Positions 1 to 64,000 of a DNA stretch of 64,000 bases are shown piece after piece. The notes beneath the pieces were generated by a model. The model made no database searches, was not told the origin of the DNA, and was given only the letters and a program-made list of their open reading frames with translations. Origin of the DNA: Thermotogaceae bacterium (GTDB lineage: Bacteria > Thermotogota > Thermotogae > Thermotogales > Thermotogaceae). How positions within the stretch are numbered: the stretch's first letter is position 1; each line of letters begins with the position of its first letter. The position numbers and the translations under genes are program-made. The stretch lies in NCBI GenBank assembly GCA_027077795.1, contig JALWTT010000006.1, forward strand, positions 186,001-250,000, read 5' to 3'.

Positions 1-1
1 C

Positions 2-1894
2 TACGAGGTTGCAAAACATTACTACGATCTTTACAAAGGTGGTCAGCTCAGTGAAAGCGAGGCGAAGAAGCTAGCCGAGGAGGCCATAGGCTCGATAAGG
101 TTTGACAACGGTGCTGGGTATGTCTTCGTTTTCAACGAGAAAGGCACCACAATCGTTCACATTGAGAAATCCCTGGTGGGGAAGAACTTGTGGAACCTCC
201 AGGATCCAGATGGCGTTTACATAGTAAGAGAACTCACAAAGGTGGCGAAAGAGGGCGGGGGATTTGTTCAGTACAAATGGCCGAAGCCCGGAGAAAAGGA
301 ACCTCAGCCAAAGCTTTCATATGCTGTGTTCTTTGATCCGTGGGATTGGATGATAGGAAGTGGTGTCTACATAGACGATGTGAAAAAAGAGCTGGTGAAG
401 ATTCAAGGTGACATCTGGGAGGATTTGAGGAAAACCCTCATGTCTGTGAAACTCGGGAAAAGCTCTTATCCGGCTATCCTTTCGGCTGATGGAACTTTGA
501 TCATGTACATAGATAGAAGTCTTGAGGGGAAGAAGGTGGTCTTCAAAGATGTGAGAACCGGTGAGAACCTCCTGGAGAAATTCCTTCAGAACAAGAACAA
601 GATATTCCACTACTGGTATAAAAAGCCCGGAAAAGAAGGGGCTTTCGAGAAGATAGCTTACATAGGTTGGATACCATCGAAGAAGTGGATGGTTCTTGTA
701 ACCGCTTATGAGGATGAGGTCATGGGTGGCGTGAAGAAGGCGATGTGGACGAACATAGTTGTCATGATAGCTGGCGGTGTGATGATTTTCTTAGTGATAT
801 GGCTGATCATAAGGAGTGTTGTGGTGAAGGCCATGAAGAAGCTAGAAGAGTTTGCGACGAAAGTTGGAGGCGGTGATCTGACAGCTGAACTTGATTTTGA
901 GAGCGAAGATGAGATAGGAAGAGTTGCAAAAGAAGTAAATGAGATGAGAGATAGCCTGATGGAAATTGTCAAGAACATAAAGAGAGCGGGAAAAGATATA
1001 GAGGAAATGGCGAGTGATATGTCCACCATTGCAGAGGACATGAGCTCGGCTGTGGACGGCGTTATGCAGAGTGTTGACAAAGTTTCGAGCATGGCTGACA
1101 ACGTCGCAGCAGCTGTTGAGGAGACAACTTCCTCAATTGAGGAGGTTGCATCGAGTGCCCAAATGGTCTCAAAGACAGCCGAGGAGCTTTCACACCAGAG
1201 CTCGATGCTCAAGGAATCCGTTGGCCAAGGTGAAGAAGCACTTGAAATCATCGTCCAGAGGGTTAAAGAGGTTTCAAACGAATCGCAAAACGCTGCGGGT
1301 AGAGTGCAATCTCTCACAGATTCCACGAAGAACATAGAGGAAATAGTCGATACTATAAACTCCATCGCTGAACAAACAAATCTCCTGGCGCTGAACGCTG
1401 CAATAGAAGCGGCTAGAGCTGGGGAAGCTGGGAAAGGATTCGCAGTGGTGGCTGATGAGATAAGAAAACTTGCTGAGGAGAGTAGAAGATCGACTGAACA
1501 GATTTCTGGAATCCTTTCCAGCATAATGGAAGAAGCTAAAAGTGTGAGGGATATAACAGCTAAGCTGGTTGAGATGATAGAAGAGATGAGTGGGGAAAGT
1601 GACAGGATCTCTGGGGTGTTCAAATCCATAAGTGATCAGGTCAACGCGCTTGACAACGTGACGAACAACCTCGCTGCATCCTCTCAGGAGCAGAGCGCTG
1701 CAGCTCAAGAAATAAGTGCGGCCATGGATAACGCCACGAAATCTGTGAACGAGGTCGTTGATGAGATCGATGGTGTGAAAGAGCAAGTTGTATCGCTCGT
1801 TGATCAGAAAGACAGGCTAATGAGTTCTTCCGAAAAGCTTGTAAAACTGGTGAGGGACTTCGAGCAAGCTATCGGTAAGTTCAAGACTGAATGA
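2..1894 (+). CDS. Methyl-accepting chemotaxis protein, 5' end cut by the window
   Basis: Chemoreceptor that senses a small ligand outside the cell and controls the CheA/CheW kinase. The frame is open from base 2, so the N-terminus lies outside the window. Visible parts, in order: a Cache-type sensor repeat (ending [13 protein letters not shown]), a second Cache-like repeat (ending [13 protein letters not shown]), one membrane segment near 750-820, a HAMP linker ([17 protein letters not shown]), and a long methyl-accepting coiled coil with the conserved hairpin tip ([19 protein letters not shown], then [18 protein letters not shown]). This is a dCache-type receptor. Followed by an intrinsic terminator, so probably the end of its unit. 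Family assignment is secure; the ligand is unknown. Confidence 0.95.
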
Positions 1895-1914
1895 AAAAAT
1901 CTCAGCTATTCTCC

Positions 1915-1939
1915 TCGCCCCCATGCGGGGGCGATTTTT
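1915..1939 (+). terminator. Rho-independent terminator after the chemoreceptor
   Basis: Perfect 8-bp stem TCGCCCCC / GGGGGCGA with an ATGC loop, followed directly by TTTTT. It begins 20 bases after the receptor stop codon. Confidence 0.9.
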
Positions 1940-1951
1940 GTGTTGAAAGAT

Positions 1952-1973
1952 GGAATTGAGAGTGTTCAATTCC
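1952..1973. repeat. Perfect 8-bp inverted repeat upstream of the importer operon
   Basis: GGAATTGA and TCAATTCC separated by 6 bases, about 35 bases upstream of the predicted -35 of the dpp-type operon. It could be an operator or a small hairpin. Function is not shown by the sequence. Confidence 0.4.
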
Positions 1974-2008
1974 GTTGAGGTGCTATGTGCTTGATGATTT
2001 AATATCAC

Positions 2009-2038
2009 TTGCGAAGTTAAGCTTAAATATGGTATACA
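2009..2038 (+). promoter_or_regulatory. Predicted promoter of the dpp-type operon
   Basis: TTGCGA, 18-base spacer, TATACA, then an AAGGTG ribosome-binding site just before the GTG start at 2077. Sigma-A-like by eye only. Confidence 0.45.
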
Positions 2039-2076
2039 ACCCGTTGTAGGGAAAAGGAAGGGAGGAAGGTGAAAAG

Positions 2077-3654
2077 GTGATAAAGTACATATCCAAAAGG
2101 GTTGTACAAATAGTCATCCTGCTTTTTATATATGTCACGATAGTCTATTGGCTCATGGAGGCTATGCCTGGGAGTTTCATAGATCAATATCTGATGAACC
2201 CAAAGCTCACACCGGAGGCTAGAGAGGCTATCAAGAAACAATTTGGATATGACAAGCCGGCTTGGGAGAGATATTTGATCTATATGGAAAACTTCGTTAG
2301 AGGTGACTTGGGAGTATCATTCACATATTACCCTAGAAAAGTTTTCGACATAATAAAGGAAAGGCTTCCAAGGACCGTTTTTCTGTTTGTCACATCTACG
2401 CTCATATCCTACATCGTTGGTTATGGTCTTGGAAAACGCATAGCGTGGAACAGAGGTAGGTTATCCGACAAGGTGGCAACGTTCACTGGGATCATATTCT
2501 GGACGATATTCACACCAATTCTGATAACCTTCAACATTTGGTTTTTTGCGATAATCCTGAAGAGCTTAGCTGCTCGTGAAATCTTCCTGGCGGTGATCAC
2601 AGCCATTGCATCCTACATAGCTGGACATGCTGTGGCTCATAAAATCCTCTCGAGGAAGAAAAACCCCAACGTCATTCACGCCTTCGTAGTAGTAGCTTTG
2701 TGGTTTGTATACTCCGTTCTCATGCTGAACCTGGCGTCATCTAGTTTCATAAGAGCTTTGACACTTTCCATACTCCTTCCAGCTGTGGCGTTCTACTTGA
2801 TAGGGTATATGATAGGTAGCAAAGCTGCGGCTAAGCTTTTCAGAGTGTATGGGAGGAAGTTCGAAAAGGAGGGAGTTACTGAGACCCTCCTTTGGACAGT
2901 GGTCACCCCCATTCTGATGGTGATAAGTATGGTAGCCCTCGATGTGGTGCTGAAGAACATGCCGCTCAACCAGTTCATAGATCCAGAAATCTGGAAAAAC
3001 GCTCCATTTGGTTCTCAGCAAGTATTCTTGGATCTCCTATGGAGTGGTTTGATAATAGTTCTAGCATACACGGTGGCAATAGGAGTCTCGGTGAAGCAGA
3101 AAACACTATCTGCAAAGAAGAAATGGTTTTGGGGAATAATGACGATAACCTTTGTAGCGATAGCGATTTGGTGGGCGAACGCTAAGTATATTGACCCTCA
3201 AACCACAAAAGCTTTCTACATGGGAAGGTACGCCGCGGATATAATCATGCACATGATCCTGCCGATACTCACCTTAACAATACTCTCTTTTGCCGGATCG
3301 ATGCTCGTTATGAGGGATACTATGCTCGAGATAATCAAAGAGGATTACATAACCACCGCTAGAGCTAAAGGTCTTCCCGATCATGTCATCAGAGATAAAC
3401 ACGCCGCTAGGAATGCGCTCTTGCCACTCGTTACGAACTTCGTGATAAGCCTTGGTTTCACAGTCAGCGGAGGGGTCATAACTGAGACGATGTTCTCGTG
3501 GCCTGGAATGGGAATGGCTTACCTTGAAGCGCTTCGTGCTCAGGATGTCCCGCTCCTCGTGGGACTTCTGGTTTTCACCGGGGTTTTCGTCCTCTTTGCA
3601 CATCTAGTTGCAGATATCCTCTACGCGTTCTTGGATCCGAGGATAAGGTACTGA
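2077..3654 (+). CDS. ABC importer permease, DppB/OppB family, with extra membrane insertion
   Basis: Inner-membrane channel subunit of a peptide- or oligosaccharide-type (family 5) ABC importer. At 525 residues it is about 200 longer than usual DppB proteins. TM1 lies near residues 9-28, followed by the usual GDLG-containing external region. The C-terminal part carries the coupling loop (TTARAKGLPDHVIRD) and the GGVITETMFSWPGMG segment. Between TM2 and the core lies a hydrophobic insertion (residues about 125-375) in which a TM-rich stretch is seen twice (FWTIFTPILI and LLWTVVTPILM), suggesting an internal duplication. GTG start chosen from AAGGTG five bases upstream. First gene of a four-gene operon with no binding-protein gene. 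Confidence 0.9.
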   Translation: MIKYISKRVVQIVILLFIYVTIVYWLMEAMPGSFIDQYLMNPKLTPEAREAIKKQFGYDKPAWERYLIYMENFVRGDLGVSFTYYPRKVFDIIKERLPRTVFLFVTSTLISYIVGYGLGKRIAWNRGRLSDKVATFTGIIFWTIFTPILITFNIWFFAIILKSLAAREIFLAVITAIASYIAGHAVAHKILSRKKNPNVIHAFVVVALWFVYSVLMLNLASSSFIRALTLSILLPAVAFYLIGYMIGSKAAAKLFRVYGRKFEKEGVTETLLWTVVTPILMVISMVALDVVLKNMPLNQFIDPEIWKNAPFGSQQVFLDLLWSGLIIVLAYTVAIGVSVKQKTLSAKKKWFWGIMTITFVAIAIWWANAKYIDPQTTKAFYMGRYAADIIMHMILPILTLTILSFAGSMLVMRDTMLEIIKEDYITTARAKGLPDHVIRDKHAARNALLPLVTNFVISLGFTVSGGVITETMFSWPGMGMAYLEALRAQDVPLLVGLLVFTGVFVLFAHLVADILYAFLDPRIRY

Positions 3655-3667
3655 AGGGGTGAAATGG

Positions 3668-6511
3668 ATGGCTAAGAGAACAGAATCTATTTGGAAAACC
3701 AGATGGGATCTGTTTTTGAAATCCTCAAGAACGAACTGGGAGCTTTTCAAGGAACGGAAGATAGCTATATTCGGTCTAGCTGTTATCATACTCTTTGGGG
3801 TTTTTGGAGCGCTTTATCCGGCTTACAAAGGTTACATGAACAACAGGTATGTGAGGCAGCTTGATGAGATAGCCAAACGGATCTACAGTGCATATGAAGA
3901 GAACCTCCAAGAGGCTTTCCTTCAAAGCAGGTCGGATATAGACTACACACTCAAGGTGCAAAGTGTGTCTAATAGGCTTGAAAAGGAGATAGATGATATA
4001 TTCAAAGTTCAAGGAATGAACGCTCAGAATACCTTCAGGGACAGTGTTCAGGATGCAGTTGAGGGATATTTCGACTACAACGCTCGGAAGGCTATGTTCG
4101 ATTATATAAAGGACACTCTGAGAAGTTCGAAGAATGTCAACGAGGCTGCGGAAAAGATAGCCAAGTATTTCTACGCAAAAAAGATAGAGAATTTCATAAA
4201 TGACACAGGAGTTTACGAGAAGAGTCAAATCGTTTGGAAATTTTTAGACAGGGAGAAGATAGAGGAGAACCTCAAAAAGTGGGCTAGAAGCGACCCCGTA
4301 TCTTTTGCGAAGTTTCTCACAGCATATCAGATATACTACAAGCCTGATGATATAGAGAAACGCTTTGATGAGATTATGAGGGTCCTTAGGTCGAAAGCCA
4401 GTCTTGATGTGTTTCCACTTTTGGCAAGCCCCGAGGCACTCGATGGAGCGGTTAAGACGAAGGAACTGAAGAGTGCTCTCCTGGATACCGACGTTCTGTA
4501 CTACATTTCACTCGTGTACGATCTCGGCATGAGTAAGGAAGAGATAGAGAAAAAAAGGTCGGATCTGGCGGAGATGTTTGCAGAGTCCCCAGATTTCGAC
4601 ACATATTCTCAAGCCATTCTCCAGAAAGAGATCGCAGAGATGTTCACAAAAAGCAGAGAAGACTTGGAGAAATTTTTGGAAAGCATGGTTAAGGGCCATA
4701 TAAAGCTGGAGATAGTCAAGAACTTCGATTTCAATTACATAGCTAAAGAGAGAGCTGTGAGGAATTCTCTGGAGTTCTTCGATGAGAAGTTTCCACAACT
4801 TGTGGGATTGTGGAAATTGCTCGATGAATCTGAGAATGCGTACAGAGAGAAGAGGTATGAGAAGCTTGAGGAAGCACTTGGAGAACTTTCAAGAAGGCTT
4901 TCCACCCTGACAAAACTGAAAGGCTCTGTCGCGATAATAGGTTTTTGGGTGGACAGCTTGGAAGGTGGAAACTGTGGATACAAAGATGGAGAGCAAAGGA
5001 TAGGACTCAACTTCAGGAACATAGATTCAAAACTCGCGCCATATCTCTCTGGGATAGTTCAAGCTATATTCAAGGTTAATGGTGGCAAGCTGAGAGCGTT
5101 TGCCCAAAAGATTCAAGACACCCTTTCCTCTTCGAAAAAAGCTTCCTCGGAAGAGATCTTCCAAAAGATGTCAGAAATGGCTAAAGGCTTCATAGATCAA
5201 GCAAGATCTGGTAAGAAACCGGATTTCAAAGAACTTGAAGACATGCTGTCGAGGTATTACCTAACGAGAAGTGAGGATGAGGAGCTTTCGAAGACCCTGA
5301 GCAGTGTGAGAAACCTTTTAAGGGAAGCCTCTGAAGGAGTGGTGGTTTACGATCTTCATTACCTGGCTGAATTCTTCTCCGGAAAGATAGAATCTTACCT
5401 CGGGAAAGGGGAGTTCCTATCTGAGGTTCAAAGTGAGGATAATCAGTTCAAGGAGATCCTGAAGGGTAAGAAGAAAGTGGAGGATATAAACAAGCTTTTA
5501 ACGGATTTTAACGAGCTCATCCGGCAACTTGTAGTGAAAGTGGCATCTCTGGACTTGAAAGATGTAAGGCTCACGAGTTACTACAGGGAGTTGACGGAAT
5601 CCCTAGTGAATGTCTACGACCAGTATTTGAACACGATAAAGAATGTGTTGAGTAGGGAAGGTCTGAATCCAACCGATTCCGTCGCATCATCGATCATAAA
5701 ATCCGCAGCTTTCATAGAGCTCTATGAGGTATCGAAGGCGTATTTCTTCTCAAGTAAACCGTATGATCCTATCACGGGAAATGATGGACTACTTTCAAAC
5801 CCAGCTAGGCCTTCACCAATGCATCCTTTTGGCACAGATCCACTCGGCAGAGATGTGTTGAGTCAGATGATGTACTCAACTCCTAGAGAGTTCATTTTGG
5901 GTGTCACAGCAGCGTTCATAACGGTGTTCATAGGTACGATAATAGGGGCCACCTCTGCTTATTATGGTGGCGCTGTTGACACATTCTTCATGAGGTTAGC
6001 TGACATAATAATGCTGTTTCCATCTTTACCGCTTCTGATGGTCCTGTCTGCTTTCATAGAGCTGACACTTTTCAAACTCGCTCTGATAATAGGTGTTATA
6101 TCCGGTTTCGGATCGATAACCATTGTGCTCAAATCTCAAGCCTTGACGGTTAAGGTGCGCCCATTCATAGAAGCCGCCAAGAGCGCTGGAGGATCTGACT
6201 GGTACATAATAAGAAGGCACATAGTCCCGAACATCCTGCCTCTGTCATTCCTCTACATGATGTTCTCAGTCACAGGAGCTATATTCACAGAGGCTGTCTT
6301 GAGTTTCTTTGGATTGGTGAATATAAAGATGAGTTGGGGAATAATCCTTTACACCGCGAGTAGTCAGGGGTATTTGATAGGGACGAACATAGGTACCTTC
6401 TGGTGGCTGTGGGTTCCAGCTGGTGTGGCCATAACTCTGATATGTTCGGCGTTCTACTTCCTGGGTAGAGGGCTTGAGGAGATAGTCAACCCAAGGTTGA
6501 GAAAGAGGTGA
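3668..6511 (+). CDS. ABC importer permease, DppC/OppC family, with giant external insertion
   Basis: Second channel subunit of the family-5 importer. About 947 residues against roughly 300 for normal DppC. TM1 is near residues 33-53. The conserved core resumes only near residue 715 with HPFGTDPLGRDVLSQ and contains the coupling loop (EAAKSAGGSDWYIIRRHIVP) and the final TM segments. The intervening 640-odd residues are charged and helix-prone, lack obvious TM segments and should lie outside the membrane. I see no known domain there. ATG 3668 is preferred over GTG 3659 because GGGGTG sits six bases upstream. Sits 13 bases after the DppB-type gene. Confidence 0.9.
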   Translation: MAKRTESIWKTRWDLFLKSSRTNWELFKERKIAIFGLAVIILFGVFGALYPAYKGYMNNRYVRQLDEIAKRIYSAYEENLQEAFLQSRSDIDYTLKVQSVSNRLEKEIDDIFKVQGMNAQNTFRDSVQDAVEGYFDYNARKAMFDYIKDTLRSSKNVNEAAEKIAKYFYAKKIENFINDTGVYEKSQIVWKFLDREKIEENLKKWARSDPVSFAKFLTAYQIYYKPDDIEKRFDEIMRVLRSKASLDVFPLLASPEALDGAVKTKELKSALLDTDVLYYISLVYDLGMSKEEIEKKRSDLAEMFAESPDFDTYSQAILQKEIAEMFTKSREDLEKFLESMVKGHIKLEIVKNFDFNYIAKERAVRNSLEFFDEKFPQLVGLWKLLDESENAYREKRYEKLEEALGELSRRLSTLTKLKGSVAIIGFWVDSLEGGNCGYKDGEQRIGLNFRNIDSKLAPYLSGIVQAIFKVNGGKLRAFAQKIQDTLSSSKKASSEEIFQKMSEMAKGFIDQARSGKKPDFKELEDMLSRYYLTRSEDEELSKTLSSVRNLLREASEGVVVYDLHYLAEFFSGKIESYLGKGEFLSEVQSEDNQFKEILKGKKKVEDINKLLTDFNELIRQLVVKVASLDLKDVRLTSYYRELTESLVNVYDQYLNTIKNVLSREGLNPTDSVASSIIKSAAFIELYEVSKAYFFSSKPYDPITGNDGLLSNPARPSPMHPFGTDPLGRDVLSQMMYSTPREFILGVTAAFITVFIGTIIGATSAYYGGAVDTFFMRLADIIMLFPSLPLLMVLSAFIELTLFKLALIIGVISGFGSITIVLKSQALTVKVRPFIEAAKSAGGSDWYIIRRHIVPNILPLSFLYMMFSVTGAIFTEAVLSFFGLVNIKMSWGIILYTASSQGYLIGTNIGTFWWLWVPAGVAITLICSAFYFLGRGLEEIVNPRLRKR

Positions 6512-6516
6512 GATAC

Positions 6517-7524
6517 ATGGAAAGAACCGTTCTAAAGGTTGACAACCTCAAAATGTGGTACAAGACAAAAATGGGGTATGTTCGGGCGGTTGATGGGATA
6601 TCCTTCGAGCTGAAGGAAGGGGAGTCTTTGGGAATAGTTGGAGAATCGGGATGCGGAAAAACCTCGGTCTCAATGACCGTACTCAGGCTCCTGCCGGAGA
6701 ACGCAGAATTCAAAGGTGGGCATATATACTTCGATGATGGATCTGGTCCAGTTGATGTGGTTTCTTTGCCAGAGGATGAAATGAGGAAATACAGGTGGAG
6801 AGGTATGTCGATGGTATTCCAGGCTGCTATGAACTCACTAAATCCGGTCTACAGAGTTGGAGATCAGATAGTTGAAGCCATACTCAACCACTTTCCAGAC
6901 ATGAGTGTCGATGAAGCCAGAGAAAAGGCAGCACAACTCTTTCAACTCGTTGGACTCGATCCCAAGAGAATGGATCAATACCCTCATCAATACTCAGGCG
7001 GAATGAAACAGAGAGCGATAATAGCGATGGCACTCTCCTGTGATCCCAGGTTGATAATAGCGGACGAGCCGACCACGGCTCTTGATGTCATTGTTCAGGA
7101 TAGGATACTCAAGGAGATGAAGAGAATCCAGAAGAAACTCAATATGGCTATGATATACATATCCCACGATATCGCGGTTATAGCAGAGGTGTCCGACAAA
7201 ATAGCAGTCATGTACGCCGGGAAGTTCGTCGAGTTTGCGGATTCGGTGACCATATTCAAAAATCCTGCGCATCCTTATACATACGGACTTATGCACGCCT
7301 TTCCAAGCGTTGTGGGTCCAAAAACCGAACTCACCACGATTCCAGGAGAACCCCCGAACCTTTTGAATCCCCCAAAAGGTTGTAGATTCGCTCCTAGATG
7401 TCCACTGGCGACGAAAGAATGTTGGGAGAAAGAACCTGAGTATGTTGAGTTGGAACCAGGGCATTGGATCGCGTGTCACCATCCGCTCGAGAAGGGAAAA
7501 GAGGTGAAATTCAATGAAAGATAA
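6517..7524 (+). CDS. ABC importer ATPase, DppD/OppD family
   Basis: Cytoplasmic ATPase of the same importer. Walker A GESGCGKTS, signature YSGGMKQRA, Walker B LIIADEPTTALD and switch His in YISHDIAV are all intact. The C-terminal oligopeptide-transporter extension has the cysteine pattern CRFAPRCPLATKEC followed by a final ACHH; in some DppD proteins such cysteines bind an Fe-S cluster. ATG 6517 is chosen because GAGGTG lies exactly six bases upstream; the GTG at 6508 overlaps the previous stop and has no good site. About 335 residues, normal length. Confidence 0.94.
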   Translation: MERTVLKVDNLKMWYKTKMGYVRAVDGISFELKEGESLGIVGESGCGKTSVSMTVLRLLPENAEFKGGHIYFDDGSGPVDVVSLPEDEMRKYRWRGMSMVFQAAMNSLNPVYRVGDQIVEAILNHFPDMSVDEAREKAAQLFQLVGLDPKRMDQYPHQYSGGMKQRAIIAMALSCDPRLIIADEPTTALDVIVQDRILKEMKRIQKKLNMAMIYISHDIAVIAEVSDKIAVMYAGKFVEFADSVTIFKNPAHPYTYGLMHAFPSVVGPKTELTTIPGEPPNLLNPPKGCRFAPRCPLATKECWEKEPEYVELEPGHWIACHHPLEKGKEVKFNER

Positions 7525-8680
7525 TAACGTGATTCTGAGGATAGAAAATCTCAGAAAACTCTTCCCGGCGGAGAGAAGGATATTTGGAAGAGTCAAGCTG
7601 TTTGTTCACGCGGTTGACGGTGTGAGCTACGAAGTGAAGAGAGGGGAATCTCTAGCTCTCGTTGGAGAGTCCGGATGTGGTAAAACCACAACGGGTAAGA
7701 TTTTAGTCGGTCTTTACGAACCCACATCCGGAAGGGTGATCATGGAGGGTGAAGATGTAACCCCGTATCTTTTCGAGAATGCCAAAAAAGCGGAGAACTA
7801 TTTAAGAGAGCAGTACCTCGAAAAGTTCAAGGATCCCTCGAAGATTGAAAATGACTTTGATAAGAAAATATACGAGCTTTATGAAAGTCTTGGAAAAAGT
7901 GGTTCAAGGTTCATAGATCATTTCTTGAGAGATAGGAAGAAAAAAATGATAGAGATAAGAAGGCGTGTTCAGATGATTTTTCAAGATCCCTACGAATCCC
8001 TCAACCCCAGAATGACGATATTCGACATAGTTGCCGAGCCGCTCAACATCCATAATATAGGTACGGTAAAGGATAGGGAGGAAAGAGTTGCAAGCTTGCT
8101 GGAGGAGGTAGGACTCACCCCGGCAGAAACCTTCATGTTCCGATTTCCACACGAGCTCTCCGGTGGCCAGAGACAGAGGGTCGCCATAGCGAGAGCTCTG
8201 ATACTCAACCCTTCGTTTGTCGTGGCCGATGAGCCAACCTCAATGCTCGATGTTTCCATAAGAACCGGTATAATGAAATTGATGATGAGGCTCAGCGAGG
8301 AGCATGGAATGAGTTACCTTTACATAACACACGACCTAGCAGTCGCCAGGTATATGGCCGATAAGATAGTTGTAATGTACCTGGGGAAGATCGTGGAAAT
8401 GGGAGATATAGAAGAGGTGCTTCACAATCCACTCCACCCTTACACAAAAGCACTCCTCGCGGCTATCCCGGTTCCGGATCCGGAGTACAAGCGTGAAGAG
8501 CCCAAGATAAAGGGATCTATCGCTAAGCCGATTAATCCACCACCAAGGTGCCGATTTTACGATAGATGTCCACTCGCAACGAAGGAATGTGAAAAGCTTC
8601 CGCACCCTGAGTTGAGAAAGGTATCTGAGAATCACTGGGTTGCTTGTCATGTGGTAGCTGGAGAAGTGAAAGGAAAATGA
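7514..8680 (+). CDS. ABC importer ATPase, DppF/OppF family, with internal insertion
   Basis: Partner ATPase of the DppD-type subunit. Walker A GESGCGKTTTGK, Q-loop MIFQDPYESLNPR, signature LSGGQRQRVAIARAL and Walker B VVADEPTSMLD are present. It has 388 residues, roughly 50-60 more than usual, because a charged helical stretch (about residues 81-150) is inserted between Walker A and the Q-loop. The C-terminus has the cysteine pattern CRFYDRCPLATKEC plus ACH. It overlaps the previous gene by 11 bases; GAGGTG precedes the ATG by seven bases. Last gene of the operon. Confidence 0.94.
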   Translation: MKDNNVILRIENLRKLFPAERRIFGRVKLFVHAVDGVSYEVKRGESLALVGESGCGKTTTGKILVGLYEPTSGRVIMEGEDVTPYLFENAKKAENYLREQYLEKFKDPSKIENDFDKKIYELYESLGKSGSRFIDHFLRDRKKKMIEIRRRVQMIFQDPYESLNPRMTIFDIVAEPLNIHNIGTVKDREERVASLLEEVGLTPAETFMFRFPHELSGGQRQRVAIARALILNPSFVVADEPTSMLDVSIRTGIMKLMMRLSEEHGMSYLYITHDLAVARYMADKIVVMYLGKIVEMGDIEEVLHNPLHPYTKALLAAIPVPDPEYKREEPKIKGSIAKPINPPPRCRFYDRCPLATKECEKLPHPELRKVSENHWVACHVVAGEVKGK

Positions 8681-8701
8681 ACGGGGACAATAGTCCCCGT
8701 T
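8680..8701. terminator. Hairpin between the importer operon and rbfA
   Basis: Perfect 9-bp stem (AACGGGGAC / GTCCCCGTT) with a four-base loop, starting at the DppF-type stop codon. Convergent genes meet here and it overlaps the rbfA stop, so it may serve both strands. The T-rich stretch is only moderate. Confidence 0.65.
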
Positions 8702-9074
8702 ATTCCTTTTCTTCATCTTTGAGGGTATCGTATCCCATCTCTTTGAGAAGTTGTTGAACTCTGACGCTTGACTCTATTCCCCTATCCTCGTGAAACCTTA
8801 TCTCTGGCGCTGTGTAAATTCTCAGATTTTTAGCCACATAGCTTCTGAAGTAACCTTTCGCCTTTTCAAAAAGATCGATGACATTTTTTCTATCCTCTTC
8901 CGAGCCCAGGTAGCTTATGTACACATCCGCATATCTTTTATCTTTGGAAAGCTTGACCCTCGAAACAGTCACAAACTCCCTTCTCACTCGTGGGTCCTTC
9001 ATACCAGCAACAGCTTCACTTATGAGCTTTTGGATCTCAGACTCCAGCATTGATTTTCTGTAGACAGGGTTCAT
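8700..9074 (-). CDS. rbfA: Ribosome-binding factor A
   Basis: Small KH-like protein that binds the 30S subunit and helps mature the 5' end of 16S rRNA. 124 residues from ATG 9074, a normal length. Typical features: the N-terminal helix (NPVYRKSMLESEIQKLISE), KDPRV, the VSRVKLSKDKRYADVYISYLG strand region, and the C-terminal core (PEIRFHEDRGIESSVRVQQLL). The upstream in-frame codons are ignored because GGAGGTG lies six bases before ATG 9074. Faces the importer operon; stands alone. Confidence 0.95.
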   Translation of the reverse strand: MNPVYRKSMLESEIQKLISEAVAGMKDPRVRREFVTVSRVKLSKDKRYADVYISYLGSEEDRKNVIDLFEKAKGYFRSYVAKNLRIYTAPEIRFHEDRGIESSVRVQQLLKEMGYDTLKDEEKE

Positions 9075-9177
9075 ATGAATCACCTCCAGCGTGATTTTAT
9101 CAGATATCTCTCTGTCGTTTTTCAACTGTCTTTATGCTATCACTGTAAAATGACTTTGAGGCACCTCTATATATCTC

Positions 9178-9207
9178 TTGACACAATATATGCATTTAGT
9201 ATATATT
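9178..9207 (+). promoter_or_regulatory. Strong predicted promoter of the DUF5320-like gene pair
   Basis: TTGACA, 18-base spacer, TATATT, 20 bases upstream of the AGGAGGTG ribosome site for the gene at 9228. The consensus -35 and strong ribosome site suggest high expression of the two tiny genes. Confidence 0.6.
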
Positions 9208-9227
9208 ATCGAGCAGGAGGTGAGGTT

Positions 9228-9497
9228 ATGAGCAACGGAAGAGGTTATGGAAGAGGTTATGGATGGGGTGGTGGATGGTACGGAAGAGGCTATGGCTACG
9301 GATGGGGCGGAGGTCCATGGTGGGCGAATCCAGCTTGGGGATATCCGCCACAACCACCGGCTTACGGGCCATATCCATACGAAATGCCGCTTGAAGATGA
9401 GAAGCAGATGCTCCTTGATTACAAGGCGTATCTTGAGGATGAACTTAGATATGTCGAACAGAGATTGAAGGAAATAGAAGAACAATTAGGGAGGTGA
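9228..9497 (+). CDS. Gly/Tyr/Trp-rich small protein with C-terminal coiled coil (DUF5320-like tail)
   Basis: 89 residues of unknown function. Residues 1-45 are low complexity, built from RGYGRGYGWGGG-type repeats and then proline-rich. The last 35 or so (PLEDEKQMLLDYKAYLEDEL onward) form a charged helix with heptads, like the C-terminal helix of DUF5320 proteins. No signal peptide or membrane segment. ATG 9228 follows AGGAGGTG. Its stop is six bases before the next gene, which encodes the N-terminal DUF5320 signature, so the two are surely co-expressed. DUF assignment is by pattern, not by search. Confidence 0.75.
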   Translation: MSNGRGYGRGYGWGGGWYGRGYGYGWGGGPWWANPAWGYPPQPPAYGPYPYEMPLEDEKQMLLDYKAYLEDELRYVEQRLKEIEEQLGR

Positions 9498-9502
9498 GAA
9501 TT

Positions 9503-9742
9503 ATGCCACTCGGTGATGGAACCGGACCGCTCGGACTTGGACCTGGAGTTGGTGGAAGAGGTCTGGGGCCATGCAGGTACTTCGGGTACTATGGCTATGG
9601 GTACACCCCCTGGACTTACAGAGCATTCACTTGGACGAGACCGTTTTTCAGTGTGTTCAACCCTTGGACTAGAGGTTATGGCTATGGATGGGGAGCTGGT
9701 TGGAGAAGAGGATGGGGCTGGAGAGGCGGTTGGTGGTGGTAA
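9503..9742 (+). CDS. DUF5320-like small glycine-rich protein
   Basis: 79 residues. Begins MPLGDGTGPLGLGPGVGGRG, which resembles the N-terminal signature of DUF5320 proteins (GDGTGP.G.GP.TGRG), then becomes rich in Gly, Tyr, Trp and Arg to the end. It lacks the usual C-terminal coiled coil, which is instead present in the gene just upstream. One cysteine (GPCRYFGYYG) sits where the family often has one. ATG 9503 is chosen from GGGAGGTG six bases upstream. Function unknown; followed by a shared terminator. Confidence 0.75.
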   Translation: MPLGDGTGPLGLGPGVGGRGLGPCRYFGYYGYGYTPWTYRAFTWTRPFFSVFNPWTRGYGYGWGAGWRRGWGWRGGWWW

Positions 9743-9746
9743 AAAG

Positions 9747-9774
9747 AAACCCCGCCCAAAACGGGCGGGGTTTT
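9747..9774. terminator. Bidirectional terminator between the DUF5320-like pair and clpP
   Basis: AAACCCCGCCC / GGGCGGGGTTT, an 11-bp stem with a five-base loop and T-run on the plus strand and an A-run giving Us on the other. It ends both the small-gene pair and the long minus-strand operon. Confidence 0.92.
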
Positions 9775-10388
9775 CATTTCTTCTCTCTTCTCTCTATGAC
9801 CTTATCCACAATTCCATACTCCAGCGCTTCATAAGCTGTCATGAAGAAGTCTCTATCCGTGTCTTTCTCAATCCTCTCAAGAGGTTGCCCGGTGTGCTTT
9901 GAGAGTATCTTGTTTATTGTGTCTTTCACTCTGAGCAATTCCTTGGTGATTATCTCGACATCTTTAACTGGTCCTTGAGCTCCGCCCAGTGGCTGGTGGA
10001 TCATTATCCTTGAGTTTGGAAGAGCGTACCTCTTTCCATCTGCTCCTGCCGCTAGAAGAACTGCTCCCATAGACGCGGCTTGTCCCACAACTATTGTGAC
10101 CACATCAGGTTTGACGTATTGCATCGTGTCGTATATTGCAAGACCAGCTGTGACAGATCCACCGGGAGAATTTATATATAGGTATATATCCTTTTCTGGA
10201 TCTTGGGCTTCTAGAAAGAGGAGCTGGGCTATAACCAAGTTCGCCACGTAATCGTCTACTGGATATCCCAGAAATACTATTCTATCCTTCAAAAGCCTCG
10301 AATATATGTCATAGGCTCTTTCAAAGCGTCCAGTTGTTTCTATAACAACTGGTACATATTGATTCTTCTCATTCTTTATTTCCTTCAT
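9774..10388 (-). CDS. clpP: ATP-dependent Clp protease proteolytic subunit
   Basis: Barrel-forming serine protease that degrades proteins fed by ClpX/ClpA-type unfoldases. About 204 residues, normal length. Catalytic Ser in GQAASMGA, His in MIHQPLGG and the Asp in KDTDRDFFM are all present. ATG 10388 is favoured (AAGGAG six bases upstream) over GTG 10403. It overlaps the end of tig by about 20 bases, the classic tig-clpP pairing, and is the last gene of the operon. No clpX follows. Confidence 0.97.
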
Positions 10389-11664
10389 CACTATCTCCTT
10401 CACCTCCGAGGCTCTTTTTAAACTCCTCTTCCGTCACTTCTACTACTTTCGCTTTCTCTACTATTTTGTCCAACACCTTGTTTTTCAAGAGAGCCCATTC
10501 CAGATCCTCCCGTATTCTCGAATCGTTTTTCACGAGAGCCCTTGCCTTCCTCGGGGATATCCCCCAGAGAGAAGCCAGGTCTTCCGCCTCCTTTTCAAGT
10601 TCCTCCTCTGTGACCTTCACCCCTTCAAGCTCCGCCACTTTCCTTATTCCATAGTTCTCTCTAAGGTTGCTCAGGAACCTCTCCTTTGTTGCTTCTTTCA
10701 GTTTCTCCTCATCACCAAAATCTTCAACGAGTTTCTCATATTTCCCCTCTTCCTTCAGCCTTTTCATCATATCTTTTTCCATTCTAGAGAGGGTTTTCTC
10801 AGAAAGTTCAACCTGTGTGTGACCGACTAGCCAATCGAGCGCTTGATCTCTGAGTACTTGCTTCATCGTGGAATCATAAGAGTCTTCTCCTTCTTCCTTC
10901 AGCTTCTCCTTCAGCTGCTCTAGGGTTTCGAATTCGTTGTTCACAACTTTTGCGAATTCATCATCGAGTTCCCGCAAGATTCTCTTGTAAACTCCTAAAA
11001 GCTCCAACCTGTAGTGAAATTGATGATCTTTGTATTCTCTGTCAAACTCGACTACTTCTCCCTTCTTTTTACCAATCAGGTCTTTCACAAAGGGCCTGTC
11101 GTCTTCTTCAACGAGTATGTACTCGTACTCCTCATCTCTTATCACTTTACCTTCCTCTGTTGAAACGGTCATTTTTACCTTCACCAGGTCCCCATATTCT
11201 GCTTCTCCTTCTTTCTCCTCGCGAAGTGCGTGCTCTTCCCTCAAGTCCTGTAATCTCTGATCTATGTACTTCTCTATAAGTCCTTCTTTTTCCACCTTCT
11301 TCAACTCCACCTGAGAGTAATCATCGATCCTCACCTCTGGCTCAAGGTGGTACTCCACTCTTACAGTCGCTTTGCCATCCTCTACGCTGCTTTTCACCAC
11401 TACGGGGGCTAATAAAGACCTTTCAATCAGCTTTTCCTCAACTGCTTTCTTCTCTAGATTTTCCATCAAGTAATCTTTGAACGCTTCGCCAAGCCTGATC
11501 TTTAGAACATCCTTCGGGACTCTCCCTTTTCGAAATCCTGGTACTTCGACGATTTTGTTCAGCCTAACCGCTGCGGCGTTCTCAGCCTCTCTGATATCGT
11601 CTTTCCCGAACTCATATTCTACTAGTATGTAGTTTTTGTCCTGCTCTAGAACCTTTTTTTCCAC
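10369..11664 (-). CDS. tig: Trigger factor chaperone
   Basis: Ribosome-bound folding chaperone with peptidyl-prolyl isomerase domain. 431 residues, normal. The ribosome-binding signature [11 protein letters not shown] is near residues 43-53; an FKBP-like domain follows in the middle ([12 protein letters not shown] to LLGVYKR), then the helical arm domain (DDEFAKVV and beyond). GTG start with GAGGTG seven bases upstream. Lies between the M42 peptidase gene and clpP on the same strand. Confidence 0.96.
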
Positions 11665-11707
11665 TTCGTTTCACCTCTCTTTTTAATTTCGGCAGTATAG
11701 TAACACA

Positions 11708-12718
11708 TCATTTCAACTTCGCATATAGCGTATTGGATTCGATCAGCTTTTTCACCAACTTGAACACATTCTCATAATCCTCTAGATTTATCACAGAAAG
11801 TGGTGAGTGTATGTACCTGCTCGGAACGGATACGACAGCAGCAGGTGCTCCTTTACCTCCTCTAGCGATCGATATGGCGTCTGTTCCACCTGAGGTTCTT
11901 CGCTTCATCTGATAGGGTATTCCACTGTTTTCAGCGATTTCAATCAGCACCCCTAGTATTCTCCTGTCTATCACATAGCCTCTATGAAAGAATGTCAAAA
12001 CAGGTCCGTCACCGAGGTGAGTTGCCCATCTATCCTTATCAACGCTTGGAAGATCCCCAGCTGTTGTTCCCTCCAGTATGATAGCGGCTTCGAGATCCAG
12101 CTCCTCCATGACCACAGAGCTACCCAGGAGACCTATTTCTTCTCCCACCGTGAATATGAAATACGTATCGCAAAGTGGGGTCGATTCGTGGATCAGCTTC
12201 AAGAGCACCGAACATCCAACCCTGTCATCGAAAGCCTTTCCCGTAGCGAACTTCCCACTTTTCTCGTATTTTGTCGTGAAGTAGGCGTAATCTCCTACTT
12301 TTATATCTCTCACCTCATCTTTTTTGGAAGCCCCGATGTATATCTTTAGCTCGTCGAAACTCAATTTTTCCTTTTTCTCCTTCTGAAGATGTATGGGCTG
12401 GTATCCCACAACTCCCATTCTTCCATTCACAACTAACTCCTTCCCAACAACTACTCTGGGATCAATGCCGCCAACCGGTTTGAACGAAAGCGTACCATCC
12501 TCGTTGATCGCGGTTATCATGAGAGAAACCTCATCCATATGGGCCAGGAGCCCTATCTTCATCGGGCACTTCTTTCCCCTTTTGAGCGCTATCAAGTTTC
12601 CCACGTTATCTACTTTCACGTCGTCTACCTTTCCCTCTATTTTTTCCTTTATGAAATTTCTAACCCTTTCTTCATCCCCAGAACCACCGTTTAAGTTTGT
12701 GAGTTCTCTTAAAAACAA
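11708..12718 (-). CDS. M42-family metallopeptidase (first copy)
   Basis: Cytoplasmic di-metal aminopeptidase-like enzyme, family M42 (older annotations call members endoglucanase or FrvX). Metal and catalytic residues are visible: LLAHMDE, GKAFDDRVGC, FTVGEEIG and the final RYIHSP. The usual VDVT-type ligand region reads LEGTTAGD here. TTG 12718 is preferred because GGGGGTG lies six bases upstream; GTG 12727 overlaps that site. About 336 residues. Placed 14 bases after a second M42 gene, so the two may form mixed complexes; substrate unknown. Confidence 0.85.
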   Translation of the reverse strand: MFLRELTNLNGGSGDEERVRNFIKEKIEGKVDDVKVDNVGNLIALKRGKKCPMKIGLLAHMDEVSLMITAINEDGTLSFKPVGGIDPRVVVGKELVVNGRMGVVGYQPIHLQKEKKEKLSFDELKIYIGASKKDEVRDIKVGDYAYFTTKYEKSGKFATGKAFDDRVGCSVLLKLIHESTPLCDTYFIFTVGEEIGLLGSSVVMEELDLEAAIILEGTTAGDLPSVDKDRWATHLGDGPVLTFFHRGYVIDRRILGVLIEIAENSGIPYQMKRRTSGGTDAISIARGGKGAPAAVVSVPSRYIHSPLSVINLEDYENVFKLVKKLIESNTLYAKLK

Positions 12719-12731
12719 CTTCTGCACCCCC

Positions 12732-13724
12732 TCAAATACCCGCGGCTATGTGGGCTATAAGCCTAGCGGTCTCCTGAATGTCCTTTGGATCCACAACTTC
12801 AACCGGCGTGTGCATGTGAAGGATTGGAATCGATAGAAGGAGCGTTTTTATTCCAAGCCAGGCAATTCTTATTGAATCCGTGTCCGTGCCCGTTCTCATG
12901 GGCAGTGGCTCTATCTGGTACTTTATTCCGTTTTCCTCAGCTATTTCTGTGGCTTTCTCAACGAAATCTCTGTCTATGAAAGGCCCGATACCTATTGCAG
13001 GTCCTTTTCCCATGTCTATTTTCTGTGTTCCGTTGATGTTCTCTGCGAACGTCACATCGACCACTATTGCATAATCAAGCTGGAGTTGATACGCCACGGA
13101 TCTCGCCCCAGGTCCACCGACTTCTTCCATACTGGAGAATACGAAATACGCATCATTTTTAAGAAAGAGCTTCCCAATATTCTCCGTGGCGAGAATCAGC
13201 GAGGTGCACCCAGCTCTGTTATCGATCGCTTTTCCACATACTTTCCCATCGAGCTCACAAGGACTTACGTCGATAACCACTCTATCACCGACACCTATTT
13301 TCTTCCAGTCTGACATAGATGCGTCTAGGAGGATTTCATCGTACCCTTGCACTTTCCCCTTTTTCTCAGGTGGAGTTATATGCGGAGCCATTACTCCTAT
13401 AGCACCTTTTATAACTCCACTCCTCGTGTAAACCTTCACCCTGCTCGCTGGAAGAATCTTTGGATCCACTCCACCAACTGTCTCAAGATAAAAGAACCCA
13501 TCTCCGGCTTCTTTTGAAACCACCAATGATATCTCATCCGCATGGGCGAAGATACCTATCCTTTTTTTCCCTTTCCCATGGCCTTTGACTTCATGAACAA
13601 GCCCCCCTAGGTTCGTTCTGAAGCCTTTTCCGAGTATAGATTCTATTTCCTCTATCACTGACCTCTCCATCCCAGAAGGACCATCAATCGAAGATAATTT
13701 CATGAGGATCTCCGATGCATTCAC
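12732..13724 (-). CDS. M42-family metallopeptidase (second copy)
   Basis: 330-residue paralogue of the neighbouring M42 enzyme. Seen: IFAHADEISLVV, GKAIDNRAGC, SSMEEVGGPGA, the VDVTFAE metal-ligand region and the final ILHMHTPVEVV, together with RTGTDTDSI. All expected metal ligands are present. GTG start, overlapping the minC stop by four bases. Probably cleaves small peptides after proteasome-like or Clp degradation, which would fit its place in a tig-clpP operon; that link is inference. Confidence 0.87.
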   Translation of the reverse strand: MNASEILMKLSSIDGPSGMERSVIEEIESILGKGFRTNLGGLVHEVKGHGKGKKRIGIFAHADEISLVVSKEAGDGFFYLETVGGVDPKILPASRVKVYTRSGVIKGAIGVMAPHITPPEKKGKVQGYDEILLDASMSDWKKIGVGDRVVIDVSPCELDGKVCGKAIDNRAGCTSLILATENIGKLFLKNDAYFVFSSMEEVGGPGARSVAYQLQLDYAIVVDVTFAENINGTQKIDMGKGPAIGIGPFIDRDFVEKATEIAEENGIKYQIEPLPMRTGTDTDSIRIAWLGIKTLLLSIPILHMHTPVEVVDPKDIQETARLIAHIAAGI

Positions 13725-14362
13725 GCTTTCACCACCTCTTCAAAATCCACTTCATCCCATTTGTCTATCACAACCCTACCAGCCCGGACATGGGCTATAG
13801 ATGGCACTTTTTCCACACCTTTATCATGCGTCATCCTATCAGATATCTGTATGAGTGTTGGCTGGAGATCAACCGCCATAATCACAGCTTTGTATCCTTC
13901 GTTCAGTCCAGCTCTTATAACACCTTCAGCTCTTCCGAATATCACGACGGATCCTCCGGCCATGATCTCAGCTCCTTTGTGCAAGTCTCCAACGACTATT
14001 ACATCCCCAGAGTGAACTATCACTTGGCCAGATCTTATGTTCCTTTTGATGACTCTCGTTCCGGATTTCGTTTCTCCCTTTTGAACAACTTTCATCCCGG
14101 ATGACGAGCCACTTTCCTCTGGCTTCCCAACCAGAATTCTACTAACGCTTAAACCAAAATCCTTTATCCTGGAGATCATCTTTGGAATATCCTGAACATG
14201 CTTTGAATGATTCTCGATGAACAAAGCAACCTCATCGCCCTTTGTGAAGAAACTCCCCATCTGAGTGAGCTTGTCCGTTATCTCAGTGAGGATTTCCTCT
14301 ATTGATACGTAATCTTCTACCATAAGAATCAAGCCGTCTTTGGTCATCTTGAAATCGACCAC
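13721..14362 (-). CDS. minC: Septum site-determining protein MinC
   Basis: Inhibitor of FtsZ ring assembly that works with MinD. About 213 residues. The N-terminal FtsZ-interaction domain (residues 1-95) is followed by a linker and the diagnostic C-terminal beta-helix (RSGQVIVHSGDVIVVGDLHK, GAEIMAGGSVVIFGRAEGV, AGLN). GTG 14362 is preferred (GGAGTG six bases upstream); GTG 14371 is the longer alternative. minD and minE are not in the window. Confidence 0.92.
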   Translation of the reverse strand: MVDFKMTKDGLILMVEDYVSIEEILTEITDKLTQMGSFFTKGDEVALFIENHSKHVQDIPKMISRIKDFGLSVSRILVGKPEESGSSSGMKVVQKGETKSGTRVIKRNIRSGQVIVHSGDVIVVGDLHKGAEIMAGGSVVIFGRAEGVIRAGLNEGYKAVIMAVDLQPTLIQISDRMTHDKGVEKVPSIAHVRAGRVVIDKWDEVDFEEVVKA

Positions 14363-14367
14363 CTGTA

Positions 14368-15228
14368 TCACTCCCCAACTATCTCAAGGACTCTCCTTAT
14401 ATCCTCGGCGTGCTCTTCGTTACCACCCGGTGTTTCCAATATCCATGGCACTTTTCTAACTTCATCAAACGACAGGAATATTTTGAAACCATCTCTGCCT
14501 ATATGGCCAAATCCAATGCTCTCATGTCTGTCCTTAGCTGCTCCCAAAGGATATTTTGAGTCATTCAGATGAATCATTTTCAACCGTTCCAATCCCACCT
14601 TCTCGTCTATCTCATCTAGGAGTTTTCTCACACCACTTGGTGTTCTTATATCATATCCGGCATCAAATCCGTGGCAAGTATCATATGTCACCCCAAGTCT
14701 TTTTGGAAAAGCACTCATTTCTATCATTCTTTTCATCTGATCGAAATTGTAACCGATTGCACTGCCTTTCGGTGCGACGTTTTCAAGGAGAATCACGACT
14801 TCTACGTTTTCAGTTCTTTTGAGAACCTCGTCGAGCCCCTTAACTATCAGATCTATTCCCACATCTTCACCACTACCCAGATGACTTCCAGGGTGAATAT
14901 TGAGATACTTTATCCCCAAAGCTTCGCAAATTCTCATCTCTTTTTCCAAGAGATCTATCGACTTTCTTCTCACATCATCTTTTGGAGAAGCTAAATTTAT
15001 CAAGTAACCACTATGACAAAACGCGGCTTTGTGTTCTATCCTGTACTTTTTCATGTTTCTTTTGAACTGGTTTAAAACATTTCTATCCGGGATCCGAGCT
15101 TTCCATTGCCTGGCGTTGTGGGGAAATATCTGAAATGCGTTTCCTCCAATTTTCGCCACTTCCTCTGGAACTTTTTGAAAGCCCCTGGATATAGGCATAT
15201 GAGCACCAAGATGTATTTCAGAGTTCAA
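14368..15228 (-). CDS. nfo: Endonuclease IV (AP endonuclease)
   Basis: Zinc-dependent TIM-barrel enzyme that nicks DNA 5' to abasic sites in base-excision repair. Family signatures: GAHMPISRGF, FQIFPHNARQWK, NIHPGSHLGSGE, TYDTCHGFDAGYD, IHLNDSKYPLGAAKDRHE and ETPGGNEEHAEDI. About 286 residues, normal. TTG 15228 has CGGTG six bases upstream; GTG 15237 is the alternative. It overlaps the end of the preceding UPF0173 gene by about ten bases. Confidence 0.96.
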   Translation of the reverse strand: MNSEIHLGAHMPISRGFQKVPEEVAKIGGNAFQIFPHNARQWKARIPDRNVLNQFKRNMKKYRIEHKAAFCHSGYLINLASPKDDVRRKSIDLLEKEMRICEALGIKYLNIHPGSHLGSGEDVGIDLIVKGLDEVLKRTENVEVVILLENVAPKGSAIGYNFDQMKRMIEMSAFPKRLGVTYDTCHGFDAGYDIRTPSGVRKLLDEIDEKVGLERLKMIHLNDSKYPLGAAKDRHESIGFGHIGRDGFKIFLSFDEVRKVPWILETPGGNEEHAEDIRRVLEIVGE

Positions 15229-15901
15229 TACTCTCACCGGGTTTCAGAACCCTACACTTTATATCTATCTCGCTGACCTTTTTGCAGAATTCCTCCGGAT
15301 CAGCCTCTATCAGAGGCCATGTGTTGTAATGTATGGGAACCACAACCTTGGGCTGTATCATCTTCGTAGCCATGAAGGCATCTTCGGCATCCATGGTGTA
15401 ATTTCCACCGATTGGAACAAAAGCTAAGTCTATGTAGTCGTTTGCCAGGAGCTCCATATCCTTTGAAAGCCCCGTATCTCCAGCATGATAGACTTTCCTG
15501 TGATCCATTTCTACTATTGCACCGGCGGGATTTCCCGCGTAGATTATCTGCCCATCTTCCAATATTGAGCTTCCATGGTGCGCTGGGGTGAGCTTCACTT
15601 TCATATCCCCAAAGTCGTGCTTTCCTCCTATGTGCATTGTGTGAATTCTGTCAATGCCTTTTCTCTGGAGGTACACACCTATTTCGAAGTTCGCTATAAC
15701 AATTGATCCATGCTTTTTTGCTATTTCTACGGTATCCCCTAGGTGATCTGCATGCCCATGTGTGACTATTATATAGTCTATCTTTGGAAGATCTTCTATT
15801 TTCAAGGTTGCCGCTGGGTTACCGTTGAAGAACGGATCGATGAGGATGTTCCTACTACCTTCTATCATGACAGTTGCATGACCAACGTATGTCACCTTCA
15901 T
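15218..15901 (-). CDS. Metal-dependent hydrolase, UPF0173 / beta-lactamase fold
   Basis: About 227 residues of the metallo-beta-lactamase superfamily. The metal motif THGHADHLGD, the TPAHHGSS segment, YHAGDTGLSKD and VPIHYNTWPL match UPF0173 proteins. Cytoplasmic, no signal peptide; substrate not known. ATG 15901 follows GGGAGG with seven bases. First gene of the minus-strand operon running through nfo, minC, two M42 genes, tig and clpP. Confidence 0.88.
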   Translation of the reverse strand: MKVTYVGHATVMIEGSRNILIDPFFNGNPAATLKIEDLPKIDYIIVTHGHADHLGDTVEIAKKHGSIVIANFEIGVYLQRKGIDRIHTMHIGGKHDFGDMKVKLTPAHHGSSILEDGQIIYAGNPAGAIVEMDHRKVYHAGDTGLSKDMELLANDYIDLAFVPIGGNYTMDAEDAFMATKMIQPKVVVPIHYNTWPLIEADPEEFCKKVSEIDIKCRVLKPGESIEL

Positions 15902-15942
15902 CACGATCCCTCCCCTTTTTTCTTGGAATGCTTCTACTCTGC

Positions 15943-15971
15943 ATTATATTACGGAATGGGAGATATTAATA
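15943..15971 (-). promoter_or_regulatory. Possible promoter of the UPF0173-nfo-minC-tig-clpP operon
   Basis: A consensus TATAAT -10 (minus strand) 42 bases upstream of the UPF0173 start, with only a poor -35 (TATTAA at a 17-base spacing). No terminator separates it from the epimerase gene upstream, so read-through is possible. Confidence 0.3.
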
Positions 15972-16032
15972 GAATCCTATCCGCACAAGATTTCCACTGT
16001 TCTCAAGGAGGGATCGCATACGTTGCTGGACT

Positions 16033-16950
16033 TTAGACAACCTTTCTGAGAAACTTCAACCCCAAGGTGAGACCCTTTTTCGCCTTCTCTTCACTTCCCT
16101 CCCAAACGGGATCCTCATGTTCTATGCTCAAAACGTAGTCATAGCCTATCTTTCTGAGCTCGAGCACCAGCTTTCCCCAATCTATCTCTCCAAAGCCGGG
16201 AAGTCTGTATGTCCACCAGCTTTTCCCGTTTTCATTCGTTCCCCAATGTCCGTATATCCCTTGCTCGTAAAGTCTAGATTCATTCAATTCGACATCCTTT
16301 GCGTGAGCGTGGAAGATCCTGTTCCCAAACTCTTTTATGACGGATATGTAATCTATTCCCAGCCAATACAGATGAGATGGGTCTAAGTTTAGGCCGAAAG
16401 AATCTGGCGTTATCCTGAAGACTTCCCTCCAGATCTGTGGTGAGTAGAAGATGTTTCCTATCTCTCCTTTTTTTTGCCATCCAACCATAGGGCAATTTTC
16501 TATCATCAATTTCACATTCTTTCTCTCTGCATAAGCTATAAGCGGTTTGAAAACCACTTCGAATTCCTTCAAATTCTCCTCCACACTTTTTGTTATATCC
16601 CTACCAACAAACGTTCCCACCAGCTCTACACCAAGCATACTGGCTGCATCTATGGCCTTCTTCAAATGATCGTTTATCATCTTTCTTTTCTTCAGATCGG
16701 TGTCCAAATTGTTGTCATAGTACGCGAAGGCAGATATCATGAGTTCGTTTTCCTCCAGAATCCTTTTGATGTTTTCAGCGTCACCCTCCGTGAAGTTCTC
16801 AACGTCTATAGTTGTGGAGAAGTAATCCCTATCACTCGTTGGTGGCCACACTGCCACTTCAAGAGATTCAAATCCGACAGAATGCGCCCATCTGGCAATC
16901 TCATCAAATTCCAGCTCTCCAAGTGCCACAGTCAGAAAGCCTATCTTCAT
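16033..16950 (-). CDS. Sugar isomerase/epimerase, TIM barrel (AP-endonuclease-2 fold)
   Basis: Xylose-isomerase-like TIM barrel of about 305 residues. Likely metal ligands are in MIENCPM, LNLDPSHL, HAHAKDVEL and LSIEHED. Such enzymes isomerise or epimerise free or keto sugars and inositols. ATG 16950 is chosen because GGGGGTG lies six bases upstream. It is the last gene of the LacI-led operon, 62 bases after the binding-protein gene with a hairpin between them. The dehydrogenase and importer upstream point to a role in breaking down an imported sugar; the substrate cannot be read from sequence. Confidence 0.82.
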   Translation of the reverse strand: MKIGFLTVALGELEFDEIARWAHSVGFESLEVAVWPPTSDRDYFSTTIDVENFTEGDAENIKRILEENELMISAFAYYDNNLDTDLKKRKMINDHLKKAIDAASMLGVELVGTFVGRDITKSVEENLKEFEVVFKPLIAYAERKNVKLMIENCPMVGWQKKGEIGNIFYSPQIWREVFRITPDSFGLNLDPSHLYWLGIDYISVIKEFGNRIFHAHAKDVELNESRLYEQGIYGHWGTNENGKSWWTYRLPGFGEIDWGKLVLELRKIGYDYVLSIEHEDPVWEGSEEKAKKGLTLGLKFLRKVV

Positions 16951-16974
16951 CTCCTTCACCCCCGTTGAGTTAAA

Positions 16975-16998
16975 GAGGGTTGGCTTATGCCAACCCTC
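16975..16998 (-). terminator. Hairpin between the rbsB-like gene and the epimerase gene
   Basis: Perfect 10-bp stem GAGGGTTGGC / GCCAACCCTC with a four-base loop, followed on the minus strand by TTTAACTC. Inside the operon, so it more likely gives partial termination or protects the upstream binding-protein mRNA. Confidence 0.7.
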
Positions 16999-17012
16999 GT
17001 GAGAGTTTGTGT

Positions 17013-17957
17013 TCAGAAAACCGATTCCGGGAAGTAATAGTCTTTCGCGTTTTCTTGGGTGATCGTCTCCGTTGACAAGATGATCTCTCTTGGTATTCCC
17101 TTCTGATAGAACCCACTGAGCTTTTCCCCCTTCAAAGCCATAACAGCGAGATTTATCGCCGTTGCTATCATGTTTGGTGGATATGTGAAGTCCACGTGCA
17201 CCAGAGAGTTGCCATCCATGATCATCTTCACTATGTGCTTTTCACCGGCTCCTCCAACCAGAATTATGTTCTTTGTTCTTCCCGCCTGTTTGAGAGCCAG
17301 AATGACGCCAAGGAGCATGTCGTCGTCACCTGTCCAAACTGCATCTATCTTGGAGAACTTTGTCAATATGTTCTGCATGACTTCGAAAGCTTTCTCTCTG
17401 CTCCAATATCCAGGTTGCTGAGCTATTACCTTTATGCCAGGGTAGTTCTTTATGGCGTCTTTGAATGCATTGACTCTTTCCGTGTTTATGGAGCAGGGAA
17501 TACCTTCGATGATCACGACGTTCCCCTTTCCACCAAGCTTCTCAGCGATGTACTTTCCAGCCAGATATCCGTACATGTAGTTGTCTCCGGCGATGTAAGT
17601 GTTGTACTCCTTTGAGTTGATCCCCCTGTCAACGATCACGGTAAACACACCTTCTCTGAACGCCTTCACGGCGATAGGTGTGAGTGGGGCAGACTCGTAT
17701 GGATTCAGCACTAGCGCGTCAATTCCTTTTGCCAAGAGAGCTTGAACTTGTGCTATCTGTTCACTGGGTTCCCTCGCTGTGACAAGGTAGAATTCAACCG
17801 TTGGATCATTCTTGTACTGATTTATGGCGTACTTCGCCCACCACACCATTCCAGCAGTCCAACCATGATCAGCAGCTGGTATAGCGACACCTATCTTGAA
17901 TTTTGCGAAGATAAACACACTTAAAGCCACCAAGAGAATTGCTAGGAACTTTCTCAT
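17013..17957 (-). CDS. Sugar ABC importer substrate-binding protein, RbsB type
   Basis: Exported periplasmic binding protein (CUT2/ribose class), about 314 residues. A signal peptide MRKFLAILLVALSVFIFA is followed by KFKIGVAIPAADHGW, the standard first strand of the fold; later QVQALLAKGIDALVLNPYES and DAVWTGDDDMLLGVILA match the family. ATG 17957 is set by GGAGGTG six bases upstream. It follows the permease and ATPase genes of the same importer. Ligand unknown; the pentose/hexose binding type is inferred. Confidence 0.93.
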   Translation of the reverse strand: MRKFLAILLVALSVFIFAKFKIGVAIPAADHGWTAGMVWWAKYAINQYKNDPTVEFYLVTAREPSEQIAQVQALLAKGIDALVLNPYESAPLTPIAVKAFREGVFTVIVDRGINSKEYNTYIAGDNYMYGYLAGKYIAEKLGGKGNVVIIEGIPCSINTERVNAFKDAIKNYPGIKVIAQQPGYWSREKAFEVMQNILTKFSKIDAVWTGDDDMLLGVILALKQAGRTKNIILVGGAGEKHIVKMIMDGNSLVHVDFTYPPNMIATAINLAVMALKGEKLSGFYQKGIPREIILSTETITQENAKDYYFPESVF

Positions 17958-17995
17958 GAAAGACACCTCCCTTTGAGATTTGCCCCGTTCAGGGG

Positions 17996-18937
17996 TTATT
18001 CCCTACTGAGATTTTGGAGAAACACAGCTCCTATTATGATCAATCCTTTCACGGTTCCTTGGAGGTACACCGCCACATTCAGCATAACCAGCATATTGTT
18101 GATGACACCCAGTATAAGCGCTCCAAAGAATGTCCCAATTATGCTTCCCTTTCCCCCGTTTAAACTCGTTCCTCCTATGACAGCTGCTGCTATTGCGTCA
18201 AGCTCAAATCCGTTTCCCGTAGATGAAGAGCTCACAGAGCCCATCATCGAGGAGAGTAAAATTGCAGAAGTGGTAACTGATACTCCACTGATCACATAAG
18301 TCCATATTCTCACCCAATCCACTTTTATGGCTGAGTAGTAAGCCGATGTCTCATTGGCACCCACTGCGAACACGTATCTACCCAGTTTCGTACCACTCAA
18401 TATTATGTGGGCTATTGTGGCGTAGAGTATAAAAATGAGCATGGGAAAGGGGATTCCAAGGACGAAGCTCATGCCGATGCTGGAATACTTTTGAGACATG
18501 CTCATGTAAACTCCACCGTTTGCGAAGTTGAGAACGAGTGATCTGTAGATGGCCATACCACCAAGTGTTACAACAAATGCGGGGACTTTCCCTTTGGTGA
18601 CAGTGATACCTGTTGCTAGACCTAGAAGCACACTTAAGCCATAGGTTGCAAGGATTGCCACGAGAACAGATAAGAAATTATCTCCAAGCTTGTTGACCAC
18701 CTCTATAGCAAACGCTCCGAGCAAGGCAACCATTGATCCAACCGAGAGATCTATCCCTCCAGCTATCATCACAAACGTTGCACCTATAGCTATTATCCCA
18801 ACATAGGATGTCTGCCAAAATATGTTCAATATGTTTCTAACTTTTAGGAAGGCAGGGCTCAGAATCCCTGAGATTATCACCAATCCGATTAGAACGATGA
18901 TGATTCCATATTTTGAAAAGAACTTGGAAAACTCGAT
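17996..18937 (-). CDS. Sugar ABC importer permease, RbsC type, apparent AUC start
   Basis: Membrane permease of the CUT2 importer; eight to ten TM segments and the conserved GGIDLSVGSMVALLGA and GGTSLNGGKGSIIGTFFGALIL regions. Between the stop of the ATPase gene (18950-18952) and the middle of TM1 there is no in-frame ATG, GTG or TTG. The first one, TTG 18883, would remove about 18 residues and half of TM1. A strong ribosome site TAGGGGGCG is followed by three ATC codons, and the third (18937-18935) lies at the usual six-base spacing. I therefore place the start there, giving 313 residues as in other RbsC proteins. Either a rare AUC start or a sequencing error. Confidence 0.85.
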   Translation of the reverse strand: MEFSKFFSKYGIIIVLIGLVIISGILSPAFLKVRNILNIFWQTSYVGIIAIGATFVMIAGGIDLSVGSMVALLGAFAIEVVNKLGDNFLSVLVAILATYGLSVLLGLATGITVTKGKVPAFVVTLGGMAIYRSLVLNFANGGVYMSMSQKYSSIGMSFVLGIPFPMLIFILYATIAHIILSGTKLGRYVFAVGANETSAYYSAIKVDWVRIWTYVISGVSVTTSAILLSSMMGSVSSSSTGNGFELDAIAAAVIGGTSLNGGKGSIIGTFFGALILGVINNMLVMLNVAVYLQGTVKGLIIIGAVFLQNLSRE

Positions 18938-18952
18938 GATGATCGCCCCCTA
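18938..18952 (-). promoter_or_regulatory. Ribosome-binding site that decides the rbsC-type start
   Basis: Minus strand TAGGGGGCGATCATC: the core GGGGGCGATC matches the 16S-complementary GGAGGTGATC at eight of ten positions plus one G-U pair. It lies at the ATPase stop codon and points to ATC 18937 as the initiation codon. Confidence 0.55.
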
Positions 18953-20434
18953 AACCCCAGTTGCATGATATATGAGATTCTTTTCACTTATCTCTTTCTC
19001 TTGCAACTCTGCTACTATTCTTCCCGACCTCATGACATATACCCTGTTGCTTATTCCAATGATCTCTGGAAGATCGGATGAAACCACTATGAATGTTGCG
19101 TTTATCTTGTCTATCAGATCTCTCATTATTCTGTAAATCTGCCTCTTGGCATTTACATCCACTCCTCTGGTCGGCTCGTCAAATATAAAAAGTTTCGCCC
19201 CAGTTTCCACCAGTTTGGAGATGACGACCTTTTGCTGGTTTCCACCACTGAGGGTTTTTGCGATTTGATATGGACTCCTGACTTTTATGGAGAACCAATC
19301 CACATAGCTGTTGAACGTGCTTACTTCGCTACTCTTTTTCAGAAGTAACTGGATGTGCTTCTCAAGATTCATGAGAGTCGTGTTCTTATAAGATTCCAAT
19401 ATTTCAATTATCCCAGCACTTTTCCTATCTTCTGGCAGGTATACTATTCCTCTATCTTTCGCCTCCCAAGGTGAATTTATCGATAATTCCTCCCCTTTGA
19501 ATATGATTTTTCCTCTCAGCTTCTTCCTGATACCTATGATAGTTTCCATGAGCTCTGTTCTCCCAGATCCAACCAAGCCGTAAAATCCGAGAATTTCACC
19601 CTCGTGGACTTCAAAATTTGCATCCTTTACCTTTCCATCAACGGAAGAGAAATCTTCAACTTTGAATACCACGTTCTCCTTAGGCTTGGGCTTCTCTGGA
19701 TACATCTCGGACAGCTTTCTACCCACCATCATCTCGGCTATTTCCCTCTCGGAAAGATCCTTTGCTGGCCCCTGAAACACCTTTCTGCCATCCCTTAGCA
19801 CGATTATTTCTTCCGCTATCTCTTTTACTTCCTTCAATCTGTGCGATATGAATATCACAGTTATACCCTCACCTTTCATTCTTTTTATCAGGTTGAATAG
19901 GTTTTCCACTTCTCTTTCACTCAGCGTAGACGTAGGTTCGTCCATTATCAGCAAGCGAGCATTTTTTGAGATGGCTTTTATTATCTCAACTAGTTGCTTT
20001 TCAGCTGGTGAAAGTTCCGACAGCATTCTCAGTGGGGAGATAACCAAATTGAACCTTTCAATCAGTTCTCTACTTCTCTCGATCATTTCTTTCTTCCTAA
20101 GTAGGATCTTTCCCGAGATCTCGTTTCCCAGGAAGATATTCTCGTAAACCCTCAAAGAGTCTACGAGATTCAGCTCTTGAGGTATCAAAACTATTCCCAG
20201 GGCTTTGGCCTTAAGTGGATTCAAATTGGTCTCCTTCCCGTCGACGATGATCTTCCCCTCAGTTGGCTGGAGAAACCCGGATATTATCTTCATGAGCGTG
20301 GATTTTCCAGCACCGTTTTCCCCAACTATTCCGTATATTATTCCTCTCTTGAACGAGGAATCGACGCTGTGAAGAACTCTGACCCCCGAGAAATCCCGGG
20401 ATATCCCTTTCGTCTCAAGGATGAACTCATCCAT
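18950..20434 (-). CDS. Sugar ABC importer ATPase, RbsA type (two ATPase domains)
   Basis: Fused double ATPase of the CUT2 importer, 494 residues. Domain 1: Walker A GENGAGKSTLMK, signature LSPAEKQLVEI, Walker B LLIMDEPTSTLS. Domain 2: degenerate Walker A GLVGSGRTELME, signature LSGGNQQKVVISK, Walker B LFIFDEPTRGVD. This asymmetry is normal for RbsA/MglA. ATG start overlaps the Gfo/Idh stop by eight bases. Its stop codon is part of the ribosome site of the permease gene. Confidence 0.95.
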   Translation of the reverse strand: MDEFILETKGISRDFSGVRVLHSVDSSFKRGIIYGIVGENGAGKSTLMKIISGFLQPTEGKIIVDGKETNLNPLKAKALGIVLIPQELNLVDSLRVYENIFLGNEISGKILLRKKEMIERSRELIERFNLVISPLRMLSELSPAEKQLVEIIKAISKNARLLIMDEPTSTLSEREVENLFNLIKRMKGEGITVIFISHRLKEVKEIAEEIIVLRDGRKVFQGPAKDLSEREIAEMMVGRKLSEMYPEKPKPKENVVFKVEDFSSVDGKVKDANFEVHEGEILGFYGLVGSGRTELMETIIGIRKKLRGKIIFKGEELSINSPWEAKDRGIVYLPEDRKSAGIIEILESYKNTTLMNLEKHIQLLLKKSSEVSTFNSYVDWFSIKVRSPYQIAKTLSGGNQQKVVISKLVETGAKLFIFDEPTRGVDVNAKRQIYRIMRDLIDKINATFIVVSSDLPEIIGISNRVYVMRSGRIVAELQEKEISEKNLIYHATGV

Positions 20435-21458
20435 TTAATTTGACCACCCTTCCTTCGATATGGGACCTGACCAGACTTTCCACGACCTTCACCGCCATAT
20501 ATCCGTCTTCCGGAGTGGATATGGGATCCTCCAGTCCAAGTACAACCTTCGCGAAGTGATCTATAACAGGCATCCTCCAATACGGATCTTTGTTGGTGAA
20601 GAGCGGTTGAAGCTCTATGCTCCCATGGAATTCAACAGGTTTTGCCAGAAAAATATCTATCCTGTTTGGGGAACCATATCCCACCTTGATGGTCCCATAC
20701 TCACCGTACACGGCTATGTAGTTCTCCTCCAATCCCCTCGTCACCCAGTTCACGTTGAGACTTGCCAGAGCCCCGTTCGAGAGTTTCAAAACAGCACTTG
20801 CTATGTCTTCAACATCCCCACTCTTTTCGAGGGTGTTTATCATGGTGACGCATTCCACTATTTCGAGATTCGTGAGATACCTTATCAGGTCTATCTTGTG
20901 AACTCCGAGATCTCCAAGAGCTCCAAACGCAGCTCTATCTTTTTCGAAAAACCATCTGGCAGTTTCTGACCAGTTTTCGGGTCCAGGATGCCCGAACATG
21001 GTTTTCACGAATCGCACTTCTCCCAATATCCCGGATTCCAAGATTTCCCTGGCTTTCATGTGATGTGGGAAAAACCTTTGAGAGTGGTTAACCATGAGAA
21101 CTCTTCTCGCATCCTGGGCAGTCTCGATCATTCTCAAAGCCTCGGAAGATGATGTCGCCATCGGTTTTTCAACCAGAACATGTTTGCCTTTGCTGAGCGC
21201 TTTTATGGAAATCTCCGCGTGGTATACATTGGGAGTGGAGACAACGACGGCATCTATATCATCCCTATTGAGCATGGTTTCGTAATCTGTGTATGTGTCT
21301 ACCTCTATTTTGTAGAGTTTCTTTATCTTTTCCATTTTCTCCTCGTGTGGATTGGAGAGGGCGATCAATTCCGCGTATTCAGAGTTTATTATGTTCGGTA
21401 TGTGAAGAACTTGCGCGATCTTCCCCGTGCCAATAACTCCCATCCTCAGCTTTTGCAT
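20427..21458 (-). CDS. Gfo/Idh/MocA-family sugar oxidoreductase
   Basis: NAD(P)-dependent sugar or inositol dehydrogenase, 343 residues. N-terminal Rossmann motif GVIGTGKIAQVLHIP, the EKPMATSSSEA motif with the conserved Lys, and GDLGVHKIDLIRYL with the catalytic-site His. ATG follows GGAGGTG by seven bases. Lies between the deacetylase gene and the RbsA gene. With an epimerase in the same operon it could run a keto-sugar step; that is inference. Confidence 0.92.
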   Translation of the reverse strand: MQKLRMGVIGTGKIAQVLHIPNIINSEYAELIALSNPHEEKMEKIKKLYKIEVDTYTDYETMLNRDDIDAVVVSTPNVYHAEISIKALSKGKHVLVEKPMATSSSEALRMIETAQDARRVLMVNHSQRFFPHHMKAREILESGILGEVRFVKTMFGHPGPENWSETARWFFEKDRAAFGALGDLGVHKIDLIRYLTNLEIVECVTMINTLEKSGDVEDIASAVLKLSNGALASLNVNWVTRGLEENYIAVYGEYGTIKVGYGSPNRIDIFLAKPVEFHGSIELQPLFTNKDPYWRMPVIDHFAKVVLGLEDPISTPEDGYMAVKVVESLVRSHIEGRVVKLNG

Positions 21459-21462
21459 GTGT

Positions 21463-22113
21463 TTACACCTCCTGCTCTCTTAGGAAAAAGGGAAAAAAGC
21501 CCAAAGTGTGTCTCATGGGAGAAAGTGGTTTTCTAGAACCAAGGTAGTGAAAGACTTCTGAGTATTTGCACCCCACTTGAATTCCTCTGAATGCAGGCGC
21601 ATGTACAACAGAAGGCAAAATCTCGTTCTCGAAAACCTCAGGCTTGAAGGATCCCTTGAGAAGGTTTATCGCTTCTCTCTTTTTCTCATAGTGGTCTGAT
21701 ATGTCAACCGCAACGTTGAAGGAAAAGTTCACGCTCGACGCCGGTATTTCAAACATAAAGATTTCCCTTTCTCTTTTTCTCGCCAAATGATAGGTGATTT
21801 TTGACACCACTTCGTGGTCAACCAGGATCTCCCTTTCCCAATGGGTGAACACCATATCGGGGTTTGACGACGTGAAAATATCCTCAAGTTGCCCTCTCAA
21901 CCGATCTTCATCTATGCTAGCAAAAGTGTGGTCCAGCAAAAGAGGGATTCCACCAAGTCTCTCGATGGATTCTTCAAATCCGTGTGCTCTATCTCCACAA
22001 GCGACAACAACCTCCACTTTCCACCCTTCTGAGGAAAGAAGTGAAATAGTACCTCCCATACCTATTATTGGATCGTCAGAGTGTGCTGCAACGACAACGG
22101 CGCTTTTCGGCAA
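21463..22113 (-). CDS. PIG-L/LmbE-family deacetylase
   Basis: Zinc-dependent de-N-acetylase fold, about 217 residues. The metal motif appears as AHSDDPIIGMGGT (family consensus AHPDDE) and the second one as VDHEVVS (consensus HPDH). Members remove acetyl groups from N-acetylglucosamine derivatives or diacetylchitobiose. TTG 22113 has GGGTG six bases upstream; GTG 22122, overlapping the LacI stop by four bases, is the alternative. The Glu of AHPDDE is replaced by Pro here, a departure in the motif. Second gene of the LacI operon. Confidence 0.88.
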   Translation of the reverse strand: MPKSAVVVAAHSDDPIIGMGGTISLLSSEGWKVEVVVACGDRAHGFEESIERLGGIPLLLDHTFASIDEDRLRGQLEDIFTSSNPDMVFTHWEREILVDHEVVSKITYHLARKREREIFMFEIPASSVNFSFNVAVDISDHYEKKREAINLLKGSFKPEVFENEILPSVVHAPAFRGIQVGCKYSEVFHYLGSRKPLSPMRHTLGFFPFFLREQEV

Positions 22114-22118
22114 ACCCC

Positions 22119-23108
22119 TCACCCTTTCTTTCCAGAGCTTGATTCTCGAACGACGAGTCTGGGTGAGAAAACGTATTTTCTGACCCTTATTCTGCTACTG
22201 ATCATATCCACAAGGGACTTTGCGGCCGCTTCTCCCATTTCCTCTACTGGTTGATGAACAGATGATAAAGATGGAGAAACGGTTTCGCACAGCTCCTCAT
22301 CGTTGTCAAACCCGACGACACCTATGTGATCAGGAATTTTCAGGCCTCTTTCCTTTATGGCCCTTATCGCTCCGATTGCTACGAGATCGTTCATGCAAAA
22401 AACCCCATCCACATTCTCCGCCTTGAGAATTCTTTTCATCATCTTGTACCCTTTCAGCTCGTCATACCCTGTTGGATAGACTCTCGGTGAGAGACCGTGA
22501 TCCTTCATTGCGGCTTTGTATCCCTCCTCGCGTTGAAGAGAAACGTAGAGCTCATGTGTTCCACCGATATGAACGATGTTTCTGTATCCCTTGTCAATTA
22601 AATGCTTGGTTGCGATATACGCACCGTGAAAATTGTCTAGAACTATGGACACAACATTTTTATACTCGTAGTTTTTGTCGAATACCACGACGGGCAGAAA
22701 CTGTGATACCTCTTTCACCAGGTCATCACTGACCCTTGAGTTTCCTATGATTATTCCATCCACTCCAAAGAAGCGTAGTTTTCTGATGAGTTTTTCCTCC
22801 CTCTCAAGATCTCTGAAAGAATCCATCAGTATGACTAGGACATCTTCACCGCACACCCTCTGCACACCTCTTGCCAGTTTTGCGAAGAAAGGATTGGTTA
22901 TATCTGGGACTATGAGACCTATAGTGTGTACCCTTATTCTGCTACTCATCCTCCTCGCATAGTAATTTGGTGTGTACTTGAGGTCCCTAGCTATTTTCAA
23001 AATTTCCCTTCTTTTTTTCTCGCTGACTCTTCCTTTTCCGTTTAGAACCTTTGAAACGGTCGAAACGGAGACATTGGCTATCTGAGCGATATCCTTTATG
23101 GTCACCAA
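22119..23108 (-). CDS. LacI-family transcriptional regulator
   Basis: Repressor-like regulator of 329 residues. N-terminal helix-turn-helix TIKDIAQIANVSVSTVSKVL with hinge helix (YTPNYYARRMSS), then a periplasmic-binding-protein-like sugar sensor (TIGLIVPDITNPFFAKLARG, GVVGFDNDEELCE, PSLSSVHQP). TTG 23108 or GTG 23105 start, GGAGGG upstream. First gene of the operon it presumably controls (deacetylase, dehydrogenase, importer, epimerase). Confidence 0.94.
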   Translation of the reverse strand: MVTIKDIAQIANVSVSTVSKVLNGKGRVSEKKRREILKIARDLKYTPNYYARRMSSRIRVHTIGLIVPDITNPFFAKLARGVQRVCGEDVLVILMDSFRDLEREEKLIRKLRFFGVDGIIIGNSRVSDDLVKEVSQFLPVVVFDKNYEYKNVVSIVLDNFHGAYIATKHLIDKGYRNIVHIGGTHELYVSLQREEGYKAAMKDHGLSPRVYPTGYDELKGYKMMKRILKAENVDGVFCMNDLVAIGAIRAIKERGLKIPDHIGVVGFDNDEELCETVSPSLSSVHQPVEEMGEAAAKSLVDMISSRIRVRKYVFSPRLVVRESSSGKKG

Positions 23109-23399
23109 CGTCAGTCCCTCCAGTTCAGGTATCCTTCACTTCTAGACTATATTTGCTCTGAAATTTTTCAAAGGGGATTTATCACCGCTGAAGGGGAGAG
23201 ATTGTGTATTTTCATGGGATAAACTCAAAGGTTGCTTCCATTCGCATGAAAGCACATATTTTCGCAATAAAATGGATAGAAATCTGGCGTAAATTACCAT
23301 GGATTCTTTTGAGACAACGTTTTCGCAATATGCGCAAGGGACACATGTGGTGGGAAACACATAGCTTTCTAAGTGCCAGCCGCTCTAGATCTTTGTGTG
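23109..23399. promoter_or_regulatory. Upstream region of the LacI operon
   Basis: 291 bases without a credible gene. It holds a possible -10 (TATAGT, minus strand, 23146-23151), a near-perfect LacI-type palindrome GACAACGTTTTC at 23313-23324 (one mismatch in dyad), and the 10-mer TTTTCGCAAT twice (23259-23268 and 23320-23329). These could be binding sites of the LacI protein encoded next door. No clear terminator is seen for the MalG-type gene that ends at 23400. Confidence 0.35.
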
Positions 23400-24236
23400 T
23401 CATTCTTTGACGCTTCCAGAGGTGAGCCCCTTTATTATGTACCTTTGTACCAGCAAAAACATGGTAACGGGAACGAGGGTTGACATGAGTATAGCGGCCA
23501 TCAGTTCGTTCCATCTAACAGAGCTTCTGGAGAAGAACTGGTACAATCCTTGGGTTATAGGCATCAACGTATCGGTCTTTATCAGAGTCAGCGCCAGGAT
23601 GAATTGCTGGCTCCATCCGGTGACGAAGGCGTATATGAACACAGATACCATGGCTGGGCTTATCATGGGTATAACAATCCTGGTTATAACTGAGTAATCA
23701 GAGCACCCATCTATTAAAGCGGCTTCCTCTATTCCCCGAGGTATGGTTTGCATGTAGGATGTCACGAGCCAGGTCGACAGAGGAATGGTGAATATCGATC
23801 CTGACAGTATCACCGACAGATAGGTGTTTATCAAACCAAACTTTTTCATGATCACATATATGGGAACCAGAAGCATTATGGGAGCGAACATGTTGGCGTA
23901 TATGACGAAAACCATGAGAGGTTTTCTCAACCTGAAGTGATACCTTGCGAGAGCGTGTCCAGCTGGTATGGCGACAAGAAGCGAAATCACACTTACACCA
24001 ATACCGTATATGAAACTGTTCAAGAGATATCTGGGTAGCCGAGGAACTATGTTAAACGCTGTGACAAAGTTCGTGAGCGTGACTTTCTCAGGGACAAGCG
24101 GCATAGGTGATTTCCAAGGAAGGTTTGCAGGCCTCAAGGCTGTTATAACCATTTGGTATATGGGAAGTAATAAAAACGCCATCAAGAGCAGTGCCATTAT
24201 CTGGTAGAAGATCTTCTTCCCCATCCTTCCCCTCAT
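23400..24236 (-). CDS. CUT1 sugar ABC importer permease, MalG type
   Basis: 278-residue membrane permease, six TM segments. N-terminal LLLPIYQMVITALRPAN, ENY-like region (LTNFVTAFNIVPR), and coupling loop EEAALIDGCSDYSVITRIVIPM typical of MalG. ATG overlaps the MalF-type stop by four bases. Last gene of the operon DeoR regulator, binding protein, MalF, MalG. No ATPase gene is nearby; CUT1 importers often share one elsewhere in the genome. Confidence 0.93.
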   Translation of the reverse strand: MRGRMGKKIFYQIMALLLMAFLLLPIYQMVITALRPANLPWKSPMPLVPEKVTLTNFVTAFNIVPRLPRYLLNSFIYGIGVSVISLLVAIPAGHALARYHFRLRKPLMVFVIYANMFAPIMLLVPIYVIMKKFGLINTYLSVILSGSIFTIPLSTWLVTSYMQTIPRGIEEAALIDGCSDYSVITRIVIPMISPAMVSVFIYAFVTGWSQQFILALTLIKTDTLMPITQGLYQFFSRSSVRWNELMAAILMSTLVPVTMFLLVQRYIIKGLTSGSVKE

Positions 24237-25135
24237 GATTCCGTCTCCTTTCTAAGTGTTCTTATGTAAAAGATAGATATGATTGTGACAACTGCCACTT
24301 GAAAGATGGTCATCGCGGATGCCTTTCCTATTCCGCCAAACCGTGTCATGAGGAACGCCACCTTGTATATCGCTATCGGGAGAGTCTCAGTAGCGCTCAT
24401 TGGCCCACCCTTAGTGAGTATCCATATGATGTCAAACGAGTTGAAAGTCCAGACTGTTGATAGGAGCGTAACCGTCAAAAGAACAGGTTTTATCATCGGA
24501 ATGGTTATGTAGAAAAATTTCTTGAGATCTCCTGCACCGTCTATAGTCGCCGCTTCATACAGACTCTCTGGGATGGTCTGCAAGCCAGAAAGAATCATGA
24601 TTATCATGAAGGGAAGTCCCATCCATGCGTCCACGATCATGGTTACTATGAACGCACTGGTTGGAAGTGAGAGAAATGTTACGGGGTGATCCACGACGTG
24701 GAGATGCATGAGCAGAGAGTTGAGAACTCCAAACTCGCTGTTCAAAGTCCAAGCCCACATCATGGAAGCCATCGACCAGGGTATAGCCCATGGTACTATC
24801 ACAAGCGTTCTGTAGACCTTTTTTCCAGCTAGATACCCACTGTTCAGGAGGGATGCCCCCAATGTTCCTATCACCACTTTTATGCCCACAGATCCAGAAA
24901 CCCATATCAAAGATTTCCAAAATGCGGATAGGAAATAGGATACCTTTGGGTTAAAAAGCTTGAATGTGAAGAGCCAGTTGTAGTTTTCGAAACCAACGAA
25001 TTTTCTGAAAAACGGATTCAAAAAGCTGGCATGGTAGAAGGAATCCACGAAAACTTTGAAAAGCGGATAGATTATAAATATGGCAAAAGCGGCTATCAGT
25101 GGCAAAGTTAAAACGTAAGGTGTCTTTTTATTCAT
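24233..25135 (-). CDS. CUT1 sugar ABC importer permease, MalF type
   Basis: 300-residue permease. TM1 near residues 8-27 (LTLPLIAAFAIFIIYPLFKV), coupling loop EAATIDGAGDLKKFFYITIPM, and TLSTVWTFNSFDIIWILTKGGP followed by ETLPIAIY as in MalF/UgpA proteins. Pairs with the MalG-type protein downstream. ATG follows GGAGGCT by seven bases. Confidence 0.93.
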   Translation of the reverse strand: MNKKTPYVLTLPLIAAFAIFIIYPLFKVFVDSFYHASFLNPFFRKFVGFENYNWLFTFKLFNPKVSYFLSAFWKSLIWVSGSVGIKVVIGTLGASLLNSGYLAGKKVYRTLVIVPWAIPWSMASMMWAWTLNSEFGVLNSLLMHLHVVDHPVTFLSLPTSAFIVTMIVDAWMGLPFMIIMILSGLQTIPESLYEAATIDGAGDLKKFFYITIPMIKPVLLTVTLLSTVWTFNSFDIIWILTKGGPMSATETLPIAIYKVAFLMTRFGGIGKASAMTIFQVAVVTIISIFYIRTLRKETES

Positions 25136-25155
25136 TCCAAGAAGCCTCCATGAAA

Positions 25156-25178
25156 GCGGGGAGGGAGAACCTCCCCGC
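25156..25178 (-). terminator. Hairpin between binding-protein and MalF-type genes
   Basis: 9-bp stem GCGGGGAGG / CCTCCCCGC with a five-base loop, followed by TTTCATGG on the minus strand. Sits between the binding-protein stop and the MalF-type start, so partial terminator or mRNA-stabilising element. Confidence 0.7.
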
Positions 25179-25187
25179 CATTTTTGA

Positions 25188-26405
25188 TTACTTCTGAAGT
25201 ATCTCTATTATCCTAGCAGCCTGATTAAGAGCGGTTTTCGCATCTGAATATCCAAGCAACACAGATTGTATTGCATCGAGTATGGCCTCCTGCGTTCCCT
25301 CCCAATCCTTCACACCGACCGCTTCTGGATATCCATAGTTGATAGCCTCTATGTAGGGTTTCCAATACCATTTCTGAAATTCCGGGAGCTCTTTTTCCTT
25401 GATCATCGGCGGAACGAATCCAAGTTTGAGATCCCATTCTTTCTGCTTCTCAAAGCTGGTCATGTAGTTCATGAATTCAACAGCAAGATCGACGTTCTTT
25501 GACTGGGAAGAGATGGATATACAATCGGTGACTATGACCGTCGAATAAGGCTGGTTCGAACTGGGCCCTCCAGGTATCAGGAAAAATCCAACGTTGATTC
25601 CCTTCTCCATAGCCTTTCTAGCGTTGTGAACATGATCTATGTACATCCCAACCTTACCCGTTTCAAACAATTTTATGAGATCTTCCCTTTTCCACTCAAC
25701 TATGCCAGGCTGAGCGTACTTGGAGAGATCTTTGTAGAATTCAAGTGCCTTGACACCTTTTTGATCGTTTATAATAACTTTTCCGTTCTCGTCAACAATT
25801 CTTCCTCCGTTTGCATAGAGATACTGCTGGAATTGGGTGACCGTAGAGACGAATTTCTTTCCAGCCATTGCGATTCCGTATATTCCCTGATCCGGGTGGT
25901 ATATCTTTTTAGCTGCTTGAAGAAGTTCATCCCAGTTTGTCGGAACCTTCACACCGTATTTATCGAAGAGGTCCTTGTTGTATATGAACACCTTTGTTGA
26001 CATCGCTCTGACTACTCCCCAGATATGGCCCTTGTACGTGACAGTTTTCCAAACGGTATCGTAATACAGTGCTTTCTTCTCAGGGGTGATGTACTTGTCC
26101 AGAGGAATTATAGCTCCCATATCCGCGAGAGCTGGTATCCACCTAGAACCGATGTACATGACGTCTGGTGCAGCTCCAGCTCCAATTGAAGTTATGATCT
26201 TGTTCCACAGTTCTCCCCATCCCACGAACTCCATCTGGATTTTCACATCCGGATGGGTCTTCTCGAACTCTTCTGCTATGGCTTCCTGATCTTTTATAGT
26301 GTATCCCCCACCTATTGGCATGAGCACTCTAAGCGTTCTGGCGGCGAAGACTTCCACCGTCAGGACCAGCAGAAAAACCATGAAGAGAATTCCCAGTTTC
26401 TTCAT
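25188..26405 (-). CDS. CUT1 sugar ABC importer substrate-binding protein
   Basis: 405-residue exported binding protein of solute-binding family 1. Signal peptide MKKLGILFMVFLLVLTVEVFA, then RTLRVLMPIGGGYTIKDQEA; EEFEKTHPDVKIQMEFVGWGELWNK and IGAGAAPDVMYIGSRW are typical of the family. GGAGGTG five bases before the ATG. Thirty bases downstream of the DeoR gene. Ligand unknown; likely a mono- or oligosaccharide. Confidence 0.94.
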   Translation of the reverse strand: MKKLGILFMVFLLVLTVEVFAARTLRVLMPIGGGYTIKDQEAIAEEFEKTHPDVKIQMEFVGWGELWNKIITSIGAGAAPDVMYIGSRWIPALADMGAIIPLDKYITPEKKALYYDTVWKTVTYKGHIWGVVRAMSTKVFIYNKDLFDKYGVKVPTNWDELLQAAKKIYHPDQGIYGIAMAGKKFVSTVTQFQQYLYANGGRIVDENGKVIINDQKGVKALEFYKDLSKYAQPGIVEWKREDLIKLFETGKVGMYIDHVHNARKAMEKGINVGFFLIPGGPSSNQPYSTVIVTDCISISSQSKNVDLAVEFMNYMTSFEKQKEWDLKLGFVPPMIKEKELPEFQKWYWKPYIEAINYGYPEAVGVKDWEGTQEAILDAIQSVLLGYSDAKTALNQAARIIEILQK

Positions 26406-26435
26406 ACCACCACCTCCTAAGAATGGGTTTGGATT

Positions 26436-27203
26436 TCATGCGAGGAGCACGGATACCCCCATATTCTCGATGACTTTCTTCATTCTCCTCGCTCTCTCCG
26501 ATTCATCCACAACTATGTAATCCACTTCATCTATGTCCGACACTTTATAGGGTGAAACAATCCCCAATTTACTTGAATCCGACACAACGACAACTTTAGA
26601 TGAGTTTTCGATCATCTTTCGGGCTATCAATCCCTCCTCATAACTATCGAAGGTTATTCCCTTTTCAACGTCTATACCGTTTACTCCTAAAAGGAACACA
26701 TCCGCTCTGACCCTCTCCACGAAAGACATCACCTGTGCTCCAATGCATTCAAACGAACCTTCTCTGACGCTCCCACCGGTGTGAACAAGGGAAATAGGTT
26801 TTTGGGCGTTTATAACTGCCCATGCTGTTGTTATGGAGTTTGTTATAATAGTTAGATCGCTTAGCTTCGAATGGGATATCTCCTGGATGATGTAGTAAAC
26901 GGTTGTCCCACCTGATACGAACACGACGTTGCCATTTTCCAAAACCTCCAGTGCCTTTTTAGCTACACGTATTTTCTGACTCTTTCTCCTCTCTAGTTTC
27001 ATGAAAAATGGAATATCGTGGTGGAAACTCCTCAGCAGAGCGCCGCCCCTTTTCCTACTGATGAGTCCCTGCGATTCTAAGAAACTCAGGTCTCTTCTCA
27101 CCGTTATTTTAGATATACCGAGTTCATCGGCTATCTCATCAGTGGTTGCATATCCTTGCCTCTTCAATATCTCCATTATTCTTTCAAGCCTTACTTCCTT
27201 CAT
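26436..27203 (-). CDS. DeoR/AgaR-family transcriptional regulator
   Basis: 255-residue sugar-phosphate-responsive regulator. Winged helix-turn-helix ATTDEIADELGISKITVRRD followed by SRKRGGALL; effector domain with VSGGTTVYYII, LTIITNSI and GVNGIDVEKGITFDSYEE. ATG follows GGAGCTG. It is divergent from the rightward sugar operon and first in the leftward one, and copies of TTATGATC lie in the shared intergenic region, so it probably controls both. Confidence 0.94.
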   Translation of the reverse strand: MKEVRLERIMEILKRQGYATTDEIADELGISKITVRRDLSFLESQGLISRKRGGALLRSFHHDIPFFMKLERRKSQKIRVAKKALEVLENGNVVFVSGGTTVYYIIQEISHSKLSDLTIITNSITTAWAVINAQKPISLVHTGGSVREGSFECIGAQVMSFVERVRADVFLLGVNGIDVEKGITFDSYEEGLIARKMIENSSKVVVVSDSSKLGIVSPYKVSDIDEVDYIVVDESERARRMKKVIENMGVSVLLA

Positions 27204-27237
27204 TCGATCAGCTCCTAAATTTATGTTGATCGATTTA

Positions 27238-27274
27238 GATCATAACACGTCGATATGAAATATGTAAATTTGTT
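27238..27274 (-). promoter_or_regulatory. Predicted leftward promoter of the DeoR operon
   Basis: Minus strand TTTACA, 18-base spacer, TATGAT, in front of the DeoR gene. The -10 lies inside a TTATGATC site. Coordinates are approximate by a few bases. Confidence 0.45.
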
Positions 27275-27467
27275 TTCCAGCGAAAATAGTATGTATGAAA
27301 CTATAACAACCAGTTACCTGCGTTTAGAATCGGAATTCTTGTTGAACTGCTTTAATTTCTCATCAACTTGTGAACAAGTTAAAGCAAAACATAGCGATAT
27401 GGCTCGATTTCAGGTGATAATTGATCATAAACTTCTGAGGCTGTTCAAGAATAAGTGGGATCAAGTT

Positions 27468-27495
27468 TTGCCTGAAAGCTTGGATTATATATAAT
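27468..27495 (+). promoter_or_regulatory. Predicted rightward promoter of the sugar operon
   Basis: TTGCCT, 16-base spacer, consensus TATAAT. The paired TATGATC sites at 27511-27528 would fall at about +10 to +27 of the transcript, where a bound regulator would block elongation. Confidence 0.55.
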
Positions 27496-27589
27496 CAGGA
27501 AGGTATCTAGTATGATCGTATTATGATCCTTTTTGATTGAGATTGATTCTGTTCCTCTCATAACCATATTCTCTTTAGGAGGTGGGCTT

Positions 27590-28855
27590 ATGGCACGTTT
27601 CAGATTCTTCCTGATAGTTTCTTTGGTAGTTGCTGTTTTCAGTTTAAGCTTTGGGGTAACTACTATAAGGTATGGTGTTTGGATGGTCGAACAGATGGAT
27701 GGAATAAAAGCTCAAATAGCGGCCTTTGAAAAGGAACACCCGGATATCAAGGTGAAACTTGAGGTGGTTCCTTGGGAAAATTACTGGACAAAACTTCAAA
27801 CGATGCTTGCTGGTGGAAACTGCTGGGATGTATTCGCGATGGATACAGGATTCTACATGGAGGATTACGTGATAAGGGGGGCTGTCCTTGATCTGACACC
27901 TTATATCGAGAGGGATCACATCGATCTCAGCGTGTATCCCAAGATGGTGCTCGCCATACATAGATTTAATGGCAGGTACTACTCATTGCCAAGGGATTAC
28001 GACACCATAGCACTCTATTACAACAAAGATGCTTTTGACAAAGCTGGTTTGAAATATCCGGATGAGAGTTGGACCTGGACAGATGTAATCTATGCAGCAG
28101 AGAAGCTCACGATAAGAGATAAAAAGGGCAACGTAGTGCAGTGGGGGATAGTTTCGGATCCTGGCCTTGAAGCGGTGCAACAAGTTGTATTCCCAATGAT
28201 GTACTCGAATGGCGTTGAGATAATCGGTAAAGATGGTCACATGAATATCGATGTTCCTCAGGCAGTTGCCGTTTTGAGAAGTATAAGGGACATAACTAAG
28301 CATGGCTATGCTCCAAAACCTCTTCCAAACATCCAGGATTACTTCATCTCTGGTAAAGCTGCAATGATGTTGGAAGGTAGTTGGATGTTAGGATACTATG
28401 ATAAAAACATAAAATCATTCAAATGGGGCGTTGCACCGTTCCCACCTTTCGGAGTCAGGGCAACTATATCAGATTCCCTTGGAAACGTCATTTGGGCTAA
28501 ATCCAAGCACAAAGAAGCAGCCTGGACCTTTGTCAAGTGGCTTGCTGGGAAAGAAGCCGCTGAGATACTCGCAAAAACGGGAGCTGTCATCCCCGCCTAC
28601 AAAGGCACTGCGGATATGTGGGTTAAGGGTTTCCCGAAAGAGCACCAGAAGGATGCAGAAGTGTTTATAAAATCCGTGGCGTTCACAAACCCATGGCCAA
28701 GGGCTCTCGGGGAAAGCAAGTGGTTTGATAGATTGACGAGCTACTATCTCTTCGAAATAGTCTCTGGAAGGCTGGACGTTGAAAAGGGATTGAAAATGGC
28801 AACAGAGGAGATAAACAGGATAATAGATCAAACGAAGAAAAGGTATTCCAAGTGA
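27590..28855 (+). CDS. CUT1 sugar ABC importer substrate-binding protein
   Basis: 421-residue exported binding protein, solute-binding family 1. Signal peptide MARFRFFLIVSLVVAVFSLSFG, then TTIRYGVWMVEQMDG; AFEKEHPDIKVKLEVVPWEN and GGNCWDVFAMD fit the family, as does YSLPRDYDTIALYYNKDAF. ATG 27590 is set by AGGAGGTG; upstream in-frame codons are not used. First gene of the rightward operon, followed by a hairpin. Confidence 0.94.
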   Translation: MARFRFFLIVSLVVAVFSLSFGVTTIRYGVWMVEQMDGIKAQIAAFEKEHPDIKVKLEVVPWENYWTKLQTMLAGGNCWDVFAMDTGFYMEDYVIRGAVLDLTPYIERDHIDLSVYPKMVLAIHRFNGRYYSLPRDYDTIALYYNKDAFDKAGLKYPDESWTWTDVIYAAEKLTIRDKKGNVVQWGIVSDPGLEAVQQVVFPMMYSNGVEIIGKDGHMNIDVPQAVAVLRSIRDITKHGYAPKPLPNIQDYFISGKAAMMLEGSWMLGYYDKNIKSFKWGVAPFPPFGVRATISDSLGNVIWAKSKHKEAAWTFVKWLAGKEAAEILAKTGAVIPAYKGTADMWVKGFPKEHQKDAEVFIKSVAFTNPWPRALGESKWFDRLTSYYLFEIVSGRLDVEKGLKMATEEINRIIDQTKKRYSK

Positions 28856-28860
28856 ATATA

Positions 28861-28886
28861 AGAGGCCCCTCGGAGGGGCCTCTTTG
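28861..28886 (+). terminator. Hairpin between binding-protein and MalF-type genes
   Basis: Perfect 10-bp stem AGAGGCCCCT / AGGGGCCTCT with a three-base loop, then TTGGTTT. Lies inside the operon just after the binding-protein gene, so probably partial termination or mRNA protection. Confidence 0.75.
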
Positions 28887-28920
28887 GTTTCACCTATAAA
28901 CATGAAGGGAGACAGTAGCT

Positions 28921-29811
28921 ATGAGGATTCTGGGAGGTATTAGTAGGAAAAAGCATGCGATGTATTTTCTTTTGTTTACTGTGGCATCCTTTGTATTCAG
29001 TTCTCTTGCTTACTATATCCCATTTGGTTACGGGATAAGGCTCTCTTTGACGAGCTATGATGCCATTTCAAAACCCATATTCATTGGCTTTGACAACTTC
29101 AAAGAGCTATTTCAGGATCCGGTCTTTTGGGTATCAACTAAAAATTCGTTCATATACGCCCTGTACGTTGTGCCCACCATAGTCATACTGAGTTTTCTCA
29201 TAGCTACCGGGTTGAATAAAGAAACTAGGCTCATCATGTTTTTAAGGGTTCTTTATTTTCTCCCTATGGTGACTTCCTCCATAGCTGTATCCCTGGTATG
29301 GAAATGGATATTTCACAGAGACTACGGAATTTTGAATAGAATTATGGAATTTTTCCATCTTCCAAGGCAGGATTGGCTTGGTGACCCAAAGCTTGCACTT
29401 CTCTCCGTTGCAATAGTGGGTATATGGGGGGGCCTCAGCTATAACATAATCTTGTTTCTCGCTGGACTTCAAAACATCCCAAAGACCTATTATGAGGCTG
29501 CGATGATAGATGGTGCAACCAAAAAGGATATGCTTTTTTATATAACCGTACCTCTCATGTCTCCTATCACTTTTTTCGTTCTTGTAACAACTACTATATG
29601 GTCAGTTCAGGTATTTGATACCGTTTTCATAATGACCTCGGGTGGCCCTGGATATGCCACTTACACATTGGTTTATTACATCTACAGGAATGGATTCTTT
29701 TGGTTCAGAATGGGGTATGGTATGGCAATAGCATGGGTTCTTTACGGATTCCTTCTCATTCTGACGATTATACAATTTGCTCTTCAAAGGAAGTGGGTAT
29801 ATTATGAGTAG
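28921..29811 (+). CDS. CUT1 sugar ABC importer permease, MalF type
   Basis: 296 residues, six TM segments. RLSLTSYDAISKPIFIGFDNF after TM1, the coupling loop YEAAMIDGATKKDMLFYITVPLM, and VFDTVFIMTSGGPGYATYTL with the C-terminal YYIYRNGFFWFRMGYG are typical for MalF/UgpA. ATG follows GGGAGAC. Overlaps the MalG-type gene by eight bases. Confidence 0.94.
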   Translation: MRILGGISRKKHAMYFLLFTVASFVFSSLAYYIPFGYGIRLSLTSYDAISKPIFIGFDNFKELFQDPVFWVSTKNSFIYALYVVPTIVILSFLIATGLNKETRLIMFLRVLYFLPMVTSSIAVSLVWKWIFHRDYGILNRIMEFFHLPRQDWLGDPKLALLSVAIVGIWGGLSYNIILFLAGLQNIPKTYYEAAMIDGATKKDMLFYITVPLMSPITFFVLVTTTIWSVQVFDTVFIMTSGGPGYATYTLVYYIYRNGFFWFRMGYGMAIAWVLYGFLLILTIIQFALQRKWVYYE

Positions 29812-30628
29812 GAAAAGGAGCGTTTCCGATATTGTAGTTCTTATTCTTCTCATATTTGGAGCTTTTATCATGTTCATGCCATACTGGTTTATGGTCATCC
29901 TATCTTTTGAAACGCCGGAAGAGACCGCTTCTGTTCCACCACATTTGATTCCCCACAATCCAACCATGGAAAATTATAGGAAGGTTTTCATAGATATGAA
30001 TTTCGGCCTTTACAGTCTCAACACTGCGTTCGTTGCAGGTGCACTCGTTGTAGCGCAGGTTCTCTTTTGCTCTATGGCGGGATATGCTTTTGCTCGCCTG
30101 GCGTTTCCCTTTAGAAGGATTATATTCCTGATATTTCTTTCGGTCATGATGCTTCCAACCGTGGTGATAATAATTCCACGCTACCTCTTGCTTAAGAATC
30201 TGCATCTTATCAACACTTTGAGTGGAGTGATACTTCTTGAGATATTCAGCGCGTTTGGGATATTTCTTTACAGGCAGCACTTTTTATCGCTCCCGATTGA
30301 GCTTGAAGAAGCTGCTGTAGTCGATGGAGCAAGTGTATGGCAGATATTCTGGAAGATCGTGATGCCTCTTTCTAAGAATATAACGATGTCTTTTGGCCTT
30401 CTAGTTTTCATATACGGATGGAACTTATTTCTCTGGCCACTGATAGTGCTGACTTCTCCTGAAAAGAGGACCCTCCCCATAGCCCTTGCAATGCTACAAG
30501 GTAGATACTTTGGAGATTGGGGAGCGATGATGGCTGGGGCAGTTGTTGCTGCCGTTCCACCAATAATACTCTTTATATTGGCTCAGAAGAGTTTTATAAG
30601 GGGGATAGCTTTTGGAGGGTTCAAATGA
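29804..30628 (+). CDS. CUT1 sugar ABC importer permease, MalG type
   Basis: 274 residues. MFMPYWFMVILSFETPEETA at TM1, NPTMENYRKVF, the coupling loop EEAAVVDGASVWQIFWKIVMPL, and the C-terminal FIRGIAFGGFK ending are all MalG hallmarks. ATG 29804 overlaps the MalF-type stop and follows GGAAGTG; the longer frame is not used. No ATPase gene in the operon. Confidence 0.94.
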   Translation: MSRKRSVSDIVVLILLIFGAFIMFMPYWFMVILSFETPEETASVPPHLIPHNPTMENYRKVFIDMNFGLYSLNTAFVAGALVVAQVLFCSMAGYAFARLAFPFRRIIFLIFLSVMMLPTVVIIIPRYLLLKNLHLINTLSGVILLEIFSAFGIFLYRQHFLSLPIELEEAAVVDGASVWQIFWKIVMPLSKNITMSFGLLVFIYGWNLFLWPLIVLTSPEKRTLPIALAMLQGRYFGDWGAMMAGAVVAAVPPIILFILAQKSFIRGIAFGGFK

Positions 30629-30852
30629 TAAGTTGCTTCAATAAAGCTCATGGGTTGTTATTTCATAAAGATCAAGTGTAGATTCCTATGGATTCTGATA
30701 TGTAATACAAGGTGATGTTTTCAAGGCACCTAGGGTTTTCTCAAAATTTTGAAGTTCGGAGGGGAATGTCAGGGAATTCTACAGTTTTTTGGAGAATCGC
30801 ATATGAGAAAGGGGTTAGGAAGATGGATGCACCAGAGAGGAGGCGATGATGA

Positions 30853-31824
30853 ATGCCAGTGGAAAAAGAGATATTCGATCAAAAAACAGAATTGAGGGAA
30901 GTTTTGAAGTATCTCAGAGATTTCAAGGAAAAAGAGAAATGGAAGGAAAAGCTGACAGCTGCGGACGAAGTCTACTTCATAGGTTGTGGATCGTCCTACT
31001 ACATAGGAATAGCAGCTTCCAAATACTTTACCGGGACTACCGGTAAAAGATCCAGAGCTCTTCCAGCTGGGGAGATCCTTGAAGCCCTCAGATGGAATAT
31101 TCCGCGGGATTCAGAAACAACCGCTGTTCTCATATCCCGTTCTGGTGAGACGACAGAAGTGATTGAGGCGACAAAGATGTTGAAAGAGAATGGGATCTTC
31201 ACACTCGGGATAACACTCGAGCAAGGAAGTTCTCTTACAAAGGTCGCAGACAGCAACGTGACCCTTCCTTTAAAAGAGGAATCCGTAGTCATGACAAAGT
31301 CCTTTACGTCTATGCTCATGTTCTTGATGAATATGAGTGATTTTGTGGTGGGAATTGATAAATCGGGACTTTACGAGGATCTCTTGGGTATATTGGAGAG
31401 ACAAATGGATTCCTGGGAAAAGGAAGCACAAGAGGTTGCAAAGAAAGGGAAGCACTTCGTTTTTCTGGGAGTGGGACCTTATGAGGGGATCGCCAGGGAA
31501 TCTGCTCTGAAACTCCAGGAGATGTCTCTCACAACGACGGAAGCCTATTCCACCTTGGAATACAGGCACGGGCCAAAGTCTTTGGTTTCAAAAGACGTGG
31601 TTGTCGTCATATTCGGTGAAGGTGAATCTAGCAAAAAGCTCGCCAAGGAGATAGAAAAGCTCGGGGGGCATACGCTTTTGAGGAGGAGTTATGCTAAAGG
31701 ATACGAGGATTCCTTCGTTCTCGTGATTTTTTCCCAGCTTCTCGGACTCTCCCTCGCGAAACTGAAAGGGGTCGATGTTGAAAGTCCAAGAAACCTCAGC
31801 AAGGTGGTGATAATAGATGAATAA
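30853..31824 (+). CDS. SIS-domain sugar-phosphate isomerase/deaminase, AgaS-like
   Basis: 323-residue cytoplasmic protein with two sugar-isomerase (SIS) domains. Domain 1: FIGCGSSYYIGIAASKYF and LISRSGETTEVIEA. Domain 2: FLGVGPYEGIARESALKLQEM and STLEYRHGPKSLV. This is the layout of the GlmS isomerase half and of AgaS (galactosamine-6-phosphate deaminase/isomerase) and FrlB. The GatZ-like gene two places downstream favours AgaS. ATG follows GGAGGCG by seven bases. A 224-base gap upstream may hold a second promoter (TTGTTA, 18 bases, TAGATT). Confidence 0.85.
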   Translation: MPVEKEIFDQKTELREVLKYLRDFKEKEKWKEKLTAADEVYFIGCGSSYYIGIAASKYFTGTTGKRSRALPAGEILEALRWNIPRDSETTAVLISRSGETTEVIEATKMLKENGIFTLGITLEQGSSLTKVADSNVTLPLKEESVVMTKSFTSMLMFLMNMSDFVVGIDKSGLYEDLLGILERQMDSWEKEAQEVAKKGKHFVFLGVGPYEGIARESALKLQEMSLTTTEAYSTLEYRHGPKSLVSKDVVVVIFGEGESSKKLAKEIEKLGGHTLLRRSYAKGYEDSFVLVIFSQLLGLSLAKLKGVDVESPRNLSKVVIIDE

Positions 31825-33079
31825 GGTAAAACTCGTGATCGTGGGAGCTGGGAGCAGGGGTTATTACACCTTTGGGAGGATAGCGAGCGAGAATTCGGAG
31901 AAGTTCGAGATAGTCGCCGTTGCGGAACCTGATGATGAGAAGAGAAAAAGATTTGTGACAAGTTACAAGGTGGATCCCAGCAATGCCTTTTCAGATTGGC
32001 GGGAGCTTCTGGATAGAATGGGAAAGGCAGCAGATGTGGCGATAATAGCGACTCCTGATTACGAGCATGTGGAGCCCGCTGTGGCTTTTGCAGAGGCGGG
32101 ATACAACTTGGTGCTGGAGAAACCTATTGCTCCGCGTCCCGATGACCTTGTCAGAGTTCATAAGGCGGTGAAAAAATCGGGTGTTGTAACGCTCGTTCCG
32201 CACGTTCTCAGGTACACGCCGTTCTACAGGAAGGTAAAGGAAATAGTCGATAGTGGGGCTGTAGGTGAAATAAAGGGAATAGACCACAGAGAGCAAGTTG
32301 GGTTCTTTCACTTCGCGCATAGCTTCGTTAGGGGAAACTGGAGAAGGGAGGACGAGACGGCCCCGTCTATATTGACCAAGTCGTGCCACGATATGGATAT
32401 AATGCTGTGGCTACTGTCGAGTAATATTAAAAAAGTGAGTGCATTCGGAGATATTCTGTTTTTCAACGAAGATCACAAACCCCCTCAGGCCACTGACAGA
32501 TGTCTCGACTGCCCTTTGAAGGAGGATTGCCCCTATTCCGCTGTGAAGATATACCTCCTTTCTGGGAATACCGGCTGGCCTACCAACACGATAACAACGG
32601 ATCTTTCCCGGGAGGGGATATTGAAAGCCTTGAGAGAGGGGCCTTATGGAAGATGCGTTTTCAAGTGTGATAACGATGTTTGTGATTACTACGCCGTTGC
32701 CATTGAGTTTGAAGGTGGCGTTATGGGAACCTTCACACTGACGGCCTTCTCGAATGAGATAACGAGGCACACGACTTTATTTGGGACACACGGAGAAGTT
32801 ACAGGGGATCTCCTCAGAGGAAGGATAGAGCTCAAAGTTTATGGAAAAGAGACGGAGCTTATAGAGGTGGAAACGCCAAATTCAGGTCATCTTGGAGGAG
32901 ACGAGGGGCTCATGGAACACATGTACAGAGTAATCAACGGACTTGAAAAACCGCTGACAACCATAGAGGAGTCTTTAGAAAGCCACTACGTAGCCTTCGC
33001 AGTGGAAGAGAGCAGGAAAACCCATCGCTTTGTGGAGATCGAGGATTACAAAGGGAGGTTTTACAATGAAAGATCTTAG
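31817..33079 (+). CDS. Gfo/Idh/MocA-family oxidoreductase with cysteine-rich insertion
   Basis: 420-residue NAD(P)-binding enzyme. Rossmann motif VIVGAGSRGYYTFGRIA, EKPIAPRPDDL, and SCHDMDIMLWLL replacing the usual GxHxID. Residues about 225-295 carry six cysteines, C-x2-C-x6-C (in CLDCPLKEDCPYSA) and C-x3-C-x4-C (in GRCVFKCDNDVCDYY), possibly a metal site. Such cysteine-bearing members are common in sugar operons but their substrate is not known. Overlaps the SIS gene by eight bases and the next gene by 14. Confidence 0.88.
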   Translation: MNKVKLVIVGAGSRGYYTFGRIASENSEKFEIVAVAEPDDEKRKRFVTSYKVDPSNAFSDWRELLDRMGKAADVAIIATPDYEHVEPAVAFAEAGYNLVLEKPIAPRPDDLVRVHKAVKKSGVVTLVPHVLRYTPFYRKVKEIVDSGAVGEIKGIDHREQVGFFHFAHSFVRGNWRREDETAPSILTKSCHDMDIMLWLLSSNIKKVSAFGDILFFNEDHKPPQATDRCLDCPLKEDCPYSAVKIYLLSGNTGWPTNTITTDLSREGILKALREGPYGRCVFKCDNDVCDYYAVAIEFEGGVMGTFTLTAFSNEITRHTTLFGTHGEVTGDLLRGRIELKVYGKETELIEVETPNSGHLGGDEGLMEHMYRVINGLEKPLTTIEESLESHYVAFAVEESRKTHRFVEIEDYKGRFYNERS

Positions 33080-34280
33080 ACAGGTCCTTCCGATGTTCTC
33101 TATATGCTCTTCTAACACGTTCGTCTTGAGGGCTTCTTTGAAATTCTTAGCGAAAACTGATAGGACGATTTTGATAGAATCCACCTCAAATCAGGTCAAC
33201 CAGGATGGTGGATACACCGGAATGAAACCAAAAGACTTTTCGAAGATGGTGATCGAAGAGGCCTCCAAATTTGGCATACCAAGTGAGAAAGTCGTCCTCG
33301 GGGGAGATCACCTTGGCCCACTCCCTTACAGGGATTTGCCACCTGACAAGGCGATGGAAAAGGCAAAACATATGGTTTGGGAATATGTGAAAGCGGGGTA
33401 CAGGAAGATTCATCTTGATACGAGTTTTCCCCTTGGGGGTGAGAATTTCTCCTATAGACTCGCTGCGGAAAGGCAGGCCCAGCTTTGTGAGGTGAGCGAA
33501 GCGGCATGGAGAGAATCGGGAGGAGAACCACCATTCTACATCTTAGGTACGGAGGTTCCACCTGCTGGAGGTGGCAGGGAATACGAGGATTATGTGACAG
33601 ATCCTCACGAGCTGGAAAATACCGTGCAGATGACAGAGGAAGTGTTCAAGAAACATGGGCTTGGTGACGCTTGGAACAGAGTAATAGCGTTTGTGGTGCA
33701 ACCTGGAGTGGAGTTCTACAAGAACGCCGTCAGGCTTTATGAGAGAAAGAGATCAGAAAGCTTGAAAAGAGTTATAGAAAAGCATGCGATGGTATTCGAA
33801 GCCCATTCCACGGATTTTCAACCTCTCGAGCGGCTCGTCTGGCTAGTTGGGGATGGATTTCATATTCTCAAGGTTGGGCCTGAATTCACCTTTAAATTCA
33901 GGGAGGGGATATTCGCACTCGAGGCGATCGCAAAGGAGCTCTTTGATCGGGATTTTGGAGTATCGAAAACGGCGATCGATGTCATGGAGAAAAATCCGAA
34001 AAGCTGGGAGAAGTACTACGGGGAGAACGAAAAGGTATTCTGGAAGTACAGTCTTCTCGATAGGATAAGGTATTACTGGGGTGTGGAAGAGTTGAGGGAA
34101 GCACTTGGAAAACTCTTCGATGTTTTTGATGGAGTTGAAGTGCCGCTTGGATTGATTTCTCAGTATTTTCCAGAGGTCTTTTACTCCGTCCTTGAAGGTG
34201 ATGTGAAGCCGTATGCTTTGGACCTAGTGGAGGCTAAAATTCAAGATAGTGTCAAAAAGTACTTGAAGGCGGTGAGTTAA
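33066..34280 (+). CDS. Tagatose-bisphosphate aldolase non-catalytic subunit family (GatZ/KbaZ/AgaZ)
   Basis: 404-residue TIM-barrel-like protein. IESTSNQVNQDGGYTGMKP, VVLGGDHLGPLPY, YRKIHLDTSFP and YILGTEVPPAGG are GatZ/KbaZ signatures. In enterobacteria this protein supports the GatY/KbaY aldolase; related AgaZ proteins have been proposed to act as tagatose-6-phosphate kinase. No GatY-type catalytic aldolase is present in the window. ATG 33066 is fixed by GGGAGGT six bases upstream. Confidence 0.9.
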   Translation: MKDLRQVLPMFSICSSNTFVLRASLKFLAKTDRTILIESTSNQVNQDGGYTGMKPKDFSKMVIEEASKFGIPSEKVVLGGDHLGPLPYRDLPPDKAMEKAKHMVWEYVKAGYRKIHLDTSFPLGGENFSYRLAAERQAQLCEVSEAAWRESGGEPPFYILGTEVPPAGGGREYEDYVTDPHELENTVQMTEEVFKKHGLGDAWNRVIAFVVQPGVEFYKNAVRLYERKRSESLKRVIEKHAMVFEAHSTDFQPLERLVWLVGDGFHILKVGPEFTFKFREGIFALEAIAKELFDRDFGVSKTAIDVMEKNPKSWEKYYGENEKVFWKYSLLDRIRYYWGVEELREALGKLFDVFDGVEVPLGLISQYFPEVFYSVLEGDVKPYALDLVEAKIQDSVKKYLKAVS

Positions 34281-34282
34281 AC

Positions 34283-35218
34283 TTGATCGTGGTTGGAGTT
34301 GATGGTGGTGGAACGAAGACCGAGGCTGTAGCTGTAGACAGGTTTGGAAATGTTGTTGGTTCTGGCGTCGGTGGAAGCTCGAATGCAGTTGAGAATGGCA
34401 AAGCGGAGACTAGAAAGAGCCTGGAAGAGGCCCTGAGTTTTGTAAGGGAACTGAAGGACCCAGATTTGAAGATAGGAATGGGGATGCCTGCAGTTGGTGA
34501 AATTCGTGGGATAGAGGATTTCTACTCCGAAGTGGTCTTCGAGATTCTTGGAGTGAGGCCAGTTGTCGTTGTCAACGATGTGGTGGTAGGATGGTATGCC
34601 GGTACCAAGGGAGAGGATGGAATACATATAGTCGCTGGAACTGGGAGCATAGCTTATGCGAGGAGAAATGGAAGGGATGCCAGGTGTGGAGGTTGGGGAA
34701 GCATTATAGGTGATGAAGGAAGCGCTTACGATATAGGTATTCAGACTCTCAGAGCCGTTTCCATGCAACTCGATGGTAGAATGAAGGAAGGCCTTCTGAA
34801 ATCTCTACTTTTTGAGAAGCTTTCCTTAAAGGATGAATATGACTTCTCAACGTGGGTTTACAAATTGGGTGAAAACCGGAGGAAAAAGATTGCTTCCGTG
34901 GCGAGGATAACGTATGAGGCGGCTGAAAGTGGAGACAGGGTTTCAATCGAGATACTTAAAAGAGCAGGAGAAGAGCTTGGAAAACTAGCATTGGCGCTGA
35001 GCAGGAAGCTGGATTTCAAAAGGACACTCGTTAGCTACAGCGGTGGTGTGCTTGAGAAAAACAGGTTCGTGAGGAAGAGCTTTGAGGAGTTCGTGATGTC
35101 GAAAGTTCGAAATGCCAGGGTGAAGAGTTCCATATGCCCGCCTGTCTTTGGGGGAGTTATCATGGTTTTTGAGAGAATGGGAATCCCCGCCCTTGATAGA
35201 ATTCTCGGCATGTGTTGA
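34283..35218 (+). CDS. BadF/BadG/BcrA-family ATPase, N-acetylhexosamine kinase-like
   Basis: 311 residues with the ASKHA fold. GVDGGGTKTEAVAVD is the phosphate-1 loop, then VVVVNDVVVGWYAG, IVAGTGSIAYARR (phosphate 2) and GGWGSIIGDEGSAYDIG. The last block matches N-acetylglucosamine kinases. Likely phosphorylates the sugar taken up by the adjacent importer, probably an amino sugar. TTG start two bases after the GatZ-like stop. Last gene of the catabolic operon. Confidence 0.88.
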   Translation: MIVVGVDGGGTKTEAVAVDRFGNVVGSGVGGSSNAVENGKAETRKSLEEALSFVRELKDPDLKIGMGMPAVGEIRGIEDFYSEVVFEILGVRPVVVVNDVVVGWYAGTKGEDGIHIVAGTGSIAYARRNGRDARCGGWGSIIGDEGSAYDIGIQTLRAVSMQLDGRMKEGLLKSLLFEKLSLKDEYDFSTWVYKLGENRRKKIASVARITYEAAESGDRVSIEILKRAGEELGKLALALSRKLDFKRTLVSYSGGVLEKNRFVRKSFEEFVMSKVRNARVKSSICPPVFGGVIMVFERMGIPALDRILGMC

Positions 35219-35277
35219 GAAAGTACAAGTCTTTTCTTTTCCACTTTTAGGTGTGATAATACTTCTGAGGTGGTAGT

Positions 35278-36198
35278 TTGATAAAAGCCTACCTGAGGGA
35301 GAACGGGGTAATAAGCGAGACTGATTTGGAGAAGGGGAACTTCATAAGGGTCATAGATCCGACGAAAGAAGAAGTAAAGGCCCTAATGGATCTTCTGGAT
35401 ATAGATGAGGACTTCATAGTTGATCCTCTCGACGAAGAGGAAAGAGCGAGAATCGAGTTCGACGATGAATGCGTTTTGATAATCTTGAAAGCTCCTGTGA
35501 AAGGTTCCGAGGAAAGGCTTCCATACAGAACCACTTCCATAGGTGTTATCGTGACTCCTGAGATATCGGTGATGGTCTCTAAAACTCCCCTGTCGTTCAT
35601 AGACGATAGGATAAAGCTGGGGGCTTTCAACATAAACAAAAGAAGCAGGATGTTGTTTCAACTCATGAATGTGAACGCGAACGAGTTTTTGAGACTTCTC
35701 CATGAGATACACAGAAGAATTGACGAGATAGAGGAGGAGCTCCATCGTTCTTTGAGGAATCGTGAGATAGAGATGCTCATGAACTTGGAAAAGAGCATAG
35801 TTTATTTCGTTACCTCTTTGAGATCGAACGAGATGGTTTTGCAGCGTCTGATGAAGGGGAACGTTATACCCCTATACGAGGAGGACAAAGACATACTCGA
35901 AGATGCGATGATAGACAACCGCCAGGCTTTAGAGACGGCGAATATCTACAGCGATATACTCTCCGGCATGATGGATGCTTACGCATCGATAATATCCAAC
36001 AATTTGAACATAGTTATGAAGGTTCTGGCCATAGTGACAATAATCATGGAAGTTCCAGCAGTCATCACCAGCTTTTACGGCATGAACGTCCTCTTGCCAT
36101 TTCAGAAGAATCCTCATGCCTATTTCTATGTGATAATGTGGTCGATAATAAGCGTCGTTTTACTCCTCTGGTGGTTCAGAAAGAACAGATGGATTTAG
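35278..36198 (+). CDS. corA: CorA-family magnesium/cobalt transporter
   Basis: 306-residue pentameric inner-membrane divalent-cation channel. Large cytoplasmic N-terminal domain, long helix, and two C-terminal TM segments with the diagnostic GMN motif (SFYGMNVLLPF). TTG start after GAGGTG. A short 59-base gap with GTGATAAT as possible -10 separates it from the sugar operon. Its end overlaps the convergent unknown gene by 23 bases. Confidence 0.93.
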   Translation: MIKAYLRENGVISETDLEKGNFIRVIDPTKEEVKALMDLLDIDEDFIVDPLDEEERARIEFDDECVLIILKAPVKGSEERLPYRTTSIGVIVTPEISVMVSKTPLSFIDDRIKLGAFNINKRSRMLFQLMNVNANEFLRLLHEIHRRIDEIEEELHRSLRNREIEMLMNLEKSIVYFVTSLRSNEMVLQRLMKGNVIPLYEEDKDILEDAMIDNRQALETANIYSDILSGMMDAYASIISNNLNIVMKVLAIVTIIMEVPAVITSFYGMNVLLPFQKNPHAYFYVIMWSIISVVLLLWWFRKNRWI

Positions 36199-36769
36199 AA
36201 GGGCTTATCTTCTTGCCATCGCACTTCACATCTTCTCCTTCAAACACGACACTTTTGCATTCAAATTTTCCATTCCAGCTGGTTTCAACGACTCCTTTTT
36301 TTAGCAGGAGGTACTCTACTTTGCTCTTGTTTAGGAAAACATCTCCCGCTTCGCAATTGCCCACATGCTTTATGTAAAACATCTTGCCATCTTTCCAGCC
36401 TTCTATGATGCATCCTTCTTTGGAAAGGCGAGGCTTTGAATAAAGGACGACGAAGTTCAACCCGTATGAGTCAATTCCCATCCTAGCTTTTCCGCACTCG
36501 CCGAGCTCGATCCTCTTGAACTCCTGCTGGTTTCTTCCAACAAGTGAAACGTAGCAGTGTCTTCTCTTCCCCTCTATGTCCCACCAGGCGATTGCTATAG
36601 CTCCACCTTTCGCTGAAAAATCGTCCACACCTCCGAGATTCTTAGAGAGGCGAAAGACGAGTTTGGAGTTGGTGTCGTAAAACACATACACTGGGCTACC
36701 TCCGATCATGGAGGCTTTGAAGTGCCATCCCCATATCAGAACTGGCTGAAGGAGAACCAGAAAACTCAT
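36176..36769 (-). CDS. Unknown protein, possibly exported
   Basis: 197 residues I do not recognise. The first 15 residues are hydrophobic (MSFLVLLQPVLIWGW) and might be a signal peptide or anchor. The rest is beta-rich with repeated aromatic-containing strands and six or more cysteines in the second half (GKMFYIKHVGNCEAGD, GKFECKSVVF), like a small beta-propeller or secreted domain. ATG overlaps the methyltransferase stop by four bases, so it is translated with that gene. Last gene of the mnmA operon. Confidence 0.7.
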   Translation of the reverse strand: MSFLVLLQPVLIWGWHFKASMIGGSPVYVFYDTNSKLVFRLSKNLGGVDDFSAKGGAIAIAWWDIEGKRRHCYVSLVGRNQQEFKRIELGECGKARMGIDSYGLNFVVLYSKPRLSKEGCIIEGWKDGKMFYIKHVGNCEAGDVFLNKSKVEYLLLKKGVVETSWNGKFECKSVVFEGEDVKCDGKKISPSKSICSF

Positions 36770-37545
36770 CTTTTCTCTATCACCCCGTAAAGAACACCAC
36801 TTTTTCTGCTACCCACCACTTTATCAACCTTTATTCTGTCAAAGAGTGAGTCCTTCTTGTGTGCTTTGAGAATCACCCTCTTTTTGGCCACTCTGAGCAT
36901 TTGCTTCACGTCTTCCTCGCTCACTCTGTCATAAGATGCGAATGGTCTGAGTGGATTCATGGAAGAGGATTCGTATTTCGGGTTCTCGAACATTGGGTCG
37001 CAGTAAACGACGTCATAAGAATCTTCATAAGCTTCCCTTATGAACTCTTTCATATCAGCTTGAATGAGTTCAATCCTGTTCATGGCATCTTCTATCCACT
37101 TGGTTTTTGGCTTGTATCTGCTCATTCCATCTTTCACAACTCTGTATATATGTGGGGATTTCTCGAGCCCTATGACCTTCCCTTTGGGCAAGAAAGCCGC
37201 TATCAAAATGGCTTCTGAACCAAGCCCAAATGTGGCATCCAAAACGAGCTCTTCTCCTTTCAATTTCAAAGCCTCTATCAAATAGTCCCTTCCGCCATTT
37301 TTGAGATTTTTCATTCTTATCTTGGCAACGGATGGGTGAAAGAACAGCTCTCCACCTTTCCACTTTATCACCAGTTTGCCACCAGCTTCTACGACATAGT
37401 AGAAATCCACCTTTTCCTCTTCTAGCTTTTCAGGGAGATGCCTTCTTGACACATATTCTACTCCCAGCTCTCTTGCGAGCTCTCTAGCCTTCAAGACTTG
37501 CTCATACCTTGGCTTATGGGAAGTTGTTACCACGAACTTCTCCAC
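36766..37545 (-). CDS. Class I SAM-dependent methyltransferase, RsmJ/YpiP-like
   Basis: 259 residues. An N-terminal extension (VTTSHKPRYEQVLKARELA) as in YpiP proteins, the SAM motif I VLDATFGLGSEAILIAAFLP, acidic post-I GKVIGLEKSP, and motif IV DVVYCDPMFE, similar to the DPP(Y/F) of nucleic-acid N-methyltransferases. RsmJ methylates 16S rRNA; target here unproven. GTG follows AGGAGATG by seven bases and the gene overlaps the coiled-coil gene by 32 bases. Confidence 0.82.
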   Translation of the reverse strand: MEKFVVTTSHKPRYEQVLKARELARELGVEYVSRRHLPEKLEEEKVDFYYVVEAGGKLVIKWKGGELFFHPSVAKIRMKNLKNGGRDYLIEALKLKGEELVLDATFGLGSEAILIAAFLPKGKVIGLEKSPHIYRVVKDGMSRYKPKTKWIEDAMNRIELIQADMKEFIREAYEDSYDVVYCDPMFENPKYESSSMNPLRPFASYDRVSEEDVKQMLRVAKKRVILKAHKKDSLFDRIKVDKVVGSRKSGVLYGVIEKR

Positions 37546-37732
37546 CCTTTTTCATCTCCTGAAGTCTGTTTTCCAAGTTCCTGAGCTCTATGTATTCCCT
37601 GTTTAGGCTTTCATAGGTCTTTCTGAGGCTTTCGTTCTCAGATTTGAGCTTGTAGTACTTGTAAAGGTTGACCGATATCAGGAACACAAACAGAAATATC
37701 ATCAAAAATACGGCAAACCTGTAGAGCTTCAT
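37514..37732 (-). CDS. Small single-pass membrane coiled-coil protein (FtsB/DivIC/FtsL-like)
   Basis: 72 residues. One TM segment (residues about 6-23, FAVFLMIFLFVFLISVNLY), then a charged coiled coil (YKLKSENESLRKTYESLNRE, ELRNLENRLQEM). The topology and size match bitopic divisome proteins FtsB, DivIC or FtsL, but the sequence is too short to assign. Its ATG is part of ATGA overlapping the giant permease stop, so translation is coupled. The open frame extends upstream but that part is a shadow of the permease gene. Confidence 0.72.
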   Translation of the reverse strand: MKLYRFAVFLMIFLFVFLISVNLYKYYKLKSENESLRKTYESLNREYIELRNLENRLQEMKKGGEVRGNNFP

Positions 37733-40005
37733 TTCAGACCAGTCCTCGCGATTCCCCTTATGAAATACTTCTGAGCGAACAGGAAGAGCACTATCACCGG
37801 GAGCACGGAGAAAGTTGCCGCCGCCATGAGCTGGTTGTAGACATCTCCAGCTTCGCCTCTGAAAGTGTACAACCCGACGGGAAGTGTCCTGTACTTTGGA
37901 TCGTTTGTGACGATGAGCACCCACAGGAAGGCGTTCCAGCTGCCCACGAATTTCAAAAGTGCCCCTGTTATTATGACGGGCTTCGATAGTGGCACCGCTA
38001 TTCCCCACAAATACTTCCAGTTCGAGCATCCGTCTATTTTTGCCGCATCGTACAACTCCCGTGGAAGGGTCAGAAAGTGTTGCCTTATGAGAAATATAGC
38101 AAACACCGAGACTATCCATGGGATTATTAAGGCGTAGTATGTGTCTATCCAACCAAATTTGGATATGGTGATGTAGTTGGGAACCAGCAAAACCTCTCCC
38201 GGAACCATCATAGTGGCCACGAATATCCCGAATATTAAGTCTCTTCCCCTGAACCTGAGGATGGAGAAGGCAAAAGCTGCCATGGAAGCCATTATCACCT
38301 CTAGGATCGTGGTTGATGTTGCAACGAAGATCGTGTTCACATAGTACCGCCCAAAAGGAGCTGCGTTCCAGGCGTCTGCATAGTTCTGAAAAACGTTCGC
38401 CCAAACTTCTTTGAAGTTGAAGAAGACCGCGGCTCTGTATTTCTCATCCCTCAGGTACACCCCTGGAACGTCCCTTTTCAACACGAGCTCTATTATCTCC
38501 CAGTATTTCTCCTTATCGTACTTCACCCTCACATTCTTCACGATCATGGGTGCCTTTATCACCTTAAGCTCACTCATGGAATCCGAGTAGACCTTTCTAA
38601 GAACCGATAGTGCTTTGCTCTCTCTTATGAGTCTTTTCACAAAAGTGCCAGCTTTCACATTCTTTGGGACAAGCACCTCCAACCTCGAAAGCTGGGTTCT
38701 CAGAAGTAGAGATTCAGGCAAGAGTGCTGTGAGCTTTTTCTTTATATCGGCCATTGTATCTGAATCAGAGATAATTTCCTCCACATCGGTTCCGCTTTCT
38801 GTGAGGACGTTCATAACGGAGGATATTGCGTTTCTCAAGTCGGATACCCTCTTGTACGCCAAGTCTGGTTCAAATCCAAGGCTCCTCAAGTAACTTGCCA
38901 GCTCATCGTCGAGTTTCCTTGAAAATCTCTCCGTAAAATTCTTGTACCCCTTGCTCTCAAGCTCTCCAATTTTCTCCAAGTATTGAGAAAGCAATGGAAT
39001 CTCCTTAACCCTTTTGTTGAATATCTTCACCCTGTCTTGAAGTGGTATGAATTTGGCGACTATCTCTTTCTCTTGAATTTCCCTATTCTGAGCTCTCTCA
39101 TACGCCTTGATCACCTGATCGTGAATATCAAGCCTTTCCTTCAGGGTCTCAACTGGCTTCAAGATCTTAAGTTCTAGAGTCTTCAGTAGCCTTCTTCCGA
39201 ATGGGTCTTCCACTTCTGGTGGCGAGACTCTCAAAGCTTCTTCTAGGATTTTCGATATACTCTTTATTTCATCGTAGGATAAGCTCTGTGTAGAACCTTT
39301 GGAATACATCTTGAGTTTTTCCGCGGCCAGCGTGAAGTTCCCTCTTACATCTTCAAAGAATTCCTTCAATCTCTCTCTGTCACCCTGGTTTTTTACCCTC
39401 TTTAACCCTAGGATCAATCCCCTTCCATTTTTCTCTATAAGCGTTGAGTATTTGTTCAGTGTGGCGACAAGTTTTGGAACTAAGGATAACCTGTCGAACT
39501 CCGCAACTGATTGGGTGAAGTAATCTTTGAAGAAATCTTCTAACCGCTTATAACTCGATAAATTCACGGTCCTGAATCCCATCATTCTCATGGTTCCTGA
39601 AAGCTCTTTGATCTTGTCTATGAGGGCCTTGGTCTTGTTGTCCACCTTGTTGCTCGTTCCATACCTCGGTTTTCCTTCCAGAAGTATGTGGAGTTCCCCT
39701 CTGTAAAAAAGATCATCGTCCACTTCAAGTGTAAAAACGTTTTCGTTTTGTTTGAGAGCCACTGAGGCCAGAGCCTCCCTTAAACTCCCTTCGATGGTGC
39801 CAGCTTCCGCTTCAGCGTCAAAACCGCCTTTCACTTTCACAGTCCTTTTGGAGAAAAAGTTTCTGCTTCCCCATTGTGGTGGCCATACATCCACTTCACT
39901 TGGGAGCTTGAAGGAGGTGACTATCATCCACGCAAATGGCATGAGCATGACAACGGCTCCAATTGTGAGCAGGAGGTATACAACAAGTTTCCCAAAACTC
40001 CTCAC
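37729..40005 (-). CDS. Orphan CUT1 permease, MalG type, with giant external insertion
   Basis: 758 residues, against about 280 for MalG proteins. TM1 (residues 6-30, LLLTIGAVVMLMPFAWMIVTSFK) and the start of the next segment (DVWPPQWG) are normal. The MalG core resumes near residue 540 (QNYADAWNAAPFGRYYVNT) with coupling loop DAAKIDGCSNWKYLWGIAVP and the FIRGIARTGLK end. The 480-odd residues between are charged and helix-prone with no membrane segment, so likely extracytoplasmic. No MalF partner, binding protein or ATPase lies nearby. GTG start overlaps the mnmA stop; GAGGTG seven bases upstream. Confidence 0.88.
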   Translation of the reverse strand: MRSFGKLVVYLLLTIGAVVMLMPFAWMIVTSFKLPSEVDVWPPQWGSRNFFSKRTVKVKGGFDAEAEAGTIEGSLREALASVALKQNENVFTLEVDDDLFYRGELHILLEGKPRYGTSNKVDNKTKALIDKIKELSGTMRMMGFRTVNLSSYKRLEDFFKDYFTQSVAEFDRLSLVPKLVATLNKYSTLIEKNGRGLILGLKRVKNQGDRERLKEFFEDVRGNFTLAAEKLKMYSKGSTQSLSYDEIKSISKILEEALRVSPPEVEDPFGRRLLKTLELKILKPVETLKERLDIHDQVIKAYERAQNREIQEKEIVAKFIPLQDRVKIFNKRVKEIPLLSQYLEKIGELESKGYKNFTERFSRKLDDELASYLRSLGFEPDLAYKRVSDLRNAISSVMNVLTESGTDVEEIISDSDTMADIKKKLTALLPESLLLRTQLSRLEVLVPKNVKAGTFVKRLIRESKALSVLRKVYSDSMSELKVIKAPMIVKNVRVKYDKEKYWEIIELVLKRDVPGVYLRDEKYRAAVFFNFKEVWANVFQNYADAWNAAPFGRYYVNTIFVATSTTILEVIMASMAAFAFSILRFRGRDLIFGIFVATMMVPGEVLLVPNYITISKFGWIDTYYALIIPWIVSVFAIFLIRQHFLTLPRELYDAAKIDGCSNWKYLWGIAVPLSKPVIITGALLKFVGSWNAFLWVLIVTNDPKYRTLPVGLYTFRGEAGDVYNQLMAAATFSVLPVIVLFLFAQKYFIRGIARTGLK

Positions 40006-40997
40006 AATTTTTCACCTCTCTCTATAACGCCGCTCATGACAACCTTCTCTCCGTCGTAAAAAACCGCTATCTGCCCTGGTGTAACTGCAAACACTCCCCT
40101 TTCAAACTTTACAAAAGCCCTCCCTCTATTTATGTGAACCTCCGCTCTCACCGGGCGAAAGTTGCTCCTGACTTTAACAACAGCCTCGAAAGCTTCCGGA
40201 ACATCCTCGAGAAAATTCAAACTCTCCACGATCATCATATCGTACATCACATCTCTCTTTTCTCCAAGAAATACTCTGTTTCCTTCTGGATCGATCTTCG
40301 TCGTGTAAACCCTTCTTCCCAGAGATACCCCGAGCCCTTTTCTCTGACCTATGGTGTAAAAAGCGTATCCTTCGTGCTCCCCAACAACTTTTCCATCCAG
40401 AATAAAATGCCCTTTTCCCGGATTTACTCCCTGTTTTTTCAGAAAATCACTCAAGTTCCCCTTTAAGAAGCAAACATCCTGCGATTCTTCCTCAAATTCG
40501 ATTCCCAGATTTTTTGCCAAGGAGATGACCTCTTCTTTTTTCATTTCTCCGAGCGGGAAAATCACCTTTTTGAGCACTTCTTTGCTCAATGAGGACAAAA
40601 AATATGACTGATCTTTGCTTTTATCGAGGGCCATATAGAGCTTTCCGCCCATTACTTTAGCGTAATGCCCACTGGCTATGAATTTTGCCCCAAGTTCTTT
40701 TGCCTTTTCGAGAAGCAGTCCGAATTTAACTATCCTGTTGCAGAAATAGCAGGGATTAGGCGTTCGGCCCTTTCTGTATTCATCGACGAAATAATTTATG
40801 ATCTCTCTCCTGAAAAAATCTCTCACATCCACCAACTTTAAATCCACGTGAAGCTCTCTCGCCACATCAAAAACCCTTGGATTTGGTTTTTCCAGGTGCA
40901 CCATGTGAATCCCGAATATTTCCCAACCTTCCCTCTTCAAAAGGTATGCGGCAACGGAACTGTCCGCTCCTCCACTCATCAAAACTGCTATTTTCAC
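40002..40997 (-). CDS. mnmA: tRNA 2-thiouridine synthase MnmA
   Basis: ATP-dependent thiolase that makes 2-thiouridine at wobble position 34 of tRNAs for Lys, Glu and Gln. PP-loop LMSGGADSSVAAYLL at the N-terminus (usual SGGVDSS), catalytic Cys in NPCYFCNRIVKF, DQSYFLSSL, and the second catalytic Cys in EESQDVCFLKG; C-terminal beta-barrel with GQRKGLG and SNFRPV. About 331 residues from GTG 40997, chosen by GGGAGG upstream rather than the longer frame. Head of a five-gene overlapping operon. Confidence 0.95.
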   Translation of the reverse strand: MKIAVLMSGGADSSVAAYLLKREGWEIFGIHMVHLEKPNPRVFDVARELHVDLKLVDVRDFFRREIINYFVDEYRKGRTPNPCYFCNRIVKFGLLLEKAKELGAKFIASGHYAKVMGGKLYMALDKSKDQSYFLSSLSKEVLKKVIFPLGEMKKEEVISLAKNLGIEFEEESQDVCFLKGNLSDFLKKQGVNPGKGHFILDGKVVGEHEGYAFYTIGQRKGLGVSLGRRVYTTKIDPEGNRVFLGEKRDVMYDMMIVESLNFLEDVPEAFEAVVKVRSNFRPVRAEVHINRGRAFVKFERGVFAVTPGQIAVFYDGEKVVMSGVIERGEKL

Positions 40998-41032
40998 GAT
41001 CAGCCTCCCAAGACGAATTTTAACAGATCGTA

Positions 41033-41038
41033 TATAAT
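41033..41038 (+). promoter_or_regulatory. Possible -10 box of the SAM-hydrolase operon
   Basis: TATAAT in the 61-base space between the divergent mnmA and SAM-hydrolase starts. No convincing -35. If used, the leader would be only about 15 bases. Confidence 0.3.
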
Positions 41039-41058
41039 TGATGTGGGAGGTGCCCAAG

Positions 41059-41847
41059 ATGATAGCTTTCATGACCGATTGGGGATATAAAAACTATTAT
41101 GTCGGTGTCGTAAAAAGCGTTATAAAGCAGATAAATCCATCCGCTGAGGTGGTGGATCTCGTTCATGGAATTGAGCCTTTCAACATTAGAAAGGGAGCGT
41201 ACATGCTGAAAAGATCCATAGATGATTTTCCAAAAGGCACGGTGTTTCTCGTTGTGATAGATCAGGGAGTAGGAACTTCCAGAAAAGCGATGGCTTTTGA
41301 AAGTGATGATGGCTATTTCTTCGTCGGGCCGGATAACGGTGTCTTGACATTCGCGATAGAAGATCACGGGGTCAAGGAAATGGTTGAAATCGTAAATCCG
41401 GAGTATTTTTACAAAAAGAAAGTGTCAGCTACGTTCCATGGGAGAGACATATTCGCCCCAGCAGCAGCACATATATCCAAAGGAGTTGCTTTGAAAAATC
41501 TTGGGCCTTATTTGATGAGCTACGCCACGCTTCATCACAGGAGATTCAAGGTGAAGGATGGGAAGATATACGGGGAAATAGCTTATTACGATGGCTTTGG
41601 AAACCTTGAAACCAACATACCGGCATCAGCCATTAGAGAAGTGGGAAAGGAACTAGACGATATTGTGAAAGTCAAAATAGGGAAGAGGATATACGAGCTC
41701 CCATTTGTGAGAGCGTTTGGAGAGGTTAAAGTGGGAGAACTTTTGATACACGAAGACAGCTCCTCTTTCTTGGAAATCTCCGTGAACCAGGGAAGTGCCA
41801 GAGAAATGATAAAGGCTCCTGAAGGAGAGGAAATAGTCATATGGTAA
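41059..41847 (+). CDS. SAM hydrolase / SAM hydroxide adenosyltransferase (DUF62)
   Basis: About 262 residues of the DUF62 family, relatives of fluorinase that split S-adenosylmethionine with water into adenosine and methionine. AFMTDWGYKNYYVGVVKSVI, VVIDQGVGTSR, VGPDNGVL, FHGRDIFAPAAAHI and YYDGFGNLETNIP all match. ATG 41059 is set by GGGAGGTG six bases upstream. First gene of a four-gene overlapping operon. Confidence 0.92.
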   Translation: MIAFMTDWGYKNYYVGVVKSVIKQINPSAEVVDLVHGIEPFNIRKGAYMLKRSIDDFPKGTVFLVVIDQGVGTSRKAMAFESDDGYFFVGPDNGVLTFAIEDHGVKEMVEIVNPEYFYKKKVSATFHGRDIFAPAAAHISKGVALKNLGPYLMSYATLHHRRFKVKDGKIYGEIAYYDGFGNLETNIPASAIREVGKELDDIVKVKIGKRIYELPFVRAFGEVKVGELLIHEDSSSFLEISVNQGSAREMIKAPEGEEIVIW

Positions 41848-42845
41848 AGACTTTCATGCTGTCACTTCTATCAGCTCTGGTTTTTTCCATATATCCGTCT
41901 CTGGATCATCCACCTATATTTATATTTCAAGATGGTTTTGTGGTGATAGATGTTCAAACTAGTCATCCCGCGACTTTGAGTGTCTTTGTCAGAGTCAACA
42001 ACGACGAGTTTGTCCTGCTGGATTCTCCATCTGAAAGACACAGGTTGCAAGTACCCGTTAAGGAAGATTTCACATATCTTCTGAGTGTGGACGGCTATAA
42101 GGAATCGGGTTTCGTGAGGTTTCCTTCAAAAAGCCTGAAAAGGGCTGTTATCTTAATTTATGGCGACACTAGAAATGACGGAACTGTCCAGGAAAAAATC
42201 GTTAAAATGGGGAAAGAGATGGGTGCGGATTTTCTGATTCATCTCGGTGATATAGCATACACAGATCTTGATGATGGGGATTGGGGAAAGTTTTTTAGAG
42301 TGGTTTCACAATTTGGTAAAGTGATATTCACCGTCGAGGGAAACCACGAATATCCCGGTTTTAGGTATCACGAATACCTTTACCCATCGAATTATTCTTT
42401 CAATATAGGAGCTTTTCACTTCATCGTTCTGGATGGAGGGACTTTCCCCGGAATAATGGAGTACAATTTGAGGAAGCTCCTTGTCAAAGGTAGAAGAAAC
42501 ATACTTCTGGTACATGAACCTTTTTACACATGTTCTAACCACTCTGCTGATATATTCGTGAGGCTTCAAGAGAAGTTCGCGAAGTCTTTAGGAAAGTACG
42601 GAATAAGGTATGTGATATCCTCACATGATCACAACTACCAAAGGATCGAAAGAGGGGGAATAGTCCAACTGATAATTGGAGGTGGGGGAGCCCCCAGATA
42701 CAGAGTGAGAAAAGAATGTAGTGGATTGAAAACGTTCAGCGAGAATTACTCCTTTGCTTTGATGAGGATCAACGGTGAAACTGCAAAAATAGATGTTTAC
42801 AATTTATCAGGTGATAGAATAGATAGCTTGGTGATAGGGAAATGA
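41841..42845 (+). CDS. Exported metallophosphoesterase, purple-acid-phosphatase-like
   Basis: 334 residues. Hydrophobic N-terminal signal (MVKTFMLSLLSALVFS), a fibronectin-like beta region to about residue 105, then the calcineurin-like core: YGDTRNDG, HLGDIAYTD, VEGNHEY, LLVHEPFYT and SSHDHNYQRIE supply the two-metal site. Probably hydrolyses phosphate esters outside the cytoplasm. Start overlaps the SAM-hydrolase stop by seven bases. Confidence 0.88.
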   Translation: MVKTFMLSLLSALVFSIYPSLDHPPIFIFQDGFVVIDVQTSHPATLSVFVRVNNDEFVLLDSPSERHRLQVPVKEDFTYLLSVDGYKESGFVRFPSKSLKRAVILIYGDTRNDGTVQEKIVKMGKEMGADFLIHLGDIAYTDLDDGDWGKFFRVVSQFGKVIFTVEGNHEYPGFRYHEYLYPSNYSFNIGAFHFIVLDGGTFPGIMEYNLRKLLVKGRRNILLVHEPFYTCSNHSADIFVRLQEKFAKSLGKYGIRYVISSHDHNYQRIERGGIVQLIIGGGGAPRYRVRKECSGLKTFSENYSFALMRINGETAKIDVYNLSGDRIDSLVIGK

Positions 42846-43507
42846 AAGTGAAAGTGCATCCTCTTCCAGAGAAAGTTGTGGGAAAGGTCTGCGTTTTGGT
42901 GGATGCCCTCAGAGCGACTTGCACGATCTCAGCGGCTCTCTCCTTCGGAGCTACAGGGATCATACCTGTTGGAAGCGTAGAAGAGGCTAAAAAGCTCAAA
43001 GGGGATGGCGCTGTTTTGGCTGGTGAAAGAAAAGGAAAAAAGATCAAAGGATTCGACCTCGGGAATTCACCCTTTGATATGGAGCAAGTCAGCGGAAAAG
43101 AAGTCATTCTCACCACGAGCAATGGTACAAGAGCGGTTAAAATGCTCGATTGCGAGGAGATCGTTGCGGCATCTTTTCCCAACCTTCTTGCTGTTCTGGA
43201 TTTTCTAAAGGGTTTCGACGAGGTGGATGTGGTGTGCTCGGGGGATGATGGAAAAGTATCACTTGAAGATTTTCTCCTAGCTGGAAAGATCGCCATGCTC
43301 GATAGGGATCCAAAAGATGTTACCCGAATAGCTTCAATCTATGCTTCATCCGTTACAAGCGTTAACGAAGAGATTCTGAAGTCATCCCACGCACTTGAAC
43401 TCATAGAGCTGGGGTTTAGAAGAGATGTTGAATTCTGCTCCAACGTCGGAACGATAAGTGAGATTCCGGTGCTGAGGAGTGGGGTTTTTAGGAGGCTACG
43501 GCTATGA
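42842..43507 (+). CDS. ComB-family 2-phosphosulfolactate phosphatase-like
   Basis: 221 residues. VCVLVDALRATCTISAALSF, AGERKGKKIKGFDLGNSP and LTTSNGTRAVKML match ComB, a Mg-dependent phosphatase of coenzyme M synthesis in methanogens that also occurs in many bacteria without that pathway. No other coenzyme M gene is here, so the physiological substrate is uncertain. ATGA overlaps on both sides. Confidence 0.85.
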   Translation: MKVKVHPLPEKVVGKVCVLVDALRATCTISAALSFGATGIIPVGSVEEAKKLKGDGAVLAGERKGKKIKGFDLGNSPFDMEQVSGKEVILTTSNGTRAVKMLDCEEIVAASFPNLLAVLDFLKGFDEVDVVCSGDDGKVSLEDFLLAGKIAMLDRDPKDVTRIASIYASSVTSVNEEILKSSHALELIELGFRRDVEFCSNVGTISEIPVLRSGVFRRLRL

Positions 43508-44319
43508 AAACAGCGCTTGTTCTGTCAGGTGGTGGCGCGAGAGGTAGCGCACACGTGGGAGTTTTGAAGGCTCTCGAAGAGCTCAAAGTGAAAATAGACA
43601 TGATCATTGGCGTGAGTATAGGGGCTGCTGTCGGTGCAAAATACGCTCTTCTTAAAAGTGCTAGGAAGCTTGAGAGAGCGGCGTACTACGCTTATCAGAA
43701 ATCCAGAAAACCCAGGCTGAACTTGAGGAAAATCGTCAGTGGTGATATGTCAGAAAGGGCGGTAAAACTCGGCTGCTGGTATGCAAATACCTTCAAATCC
43801 ATCTTACCGTCTAGGATGTTCTTCCGCGTTTTTGAAAAGGGATTCAGTGGTAAGACCTTTGACGATACCTTGATAGAATTTCACGCTGTGGCAACTGATA
43901 TAAGAACGGGGGAGACAGTGGTGCTGTCGAAAGGAGATCTTGTGAAAGCTCTCGAAGCTTCCATGGCGATACCCGGTGTATTCGCTCCAGTTGAAATAGA
44001 TGGAAGGATCCTGGTCGATGGTGGAACGACGAACAATTTGCCGGTGGATATAGCTAAAGAGCTCGGAGCTGATGAGATAATAGCGGTGGACCTATCGAGC
44101 AAGGAAATGTTCTCTCCATTCCCTACTGCGAACTCCTATTTGATTTTTATAGACCACATAAGGGATATCCTCATGCATCAAAACCTGGTGAAAATGGCGG
44201 ATATCTATTTAGCACCTCCAGTCCAAGGTGTCGATACTCTTGACTTTTCACGGACCCTTCAGTTGATAGATGTTGGATACAATTATGCAAAAGAGAAGCT
44301 TAAGAATTTACAAAAATAA
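43504..44319 (+). CDS. Patatin-like phospholipase, RssA/YlbK type
   Basis: 271-residue serine lipase-like protein. Oxyanion motif LSGGGARGSAHVGVLKAL, nucleophile elbow GVSIGAAVGA, and catalytic Asp in LVDGGTTNNLPV complete the Ser-Asp dyad. No signal peptide. ATG follows GGAGGCT and overlaps the ComB stop by four bases. Ends the operon at a strong terminator. Confidence 0.92.
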   Translation: MKTALVLSGGGARGSAHVGVLKALEELKVKIDMIIGVSIGAAVGAKYALLKSARKLERAAYYAYQKSRKPRLNLRKIVSGDMSERAVKLGCWYANTFKSILPSRMFFRVFEKGFSGKTFDDTLIEFHAVATDIRTGETVVLSKGDLVKALEASMAIPGVFAPVEIDGRILVDGGTTNNLPVDIAKELGADEIIAVDLSSKEMFSPFPTANSYLIFIDHIRDILMHQNLVKMADIYLAPPVQGVDTLDFSRTLQLIDVGYNYAKEKLKNLQK

Positions 44320-44350
44320 AGGGGGAGCTTAAGCTCCCCCTTCGTTTTTT
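44319..44350. terminator. Bidirectional terminator between patatin and binding-protein genes
   Basis: Perfect inverted repeat AAGGGGGAGCTT / AAGCTCCCCCTT directly after the patatin stop, then a T6 run; A-rich on the other side, so it can also end the minus-strand binding-protein gene. Confidence 0.92.
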
Positions 44351-44363
44351 ACCCGTGTTTTCG

Positions 44364-46217
44364 TCACTCAGAGGCTGGCATGACGGATTCTGGAAGCGCG
44401 TTGACAGACTGCAAGCCGTCGAGCACTTCGGTGTACGGGAACTTGATCTTGTCAGCCCTGTAGGCCTCGTAGATCGGTGTGGTGAAGAGAACGACGTACG
44501 GTACATCCTCCGCGAGCATTTCCTGGAGCTTGAATGCAAGTTCTCTAGCTTTGTTTATATCCGTGGCAGCGAGGAACTCATCCGCGAGTTTGTCAAAGTT
44601 CGGGTTCATGTATCCCGGTGTGTTGAAGTCTCCTGGCCCAGCTCTTCTGCTTTCAAAGAAATCTGCTATGTAATCCGGGTAAATGCTCAAGCCCCAACCG
44701 AGTATGTACATATCAAAGTTGAAGTTTTCATCCCATATCTTCTGAACGATGTAGTTGAAATCAACTAGGTTAGCCTTTATCGGTATGCCAAGCTCATTCG
44801 CCCAGTCCTGGATGAACAGAGCTGTTGTAGCCCTCATTGGGTCGTAGCCTGGACCCGGAGCCAGGATTTCGAGTGGCTTGACCGGTTTTCCATCAGGTCC
44901 GATGAGCCCTCTTCCCTTCCTGACTACCTTGTTTCCAACGATCTTGGGCTCTATCAACCATCTAAATCCGGCTTTCTTGAGAAGCTTGATAGCTTCCTGA
45001 TACCTTTCACCCATGCTTATTTGAGCGTCCGGTTTTCCTATGAGTCTTTCAGCTGTAGTCTTGACGTTTGGGTTGTGCCAGAAGGCGTTTCCCGGAGGAA
45101 CCACTGTTGCCATTGGTATAGCCTGCCCCTGAAGTATCCTCTGGGTGAGGAAGTTCCTGTCGATCAAGACCGCGATTGCCTGCCTGAACTCCTTTATGTT
45201 CATTGGGTACCTTCTCATGTTGAAAGCGAGATACCTGAATCCGTTGGAGGCGTTGGCTATTATCTTGACGCCACCTGCACCCTTCAGCTGATCGAGTTCA
45301 CCCTTCTGAAGCCCAAGCGGGTTGAATATGTAAGAAACATCTCCCTTTATGAGTGATGTGATCGCAACAGCTCTTTCAGCGAAGATCTTGTAGATGATCT
45401 CATTGAAATATGGGCCTGTAACGAGCTTGAGCTGGACATCACCAGCTGGTTTTCCGTATCCAACCCAGTGCCATCCACTTGGAGCCTTAAGCTCTACTGC
45501 TCCGTTCTTGTAAAGTACCTCTTCATATCCTCTATCGTAGTAATTTGCCAGAGCCTTTTCTTCAAGGAACGCTCCTTTTTCGTGCTTGACTATTTCGAAC
45601 GCCCCAACACATGGCTCCTTAGCTACCCACTTTTCATCATACAGGTACTGGAGTGGATTCTTCTGCTTGAGGGCTTCGTTTACTATCGGCTCCCAGTATT
45701 TCTTCTGAACGACTGGTCCCATGAGAGCCCCAAATTCAACCTTCGCAAGTCCAAGCTTCTTGAAGTATATCTTTACCGTGTAGTCATCAACTTTGCTGGC
45801 GTGGTCCACAAACTGAGGATCGTAAGCTGCAGCCCAGTTTCCACCAAGCCCATAATCTTTTATGAGTTTGAGAACGGTGTTAATGGTGAACGCAACGTCG
45901 TCAGCTGTGAACGGTGTTCCGTCACTCCACTTTATGCCTTTTCTGAGCTTTATGGTATACACGAAGAGTTTTCCTTCCTTGCTCTTCTGAGGCATATCAG
46001 CTGCGAAGGATGGAATGTAGTCAAACCTCTGATCTGAATAGGTATAGAGGCTTCCCCATCTTCCGCCGAGTACGTAGGCGCTCCAAACCGTAGTACCTGG
46101 ACCGTAGTAGTTCCATATGTTCAACGTCTTTGGCTCTTCGAACAATGCATAGTTCAGAGTTGCCGCGACGCTGAGAACCGCCAGGATCATCAGAGAAATT
46201 CCCAAAAGCTTTTTCAT
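44364..46217 (-). CDS. Family-5 ABC substrate-binding protein (oligopeptide/oligosaccharide), stand-alone
   Basis: About 617 residues, exported. Signal peptide MKKLLGISLMILAVLSVAA, mature TLNYALFEEPKTLN. Family features: LRKGIKWSDGTPFTADDVAF, VGAFEIV-type segment, FRYLAFNMRRYPM and DFNYIVQKIWDENFNFDMYI. In Thermotogae many such proteins bind oligosaccharides rather than peptides. ATG 46217 follows AGGAGG. It has its own promoter and terminator and no transporter genes beside it; the importer at 2-8.7 kb lacks a binding protein and is a candidate partner. Confidence 0.92.
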   Translation of the reverse strand: MKKLLGISLMILAVLSVAATLNYALFEEPKTLNIWNYYGPGTTVWSAYVLGGRWGSLYTYSDQRFDYIPSFAADMPQKSKEGKLFVYTIKLRKGIKWSDGTPFTADDVAFTINTVLKLIKDYGLGGNWAAAYDPQFVDHASKVDDYTVKIYFKKLGLAKVEFGALMGPVVQKKYWEPIVNEALKQKNPLQYLYDEKWVAKEPCVGAFEIVKHEKGAFLEEKALANYYDRGYEEVLYKNGAVELKAPSGWHWVGYGKPAGDVQLKLVTGPYFNEIIYKIFAERAVAITSLIKGDVSYIFNPLGLQKGELDQLKGAGGVKIIANASNGFRYLAFNMRRYPMNIKEFRQAIAVLIDRNFLTQRILQGQAIPMATVVPPGNAFWHNPNVKTTAERLIGKPDAQISMGERYQEAIKLLKKAGFRWLIEPKIVGNKVVRKGRGLIGPDGKPVKPLEILAPGPGYDPMRATTALFIQDWANELGIPIKANLVDFNYIVQKIWDENFNFDMYILGWGLSIYPDYIADFFESRRAGPGDFNTPGYMNPNFDKLADEFLAATDINKARELAFKLQEMLAEDVPYVVLFTTPIYEAYRADKIKFPYTEVLDGLQSVNALPESVMPASE

Positions 46218-46260
46218 ACCCCACATCCCTCCTTTCTGAGATTGCCATATCGGCATCCAA

Positions 46261-46290
46261 ATTTTATCACGAATGCGGACTGTGTGTAAA
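46261..46290 (-). promoter_or_regulatory. Predicted promoter of the stand-alone binding protein
   Basis: Minus strand TTTACA, 18-base spacer, TAAAAT, 44 bases upstream of the start codon. Divergent from the rpoB promoter region. Confidence 0.5.
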
Positions 46291-46303
46291 ATGAGTAGAT
46301 TTT

Positions 46304-46333
46304 TTGGAGATTCAAAACATTATATAGTATACT
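46304..46333 (+). promoter_or_regulatory. Possible distal rpoB promoter
   Basis: TTGGAG, 18-base spacer, TATACT, about 200 bases upstream of rpoB. Weaker -35 than the proximal promoter. Confidence 0.35.
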
Positions 46334-46414
46334 CAAAGATGTGATTATAGGTAGGCCTTTCTCAAAGGAAGATCGTAGAATCTGAAGTGACTTGCTTGGC
46401 GGAGCTGTTCTTCG

Positions 46415-46443
46415 TTGACTTTTTTTGTGCCATGTGATCTAAT
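46415..46443 (+). promoter_or_regulatory. Predicted proximal rpoB promoter
   Basis: TTGACT, 17-base spacer, TCTAAT, predicting a transcript start near 46450 and an 80-base leader that contains the hairpin at 46471. Confidence 0.5.
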
Positions 46444-46470
46444 ACATCGGTAATTGAATATACCGCCAAA

Positions 46471-46494
46471 GGGGAATTATTCCCCAAGTTTTTT
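46471..46494 (+). terminator. Attenuator-like hairpin in the rpoB leader
   Basis: GGGGAA / TTCCCC stem with a three-base loop and TTTTTT three bases later, between the rpoB promoter and its ribosome site. It has the form of an intrinsic terminator, so it may set the fraction of transcripts that enter rpoBC. Confidence 0.6.
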
Positions 46495-46530
46495 GTTGTG
46501 AGGTACAAAAATCCTCCACGAGGTGATAAG

Positions 46531-49500
46531 ATGGAAAAGGTCAAAAGTGGGAAGAGAGAAAGGGTTTCCTTTGGAAAGATAAGGGAGCCGATTCCAGTTC
46601 CAGATCTCACTCACATACAGAAGAATTCCTACAAGAAGTTTCTGGAAGAGGGTTTGCTGAGTGTTTTGAAAAAGTTCTCACCGATACAGACCTCTGCTTC
46701 TAAAGATAAGAAATCCGACAAGGGATTTGTCCTCGAGTTCACCAAAATAAGAGTAGACCAGCCTCAATTTGATCCTTTGGAGTGCAAGCTCAAGGGTTTG
46801 ACTTACACCGTTCCCGTCTATGTCACAGCTAGGATCACAGATTTGAAAACCGGCGAGATGAAGGAAGAAGAAGCTTTTCTTGGTTACATCCCGAACATGA
46901 CAGATAGAGGAACGTTCGTTATAAACGGTGCGGAAAGAACGGTGGTCTCTCAAATCGTCGTATCTCCTGGGCTTTACTATCCAGATAACTACATAGATGA
47001 TGAAGAGTATGGTGGATATTTTCTCCCAGCCAGGGGAGCATGGCTGGAGGTTTTGCTGGATCCATTCGATGGAATGCTTTACGCCTCTCTGGATGGAAAA
47101 AAGGTTAATTTCTTTCTGCTTCTGAAAGCTATAATGTACGGAACGGACGATGAGGGTATATTCGAGCTTTTCCCAACATGGCTTGATGCAAACGACAGAG
47201 ACAGTGTGCTTCTTCACATAGGTTCGATCATTCTAGAGGATGTCGCTATAGATGGGGAAGTCGTGGCTCACAAGCTCTCCATCCTAACCAGGGATTTGGC
47301 TGAAAGGATTTTGAATTCAAAGTTGGATAAGGTGAAAGTCCTACATCCGATAGCTCAAAACACTTTTGAGCAGATGGTTAGGGATGTTCTTAAGAAAAAA
47401 GATGACAGCGTTGAGACGGAGGAAATCTTTGGAACGGGGGAAGTCACAGAATTCGATGCTTACATAGAGATATTCAGGAAGCTCAGGCCAGATGAGCTTC
47501 CCAGAATAAACGCTGCGAAAAGGCACATACATGATCTGTTCTTCTCGAGCGAGCGGTATGACCTCTCAAAAGTTGGTAGGTACAAAGCTAACAAGAAACT
47601 CAACGACATATACAGAAAATACCTCATCGAGATAGAAGGTAAGAATCCAGAAGAGGTCAAGAGTGTGAACTACGAAGAGGAGAGCTTAACACTCACAGTT
47701 ATGGATATAATTCTAGCTGCGAGGCATCTCTTCGATTACTTTGAAAACAGATACATGAACGATTTTGAGGTTGATCAATCAGACTTGAGGAAGCTCATAA
47801 ACGTATTTTTAGAGGAGTATCTCCCAAAGCATGAAACCGCAACGTACGACCTCAAGAAGTTCATGATGTACATGAGAAAGAGCCACAAGGTTGAGATGGA
47901 CATCTCGGTCTTTGCCGGCATGAGATACTTAACCAACATAAACCGTGAAGTTAGTCCCGTACCGTTTGATACGAAGGATCATCTTGGGAACAAGAGGATA
48001 AGAACAGTTGGGGAACTCATCTTGAGGGAATTCGAGAGGACATTTGCAAGGGCTCAGAAAGCCATGCAGGAAAGGCTCTCGCTTTACAGTGATCTGGCTT
48101 CAGTCAATGTTCAGAGCCTTATAAATGTCAAGACAGTCATAAGCACTGTTAATCAGTTTTTCGCCACGAATCAACTCTCCCAATTTATGGATCAGGTTAA
48201 CCCGCTCTCGGAGCTCACACATAAGAGGAGGATATCTGCCGTTGGACCTGGAGGGCTCAGGAGAGAGTCCAAAGTCTTCGAGGCTAGAAATGTCCATTAC
48301 TCTCAGTACGGTAGGATGTGTCCGATTGAGACTCCGGAGGGTGCAAACATAGGTTTCATAACCTCACTCGCTATATACGCGGACATCGACAAGTATGGTT
48401 TCCTCATAACGCCTTATAGAAAAGTCGTGGATGGAAAAGTCACCGACGAGATAGTCTACCTGACGGCTGATGAGGAAGAGAAGTACAACATAGCGACCGC
48501 AACGGCGAAAATAGACGAAGAAGGTCACTTGATAGAGGACAGAGTCCTGGTGAGAAAAGCCGAGGATATAAGGTTTGTTCCTCCGAGAGAGGTTCATCTG
48601 ATGGATGTCTCACCAAAGCAGCCTTTCAGCGTTTCGGCTTCTCTGATCCCATTCCTTGAGCACGACGACGCCAGCAGGGCTTTGATGGGATCGAACATGC
48701 AGAGGCAGGCTGTTCCCCTCGTGAAATCCGAGGCTCCACTCGTTGGAACAGGTATGGAGTCGGTGGCGGCGATGAACAGCGGTTACGTGATACTCGCCAA
48801 GCACGACGGTGTGGTTAAAAAGGTCGATGCTAGGAGAATAGTAATTCACAGAACGGATGAGAAAGGCAGGGAGCTTTACGATGAGAACAAAAATCCTATT
48901 CTGGATGAATACACCCTTTTGAAGTTCATAAGGTCCAACCAGGATACCATGATAAACCAGAGGCCAATTGTGAGTGAGGGTGAATTTGTCAAAGCGGGAG
49001 ATCCCATAGCGGACGGTCCGGCCACGGATATGGGAGAACTCGCCCTTGGGAAAAACATCTTGGTCGCCTTCATGCCTTGGGAAGGTTACAACTACGAGGA
49101 TGCAGTTTTGGTGAGCGAGGAGCTCCTCGAGAAGGATACGTTTACATCCGTTCACATAGAAGTCTATGAAACTCAGGCGCGGGACACCAGGCTTGGACCC
49201 GAGGAGATAACCGCTGACATACCGAACGTTTCAAAGGAGCTCCTCAAAAATCTGGATGAGGACGGAATAATAAGAATAGGCGCCTACGTCGTTTCAGTTT
49301 ACGGAGGATCTCAGGCGATACTCGTTGGGAAAGTCACACCGAAGGGCGAGAGCGATACTACACCTGAAGAGAAGATAATCCGATCGGTTTTCGGTGAGAG
49401 GGGTAAGGATGTCAAAGACACTTCACTCAAACTTCCCCATGGTATAGAGGGAAGGGTCATAAGAGTGGATGTGTTCGATAAGGAGGATTTTCAGGATCTT

Positions 49501-50304
49501 GGCCCTGGAGTCTTGAAACTCGTCAGGGTTTATGTTGCATCCAAGAAGACGCTGGAAGCCGGCGACAAGCTTGCTGGGCGTCATGGAAACAAAGGTGTTG
49601 TTTCAAAAGTTCTCCCAAAGGAAGACATGCCGTTCCTTCCAGATGGCACTCCAGTCCAGATGGTTCTCAACCCGCTGGGAATCCCATCCAGGATGAACGT
49701 TGGGCAAATTTTGGAATCCCAGCTTGGGTGGCTTGCGAAGCTCACTGGAAACTGGTACACAACTCCTATATTCGACGGGGCAAGGGAAGAGGATATCCTC
49801 CCGGTACTCTACGAAGCGAGGAAAAAGCACGGGCTTCATCACGGTGATGACCCAGAAGATCCTTCAGGTAAAGTCCTCCTTAGGGATGGGAGAACCGGTG
49901 AGCCATTCGACAACCCAATTGTTGTCGGCTATATGTACGTCATGAAGCTCGTTCACATAGCCAAGGACAAGATCCATGCAAGGTCCATAGGTCCTTACTC
50001 TTTGATACATCAGCAGCCACTCGGTGGTAAATCGCACTTCGGTGGTCAAAGGCTTGGAGAAATGGAGGTTTGGGCGCTCGAAGCTTACGGGGCTGCGCAC
50101 ACACTCGCAGAGATGCTCACTATAAAGAGCGATGACATAAAAGGAAGGACGGAGGCTTACAAATCCATTCTGAAAGGAAAAGATATCCCTGAACCTGGCA
50201 TACCCGAGTCGTTCAGGGTTCTGATAAAAGAGCTAAGGGGTCTCGCACTCGATGTGAGGCTCTACGATGAGAACGGGAACGAGATAGATATCGACAAGTA
50301 TTGA
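46531..50304 (+). CDS. rpoB: RNA polymerase beta subunit
   Basis: 1,257-residue catalytic subunit. Family landmarks: [44 protein letters not shown] (rifampicin-region side), [13 protein letters not shown] (active-centre lysines) and [21 protein letters not shown] split between the C-terminal blocks. ATG 46531 with GAGGTG five bases upstream. Unlike most bacteria no rplJ-rplL precede it; a divergent binding-protein gene is upstream. Followed by rpoC after 20 bases. Confidence 0.97.
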
Positions 50305-50324
50305 ATATCCCGAGGAGGGATAGC

Positions 50325-53300
50325 ATGGCGGTTGGATCGTTCAAAAGGAGAATATCCTATGTGAAGATAGGAATAGCCTCTCCGGAGACGATAAGGAGCT
50401 GGTCTTCGGGTGAGGTAAAAAAACCAGAGACCATAAACTACAGGACTTTCAAGCCGGAGAGAGACGGGCTCTTCTGCGAGAGGATCTTTGGGCCCGTCAA
50501 GGATTACGAGTGTGCTTGTGGAAAGTACAAAGGTAAGAAGTACGAAGGAGTCGTTTGCGAAAGATGTGGCGTCAGGGTTGAGTCTAGGGAAGCGAGAAGA
50601 AAGAGGATGGGCCACATAGAGCTTGCGGCTCCAGTTGTTCACATGTGGTATCTTGAGGGTATACCAAGTGTTCTGTCGATACTCCTCAACATGCCCCTTG
50701 GGGATCTTGAGAACATCGTTTACTACGGTTCCAGAAGGGTGATCGAAAGAGTTTTCATAGTAACCGATCCGAAAAACAGTCCATTTTCCAAAGGCGATGT
50801 TTTTCATGAGAGTGAATATGTCATATACAGTAAGAAGTGGGATATAGGCGTGGAGCAGGCGTTCGTCATAAGGAATCCCAAATCCCCGGTGATAAGTGAT
50901 GTTGATGGCGTGGTTTCCCTCAAAACGGAGGAAACACCCACAGGTAGGGAGATAACATGGATCATCGTTAAAAAAGTTTCTAGAAAAGAAGTTCGGCTCC
51001 ATCCAGGAATGGTTCTACTCGTTCAGAATGGACAGGATGTGAATGAGGGTGATGAGCTCGTTCCGGAGATGGAAATAGAACCTATATACGCTCCTTTTGA
51101 CGGAAAAGTTGAGATAGACGACCTGTCCGGAACTATAACGGTTAAACCACTCGCAACTGGAAAGGAATCTCCAGCCGTTTTCACGGTTCCGTTTGGTGCA
51201 AAAGTCATGGTTAAAAATAGCGCAAAAGTTAAAGCAGGTGATCAGCTTACGACCAGGTCAATCCTTCAATCCGTGGCAGCGCCGGTGTCTGGGAAGATCA
51301 CCTTCGGAAGAGATCTGAACCTAAGGCCTCTTGAAGACGGAAACTATGAAATTCTCACGGACGGTTCCCTTTACATAGAGAACACGATAGAGGAAAAGAG
51401 ATACCCGGTTTTCGAAGGGGCTTTCATATATGTAAACGAAGGTGATGAAGTTAACGCTGGGGATCAGCTCGCAGATAGATTCCTCTTCGAAGACGAATTT
51501 CTGGCATCATCTGAGCTCAGGATCTTTGAGGAGTACTACCCGACATCTTTTGAATACGAGGAGAGGACGGAGAATGACCGTGCCGTGGTCATGATAACCG
51601 GTATAGACGAGGAGGTCTCAAAGGAGACTAAATTGAAGGTTGGAGACATAATAACCACCGCTGAGTTTGAAGCCTACGAAATGATATACCCTGGAAAGAT
51701 AGAGGCTGATCAGGGAGCTTCTGCAGTTAAAGAGCTTCTGCAGAATCTCGACCTTGAGGAGCTAAAGGCGGAGCTTGAGGCGGAACTCAAGGAACTTCCA
51801 GCTGGAAGCGCTAAGGCTCTCAAGATAAGAAAGAGGTTGAAAATAGTCAAAGATTTCATAAAGAGTGGAAACAGGCCAGAGTGGATGGTTCTAGAGGTCG
51901 TCCCGGTCATACCGCCGGATCTCAGACCAATGATACAGATAGAGGGAGGAAGGTTTGCCACAACGGATTTGAACGAGCTCTACAGAAGGGTCATAAACAG
52001 GAACAACAGGCTCAAAAGGCTTATGGATATGGGGGCCCCGGAGATAATACTCAGGAACGAGAAGAGAATGCTTCAGGAATCTGTGGATAATCTGATATAC
52101 AACAGGGCGGATTCTGAAAGCGGAAAGGCGAGAAGAACGGCTGTTAAGGATAGAAACGGAAGGCCCCTCAAATCGCTCACCGATCTTCTCAAAGGGAAGA
52201 AAGGTAGGTTCAGAAGGAACCTCCTCGGAAAAAGGGTGGACTTTTCTGGTAGAGCTGTCATAGTCGTCGGGCCTGATCTTAAGATCCATCAGTGCGGTAT
52301 ACCGAAGAGGATGGCGCTCGAGCTCTTCAAACCGTTTGTCCTTGCGAAACTCCTTGAAGGTGGGGAGGGTTCGAAGACCCTCAGAAAGATGAAGAAAACA
52401 ATCATCGAAAGAGAGATGCCAAAAGCTTGGGAAGTCTTGGAAGAGGTGATAAAGGGTAAAGTTGTTCTTTTGAACAGGGCACCGACCCTACACAGGATGT
52501 CCATACAGGCGTTCGAGCCGAAGCTCGTCGAAGGCAATGCTATAAGACTTCATCCGGTGGTTTGTCCACCATTCAACGCGGATTTTGACGGAGACCAAAT
52601 GGCGGTTCATGTACCACTATCTTTCGCAGCTCAAGCTGAATCAAGGCTCTTAATGCTCTCAAGGTACAACATAATATCCCCAGCTCATGGAAGGCCGATA
52701 TCCCTCCCGACACAGGACGTGATAATAGGTGTCTATTACCTAACGGCAACCCAGAAGGGTTTTGAAGATATACCACCTGAGAAGATAAAGTGGAGATTTT
52801 CATCCCCAAACGAAGCGGTTCTCGCTTACTTCTTCAAGTACATAGATCTTCACACCCCAATTCTCGTCAAAGTCGATGGAAAGATCATAAAGGCTATTCT
52901 TGGGAGAATTCTGTTCAACCAGATACTCCCACCAGATTTGAGGGATTACAACAAAGTCTTTGGAAAGAAGCAGATAAACCAGCTCGTTTACGAAACATTC
53001 AAACGACACGGTATAGACGCCGCAGCCGATCTTCTTGATGCGATAAAGGATATAGGATTTCACTACGCTACGGTTTCAGGGCTCACCTTCTCTCTCAAGG
53101 ATTTGGCGGTGGATAAGAAGAGGGATGAGATGCTGAAAAGGGCCTGGGAGAGGGTCAGATCGGTTGAAAGATACCACAGAATGGGATTCATAACCGATGA
53201 TCAGAGAAAGAGTGAGATAATAAGGATCTGGATAGAGACAACGGAGGATATAAAGAAACTCACATCAGAATCCCTGGCCAGGGATCCGTTCAACCCGATA

Positions 53301-55400
53301 TACATGATGGTGAACTCTGGAGCAAGAGGTAACATAGACCAAGTCAAACAGCTGGCTGGGATAAGGGGATTGATGACAAAAGCCTACGACCCAAGGTCCA
53401 GGGAAATCAAGTCCAGGATATTCAGAGGACAATCAGTTCATGAAGCTTTGACGTTCGAGTACCCGGTTGACAGAAACTTCAGAGAAGGTGTGAACATCAT
53501 CCAGTTCTTCATATCCACTTATGGCGCTAGGAAAGGGCAGGTTGACACAGCGATGAACACTTCCTTCGCCGGGTATTTGACCAGACGTCTTGTTGATGTT
53601 GCTCAATCTGTCACCGTCACGATCCCCGATTGCGGAACGCACAAGGGTATAAGAGCACTCGAGCTCGATAGGGATGGAACTACCATGGAAAAGCTGGAGA
53701 GCTTCCTGTTCGGTAGGGTACTCGCCCGGGATGTTCTCGATCCCGAGACGAAAGAAGTTCTAAAGAATCCGGAAGGAAGGGAGTACGCGAGGAACACCAT
53801 GCTGACAGATGATGATGCAGCTTTTCTGGCTTCGTATAAGAAATCGGTTAAGGTCTCTGAAGTTGTCGATTTCGATCTCACAGGAGAGCTCGCTCTTCCA
53901 AAACACTACGCGGAGCTCGCGGAGGAGATAGAGAAGGAGGATGGAAGCTTTTACGACGTTGGAGTGGAGGTCGACTGGGATGTTATAAAGGCTGCAAGAA
54001 GCTCTGGGAAAAGCTCGATAAAAGTGAAAATTTATCCGGTGGTTGGAACGGTCTATGCTCTCAGAGAACCCCTGTGGGATAAGAAGCATGAAAGGCAGCT
54101 TCTCGTTTACCAGGAACTCATAGAGATCAAAGCCGCGAGGCTCCTAGAGGAGAACGGTGTAGAAAAAGTTGTCGTTAGACCTGACATAATCGTTAGGTCC
54201 CCTCTCACATGCGAAGCTGAGAACGGGGTTTGTGCGGCATGCTATGGAATGGATCTCTCCAACCATAAGATAATAGGTGTTGGGGAATCGGTTGGTATAG
54301 TGGCAGCTCAGTCGATAGGAGAACCTGGAACACAGCTGACGATGAGAACGTTCCACATAGGTGGAGTTATGGGTGCCAGCGACATAGTGAGTGGTTTGAC
54401 AACGGTTGAGAAAACCTTTGAACCTTATGCCTTCCTGAGAGATGAGAAGAGCTCTTCAAAGAAAGGCATAAAGAAGTACTACGGATCTGAGGCGATACTC
54501 TCGGAAGTTGATGGGTTCGTTAAAGACATAAGAGAGGATGAAAAGGGAAGGCTCGTGATCTATGTGGAGGATTACGAAGGTGGAATACATGCCTATGGCG
54601 TTCCAAAAAGGGCCAAACCGAAGGTTGAAAAGGGTCAGAAGGTGTTCGTCGGAACACCCCTTACGAGTGGTGCAATAGTTTGGTGGAAACTCTTAAAACT
54701 TGAGGGAGAAGAGGGAGTAATGACCGCCATGAACATGCTCAAGATAATTAAAAACGCCTATGTTCAGCAAGGTGTTGACATACACGACAAGCATTTCGAG
54801 ATAATCTTCCGTCAGATGCTTTCCATGGTTGAGATAATCGACCCCGGAGACACAGAATATTTACCAGAACAGCTTGTTCCATTCGCGGAAGTCAAGAGAC
54901 TCAACGAGGAGATATTCAAAGGTAACTCAAAAGTTGATGAGAACAGGAAACGTGTCATAGGGAAAGAGCTAGCAGAAAGAGTGGTTGTTGGAGACTCTGA
55001 AGAAGTAAAGGAGCTGGCAGAAGTGGGAGATGAGCTCACAGAAGAGCTGCTTTCCAAAATAACAGATGCAGGAGTAAAAGAAATAGTCGTTAGGGATGGC
55101 ACTGGAACGGTGGAAATGGTTCAGATATCACCAAAGCTCCCAGCTTCCTACAAGAGAATACTCCTTCCACTCAAGAAAGCCGCCTTGAACTACAAGGGTT
55201 GGCTGTCCGCCGCGGCTTTCGAAGAAACAGCGTGGGTTTTAACCATGGCGGCGGTGGAAGGGAAGGAAGATCACCTAGTTGGGCTCAAGGAAAACGTCAT
55301 AGTCGGTCAGCTGATACCTGCTGGAACAGGCCTTTCGGCTTTCGCGAACGTCCAGATAACCGAGACGCCGAAAGCCTTAAAAACAGAAGAGCTCGCGTGA
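50325..55400 (+). CDS. rpoC: RNA polymerase beta' subunit with Thermotoga-type clamp insertion
   Basis: 1,691 residues. N-terminal zinc site [20 protein letters not shown], a large beta-rich insertion about residues 140-460 in the clamp (repeated short barrel-like units such as [11 protein letters not shown] and [10 protein letters not shown]), the catalytic [12 protein letters not shown] triad, the second zinc region [13 protein letters not shown] and the trigger-loop area [13 protein letters not shown]. The insertion and length are typical for Thermotogae (and similar in Thermus). ATG 50325 follows GAGGAGGG; the TTG at 50301 overlapping rpoB is rejected. Confidence 0.97.
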
Positions 55401-55403
55401 AAA

Positions 55404-55436
55404 AATCCCCGCCGTTTGGCGGGGATTCTTGTTTTT
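55404..55436 (+). terminator. Terminator of rpoBC
   Basis: 10-bp stem AATCCCCGCC / GGCGGGGATT with GTTT loop, then TCTTGTTTTT. Also lies at the end of the convergent ABC-2 operon. Confidence 0.9.
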
Positions 55437-55445
55437 AGCGCCTTT

Positions 55446-56285
55446 TCATATTCCAAGAGCCTTCTTCATGATGTTTCCCATCCAGGTTGTTGGAAGGAAC
55501 GGAGCGAGAAGTCTCAGGGATTTTGGCAGAAAGTCCAGTGGAAAATACACACCTGAGAAAAACGGCAATATGGTGAAGAGCATGGATGCTATCCCATTTG
55601 CCGCATTCGCTGATTTGATAGGTAGCGCAACTAACAACCCCAAGAGCGTGGAAATCGTAGAGCAAGCGATGACATAAAGCGGAAACAGGGAAGAGAGAAT
55701 CATCGGTATCTTGAAGCAAAGAGCAAGTACCATCACTACACCAGCGCCAAGAAGTGCCATGGAAATCGGAACGATTGGCAGATAAAAGATGGAATTTTTA
55801 GCGGGCAGAGAAGATAAAAGCTTGAGAAGTCCCTTCTCCCTGTAAATGGACACGGTCCTCACAGCTCCGACAAGTCCACCTGCAAGTATGGACATCGTTA
55901 AAACACCGGCTAAAGTGTATGTCTGCTCATTTATCTTTCCCAGCTTCACATATTTCACCTTAAAAAATGGCTTTACCCTTTCAAGATACGCTTTAAGCTT
56001 CCAGATCTTTCCCTTTATCATTGAAATTTTTCTCGGATCGGATGTCAGTATCTTCACGGTCAAAACGTTGTCTCGATACTCCAAAGCGGCGTCCGGCTTA
56101 TCCGAAGTCCTGAACCCCTCAGGAAGCGAAAAATTTGCCTTGAAAGTCGGCTTCGGTGTTGTGCTCACTGAAAAAACCAGAAGGAAGAATATCATGATCG
56201 GTATGAAGAAAACCATCAACATGTCAAACGGATTTCTCAAGTTGTCCAGAAAAGTAGCCCATATGATTTCAGCTGGCCATCTCAT
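55446..56285 (-). CDS. ABC-2 type exporter permease (second subunit)
   Basis: 279 residues. N-terminal TM after the cytoplasmic helix (NLRNPFDMLMVFFIPIMIFFL), an external domain to about residue 125, then five TM segments with the VRTVSIYREKGLLKLLSSLP cytoplasmic loop and FSGVYFPLDFLPKSLR typical of ABC-2 permeases. ATG follows GGGAGGTG. Overlaps the first permease gene by 17 bases. Confidence 0.88.
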   Translation of the reverse strand: MRWPAEIIWATFLDNLRNPFDMLMVFFIPIMIFFLLVFSVSTTPKPTFKANFSLPEGFRTSDKPDAALEYRDNVLTVKILTSDPRKISMIKGKIWKLKAYLERVKPFFKVKYVKLGKINEQTYTLAGVLTMSILAGGLVGAVRTVSIYREKGLLKLLSSLPAKNSIFYLPIVPISMALLGAGVVMVLALCFKIPMILSSLFPLYVIACSTISTLLGLLVALPIKSANAANGIASMLFTILPFFSGVYFPLDFLPKSLRLLAPFLPTTWMGNIMKKALGI

Positions 56286-57201
56286 CCAGCCACCTCCCGA
56301 GGATGTAAACGCCGATTGAAACAGATATCCATAGGATCACTTCCGAAGTTTTAAAGTTCGCTCTCAAGATGGAAACCAAAGTTGTGGAAGGGCTGACGGG
56401 AAGCTTCCCTCCAAAGAACGCCCCCGACAAAAATAGGAGCGTGAAGTAAAACAAGTTCGCAGCCAAGGCGGATGCCTTCTTGAAAATCCTCCCAAGTCCC
56501 ATCCCCAGTGGAACGAACGCTGAGATTCCATACGCCATGCCCATCGTGGTATGGATGGGATCTATATTCGCTTTAATCGCGATTGCCACAGCTACCAAGA
56601 TCCCTGAGGATATCAAGCAAGCCAATGTGTGCGAGAGGAATATCTGCAGATCGAGGGAAAAACTTGAAGGAGGAAAGGATCGAAACATCTTTCTTATTCC
56701 CCTCCTTCTGAAGTACTCCTCGACATTTATCCCTCCAAAGAAACCTACTCCCAAAATCGCCATGACTATTCCAGATGGAAAGTAAAAATCCCTGGCACTG
56801 AGCTTTTTTCCTTCCTCGATGAATTTCACATCTTTGAGGACTTTTTCAGGTTTTCCAAAATTCTCCAATATTGACTCTATGATATCTTTTCCCATCTTTG
56901 ACTTGACCCAAGGGCCGTAGTAAACCCTCACCCCTTTTTCATCGTAGTAAACCCCGCAGTCAGCTTCACCGCCCGTTACAAGGCTCCTTACCTTCTCTTT
57001 GCCTTTGACTTCCAAAACCTTGAAGTTTTTCTCAAAGACGGGAAGAAACACCTTAGGCATGTCGAAAGCAACCTTGATCTCAACTCTTTTTCCAATTCCA
57101 GAGAAAACGCTGGAAAAAGTCAGATACATAAGCGTGGGGAAGATCATTATCCAAAAGAGCGCCGCTCTGTCTCTCAAAAATATGTCCTCGAATACGATCA
57201 A
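56269..57201 (-). CDS. ABC-2 type exporter permease (first subunit)
   Basis: 310 residues, same architecture: TM1 (ALFWIMIFPTLMYLTFSSVF), external domain to about residue 140, then TM2-TM6 with VEEYFRRRGIRKMFRSFPPS and FLSGAFFGGKLP. Paralogue of the next gene; together they would form a heterodimer. ATG overlaps the ATPase stop by four bases. Substrate unknown (drug, lipid or polysaccharide are all possible). Confidence 0.88.
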   Translation of the reverse strand: MIVFEDIFLRDRAALFWIMIFPTLMYLTFSSVFSGIGKRVEIKVAFDMPKVFLPVFEKNFKVLEVKGKEKVRSLVTGGEADCGVYYDEKGVRVYYGPWVKSKMGKDIIESILENFGKPEKVLKDVKFIEEGKKLSARDFYFPSGIVMAILGVGFFGGINVEEYFRRRGIRKMFRSFPPSSFSLDLQIFLSHTLACLISSGILVAVAIAIKANIDPIHTTMGMAYGISAFVPLGMGLGRIFKKASALAANLFYFTLLFLSGAFFGGKLPVSPSTTLVSILRANFKTSEVILWISVSIGVYILGRWLDEMAS

Positions 57202-58034
57202 TCTCTCAGCTCCCTCCCGGTTAGGTGAAGGAACACATCTTCAAGATTCGGCTTTCGAATGCTTATCTCCTCAGCTCCTTTCTCTATGAGATCCTTGACC
57301 GCTTTTTCTGGTCTATCCGTTTCCAGAATCATTTCTTTTCCTCCGACTTTTGCTTTTACAACGCTCTTGAGGTTTGATCTTTTTATTATCTCCTCTGGCG
57401 GTCCCATCTCCACAATCTTTCCTCTGTCCATTATGCACACAGCATCGGAGAGAAACTGTGCTTCTTCCATGTAGTGGGTTGTCAGAAATATGGTTTTCCC
57501 CTCATCTTTCAGGCGGAGTAATATCTCCCACACTCTCCTTCTCGCCGCCGGGTCAAGACCCGTTGTGGGTTCATCGAGAAATATCAGCTTTGGATCATGC
57601 GTTAAAATTGTGGCGAGTGCCAACCTCCTCTTCTGACCTCCTGACAGGTGCCTGACGAGTGTTTTCCTTTTCTCTGAGAGTCCAAGCTCTTCGAGTACTT
57701 TCATTAAATCAGCATCACCGCCATAGGTTCTCTTGAAGAACTTCAGGATTTCCATGACGGTGAGGTTGTCGAAAAGAGCTGTTTCCTGAAAAACAACCGC
57801 AATTCTTCTCCTAGCTTCTGCTGAGAATTTCTCCGGATCTTCACTTAAAACTTCCACGTGTCCTTCATCTCTTTTTCTCAACCCCTCGAGTATCTCGACC
57901 GTCGTTGTCTTCCCCGCACCGTTCGGCCCGAGAAGGGAAAATATCTGTCCTTCTTTCACCGCGAAAGAAATCCCATCCACGGCTTTCACTTTTCCGTAAC
58001 GCTTCTTGAGCTTTTCCACTCTGATTACATCCAT
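57198..58034 (-). CDS. ABC-2 exporter ATPase, DrrA/CcmA-like
   Basis: About 278 residues. Walker A GPNGAGKTTTVE, Q-loop FQETALFD, signature LSGGQKRRLALA, Walker B LIFLDEPTTGLDPAARR and switch His TTHYMEEAQ, with the DrrA-type C-terminal extension. ATG 58034 is chosen by GGGAGG; the longer frame upstream is not needed. First gene of the exporter operon. Confidence 0.94.
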   Translation of the reverse strand: MDVIRVEKLKKRYGKVKAVDGISFAVKEGQIFSLLGPNGAGKTTTVEILEGLRKRDEGHVEVLSEDPEKFSAEARRRIAVVFQETALFDNLTVMEILKFFKRTYGGDADLMKVLEELGLSEKRKTLVRHLSGGQKRRLALATILTHDPKLIFLDEPTTGLDPAARRRVWEILLRLKDEGKTIFLTTHYMEEAQFLSDAVCIMDRGKIVEMGPPEEIIKRSNLKSVVKAKVGGKEMILETDRPEKAVKDLIEKGAEEISIRKPNLEDVFLHLTGRELRD

Positions 58035-58089
58035 CTCATCCCTCCCGGTCATCACCTATACCGCTAACATCGAAATTGCCTCTGTTAAA

Positions 58090-58118
58090 ATTATACATTT
58101 CCCTGGTGGAGCGTCTCA
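58090..58118 (-). promoter_or_regulatory. Possible promoter of the ABC-2 exporter operon
   Basis: Minus strand TGAGAC, 17-base spacer, consensus TATAAT, 56 bases upstream of the ATPase start. Confidence 0.4.
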
Positions 58119-58158
58119 GGAAGATGAGAGCCACTCGAAAAGCTTTTCTTGGTTTTCT

Positions 58159-59670
58159 TTAAGATCTGGTTTTCTTCATTTCGTACATCCTTTTATCCGC
58201 CTCTGAAATCGCTTGCCTCATGTCTCCGAAGAAACCGGAGATTCCGAAGGAAAAGCTCGGTTTGAGCCTGTCAGACCGCTTGAATTTCTCGTTGAGCTTT
58301 GACATTATCTCCCTACCCTTCTCAAGAGGGCAACTTCTGAGAATTATCAGAAACTCATCTCCTCCACTTCTTATCACCACATCCTGTGACCTCAGATTTT
58401 CTTTGCTCACCCGAACGAACTTTTTCAGTATTCTGTCCCCCATTTCATGACCGTATGTGTCGTTTATCCTCTTGAAATTGTCCAAGTCCACGAATATCAC
58501 GAGATCGTGTACTCCTAGGGAGAGATTTCTGAGAAACTTCCTGTTGTAAGCACCCGTTAGGGCATCTGTTAGGTTTTCCAACCTGCTGACTTTGTACTTG
58601 AAAAGGAGATCTTCATAACCGATTATCAGGATATATGAAAAACCCAGAAAGACGGCTATTATCCCGTATGATGACAAAAATTTGGCCTGATTCATCCCAA
58701 ACACCAGATTCATGACGTCATAAGTTGAGGTGAGGAGAGAGAAAAGTAGCAGGATCGTTATCAGGTTGTTCTTTATCTTTGAGGACCTGAAAAGTAGGTA
58801 CGTGATATTCGCCACCGTCAAAGTTGAGGCGTACCTTACGAAGATCTTCAGGTGGTAATGGGATGGTAGAGTCCAAAGCATTGTAGTTGCGAGCAAATTC
58901 ATCAGAAAGAACACCTTGTCCAGTTTTATCCTTTTTCCAGAAATTTCGGATACCCCTAGGATGAGGAAGGCAGGTCCTAGGTAAAGCGAGGAGAGGAAAA
59001 CCTTCCTGATGATCAGCATAGACGCTAAGCTTCCCATATTCCAAAACGGTATCATGTCTATCATGTACACCCCAGCCAGGATGGACGCAATTCCTATGTA
59101 CACATGGATCTTTCTCTGGGTTTTCTCAAGCTTTCCAGATACTATCAGCATCATGACCCCGGAAAAGATCACCATACCTATACCTATCAGAAGAAGTTTC
59201 AGGGTTAGAAAAGACAAAAGTTCGTGCTTCCAGAATGAGCTCTCTTCGATGACCATAGCGGGAACATCTATGCCAAGCTCAGATACGCCATACATTTCGA
59301 GTTTCACATTATTTGTTTTGGTTGGAAGCTCGTATATCAAAGGTTGTTGCCATATCCTTCCAGTTTTGTTCTCTGAAGTTCCAAATGTTCCGACTAGGTT
59401 TCCGTTCGCATAAACTCTGAGGTGTGATGTCTCTATCTTTGGAAGAAAGAGATATGACACCCTGGAGGTCTCCAGAATATCCGATTCCAGAACGATACTA
59501 GAAGGACTTTGGGGAGCGATCTGAAAGCAACATGAAAGATCGCTGTTTCCCCTCTTCCAAACTTCTATCACATATCCGGAAGGTCTCAGAGATACGTCTG
59601 TGAGAAGATAGATGAGAGCGAACATGGAAAACGAGATTAAAAAGGCTTTAACAAGTCTTATACGAAACAC
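58159..59670 (-). CDS. Membrane diguanylate cyclase (GGDEF) with 7TM sensor
   Basis: 503 residues. N-terminal TM, an extracytoplasmic beta-rich domain (about 30-150), about seven TM segments (160-370) as in 7TMR-DISM sensors, and a C-terminal GGDEF domain (DALTGAYNRKFL, FVDLDNFKRINDTYGHEMGD, RSGGDEFLIIL). RSQD five residues before GGDEF fits a product-inhibition I-site. Likely makes cyclic di-GMP in response to an external signal. The start is unusual: GTG 59670 overlaps the ribosome site, whereas GGGGTG lies six bases before an ATA codon at 59661. Confidence 0.9.
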   Translation of the reverse strand: MFRIRLVKAFLISFSMFALIYLLTDVSLRPSGYVIEVWKRGNSDLSCCFQIAPQSPSSIVLESDILETSRVSYLFLPKIETSHLRVYANGNLVGTFGTSENKTGRIWQQPLIYELPTKTNNVKLEMYGVSELGIDVPAMVIEESSFWKHELLSFLTLKLLLIGIGMVIFSGVMMLIVSGKLEKTQRKIHVYIGIASILAGVYMIDMIPFWNMGSLASMLIIRKVFLSSLYLGPAFLILGVSEISGKRIKLDKVFFLMNLLATTMLWTLPSHYHLKIFVRYASTLTVANITYLLFRSSKIKNNLITILLLFSLLTSTYDVMNLVFGMNQAKFLSSYGIIAVFLGFSYILIIGYEDLLFKYKVSRLENLTDALTGAYNRKFLRNLSLGVHDLVIFVDLDNFKRINDTYGHEMGDRILKKFVRVSKENLRSQDVVIRSGGDEFLIILRSCPLEKGREIMSKLNEKFKRSDRLKPSFSFGISGFFGDMRQAISEADKRMYEMKKTRS

Positions 59671-59701
59671 CCCTTCAAGTGCGGGGCTTCACGCAAACTT
59701 A

Positions 59702-59730
59702 ATTTTATCAAAATAAGTTCTTATTTTCAA
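59702..59730 (-). promoter_or_regulatory. Predicted promoter of the GGDEF gene with palindrome in the spacer
   Basis: Minus strand TTGAAA, 17-base spacer, TAAAAT. The spacer and edges hold the perfect palindrome AAAATAAGTTCTTATTTT-type dyad (59710-59727, 8-bp arms and two central bases), a likely repressor or activator site. Confidence 0.5.
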
Positions 59731-59759
59731 AATGATAGAATTCAGTTGAGGTGATGTCG

Positions 59760-61025
59760 ATGGTAGCCTACGAGATCTTTGTTAGGTCCTTCAGGGATTC
59801 AAACGGCGATGGAATAGGGGATATAAAAGGTGTTGTGTATGCTTTAGATTACCTTCAAGATATTCATGTGGATATCCTGTGGCTCACCCCAATCTTTCCA
59901 TCTCCATCTTTTCACGGATACGATGTCGTTGACTACTACTCGGTCAACCCTCTTTATGGTAATGTTGAGGATCTGAAGGATCTGCTGGGGAAAGCCCATT
60001 CCTTGGGAATGAAGGTGATGTTGGATTTGCCATTGAGCCACACCAGTGTTCAGCATCCATGGTTTTCCGAGAAACCAGATTACTACATCTGGGCGGACGA
60101 CGGCACTGACATAAACGAGAGAAGGCCGTGGGACGATGCGTTCATCTGGCATCCTCTACGGAAGAGATACTACAGGGGACTTTTCGGGCCGTGCACTCCC
60201 GATTTGAATTATGAGAACGAAGCAGTTGTAAACGAAGCGGTTGAGGTGGTGAAATTTTGGAGAGGAGTTGGTGTGGACGGGTTCAGATTTGATGCGGCAA
60301 AGCACATATACGAGAATCACGAAAAGAATTTGGAATTCTGGCGGAAAATATCGCAATTTGCAGGAAAATTCAATGTGGCGGAAGTCTGGGACCCGCCAAG
60401 TGTTACGAAACTTTACTCGGATGTCGTTGGCTATGCACTCAACTTTCATCTTTTCGGGTCTCTGATAAAATCTGTGAAGGAGAGAAAACCAGATCACCTT
60501 TACCTTGCAATAAAAGAAACAGGGAGCGCCATGAAAAGCTCTTTCAATTTTTTATCCTCTCACGACACATCCCGCTTGGTGTCCCAATTTCCAGGGGAAA
60601 AGGAAAGGCTGTTTGCCATATCGATTCTGATGACCCTCCCGGGAGTTCCGGTGATCTACTACGGTGACGAGCTAGGAGTTCCCGGGATCTACGATCCATA
60701 CTTTCCCGAGCATGTCGCTGAGCCTTTTCCGTGGTGGGAATCTGGATGTGGGGAAGGACAGACAAGGTGGAAATCCTTCAGATTTTCAAGGCCGCATCAA
60801 GGCTTATCTTATGAGCATCAAAAGAGTGGTGAGAGTTTTCTGAAAAAGGTATCAGAGTGGATTTCGTTCCGCTCGCAGAACTCCTGGATAGACGAAGCGG
60901 GGATAAAAGACCTGAGTGTAGATCAAAGTTCGATAAGCTACACACTGTCCGGCAGAAAATCCATGATGGTGAAACACAACTTTGAAGAGTTCCAAACGGA
61001 AGTTAAATGGAAAGCGGAGCCCTAA
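59760..61025 (+). CDS. amyB: Cytoplasmic GH13 alpha-amylase, AmyB-like
   Basis: 421 residues, no signal peptide. GH13 barrel with YEIFVRSFRDSNGDGIGDI, LDLPLSHTSVQHPWF, nucleophile Asp in GVDGFRFDAAKHI, acid/base Glu in FNVAEVWD and the third Asp in LSSHDTSR. Size and layout match the short intracellular AmyB of Thermotoga, which trims imported maltodextrins. ATG 59760 is set by GAGGTG six bases upstream. Single gene facing the sigma-like cassette; their stops overlap. Confidence 0.9.
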   Translation: MVAYEIFVRSFRDSNGDGIGDIKGVVYALDYLQDIHVDILWLTPIFPSPSFHGYDVVDYYSVNPLYGNVEDLKDLLGKAHSLGMKVMLDLPLSHTSVQHPWFSEKPDYYIWADDGTDINERRPWDDAFIWHPLRKRYYRGLFGPCTPDLNYENEAVVNEAVEVVKFWRGVGVDGFRFDAAKHIYENHEKNLEFWRKISQFAGKFNVAEVWDPPSVTKLYSDVVGYALNFHLFGSLIKSVKERKPDHLYLAIKETGSAMKSSFNFLSSHDTSRLVSQFPGEKERLFAISILMTLPGVPVIYYGDELGVPGIYDPYFPEHVAEPFPWWESGCGEGQTRWKSFRFSRPHQGLSYEHQKSGESFLKKVSEWISFRSQNSWIDEAGIKDLSVDQSSISYTLSGRKSMMVKHNFEEFQTEVKWKAEP

Positions 61026-61036
61026 TCGGGCTCCGC
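61014..61036. terminator. Hairpin shared by amyB and the sigma-like cassette
   Basis: Perfect 9-bp stem GCGGAGCCC / GGGCTCCGC with a five-base loop spanning both stop codons. T-runs on either side are weak, so terminator strength is uncertain. Confidence 0.6.
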
Positions 61037-61330
61037 GAGTGTGTAAATCATCCTTAAAAAGGTGAAAGGGCTTTCCTTACTCTTTGGCGCGTATTCCCCT
61101 GAAAGCATGCTTTTAAGCTTGTAGTTCACCGTCCTTTTTATGTGAGCCGGTAGTGATCCTCGGCTTGGATCGTATATGTCGATCGAGTAAAAAAGAAGGT
61201 AGACTAGCGTCTGGTAAAGGTCATCATACGACGTTATCTTGTACCTGTACTTTCTGTACGTCTTCGCCGCAAGGCTTCTCAAGAAAGGCTCGAACTTTCT
61301 GTATACCCGTTCATATCTCTCACTATCCAA
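61022..61330 (-). CDS. Sigma-70 region-2-like protein without regions 3-4 (RsoA/SigO-like)
   Basis: 102 residues. The central part, YRKFEPFLRSLAAKTYRKY then TSYDDLYQTLVYLLFYSIDI and YDPSRGSLPAHIKRTVNYKL, reads as sigma-70 region 2 (core binding and -10 recognition). No region 4 follows; the C-terminus is a short tail. B. subtilis RsoA is a comparable region-2-only partner of SigO. TTG 61330 is the only fitting start and overlaps the upstream gene by 52 bases in another frame; the open frame further upstream is a shadow. Last gene of a four-gene cassette. Confidence 0.65.
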   Translation of the reverse strand: MDSERYERVYRKFEPFLRSLAAKTYRKYRYKITSYDDLYQTLVYLLFYSIDIYDPSRGSLPAHIKRTVNYKLKSMLSGEYAPKSKESPFTFLRMIYTLAEPD

Positions 61331-61521
61331 TCCACCATCCAGTCTGCGATCCTCTCCACAACCCAATCGTCTATGTTCAAGTCCGGTGTTGGATCTATCT
61401 CTTCCCAGATTTTCATCAGAAGCTCTTTCACCTTCTCTTTCTTCTCCTCTCCATTTCCCGGCTCCTCCACTAGCATGCATGCAACCTTGGCTGCGTTCCT
61501 TATCAGCTGAAATTTCCACAC
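61279..61521 (-). CDS. Unknown acidic 80-residue protein of the sigma-like cassette
   Basis: Not recognised. 80 residues from GTG 61521, fixed by GAGGTG six bases upstream. An N-terminal helix with two hydrophobic faces (FQLIRNAAKVACMLVEE), a charged linker, then a Trp-rich acidic helical part (DDWVVERIADWMVDWIVRD). No TM segment. It overlaps the sigma-like gene by 52 bases, so their translation is linked. Possibly a partner or anti-sigma-like protein; no direct evidence. Confidence 0.6.
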   Translation of the reverse strand: MWKFQLIRNAAKVACMLVEEPGNGEEKKEKVKELLMKIWEEIDPTPDLNIDDWVVERIADWMVDWIVRDMNGYTESSSLS

Positions 61522-61531
61522 TTCAAGCACC

Positions 61532-61741
61532 TCACTCAACTAGGTTGAAAAGCTCGTTTGTGGTCGTGTCAACGACAGCCGCTCTGTCAACCTGCCAATC
61601 TGACGGGACGATAACACCTTTCATCGAATTCATCAGATTCTGGACATCCGTTGCTGATATCCCGTCGATTGGATCCTGAAGTTGAAAATTCCTAGACCTA
61701 CCATCACTCGTTATGAAAGACATAATGAGCCTCTTTGCCAC
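61532..61741 (-). CDS. DUF2922-like small protein
   Basis: 69 residues. MAKRLIMSFITSDGRSRNF and the SATDVQNLMNSM / ELFNLVE pattern resemble DUF2922, a small protein family usually found next to DUF1659 and YvrJ genes in Firmicutes. Function unknown. GTG start with GGAGGTG exactly six bases upstream. Its stop lies beside the ribosome site of the 80-residue gene. Confidence 0.72.
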   Translation of the reverse strand: MAKRLIMSFITSDGRSRNFQLQDPIDGISATDVQNLMNSMKGVIVPSDWQVDRAAVVDTTTNELFNLVE

Positions 61742-61754
61742 TGATCACACCTCC

Positions 61755-61934
61755 TCAGAGAATCTGATCTGTTGTTATCTTGAAAGCGGAATCAGCGCTT
61801 CTTTGAGTCAAATTGTCCATGAGGTTCACTATGTTTTGGATGTCCGCATCGGCCGCCGTATCGAGGAGCGGGAGAGTCTGGCGCCTAGTTGTGGATCCAT
61901 CGGGAAGTATCCACACTATCCTGAGCTGTGTCAA
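61755..61934 (-). CDS. DUF1659-like small protein
   Basis: 59 residues from TTG 61934 (GGAGGTG six bases upstream). TQLRIVWILPDGSTTRRQTL then TAADADIQNIVNLMDNLTQ resembles DUF1659 and also the DUF2922-like product next to it, so the two may be related. First gene of the cassette. Function unknown; the family name is by pattern only. Confidence 0.65.
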   Translation of the reverse strand: MTQLRIVWILPDGSTTRRQTLPLLDTAADADIQNIVNLMDNLTQRSADSAFKITTDQIL

Positions 61935-61957
61935 AGTAATCACCTCCGAATGAGTTT

Positions 61958-61971
61958 TTGGAGCGCTCCAA
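61958..61971. repeat. Perfect palindrome in the cassette leader
   Basis: TTGGAGCGCTCCAA, 14 bases, in the 5' leader of the DUF1659-like gene (24-37 bases before its start). Possible operator or hairpin. Confidence 0.45.
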
Positions 61972-61977
61972 TATATA

Positions 61978-61993
61978 GTATACGAATGTATAC
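61978..61993. promoter_or_regulatory. GTATAC inverted repeat upstream of the cassette
   Basis: GTATACGAATGTATAC: two GTATAC blocks four bases apart, next to TATATATT-type -10 sequence on the minus strand. Looks like a regulator site or an unusual promoter for the cassette. Confidence 0.45.
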
Positions 61994-62032
61994 ATTAAAA
62001 GAAGGTTAAGGGAAAATTAAGAAACTTTGATT

Positions 62033-62088
62033 GCAAAACCGATGAACCGCATGGGAGCCTTTGAGTCTAAACTGCAAGGGGGTTTTGC
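62033..62088. repeat. 8-bp inverted repeat enclosing 40 bases
   Basis: GCAAAACC (62033-62040) and GGTTTTGC (62081-62088), the second abutting a TTGACA. Could be a looped operator or small RNA structure. The 320-base space between the cassette and the lipoprotein gene otherwise holds only the promoters listed. Confidence 0.35.
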
Positions 62089-62119
62089 TTGACACTGATG
62101 TAAACTTTTGTGATAAAAT
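62089..62119 (+). promoter_or_regulatory. Predicted upstream promoter of the lipoprotein gene
   Basis: TTGACA, 19-base spacer, TAAAAT (or 17 bases to GATAAA). Consensus -35. Confidence 0.45.
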
Positions 62120-62167
62120 CCCCGTTGAGAATTTTGAATCGAGTCTCATCATTTTCGGTTGGTGTCC

Positions 62168-62198
62168 TTGACACATTTGAAATAAACTATGGTATAAT
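62168..62198 (+). promoter_or_regulatory. Predicted downstream promoter of the lipoprotein gene
   Basis: TTGACA, 19-base spacer, extended TGGTATAAT. Both hexamers are consensus although the spacer is long; 57 bases upstream of the gene. Confidence 0.55.
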
Positions 62199-62255
62199 CA
62201 ACATTGCCGAAAATTAAAAGCAAAATTCCAAAAGAAGGGAGGTGTCCTGTAGCCC

Positions 62256-64000
62256 ATGAGGGTGAACAGGGTGAGTATGAGGTACTTTAAGTATGCAAGT
62301 CTTGTCGCCGCCGTCGCAGTTGTTTTGATGATCGCACTCTCTGGATGTCAAGCCCCTGTCAACCAGCCTCCAACAGTTACGTTGAGCCTCAGCAACGGTG
62401 AGGTTGAGCCAGAGGCTGAAGTTACGGCAAGCATAATAGCCAATGATCCAGAGAAAGGCCCGCTCACATATTCGTTGAGAGTTGGAGCGACAGAGGTGGC
62501 GTCCGGAACTATTCCTGTGGATAAGCTGGGGAAAGCAGTTGAGGTGCCATTTAACGCTCCGAATACAGAGGGAAGCTATTCTGTAACGGTTATTGTCACA
62601 GATGAGGGCGGACTTACAGCGAGCGATTCGAAAACCTTGACGGTTAAAAAGCCCAACACCGCTCCTGAAATCGAGGAAGCTAGCCTCGATAGGAGCACGG
62701 CTACGCTTTCAGCTGATGAAAGCTCCACAGATGTAACACTTACGTTTAAAGCGGTCGATAAGGAAAGCAGCACGCTCTCTTACGCCGTCAAGCTGAACGG
62801 GGCAGAGGTGGACACCGGAAGCGTTGCGAGTGGTGAAGAAAAATCCGTTTCGATTACCGTTACACAACTTGGAAAGAACTACATAAACCTCAAGGTATCT
62901 GATGGAGCTCTCAGCGCGGAGAAAACGATGGTCTTCGAGCTCTACAAAAAAGGCAAAGTGACGATATACAACACAAGCGGATACGACATAATAGGGAACA
63001 AACATGATTCCATAACGTTCAAGATTTGGTATCAGTCATCTGGAGGTACAACACCGAAAGATATGTATTGGGCTATAAAAGATGAAAGCGGAACAGAGGT
63101 TGCCACCGGTACTGTTGATTACTCCGCTAATTTCGTAGACAATGTATACGATGGCTTCCAGGTAGCTTCTTCGACACTTGCAGGTCTTCCAGCTGGAAAA
63201 TACTCTCTGTGCGTGAAGCTTCTTGACGCGGTTGGGAATGTTATAGAGAACACTCAAGCCGCTTACAGCCCAATATACTACTACCCAGAGATAAGCCTCA
63301 GCGTTTCCTTGGTGCCGGATTCCACGAACAACGATTATGACAGCGATGTGTACGATGGGAACACCCCAATAGGATTCAAGGTAGTTATAAACGGTAATGC
63401 GACGACCACGTTGTTCAAAGGTGTTTCATTTGAGCTTGGTTCAAAAGCATACACAATCGATTGGGCGTTCACAAGTGATTCCACGGTAGAGGAACTTAGC
63501 GATGGAATCTACTATGTTGAACTCCCAGCCACGATAACATTCGATGTGACGGTGGGAGCCACCGAGATAGCAGCTCCATCGGCGGTAGCTACAGCCACAC
63601 TGGCAGACGAATCAGCTGAAGACGATTCCACCACGCTGAATAACATAGATGGACTGAACCCGGTGGTTTCCTTCAACCCAGAGATCATATCTAACGATAC
63701 GATAAGACTCGGATATGCGCTTTCTGATAGCAACTTCAAAGCTGCTACAATAACGTTCTATGATGAAGCAGGTGAGGAAGTTGCTTCTGCGACATTCAAC
63801 TCAGCTGGTTCTGGGTTTGAGAATCTGGTTATAAGTAAGAAAGTTGACAAGACATCTCTCACGTACTCTTACGAGGCAGAAGATTCGCTTGAGCATTCAA
63901 CGAGTGGCAGCTCGCCAGTGGAAGGATACATAGACACAGCGGTTGGAAGCGCTACGGTAGCATGGGAAAACTCCAGCTGGATAGAAAAAGACGGAATCAG
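62256..64000 (+). CDS. Large Ig-like-repeat lipoprotein, 3' end cut by the window
   Basis: At least 581 residues with no stop before the window edge. Signal peptide (KYASLVAAVAVVLMIALSGC) ends in a lipobox LSGC with Cys at about residue 31, so it should be lipid-anchored. Two Ig-like domains follow (about 36-131 beginning NQPPTVTLSLS, and 133-231 beginning NTAPEIEEASLD), then longer beta-rich Thr/Ser/Ala-rich sequence. Likely a surface protein for adhesion or polymer binding. GGGAGGTG lies 11 bases before ATG 62256, longer than usual; ATG 62277 is an alternative. Divergent from the sigma-like cassette. Confidence 0.82.
   Translation, partial: MRVNRVSMRYFKYASLVAAVAVVLMIALSGCQAPVNQPPTVTLSLSNGEVEPEAEVTASIIANDPEKGPLTYSLRVGATEVASGTIPVDKLGKAVEVPFNAPNTEGSYSVTVIVTDEGGLTASDSKTLTVKKPNTAPEIEEASLDRSTATLSADESSTDVTLTFKAVDKESSTLSYAVKLNGAEVDTGSVASGEEKSVSITVTQLGKNYINLKVSDGALSAEKTMVFELYKKGKVTIYNTSGYDIIGNKHDSITFKIWYQSSGGTTPKDMYWAIKDESGTEVATGTVDYSANFVDNVYDGFQVASSTLAGLPAGKYSLCVKLLDAVGNVIENTQAAYSPIYYYPEISLSVSLVPDSTNNDYDSDVYDGNTPIGFKVVINGNATTTLFKGVSFELGSKAYTIDWAFTSDSTVEELSDGIYYVELPATITFDVTVGATEIAAPSAVATATLADESAEDDSTTLNNIDGLNPVVSFNPEIISNDTIRLGYALSDSNFKAATITFYDEAGEEVASATFNSAGSGFENLVISKKVDKTSLTYSYEAEDSLEHSTSGSSPVEGYIDTAVGSATVAWENSSWIEKDGI

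Follow-up and report, generated by a model that had tools for sequence, protein, structure and literature searches.

A sigma region 2 protein without region 4 in a small chromosomal gene cassette of Thermotogota: candidate promoter box and a holin-related neighbour

Four very small minus-strand genes (A, B, C and D) are flanked by a convergent gene of amylase type and a divergent gene for a lipoprotein in a Thermotogota genome of 1.72 Mb (completeness ca. 96%), and the question raised by this locus is what the product of the last of them, a sigma-like protein without region 4, does in the company of the other three. The stretch of DNA analysed, called the window, is G000:C6:186001-250000 (64,000 nt); f1–f11 are family labels and g1–g38 genus labels, the taxon names attached to them being inferred. 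The genes and their ribosome sites (GGAGGTG before A and B, GAGGTG before C) were found where a sequence-only reading of the same DNA had placed them (Table 1). Judged by the sequence, A-B-C-D is one minus-strand operon with its own putative promoter and terminator.

Table 1: Features of the A-B-C-D locus, positions being those of the window.
Feature	Position	Strand	Remarks
A, DUF1659-family protein, 59 aa	61755..61934	(-)	TTG start; DUF1659 12.8 bits alone; family profile recovers Bacillota DUF1659
B, DUF2922 protein, 69 aa	61532..61741	(-)	GTG start; PF11148 E 9.6e-12, above cut-off
C, three-helix protein, 80 aa, pI 4.5, PGxGexKK motif, LLH phage-holin C-terminal-domain relative	61279..61521	(-)	GTG start
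D, sigma-70 region-2-only protein, ~102 aa, pI 9.5	~61022..61330	(-)	TTG start, uncertain; Sigma70_r2 match
Dyad GTATACATTCGTATAC, candidate operator overlapping promoter	61978..61993	(-)	conserved in f1, f2 and f11 relatives
Promoter-like box CGTATACTATATATTGG	61968..61984	(-)	recurs at module promoters of relatives
Perfect 14-bp palindrome TTGGAGCGCTCCAA	61958..61971	(-)	at expected transcript start
Terminator-like hairpin GCGGAGCCCGATTAGGGCTCCGC then TTT	61014..61036	(-)	overlaps D stop codon; conserved in G098 and G099

Within the genus (three genomes), dN/dS came to 0.04–0.06 for D; single measurable pairs gave 0.05 for B and ca. 0.1 for A. The low values of D and B, together with a gene order that recurs phylum-wide, show that the four genes are real and beyond chance. 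No clear ribosome site was found before D, which overlaps C by ca. 50 nt; its start-codon position is occupied by TTG, TTG and CTG in the three genomes. A longer D beginning with the GTG at 61519 was rejected, since the upstream extension (an open frame through C) gave dN/dS of 1.5–2.0 and is thus not protein-coding; a programmed frameshift from C into D was also rejected, no conserved slippery site being seen on by-eye inspection of the three aligned genomes. The D frame remains open through C in six f1 genomes. In the part of gene C at 61331–61521, dS was 0.5–1.3 vs ca. 2 or saturation in A, B and D of the three genomes of the genus; purine-rich codons may be the cause of this low synonymous divergence. 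The Rfam search gave nothing credible.

D is almost certainly a sigma derivative reduced to region 2, as the sequence-only reading had it. The window protein matched Sigma70_r2 with E 1.2e-4 (22.2 bits, just below the cut-off of 24), and 24 of the 28 D-family members were matched, the best at 1e-8. The AlphaFold (AF2) model had a pLDDT of 92; Foldseek matches were almost all to sigma region 2, single E-values being weak (best 0.089, probability 0.99), and the search against PDB gave FliA at 8.8e-7. Best conserved is the nearly invariant D37-L38-x-Q40, aligning with D-L-I-Q of the host FliA and RpoD; in sigma70 the D-L-x-Q segment, with D403 and Q406, makes contact with the beta-prime clamp. 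D is without the tryptophans and the other residues with which primary sigmas melt DNA, and the region 2.3/2.4 aromatics are not kept, so that DNA contact by D is putative. Region 4 is absent: the frame ends ca. 12 residues past the conserved P...PFT motif. A C-terminal helix-turn-helix is present only in the D relatives of f8 (L088, L089, L163) and f11 (L100), and two members of the alignment gave weak matches to region 4 there; G012 and G013 each carry a region-2-only D and a paralogue with the helix-turn-helix. As relatives in two other families keep this C-terminal part, D is probably a sigma that lost region 4.

The C family carries the motif LVExPGxGexKKxxV. Window C alone gave no family match; of 36 C-family members, 20 matched PHROG 6918 'holin' (best 8e-5) and 11 matched Phage_holin_6_1 (best 0.012), and the C profile aligned with eight LLH holins (PF09682 type; hhalign) at E 8e-6 and a probability of 84%, the alignment covering the GxGexKK motif and the helices that follow. 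By these profile comparisons the C family is related to the LLH phage-holin domain; C is not classed as a holin. The N-terminal transmembrane helix of LLH holins is not evident in the hydropathy of window C, which has no clear transmembrane stretch (best 17-residue value 0.76 vs maxima of 1.5–2.45 in other genera). C gave no PDB match and no sigma-like match. It had been suspected of being the missing partner of D, and this suggestion failed: C is an LLH-holin relative that accompanies D proteins retaining a helix-turn-helix, hence is not the missing half, and it occurs without D in many genomes; C as a stand-in for region 4 was rejected likewise. Opposite charge of C and D was discarded as a general sign of pairing, C not being acidic in several f2 genomes.

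B matched DUF2922 (PF11148) with 45.1 bits, the cut-off being 25.5; for A the DUF1659 cut-off (PF07872) is 24.1 bits, which its relative L099 passed with 46.8 bits, and with the Thermotogota A profile DUF1659 proteins of Bacillota were recovered (about 1e-3 to 1e-13). The literature search gave nothing on DUF2922, one passing mention of DUF1659 and no paper on YvrJ function. One contig scan was probed with a hand-typed DUF2922 consensus and its matches were confirmed by tblastn. On a mobilizable Lactobacillus johnsonii plasmid (NZ_CP062070.1, L101), a hypothetical gene, DUF2922 and YvrJ stand in a row beside an integrase gene.

DUF2922 was present in 84 of 103 Thermotogota genomes; a single-protein search gave D relatives in 55 of the 103, a count that includes some weak matches to other sigmas. 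Gene content was determined with profiles from 40 regions, run over 100 loci: A-B-C-D 44, A-B-C 23, A-B 12, B-C-D 10, B-C 7, C-D 3, B alone 1. Wherever D was linked to the module it was accompanied by C (57/57 loci); C without D was found at 30 of the 100 loci. A-B and C-D can be separate operons in f2 (L071-L075, L079, L214); the order is C-B-D in the Petrotogaceae-like f10, with an A-like frame between C and B in L096; and in genera g10 and g11 D is relocated to a locus of its own (L292-L300, E 1e-22 to 1e-26). A-B-C-D or recognisable rearrangements of it thus recur across Thermotogota. The sequence-only reading had staked itself on a predicted region 2 fold and on conservation of the four-gene order in some relative, and both were found. 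A phage or plasmid origin was rejected: 50,697 phage records held no relative of B, C or D, and DUF2922 on plasmids was limited to Lactobacillus plasmids (n = 18).

The DNA upstream of A is otherwise diverged in the three genomes of the genus, with the block GTATACATTCGTATACTATATATTGGAGCGCTCCAA (61993-61958) as a conserved island. The 21-mer GTATACATTCGTATACTATAT (up to 3 mismatches) and the pattern CGTATACTATN{3,5}TGG each occur once in the window's genome; the pattern is at the module promoter in 6/6 genomes of g1–g3. Each f1 genome has a single box, that at the module, so that no wider regulon is demonstrable for the window's genome. After a box, the different families have a perfect palindrome, the letters of which vary from genus to genus with palindromicity being kept; palindromes of at least 10 bp were found upstream of A at 45 of 82 Thermotogota loci vs 5.6 expected from mononucleotide shuffles, and control random regions gave 19/200 vs 17.4 expected. 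Where A-B and C-D are split, the same box and palindrome stand upstream of both operons, and related boxes stand upstream of the relocated, unlinked D genes. The f3 box, GTAGATAYAT.....TG, occurs 39 times in 17 genomes vs 5 occurrences of the reversed pattern, its sites being upstream of A-B-C(-D), relocated D, the g10 endolysin and TauE/SafE permeases. A box was found upstream of A at 30 of 57 loci from D-bearing genomes vs 1 of 25 from genomes without D, the genomes in these box counts being related, hence non-independent, and the patterns being derived from the same loci. In Thermotoga (g5) and in f8, D is present and the upstream sequence is different. With these exceptions, the relatedness of the genomes and the origin of the patterns, the box data support and do not prove D-dependent transcription.

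Several further elements of this kind were noted. The f3 box reads GTAGATATATTTATATG upstream of the TauE/SafE permease genes at L313, L328 and L329 (G079, G080). In G064, ca. 13 intergenic repeat copies with the module box and palindrome, CGTATACTATATAATGG then AAGGCGCC or ACAGCGCT, are dispersed with no obvious gene (L337, L349, L352-L355, L358-L362); they are possibly small RNAs or tiny mobile elements. Three intergenic boxes of G057 (L334, L347, L351) are followed by TGGACTGCAGTCTG, their flanks being otherwise unrelated and no clear gene lying downstream. The dyad (G)TATACATWTGTATA(C) was found upstream at L083-L086, L176, L210 and L292-L300, and at the relocated-D loci it directly follows a sigma-A-type TTGACA/TATAAT promoter; it points to a further regulator, acting on the module or on D.

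The divergent lipoprotein, which D had been thought perhaps to control, has ca. 1281 aa and contains Ig/PKD-like repeats (62256-63998 of the window and beyond; L061 8256-12101). A TTGACA-N19-TATAAT promoter of its own was located at 62168-62198. As a target of D it was dropped: this promoter carries no box, and in other genera the module has different neighbours.

Cell-wall hydrolases are linked to the module in relatives. In all seven g4/g5 (Thermotoga-like) genomes with the module locus, a glucosaminidase of ca. 135 aa without signal peptide is encoded directly downstream of the module; at L067 it is present despite missing D. In g10, a box is followed by a signal-less peptidase of M15 type, which begins 27–28 bases after the box start and has phage-endolysin matches at 1e-28 (L319, L320, L325); a fourth such box was found in G071. 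No hydrolase was seen beside the module in the window's genus, and a glucosaminidase query of the window's genome, made without a positive control, gave no match.

Loci that combine a dedicated sigma with a small holin-like protein and small co-expressed products form a recurrent theme, hence the reading of this locus as a D-controlled cassette for release or lysis. We infer its regulatory and release steps as follows. D would most likely dock on the beta-prime clamp of RNA polymerase and would help the polymerase to recognise a -10-like box, (C)GTATACTATAT..TGG here and GTAGATAYAT.....TG in the sister family; as the box stands upstream of the cassette itself, D would be autoregulatory. C, descended from or related to the cytoplasmic domain of LLH-type holins, would act at the membrane or together with a cell-wall hydrolase; in Thermotoga-like genomes the gene of the candidate hydrolase follows the module, and in g10 it stands behind the same box. 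A and B, the co-expressed small products, would most likely be exported or co-acting cargo. The whole might work like clostridial UviA-UviB-endolysin bacteriocin loci or like a sigma-2-only late-gene switch of the T4 gp55 style. That D acts at the box is a little better than an even bet; a self-regulated, sigma-2-driven, chromosomal cassette of the holin/endolysin type, kept across Thermotogota, has about even chances, and a holin/endolysin-type output as such is put forward tentatively. The reading in full, namely a cellular sigma that works via region 2 alone from a -10-only box with a start palindrome, drives its own operon and an endolysin and brings about holin/endolysin-type release of two leaderless small proteins, is rather doubtful as a whole. 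The literature search gave no paper describing such a cassette.

Four other explanations were weighed. D may no longer read promoters and may be a clamp-binding competitor or adaptor that damps or redirects sigma-A transcription, with C modulating D; this is unlikely, although it would account for the loss of region 4, for the core-binding D-L-x-Q being better conserved than the region 2.3/2.4 aromatics, and for the constant presence of C beside module-linked D. The box is kept by both halves of the split module and by relocated D and tracks the presence of D, so that a role in specificity fits better than general inhibition. Improbable, too, is a mere co-expression of A-B-C with a functionally independent D, the box being the site of an unrelated regulator or a structural DNA or RNA element: perfect palindromes of varied sequence, dispersed box copies without genes and the likeness of the dyad GTATACATNTGTATAC to a classical repressor operator point that way, and retention of the box upstream of relocated D genes and its rarity in genomes without D point the other way.

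The sequence-only reading proposed a split or partial sigma system, which held for the partial sigma and not for the region 4 partner. A two-subunit sigma of the RsoA/SigO type, in which D is region 2 and a separate region 4 protein is encoded elsewhere or is too diverged to be found, is decidedly improbable. B. subtilis RsoA/SigO is such a pair and drives yvrJ (PMC8103513), and YvrJ sits with A and B in Bacillota; however, the search of the window's genome with PF04545 and PF08281 gave only complete sigmas (RpoD, FliA and two others) and weak helix-turn-helices of unrelated proteins, no stand-alone region 4 being found, and D relatives with their own C-terminal helix-turn-helix share the same operon context. 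At a completeness of ca. 96% a gap may hide a region 4 gene. A domesticated phage lysis remnant, in which holin-like C, D and a hydrolase would be relics, with A and B as unrelated passengers, is very improbable, for the relation of C to LLH holins and the endolysin-type hydrolases that adjoin the module or share its box are set against the purifying selection seen for A, B and D, the persistence of A-B in two phyla and the lack of phage relatives of B, C and D reported above.

If the cassette reading is true, sigmas that work without region 4 are a matter not of phage T4 and a single B. subtilis pair alone, but also of a chromosomal system spread through a phylum, in which steps of region 4 loss are still visible (relatives with region 2 and helix-turn-helix, region-2-only copies beside them, relocated D). 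DUF1659 and DUF2922, common in Bacillota and Thermotogota, would obtain a first functional context and would be linked with cell-wall hydrolases and proteins of holin type. With the box and the palindrome, the target of D becomes directly testable in Thermotoga.

Among known systems, the nearest in gene content is the DUF1659-DUF2922-YvrJ triad of Bacillota, so that the analogy to SigO, RsoA and YvrJ drawn by the sequence-only reading has a real basis. Of 200 genomes drawn from the phylum to which a Heliobacterium belongs (Bacillota), half carried DUF2922, in the fixed order DUF1659-DUF2922 and mostly followed by YvrJ; a complete sigma gene stood directly upstream in ca. 7 of the sampled loci (L129, L130, L142, L147, L150, L154, L224). 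The A and B families, their order and the small protein that follows are alike; the small protein is YvrJ with a single membrane helix there and C in Thermotogota (13 Bacillota genomes with A-B gave no C), and the sigma is upstream and full-length there, whereas D is downstream and without region 4 here. RsoA of B. subtilis, a stand-alone sigma region 2, is linked to the same YvrJ that accompanies DUF1659-DUF2922 in Bacillota. In a two-subunit sigma of this type, a region 2.3-like segment would be expected to bind the SigO partner. The split sigma SigO-RsoA transcribes yvrJ (PMC8103513); it differs in that the search for a region 4 partner of D gave none, D is part of an A-B-C-D operon in which C replaces YvrJ, and some D relatives in the same context have a C-terminal helix-turn-helix of their own.

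D and gp55 are alike as region-2-only sigma-family proteins, D being assigned as such from its sequence and predicted fold. The late sigma gp55 of phage T4, a sigma-family protein reduced to region 2, reads a -10-like element only. D differs in being chromosomal and in having no known sliding clamp or gp33 co-activator; C is holin-related, and no test showed it to be gp33-like. Clostridial UviA (sigma)-UviB (BhlA holin)-endolysin loci join sigma, holin and hydrolase to bacteriocins (PMC9527704). Unlike these and the TcdR/TcdE loci, the present module has a sigma without region 4, a C of the LLH-like and not of the BhlA or TcdE type, A and B without known activity, and a location on neither plasmid nor pathogenicity locus; no endolysin gene was seen beside it in the window's genus, and one is tied to the locus in Thermotoga-like genomes and in g10. 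The parallel offered by the UviA/UviB and TcdR/TcdE loci is that leaderless secreted products go together with a sigma of their own, a small protein of holin type and an endolysin (PMC9527704).
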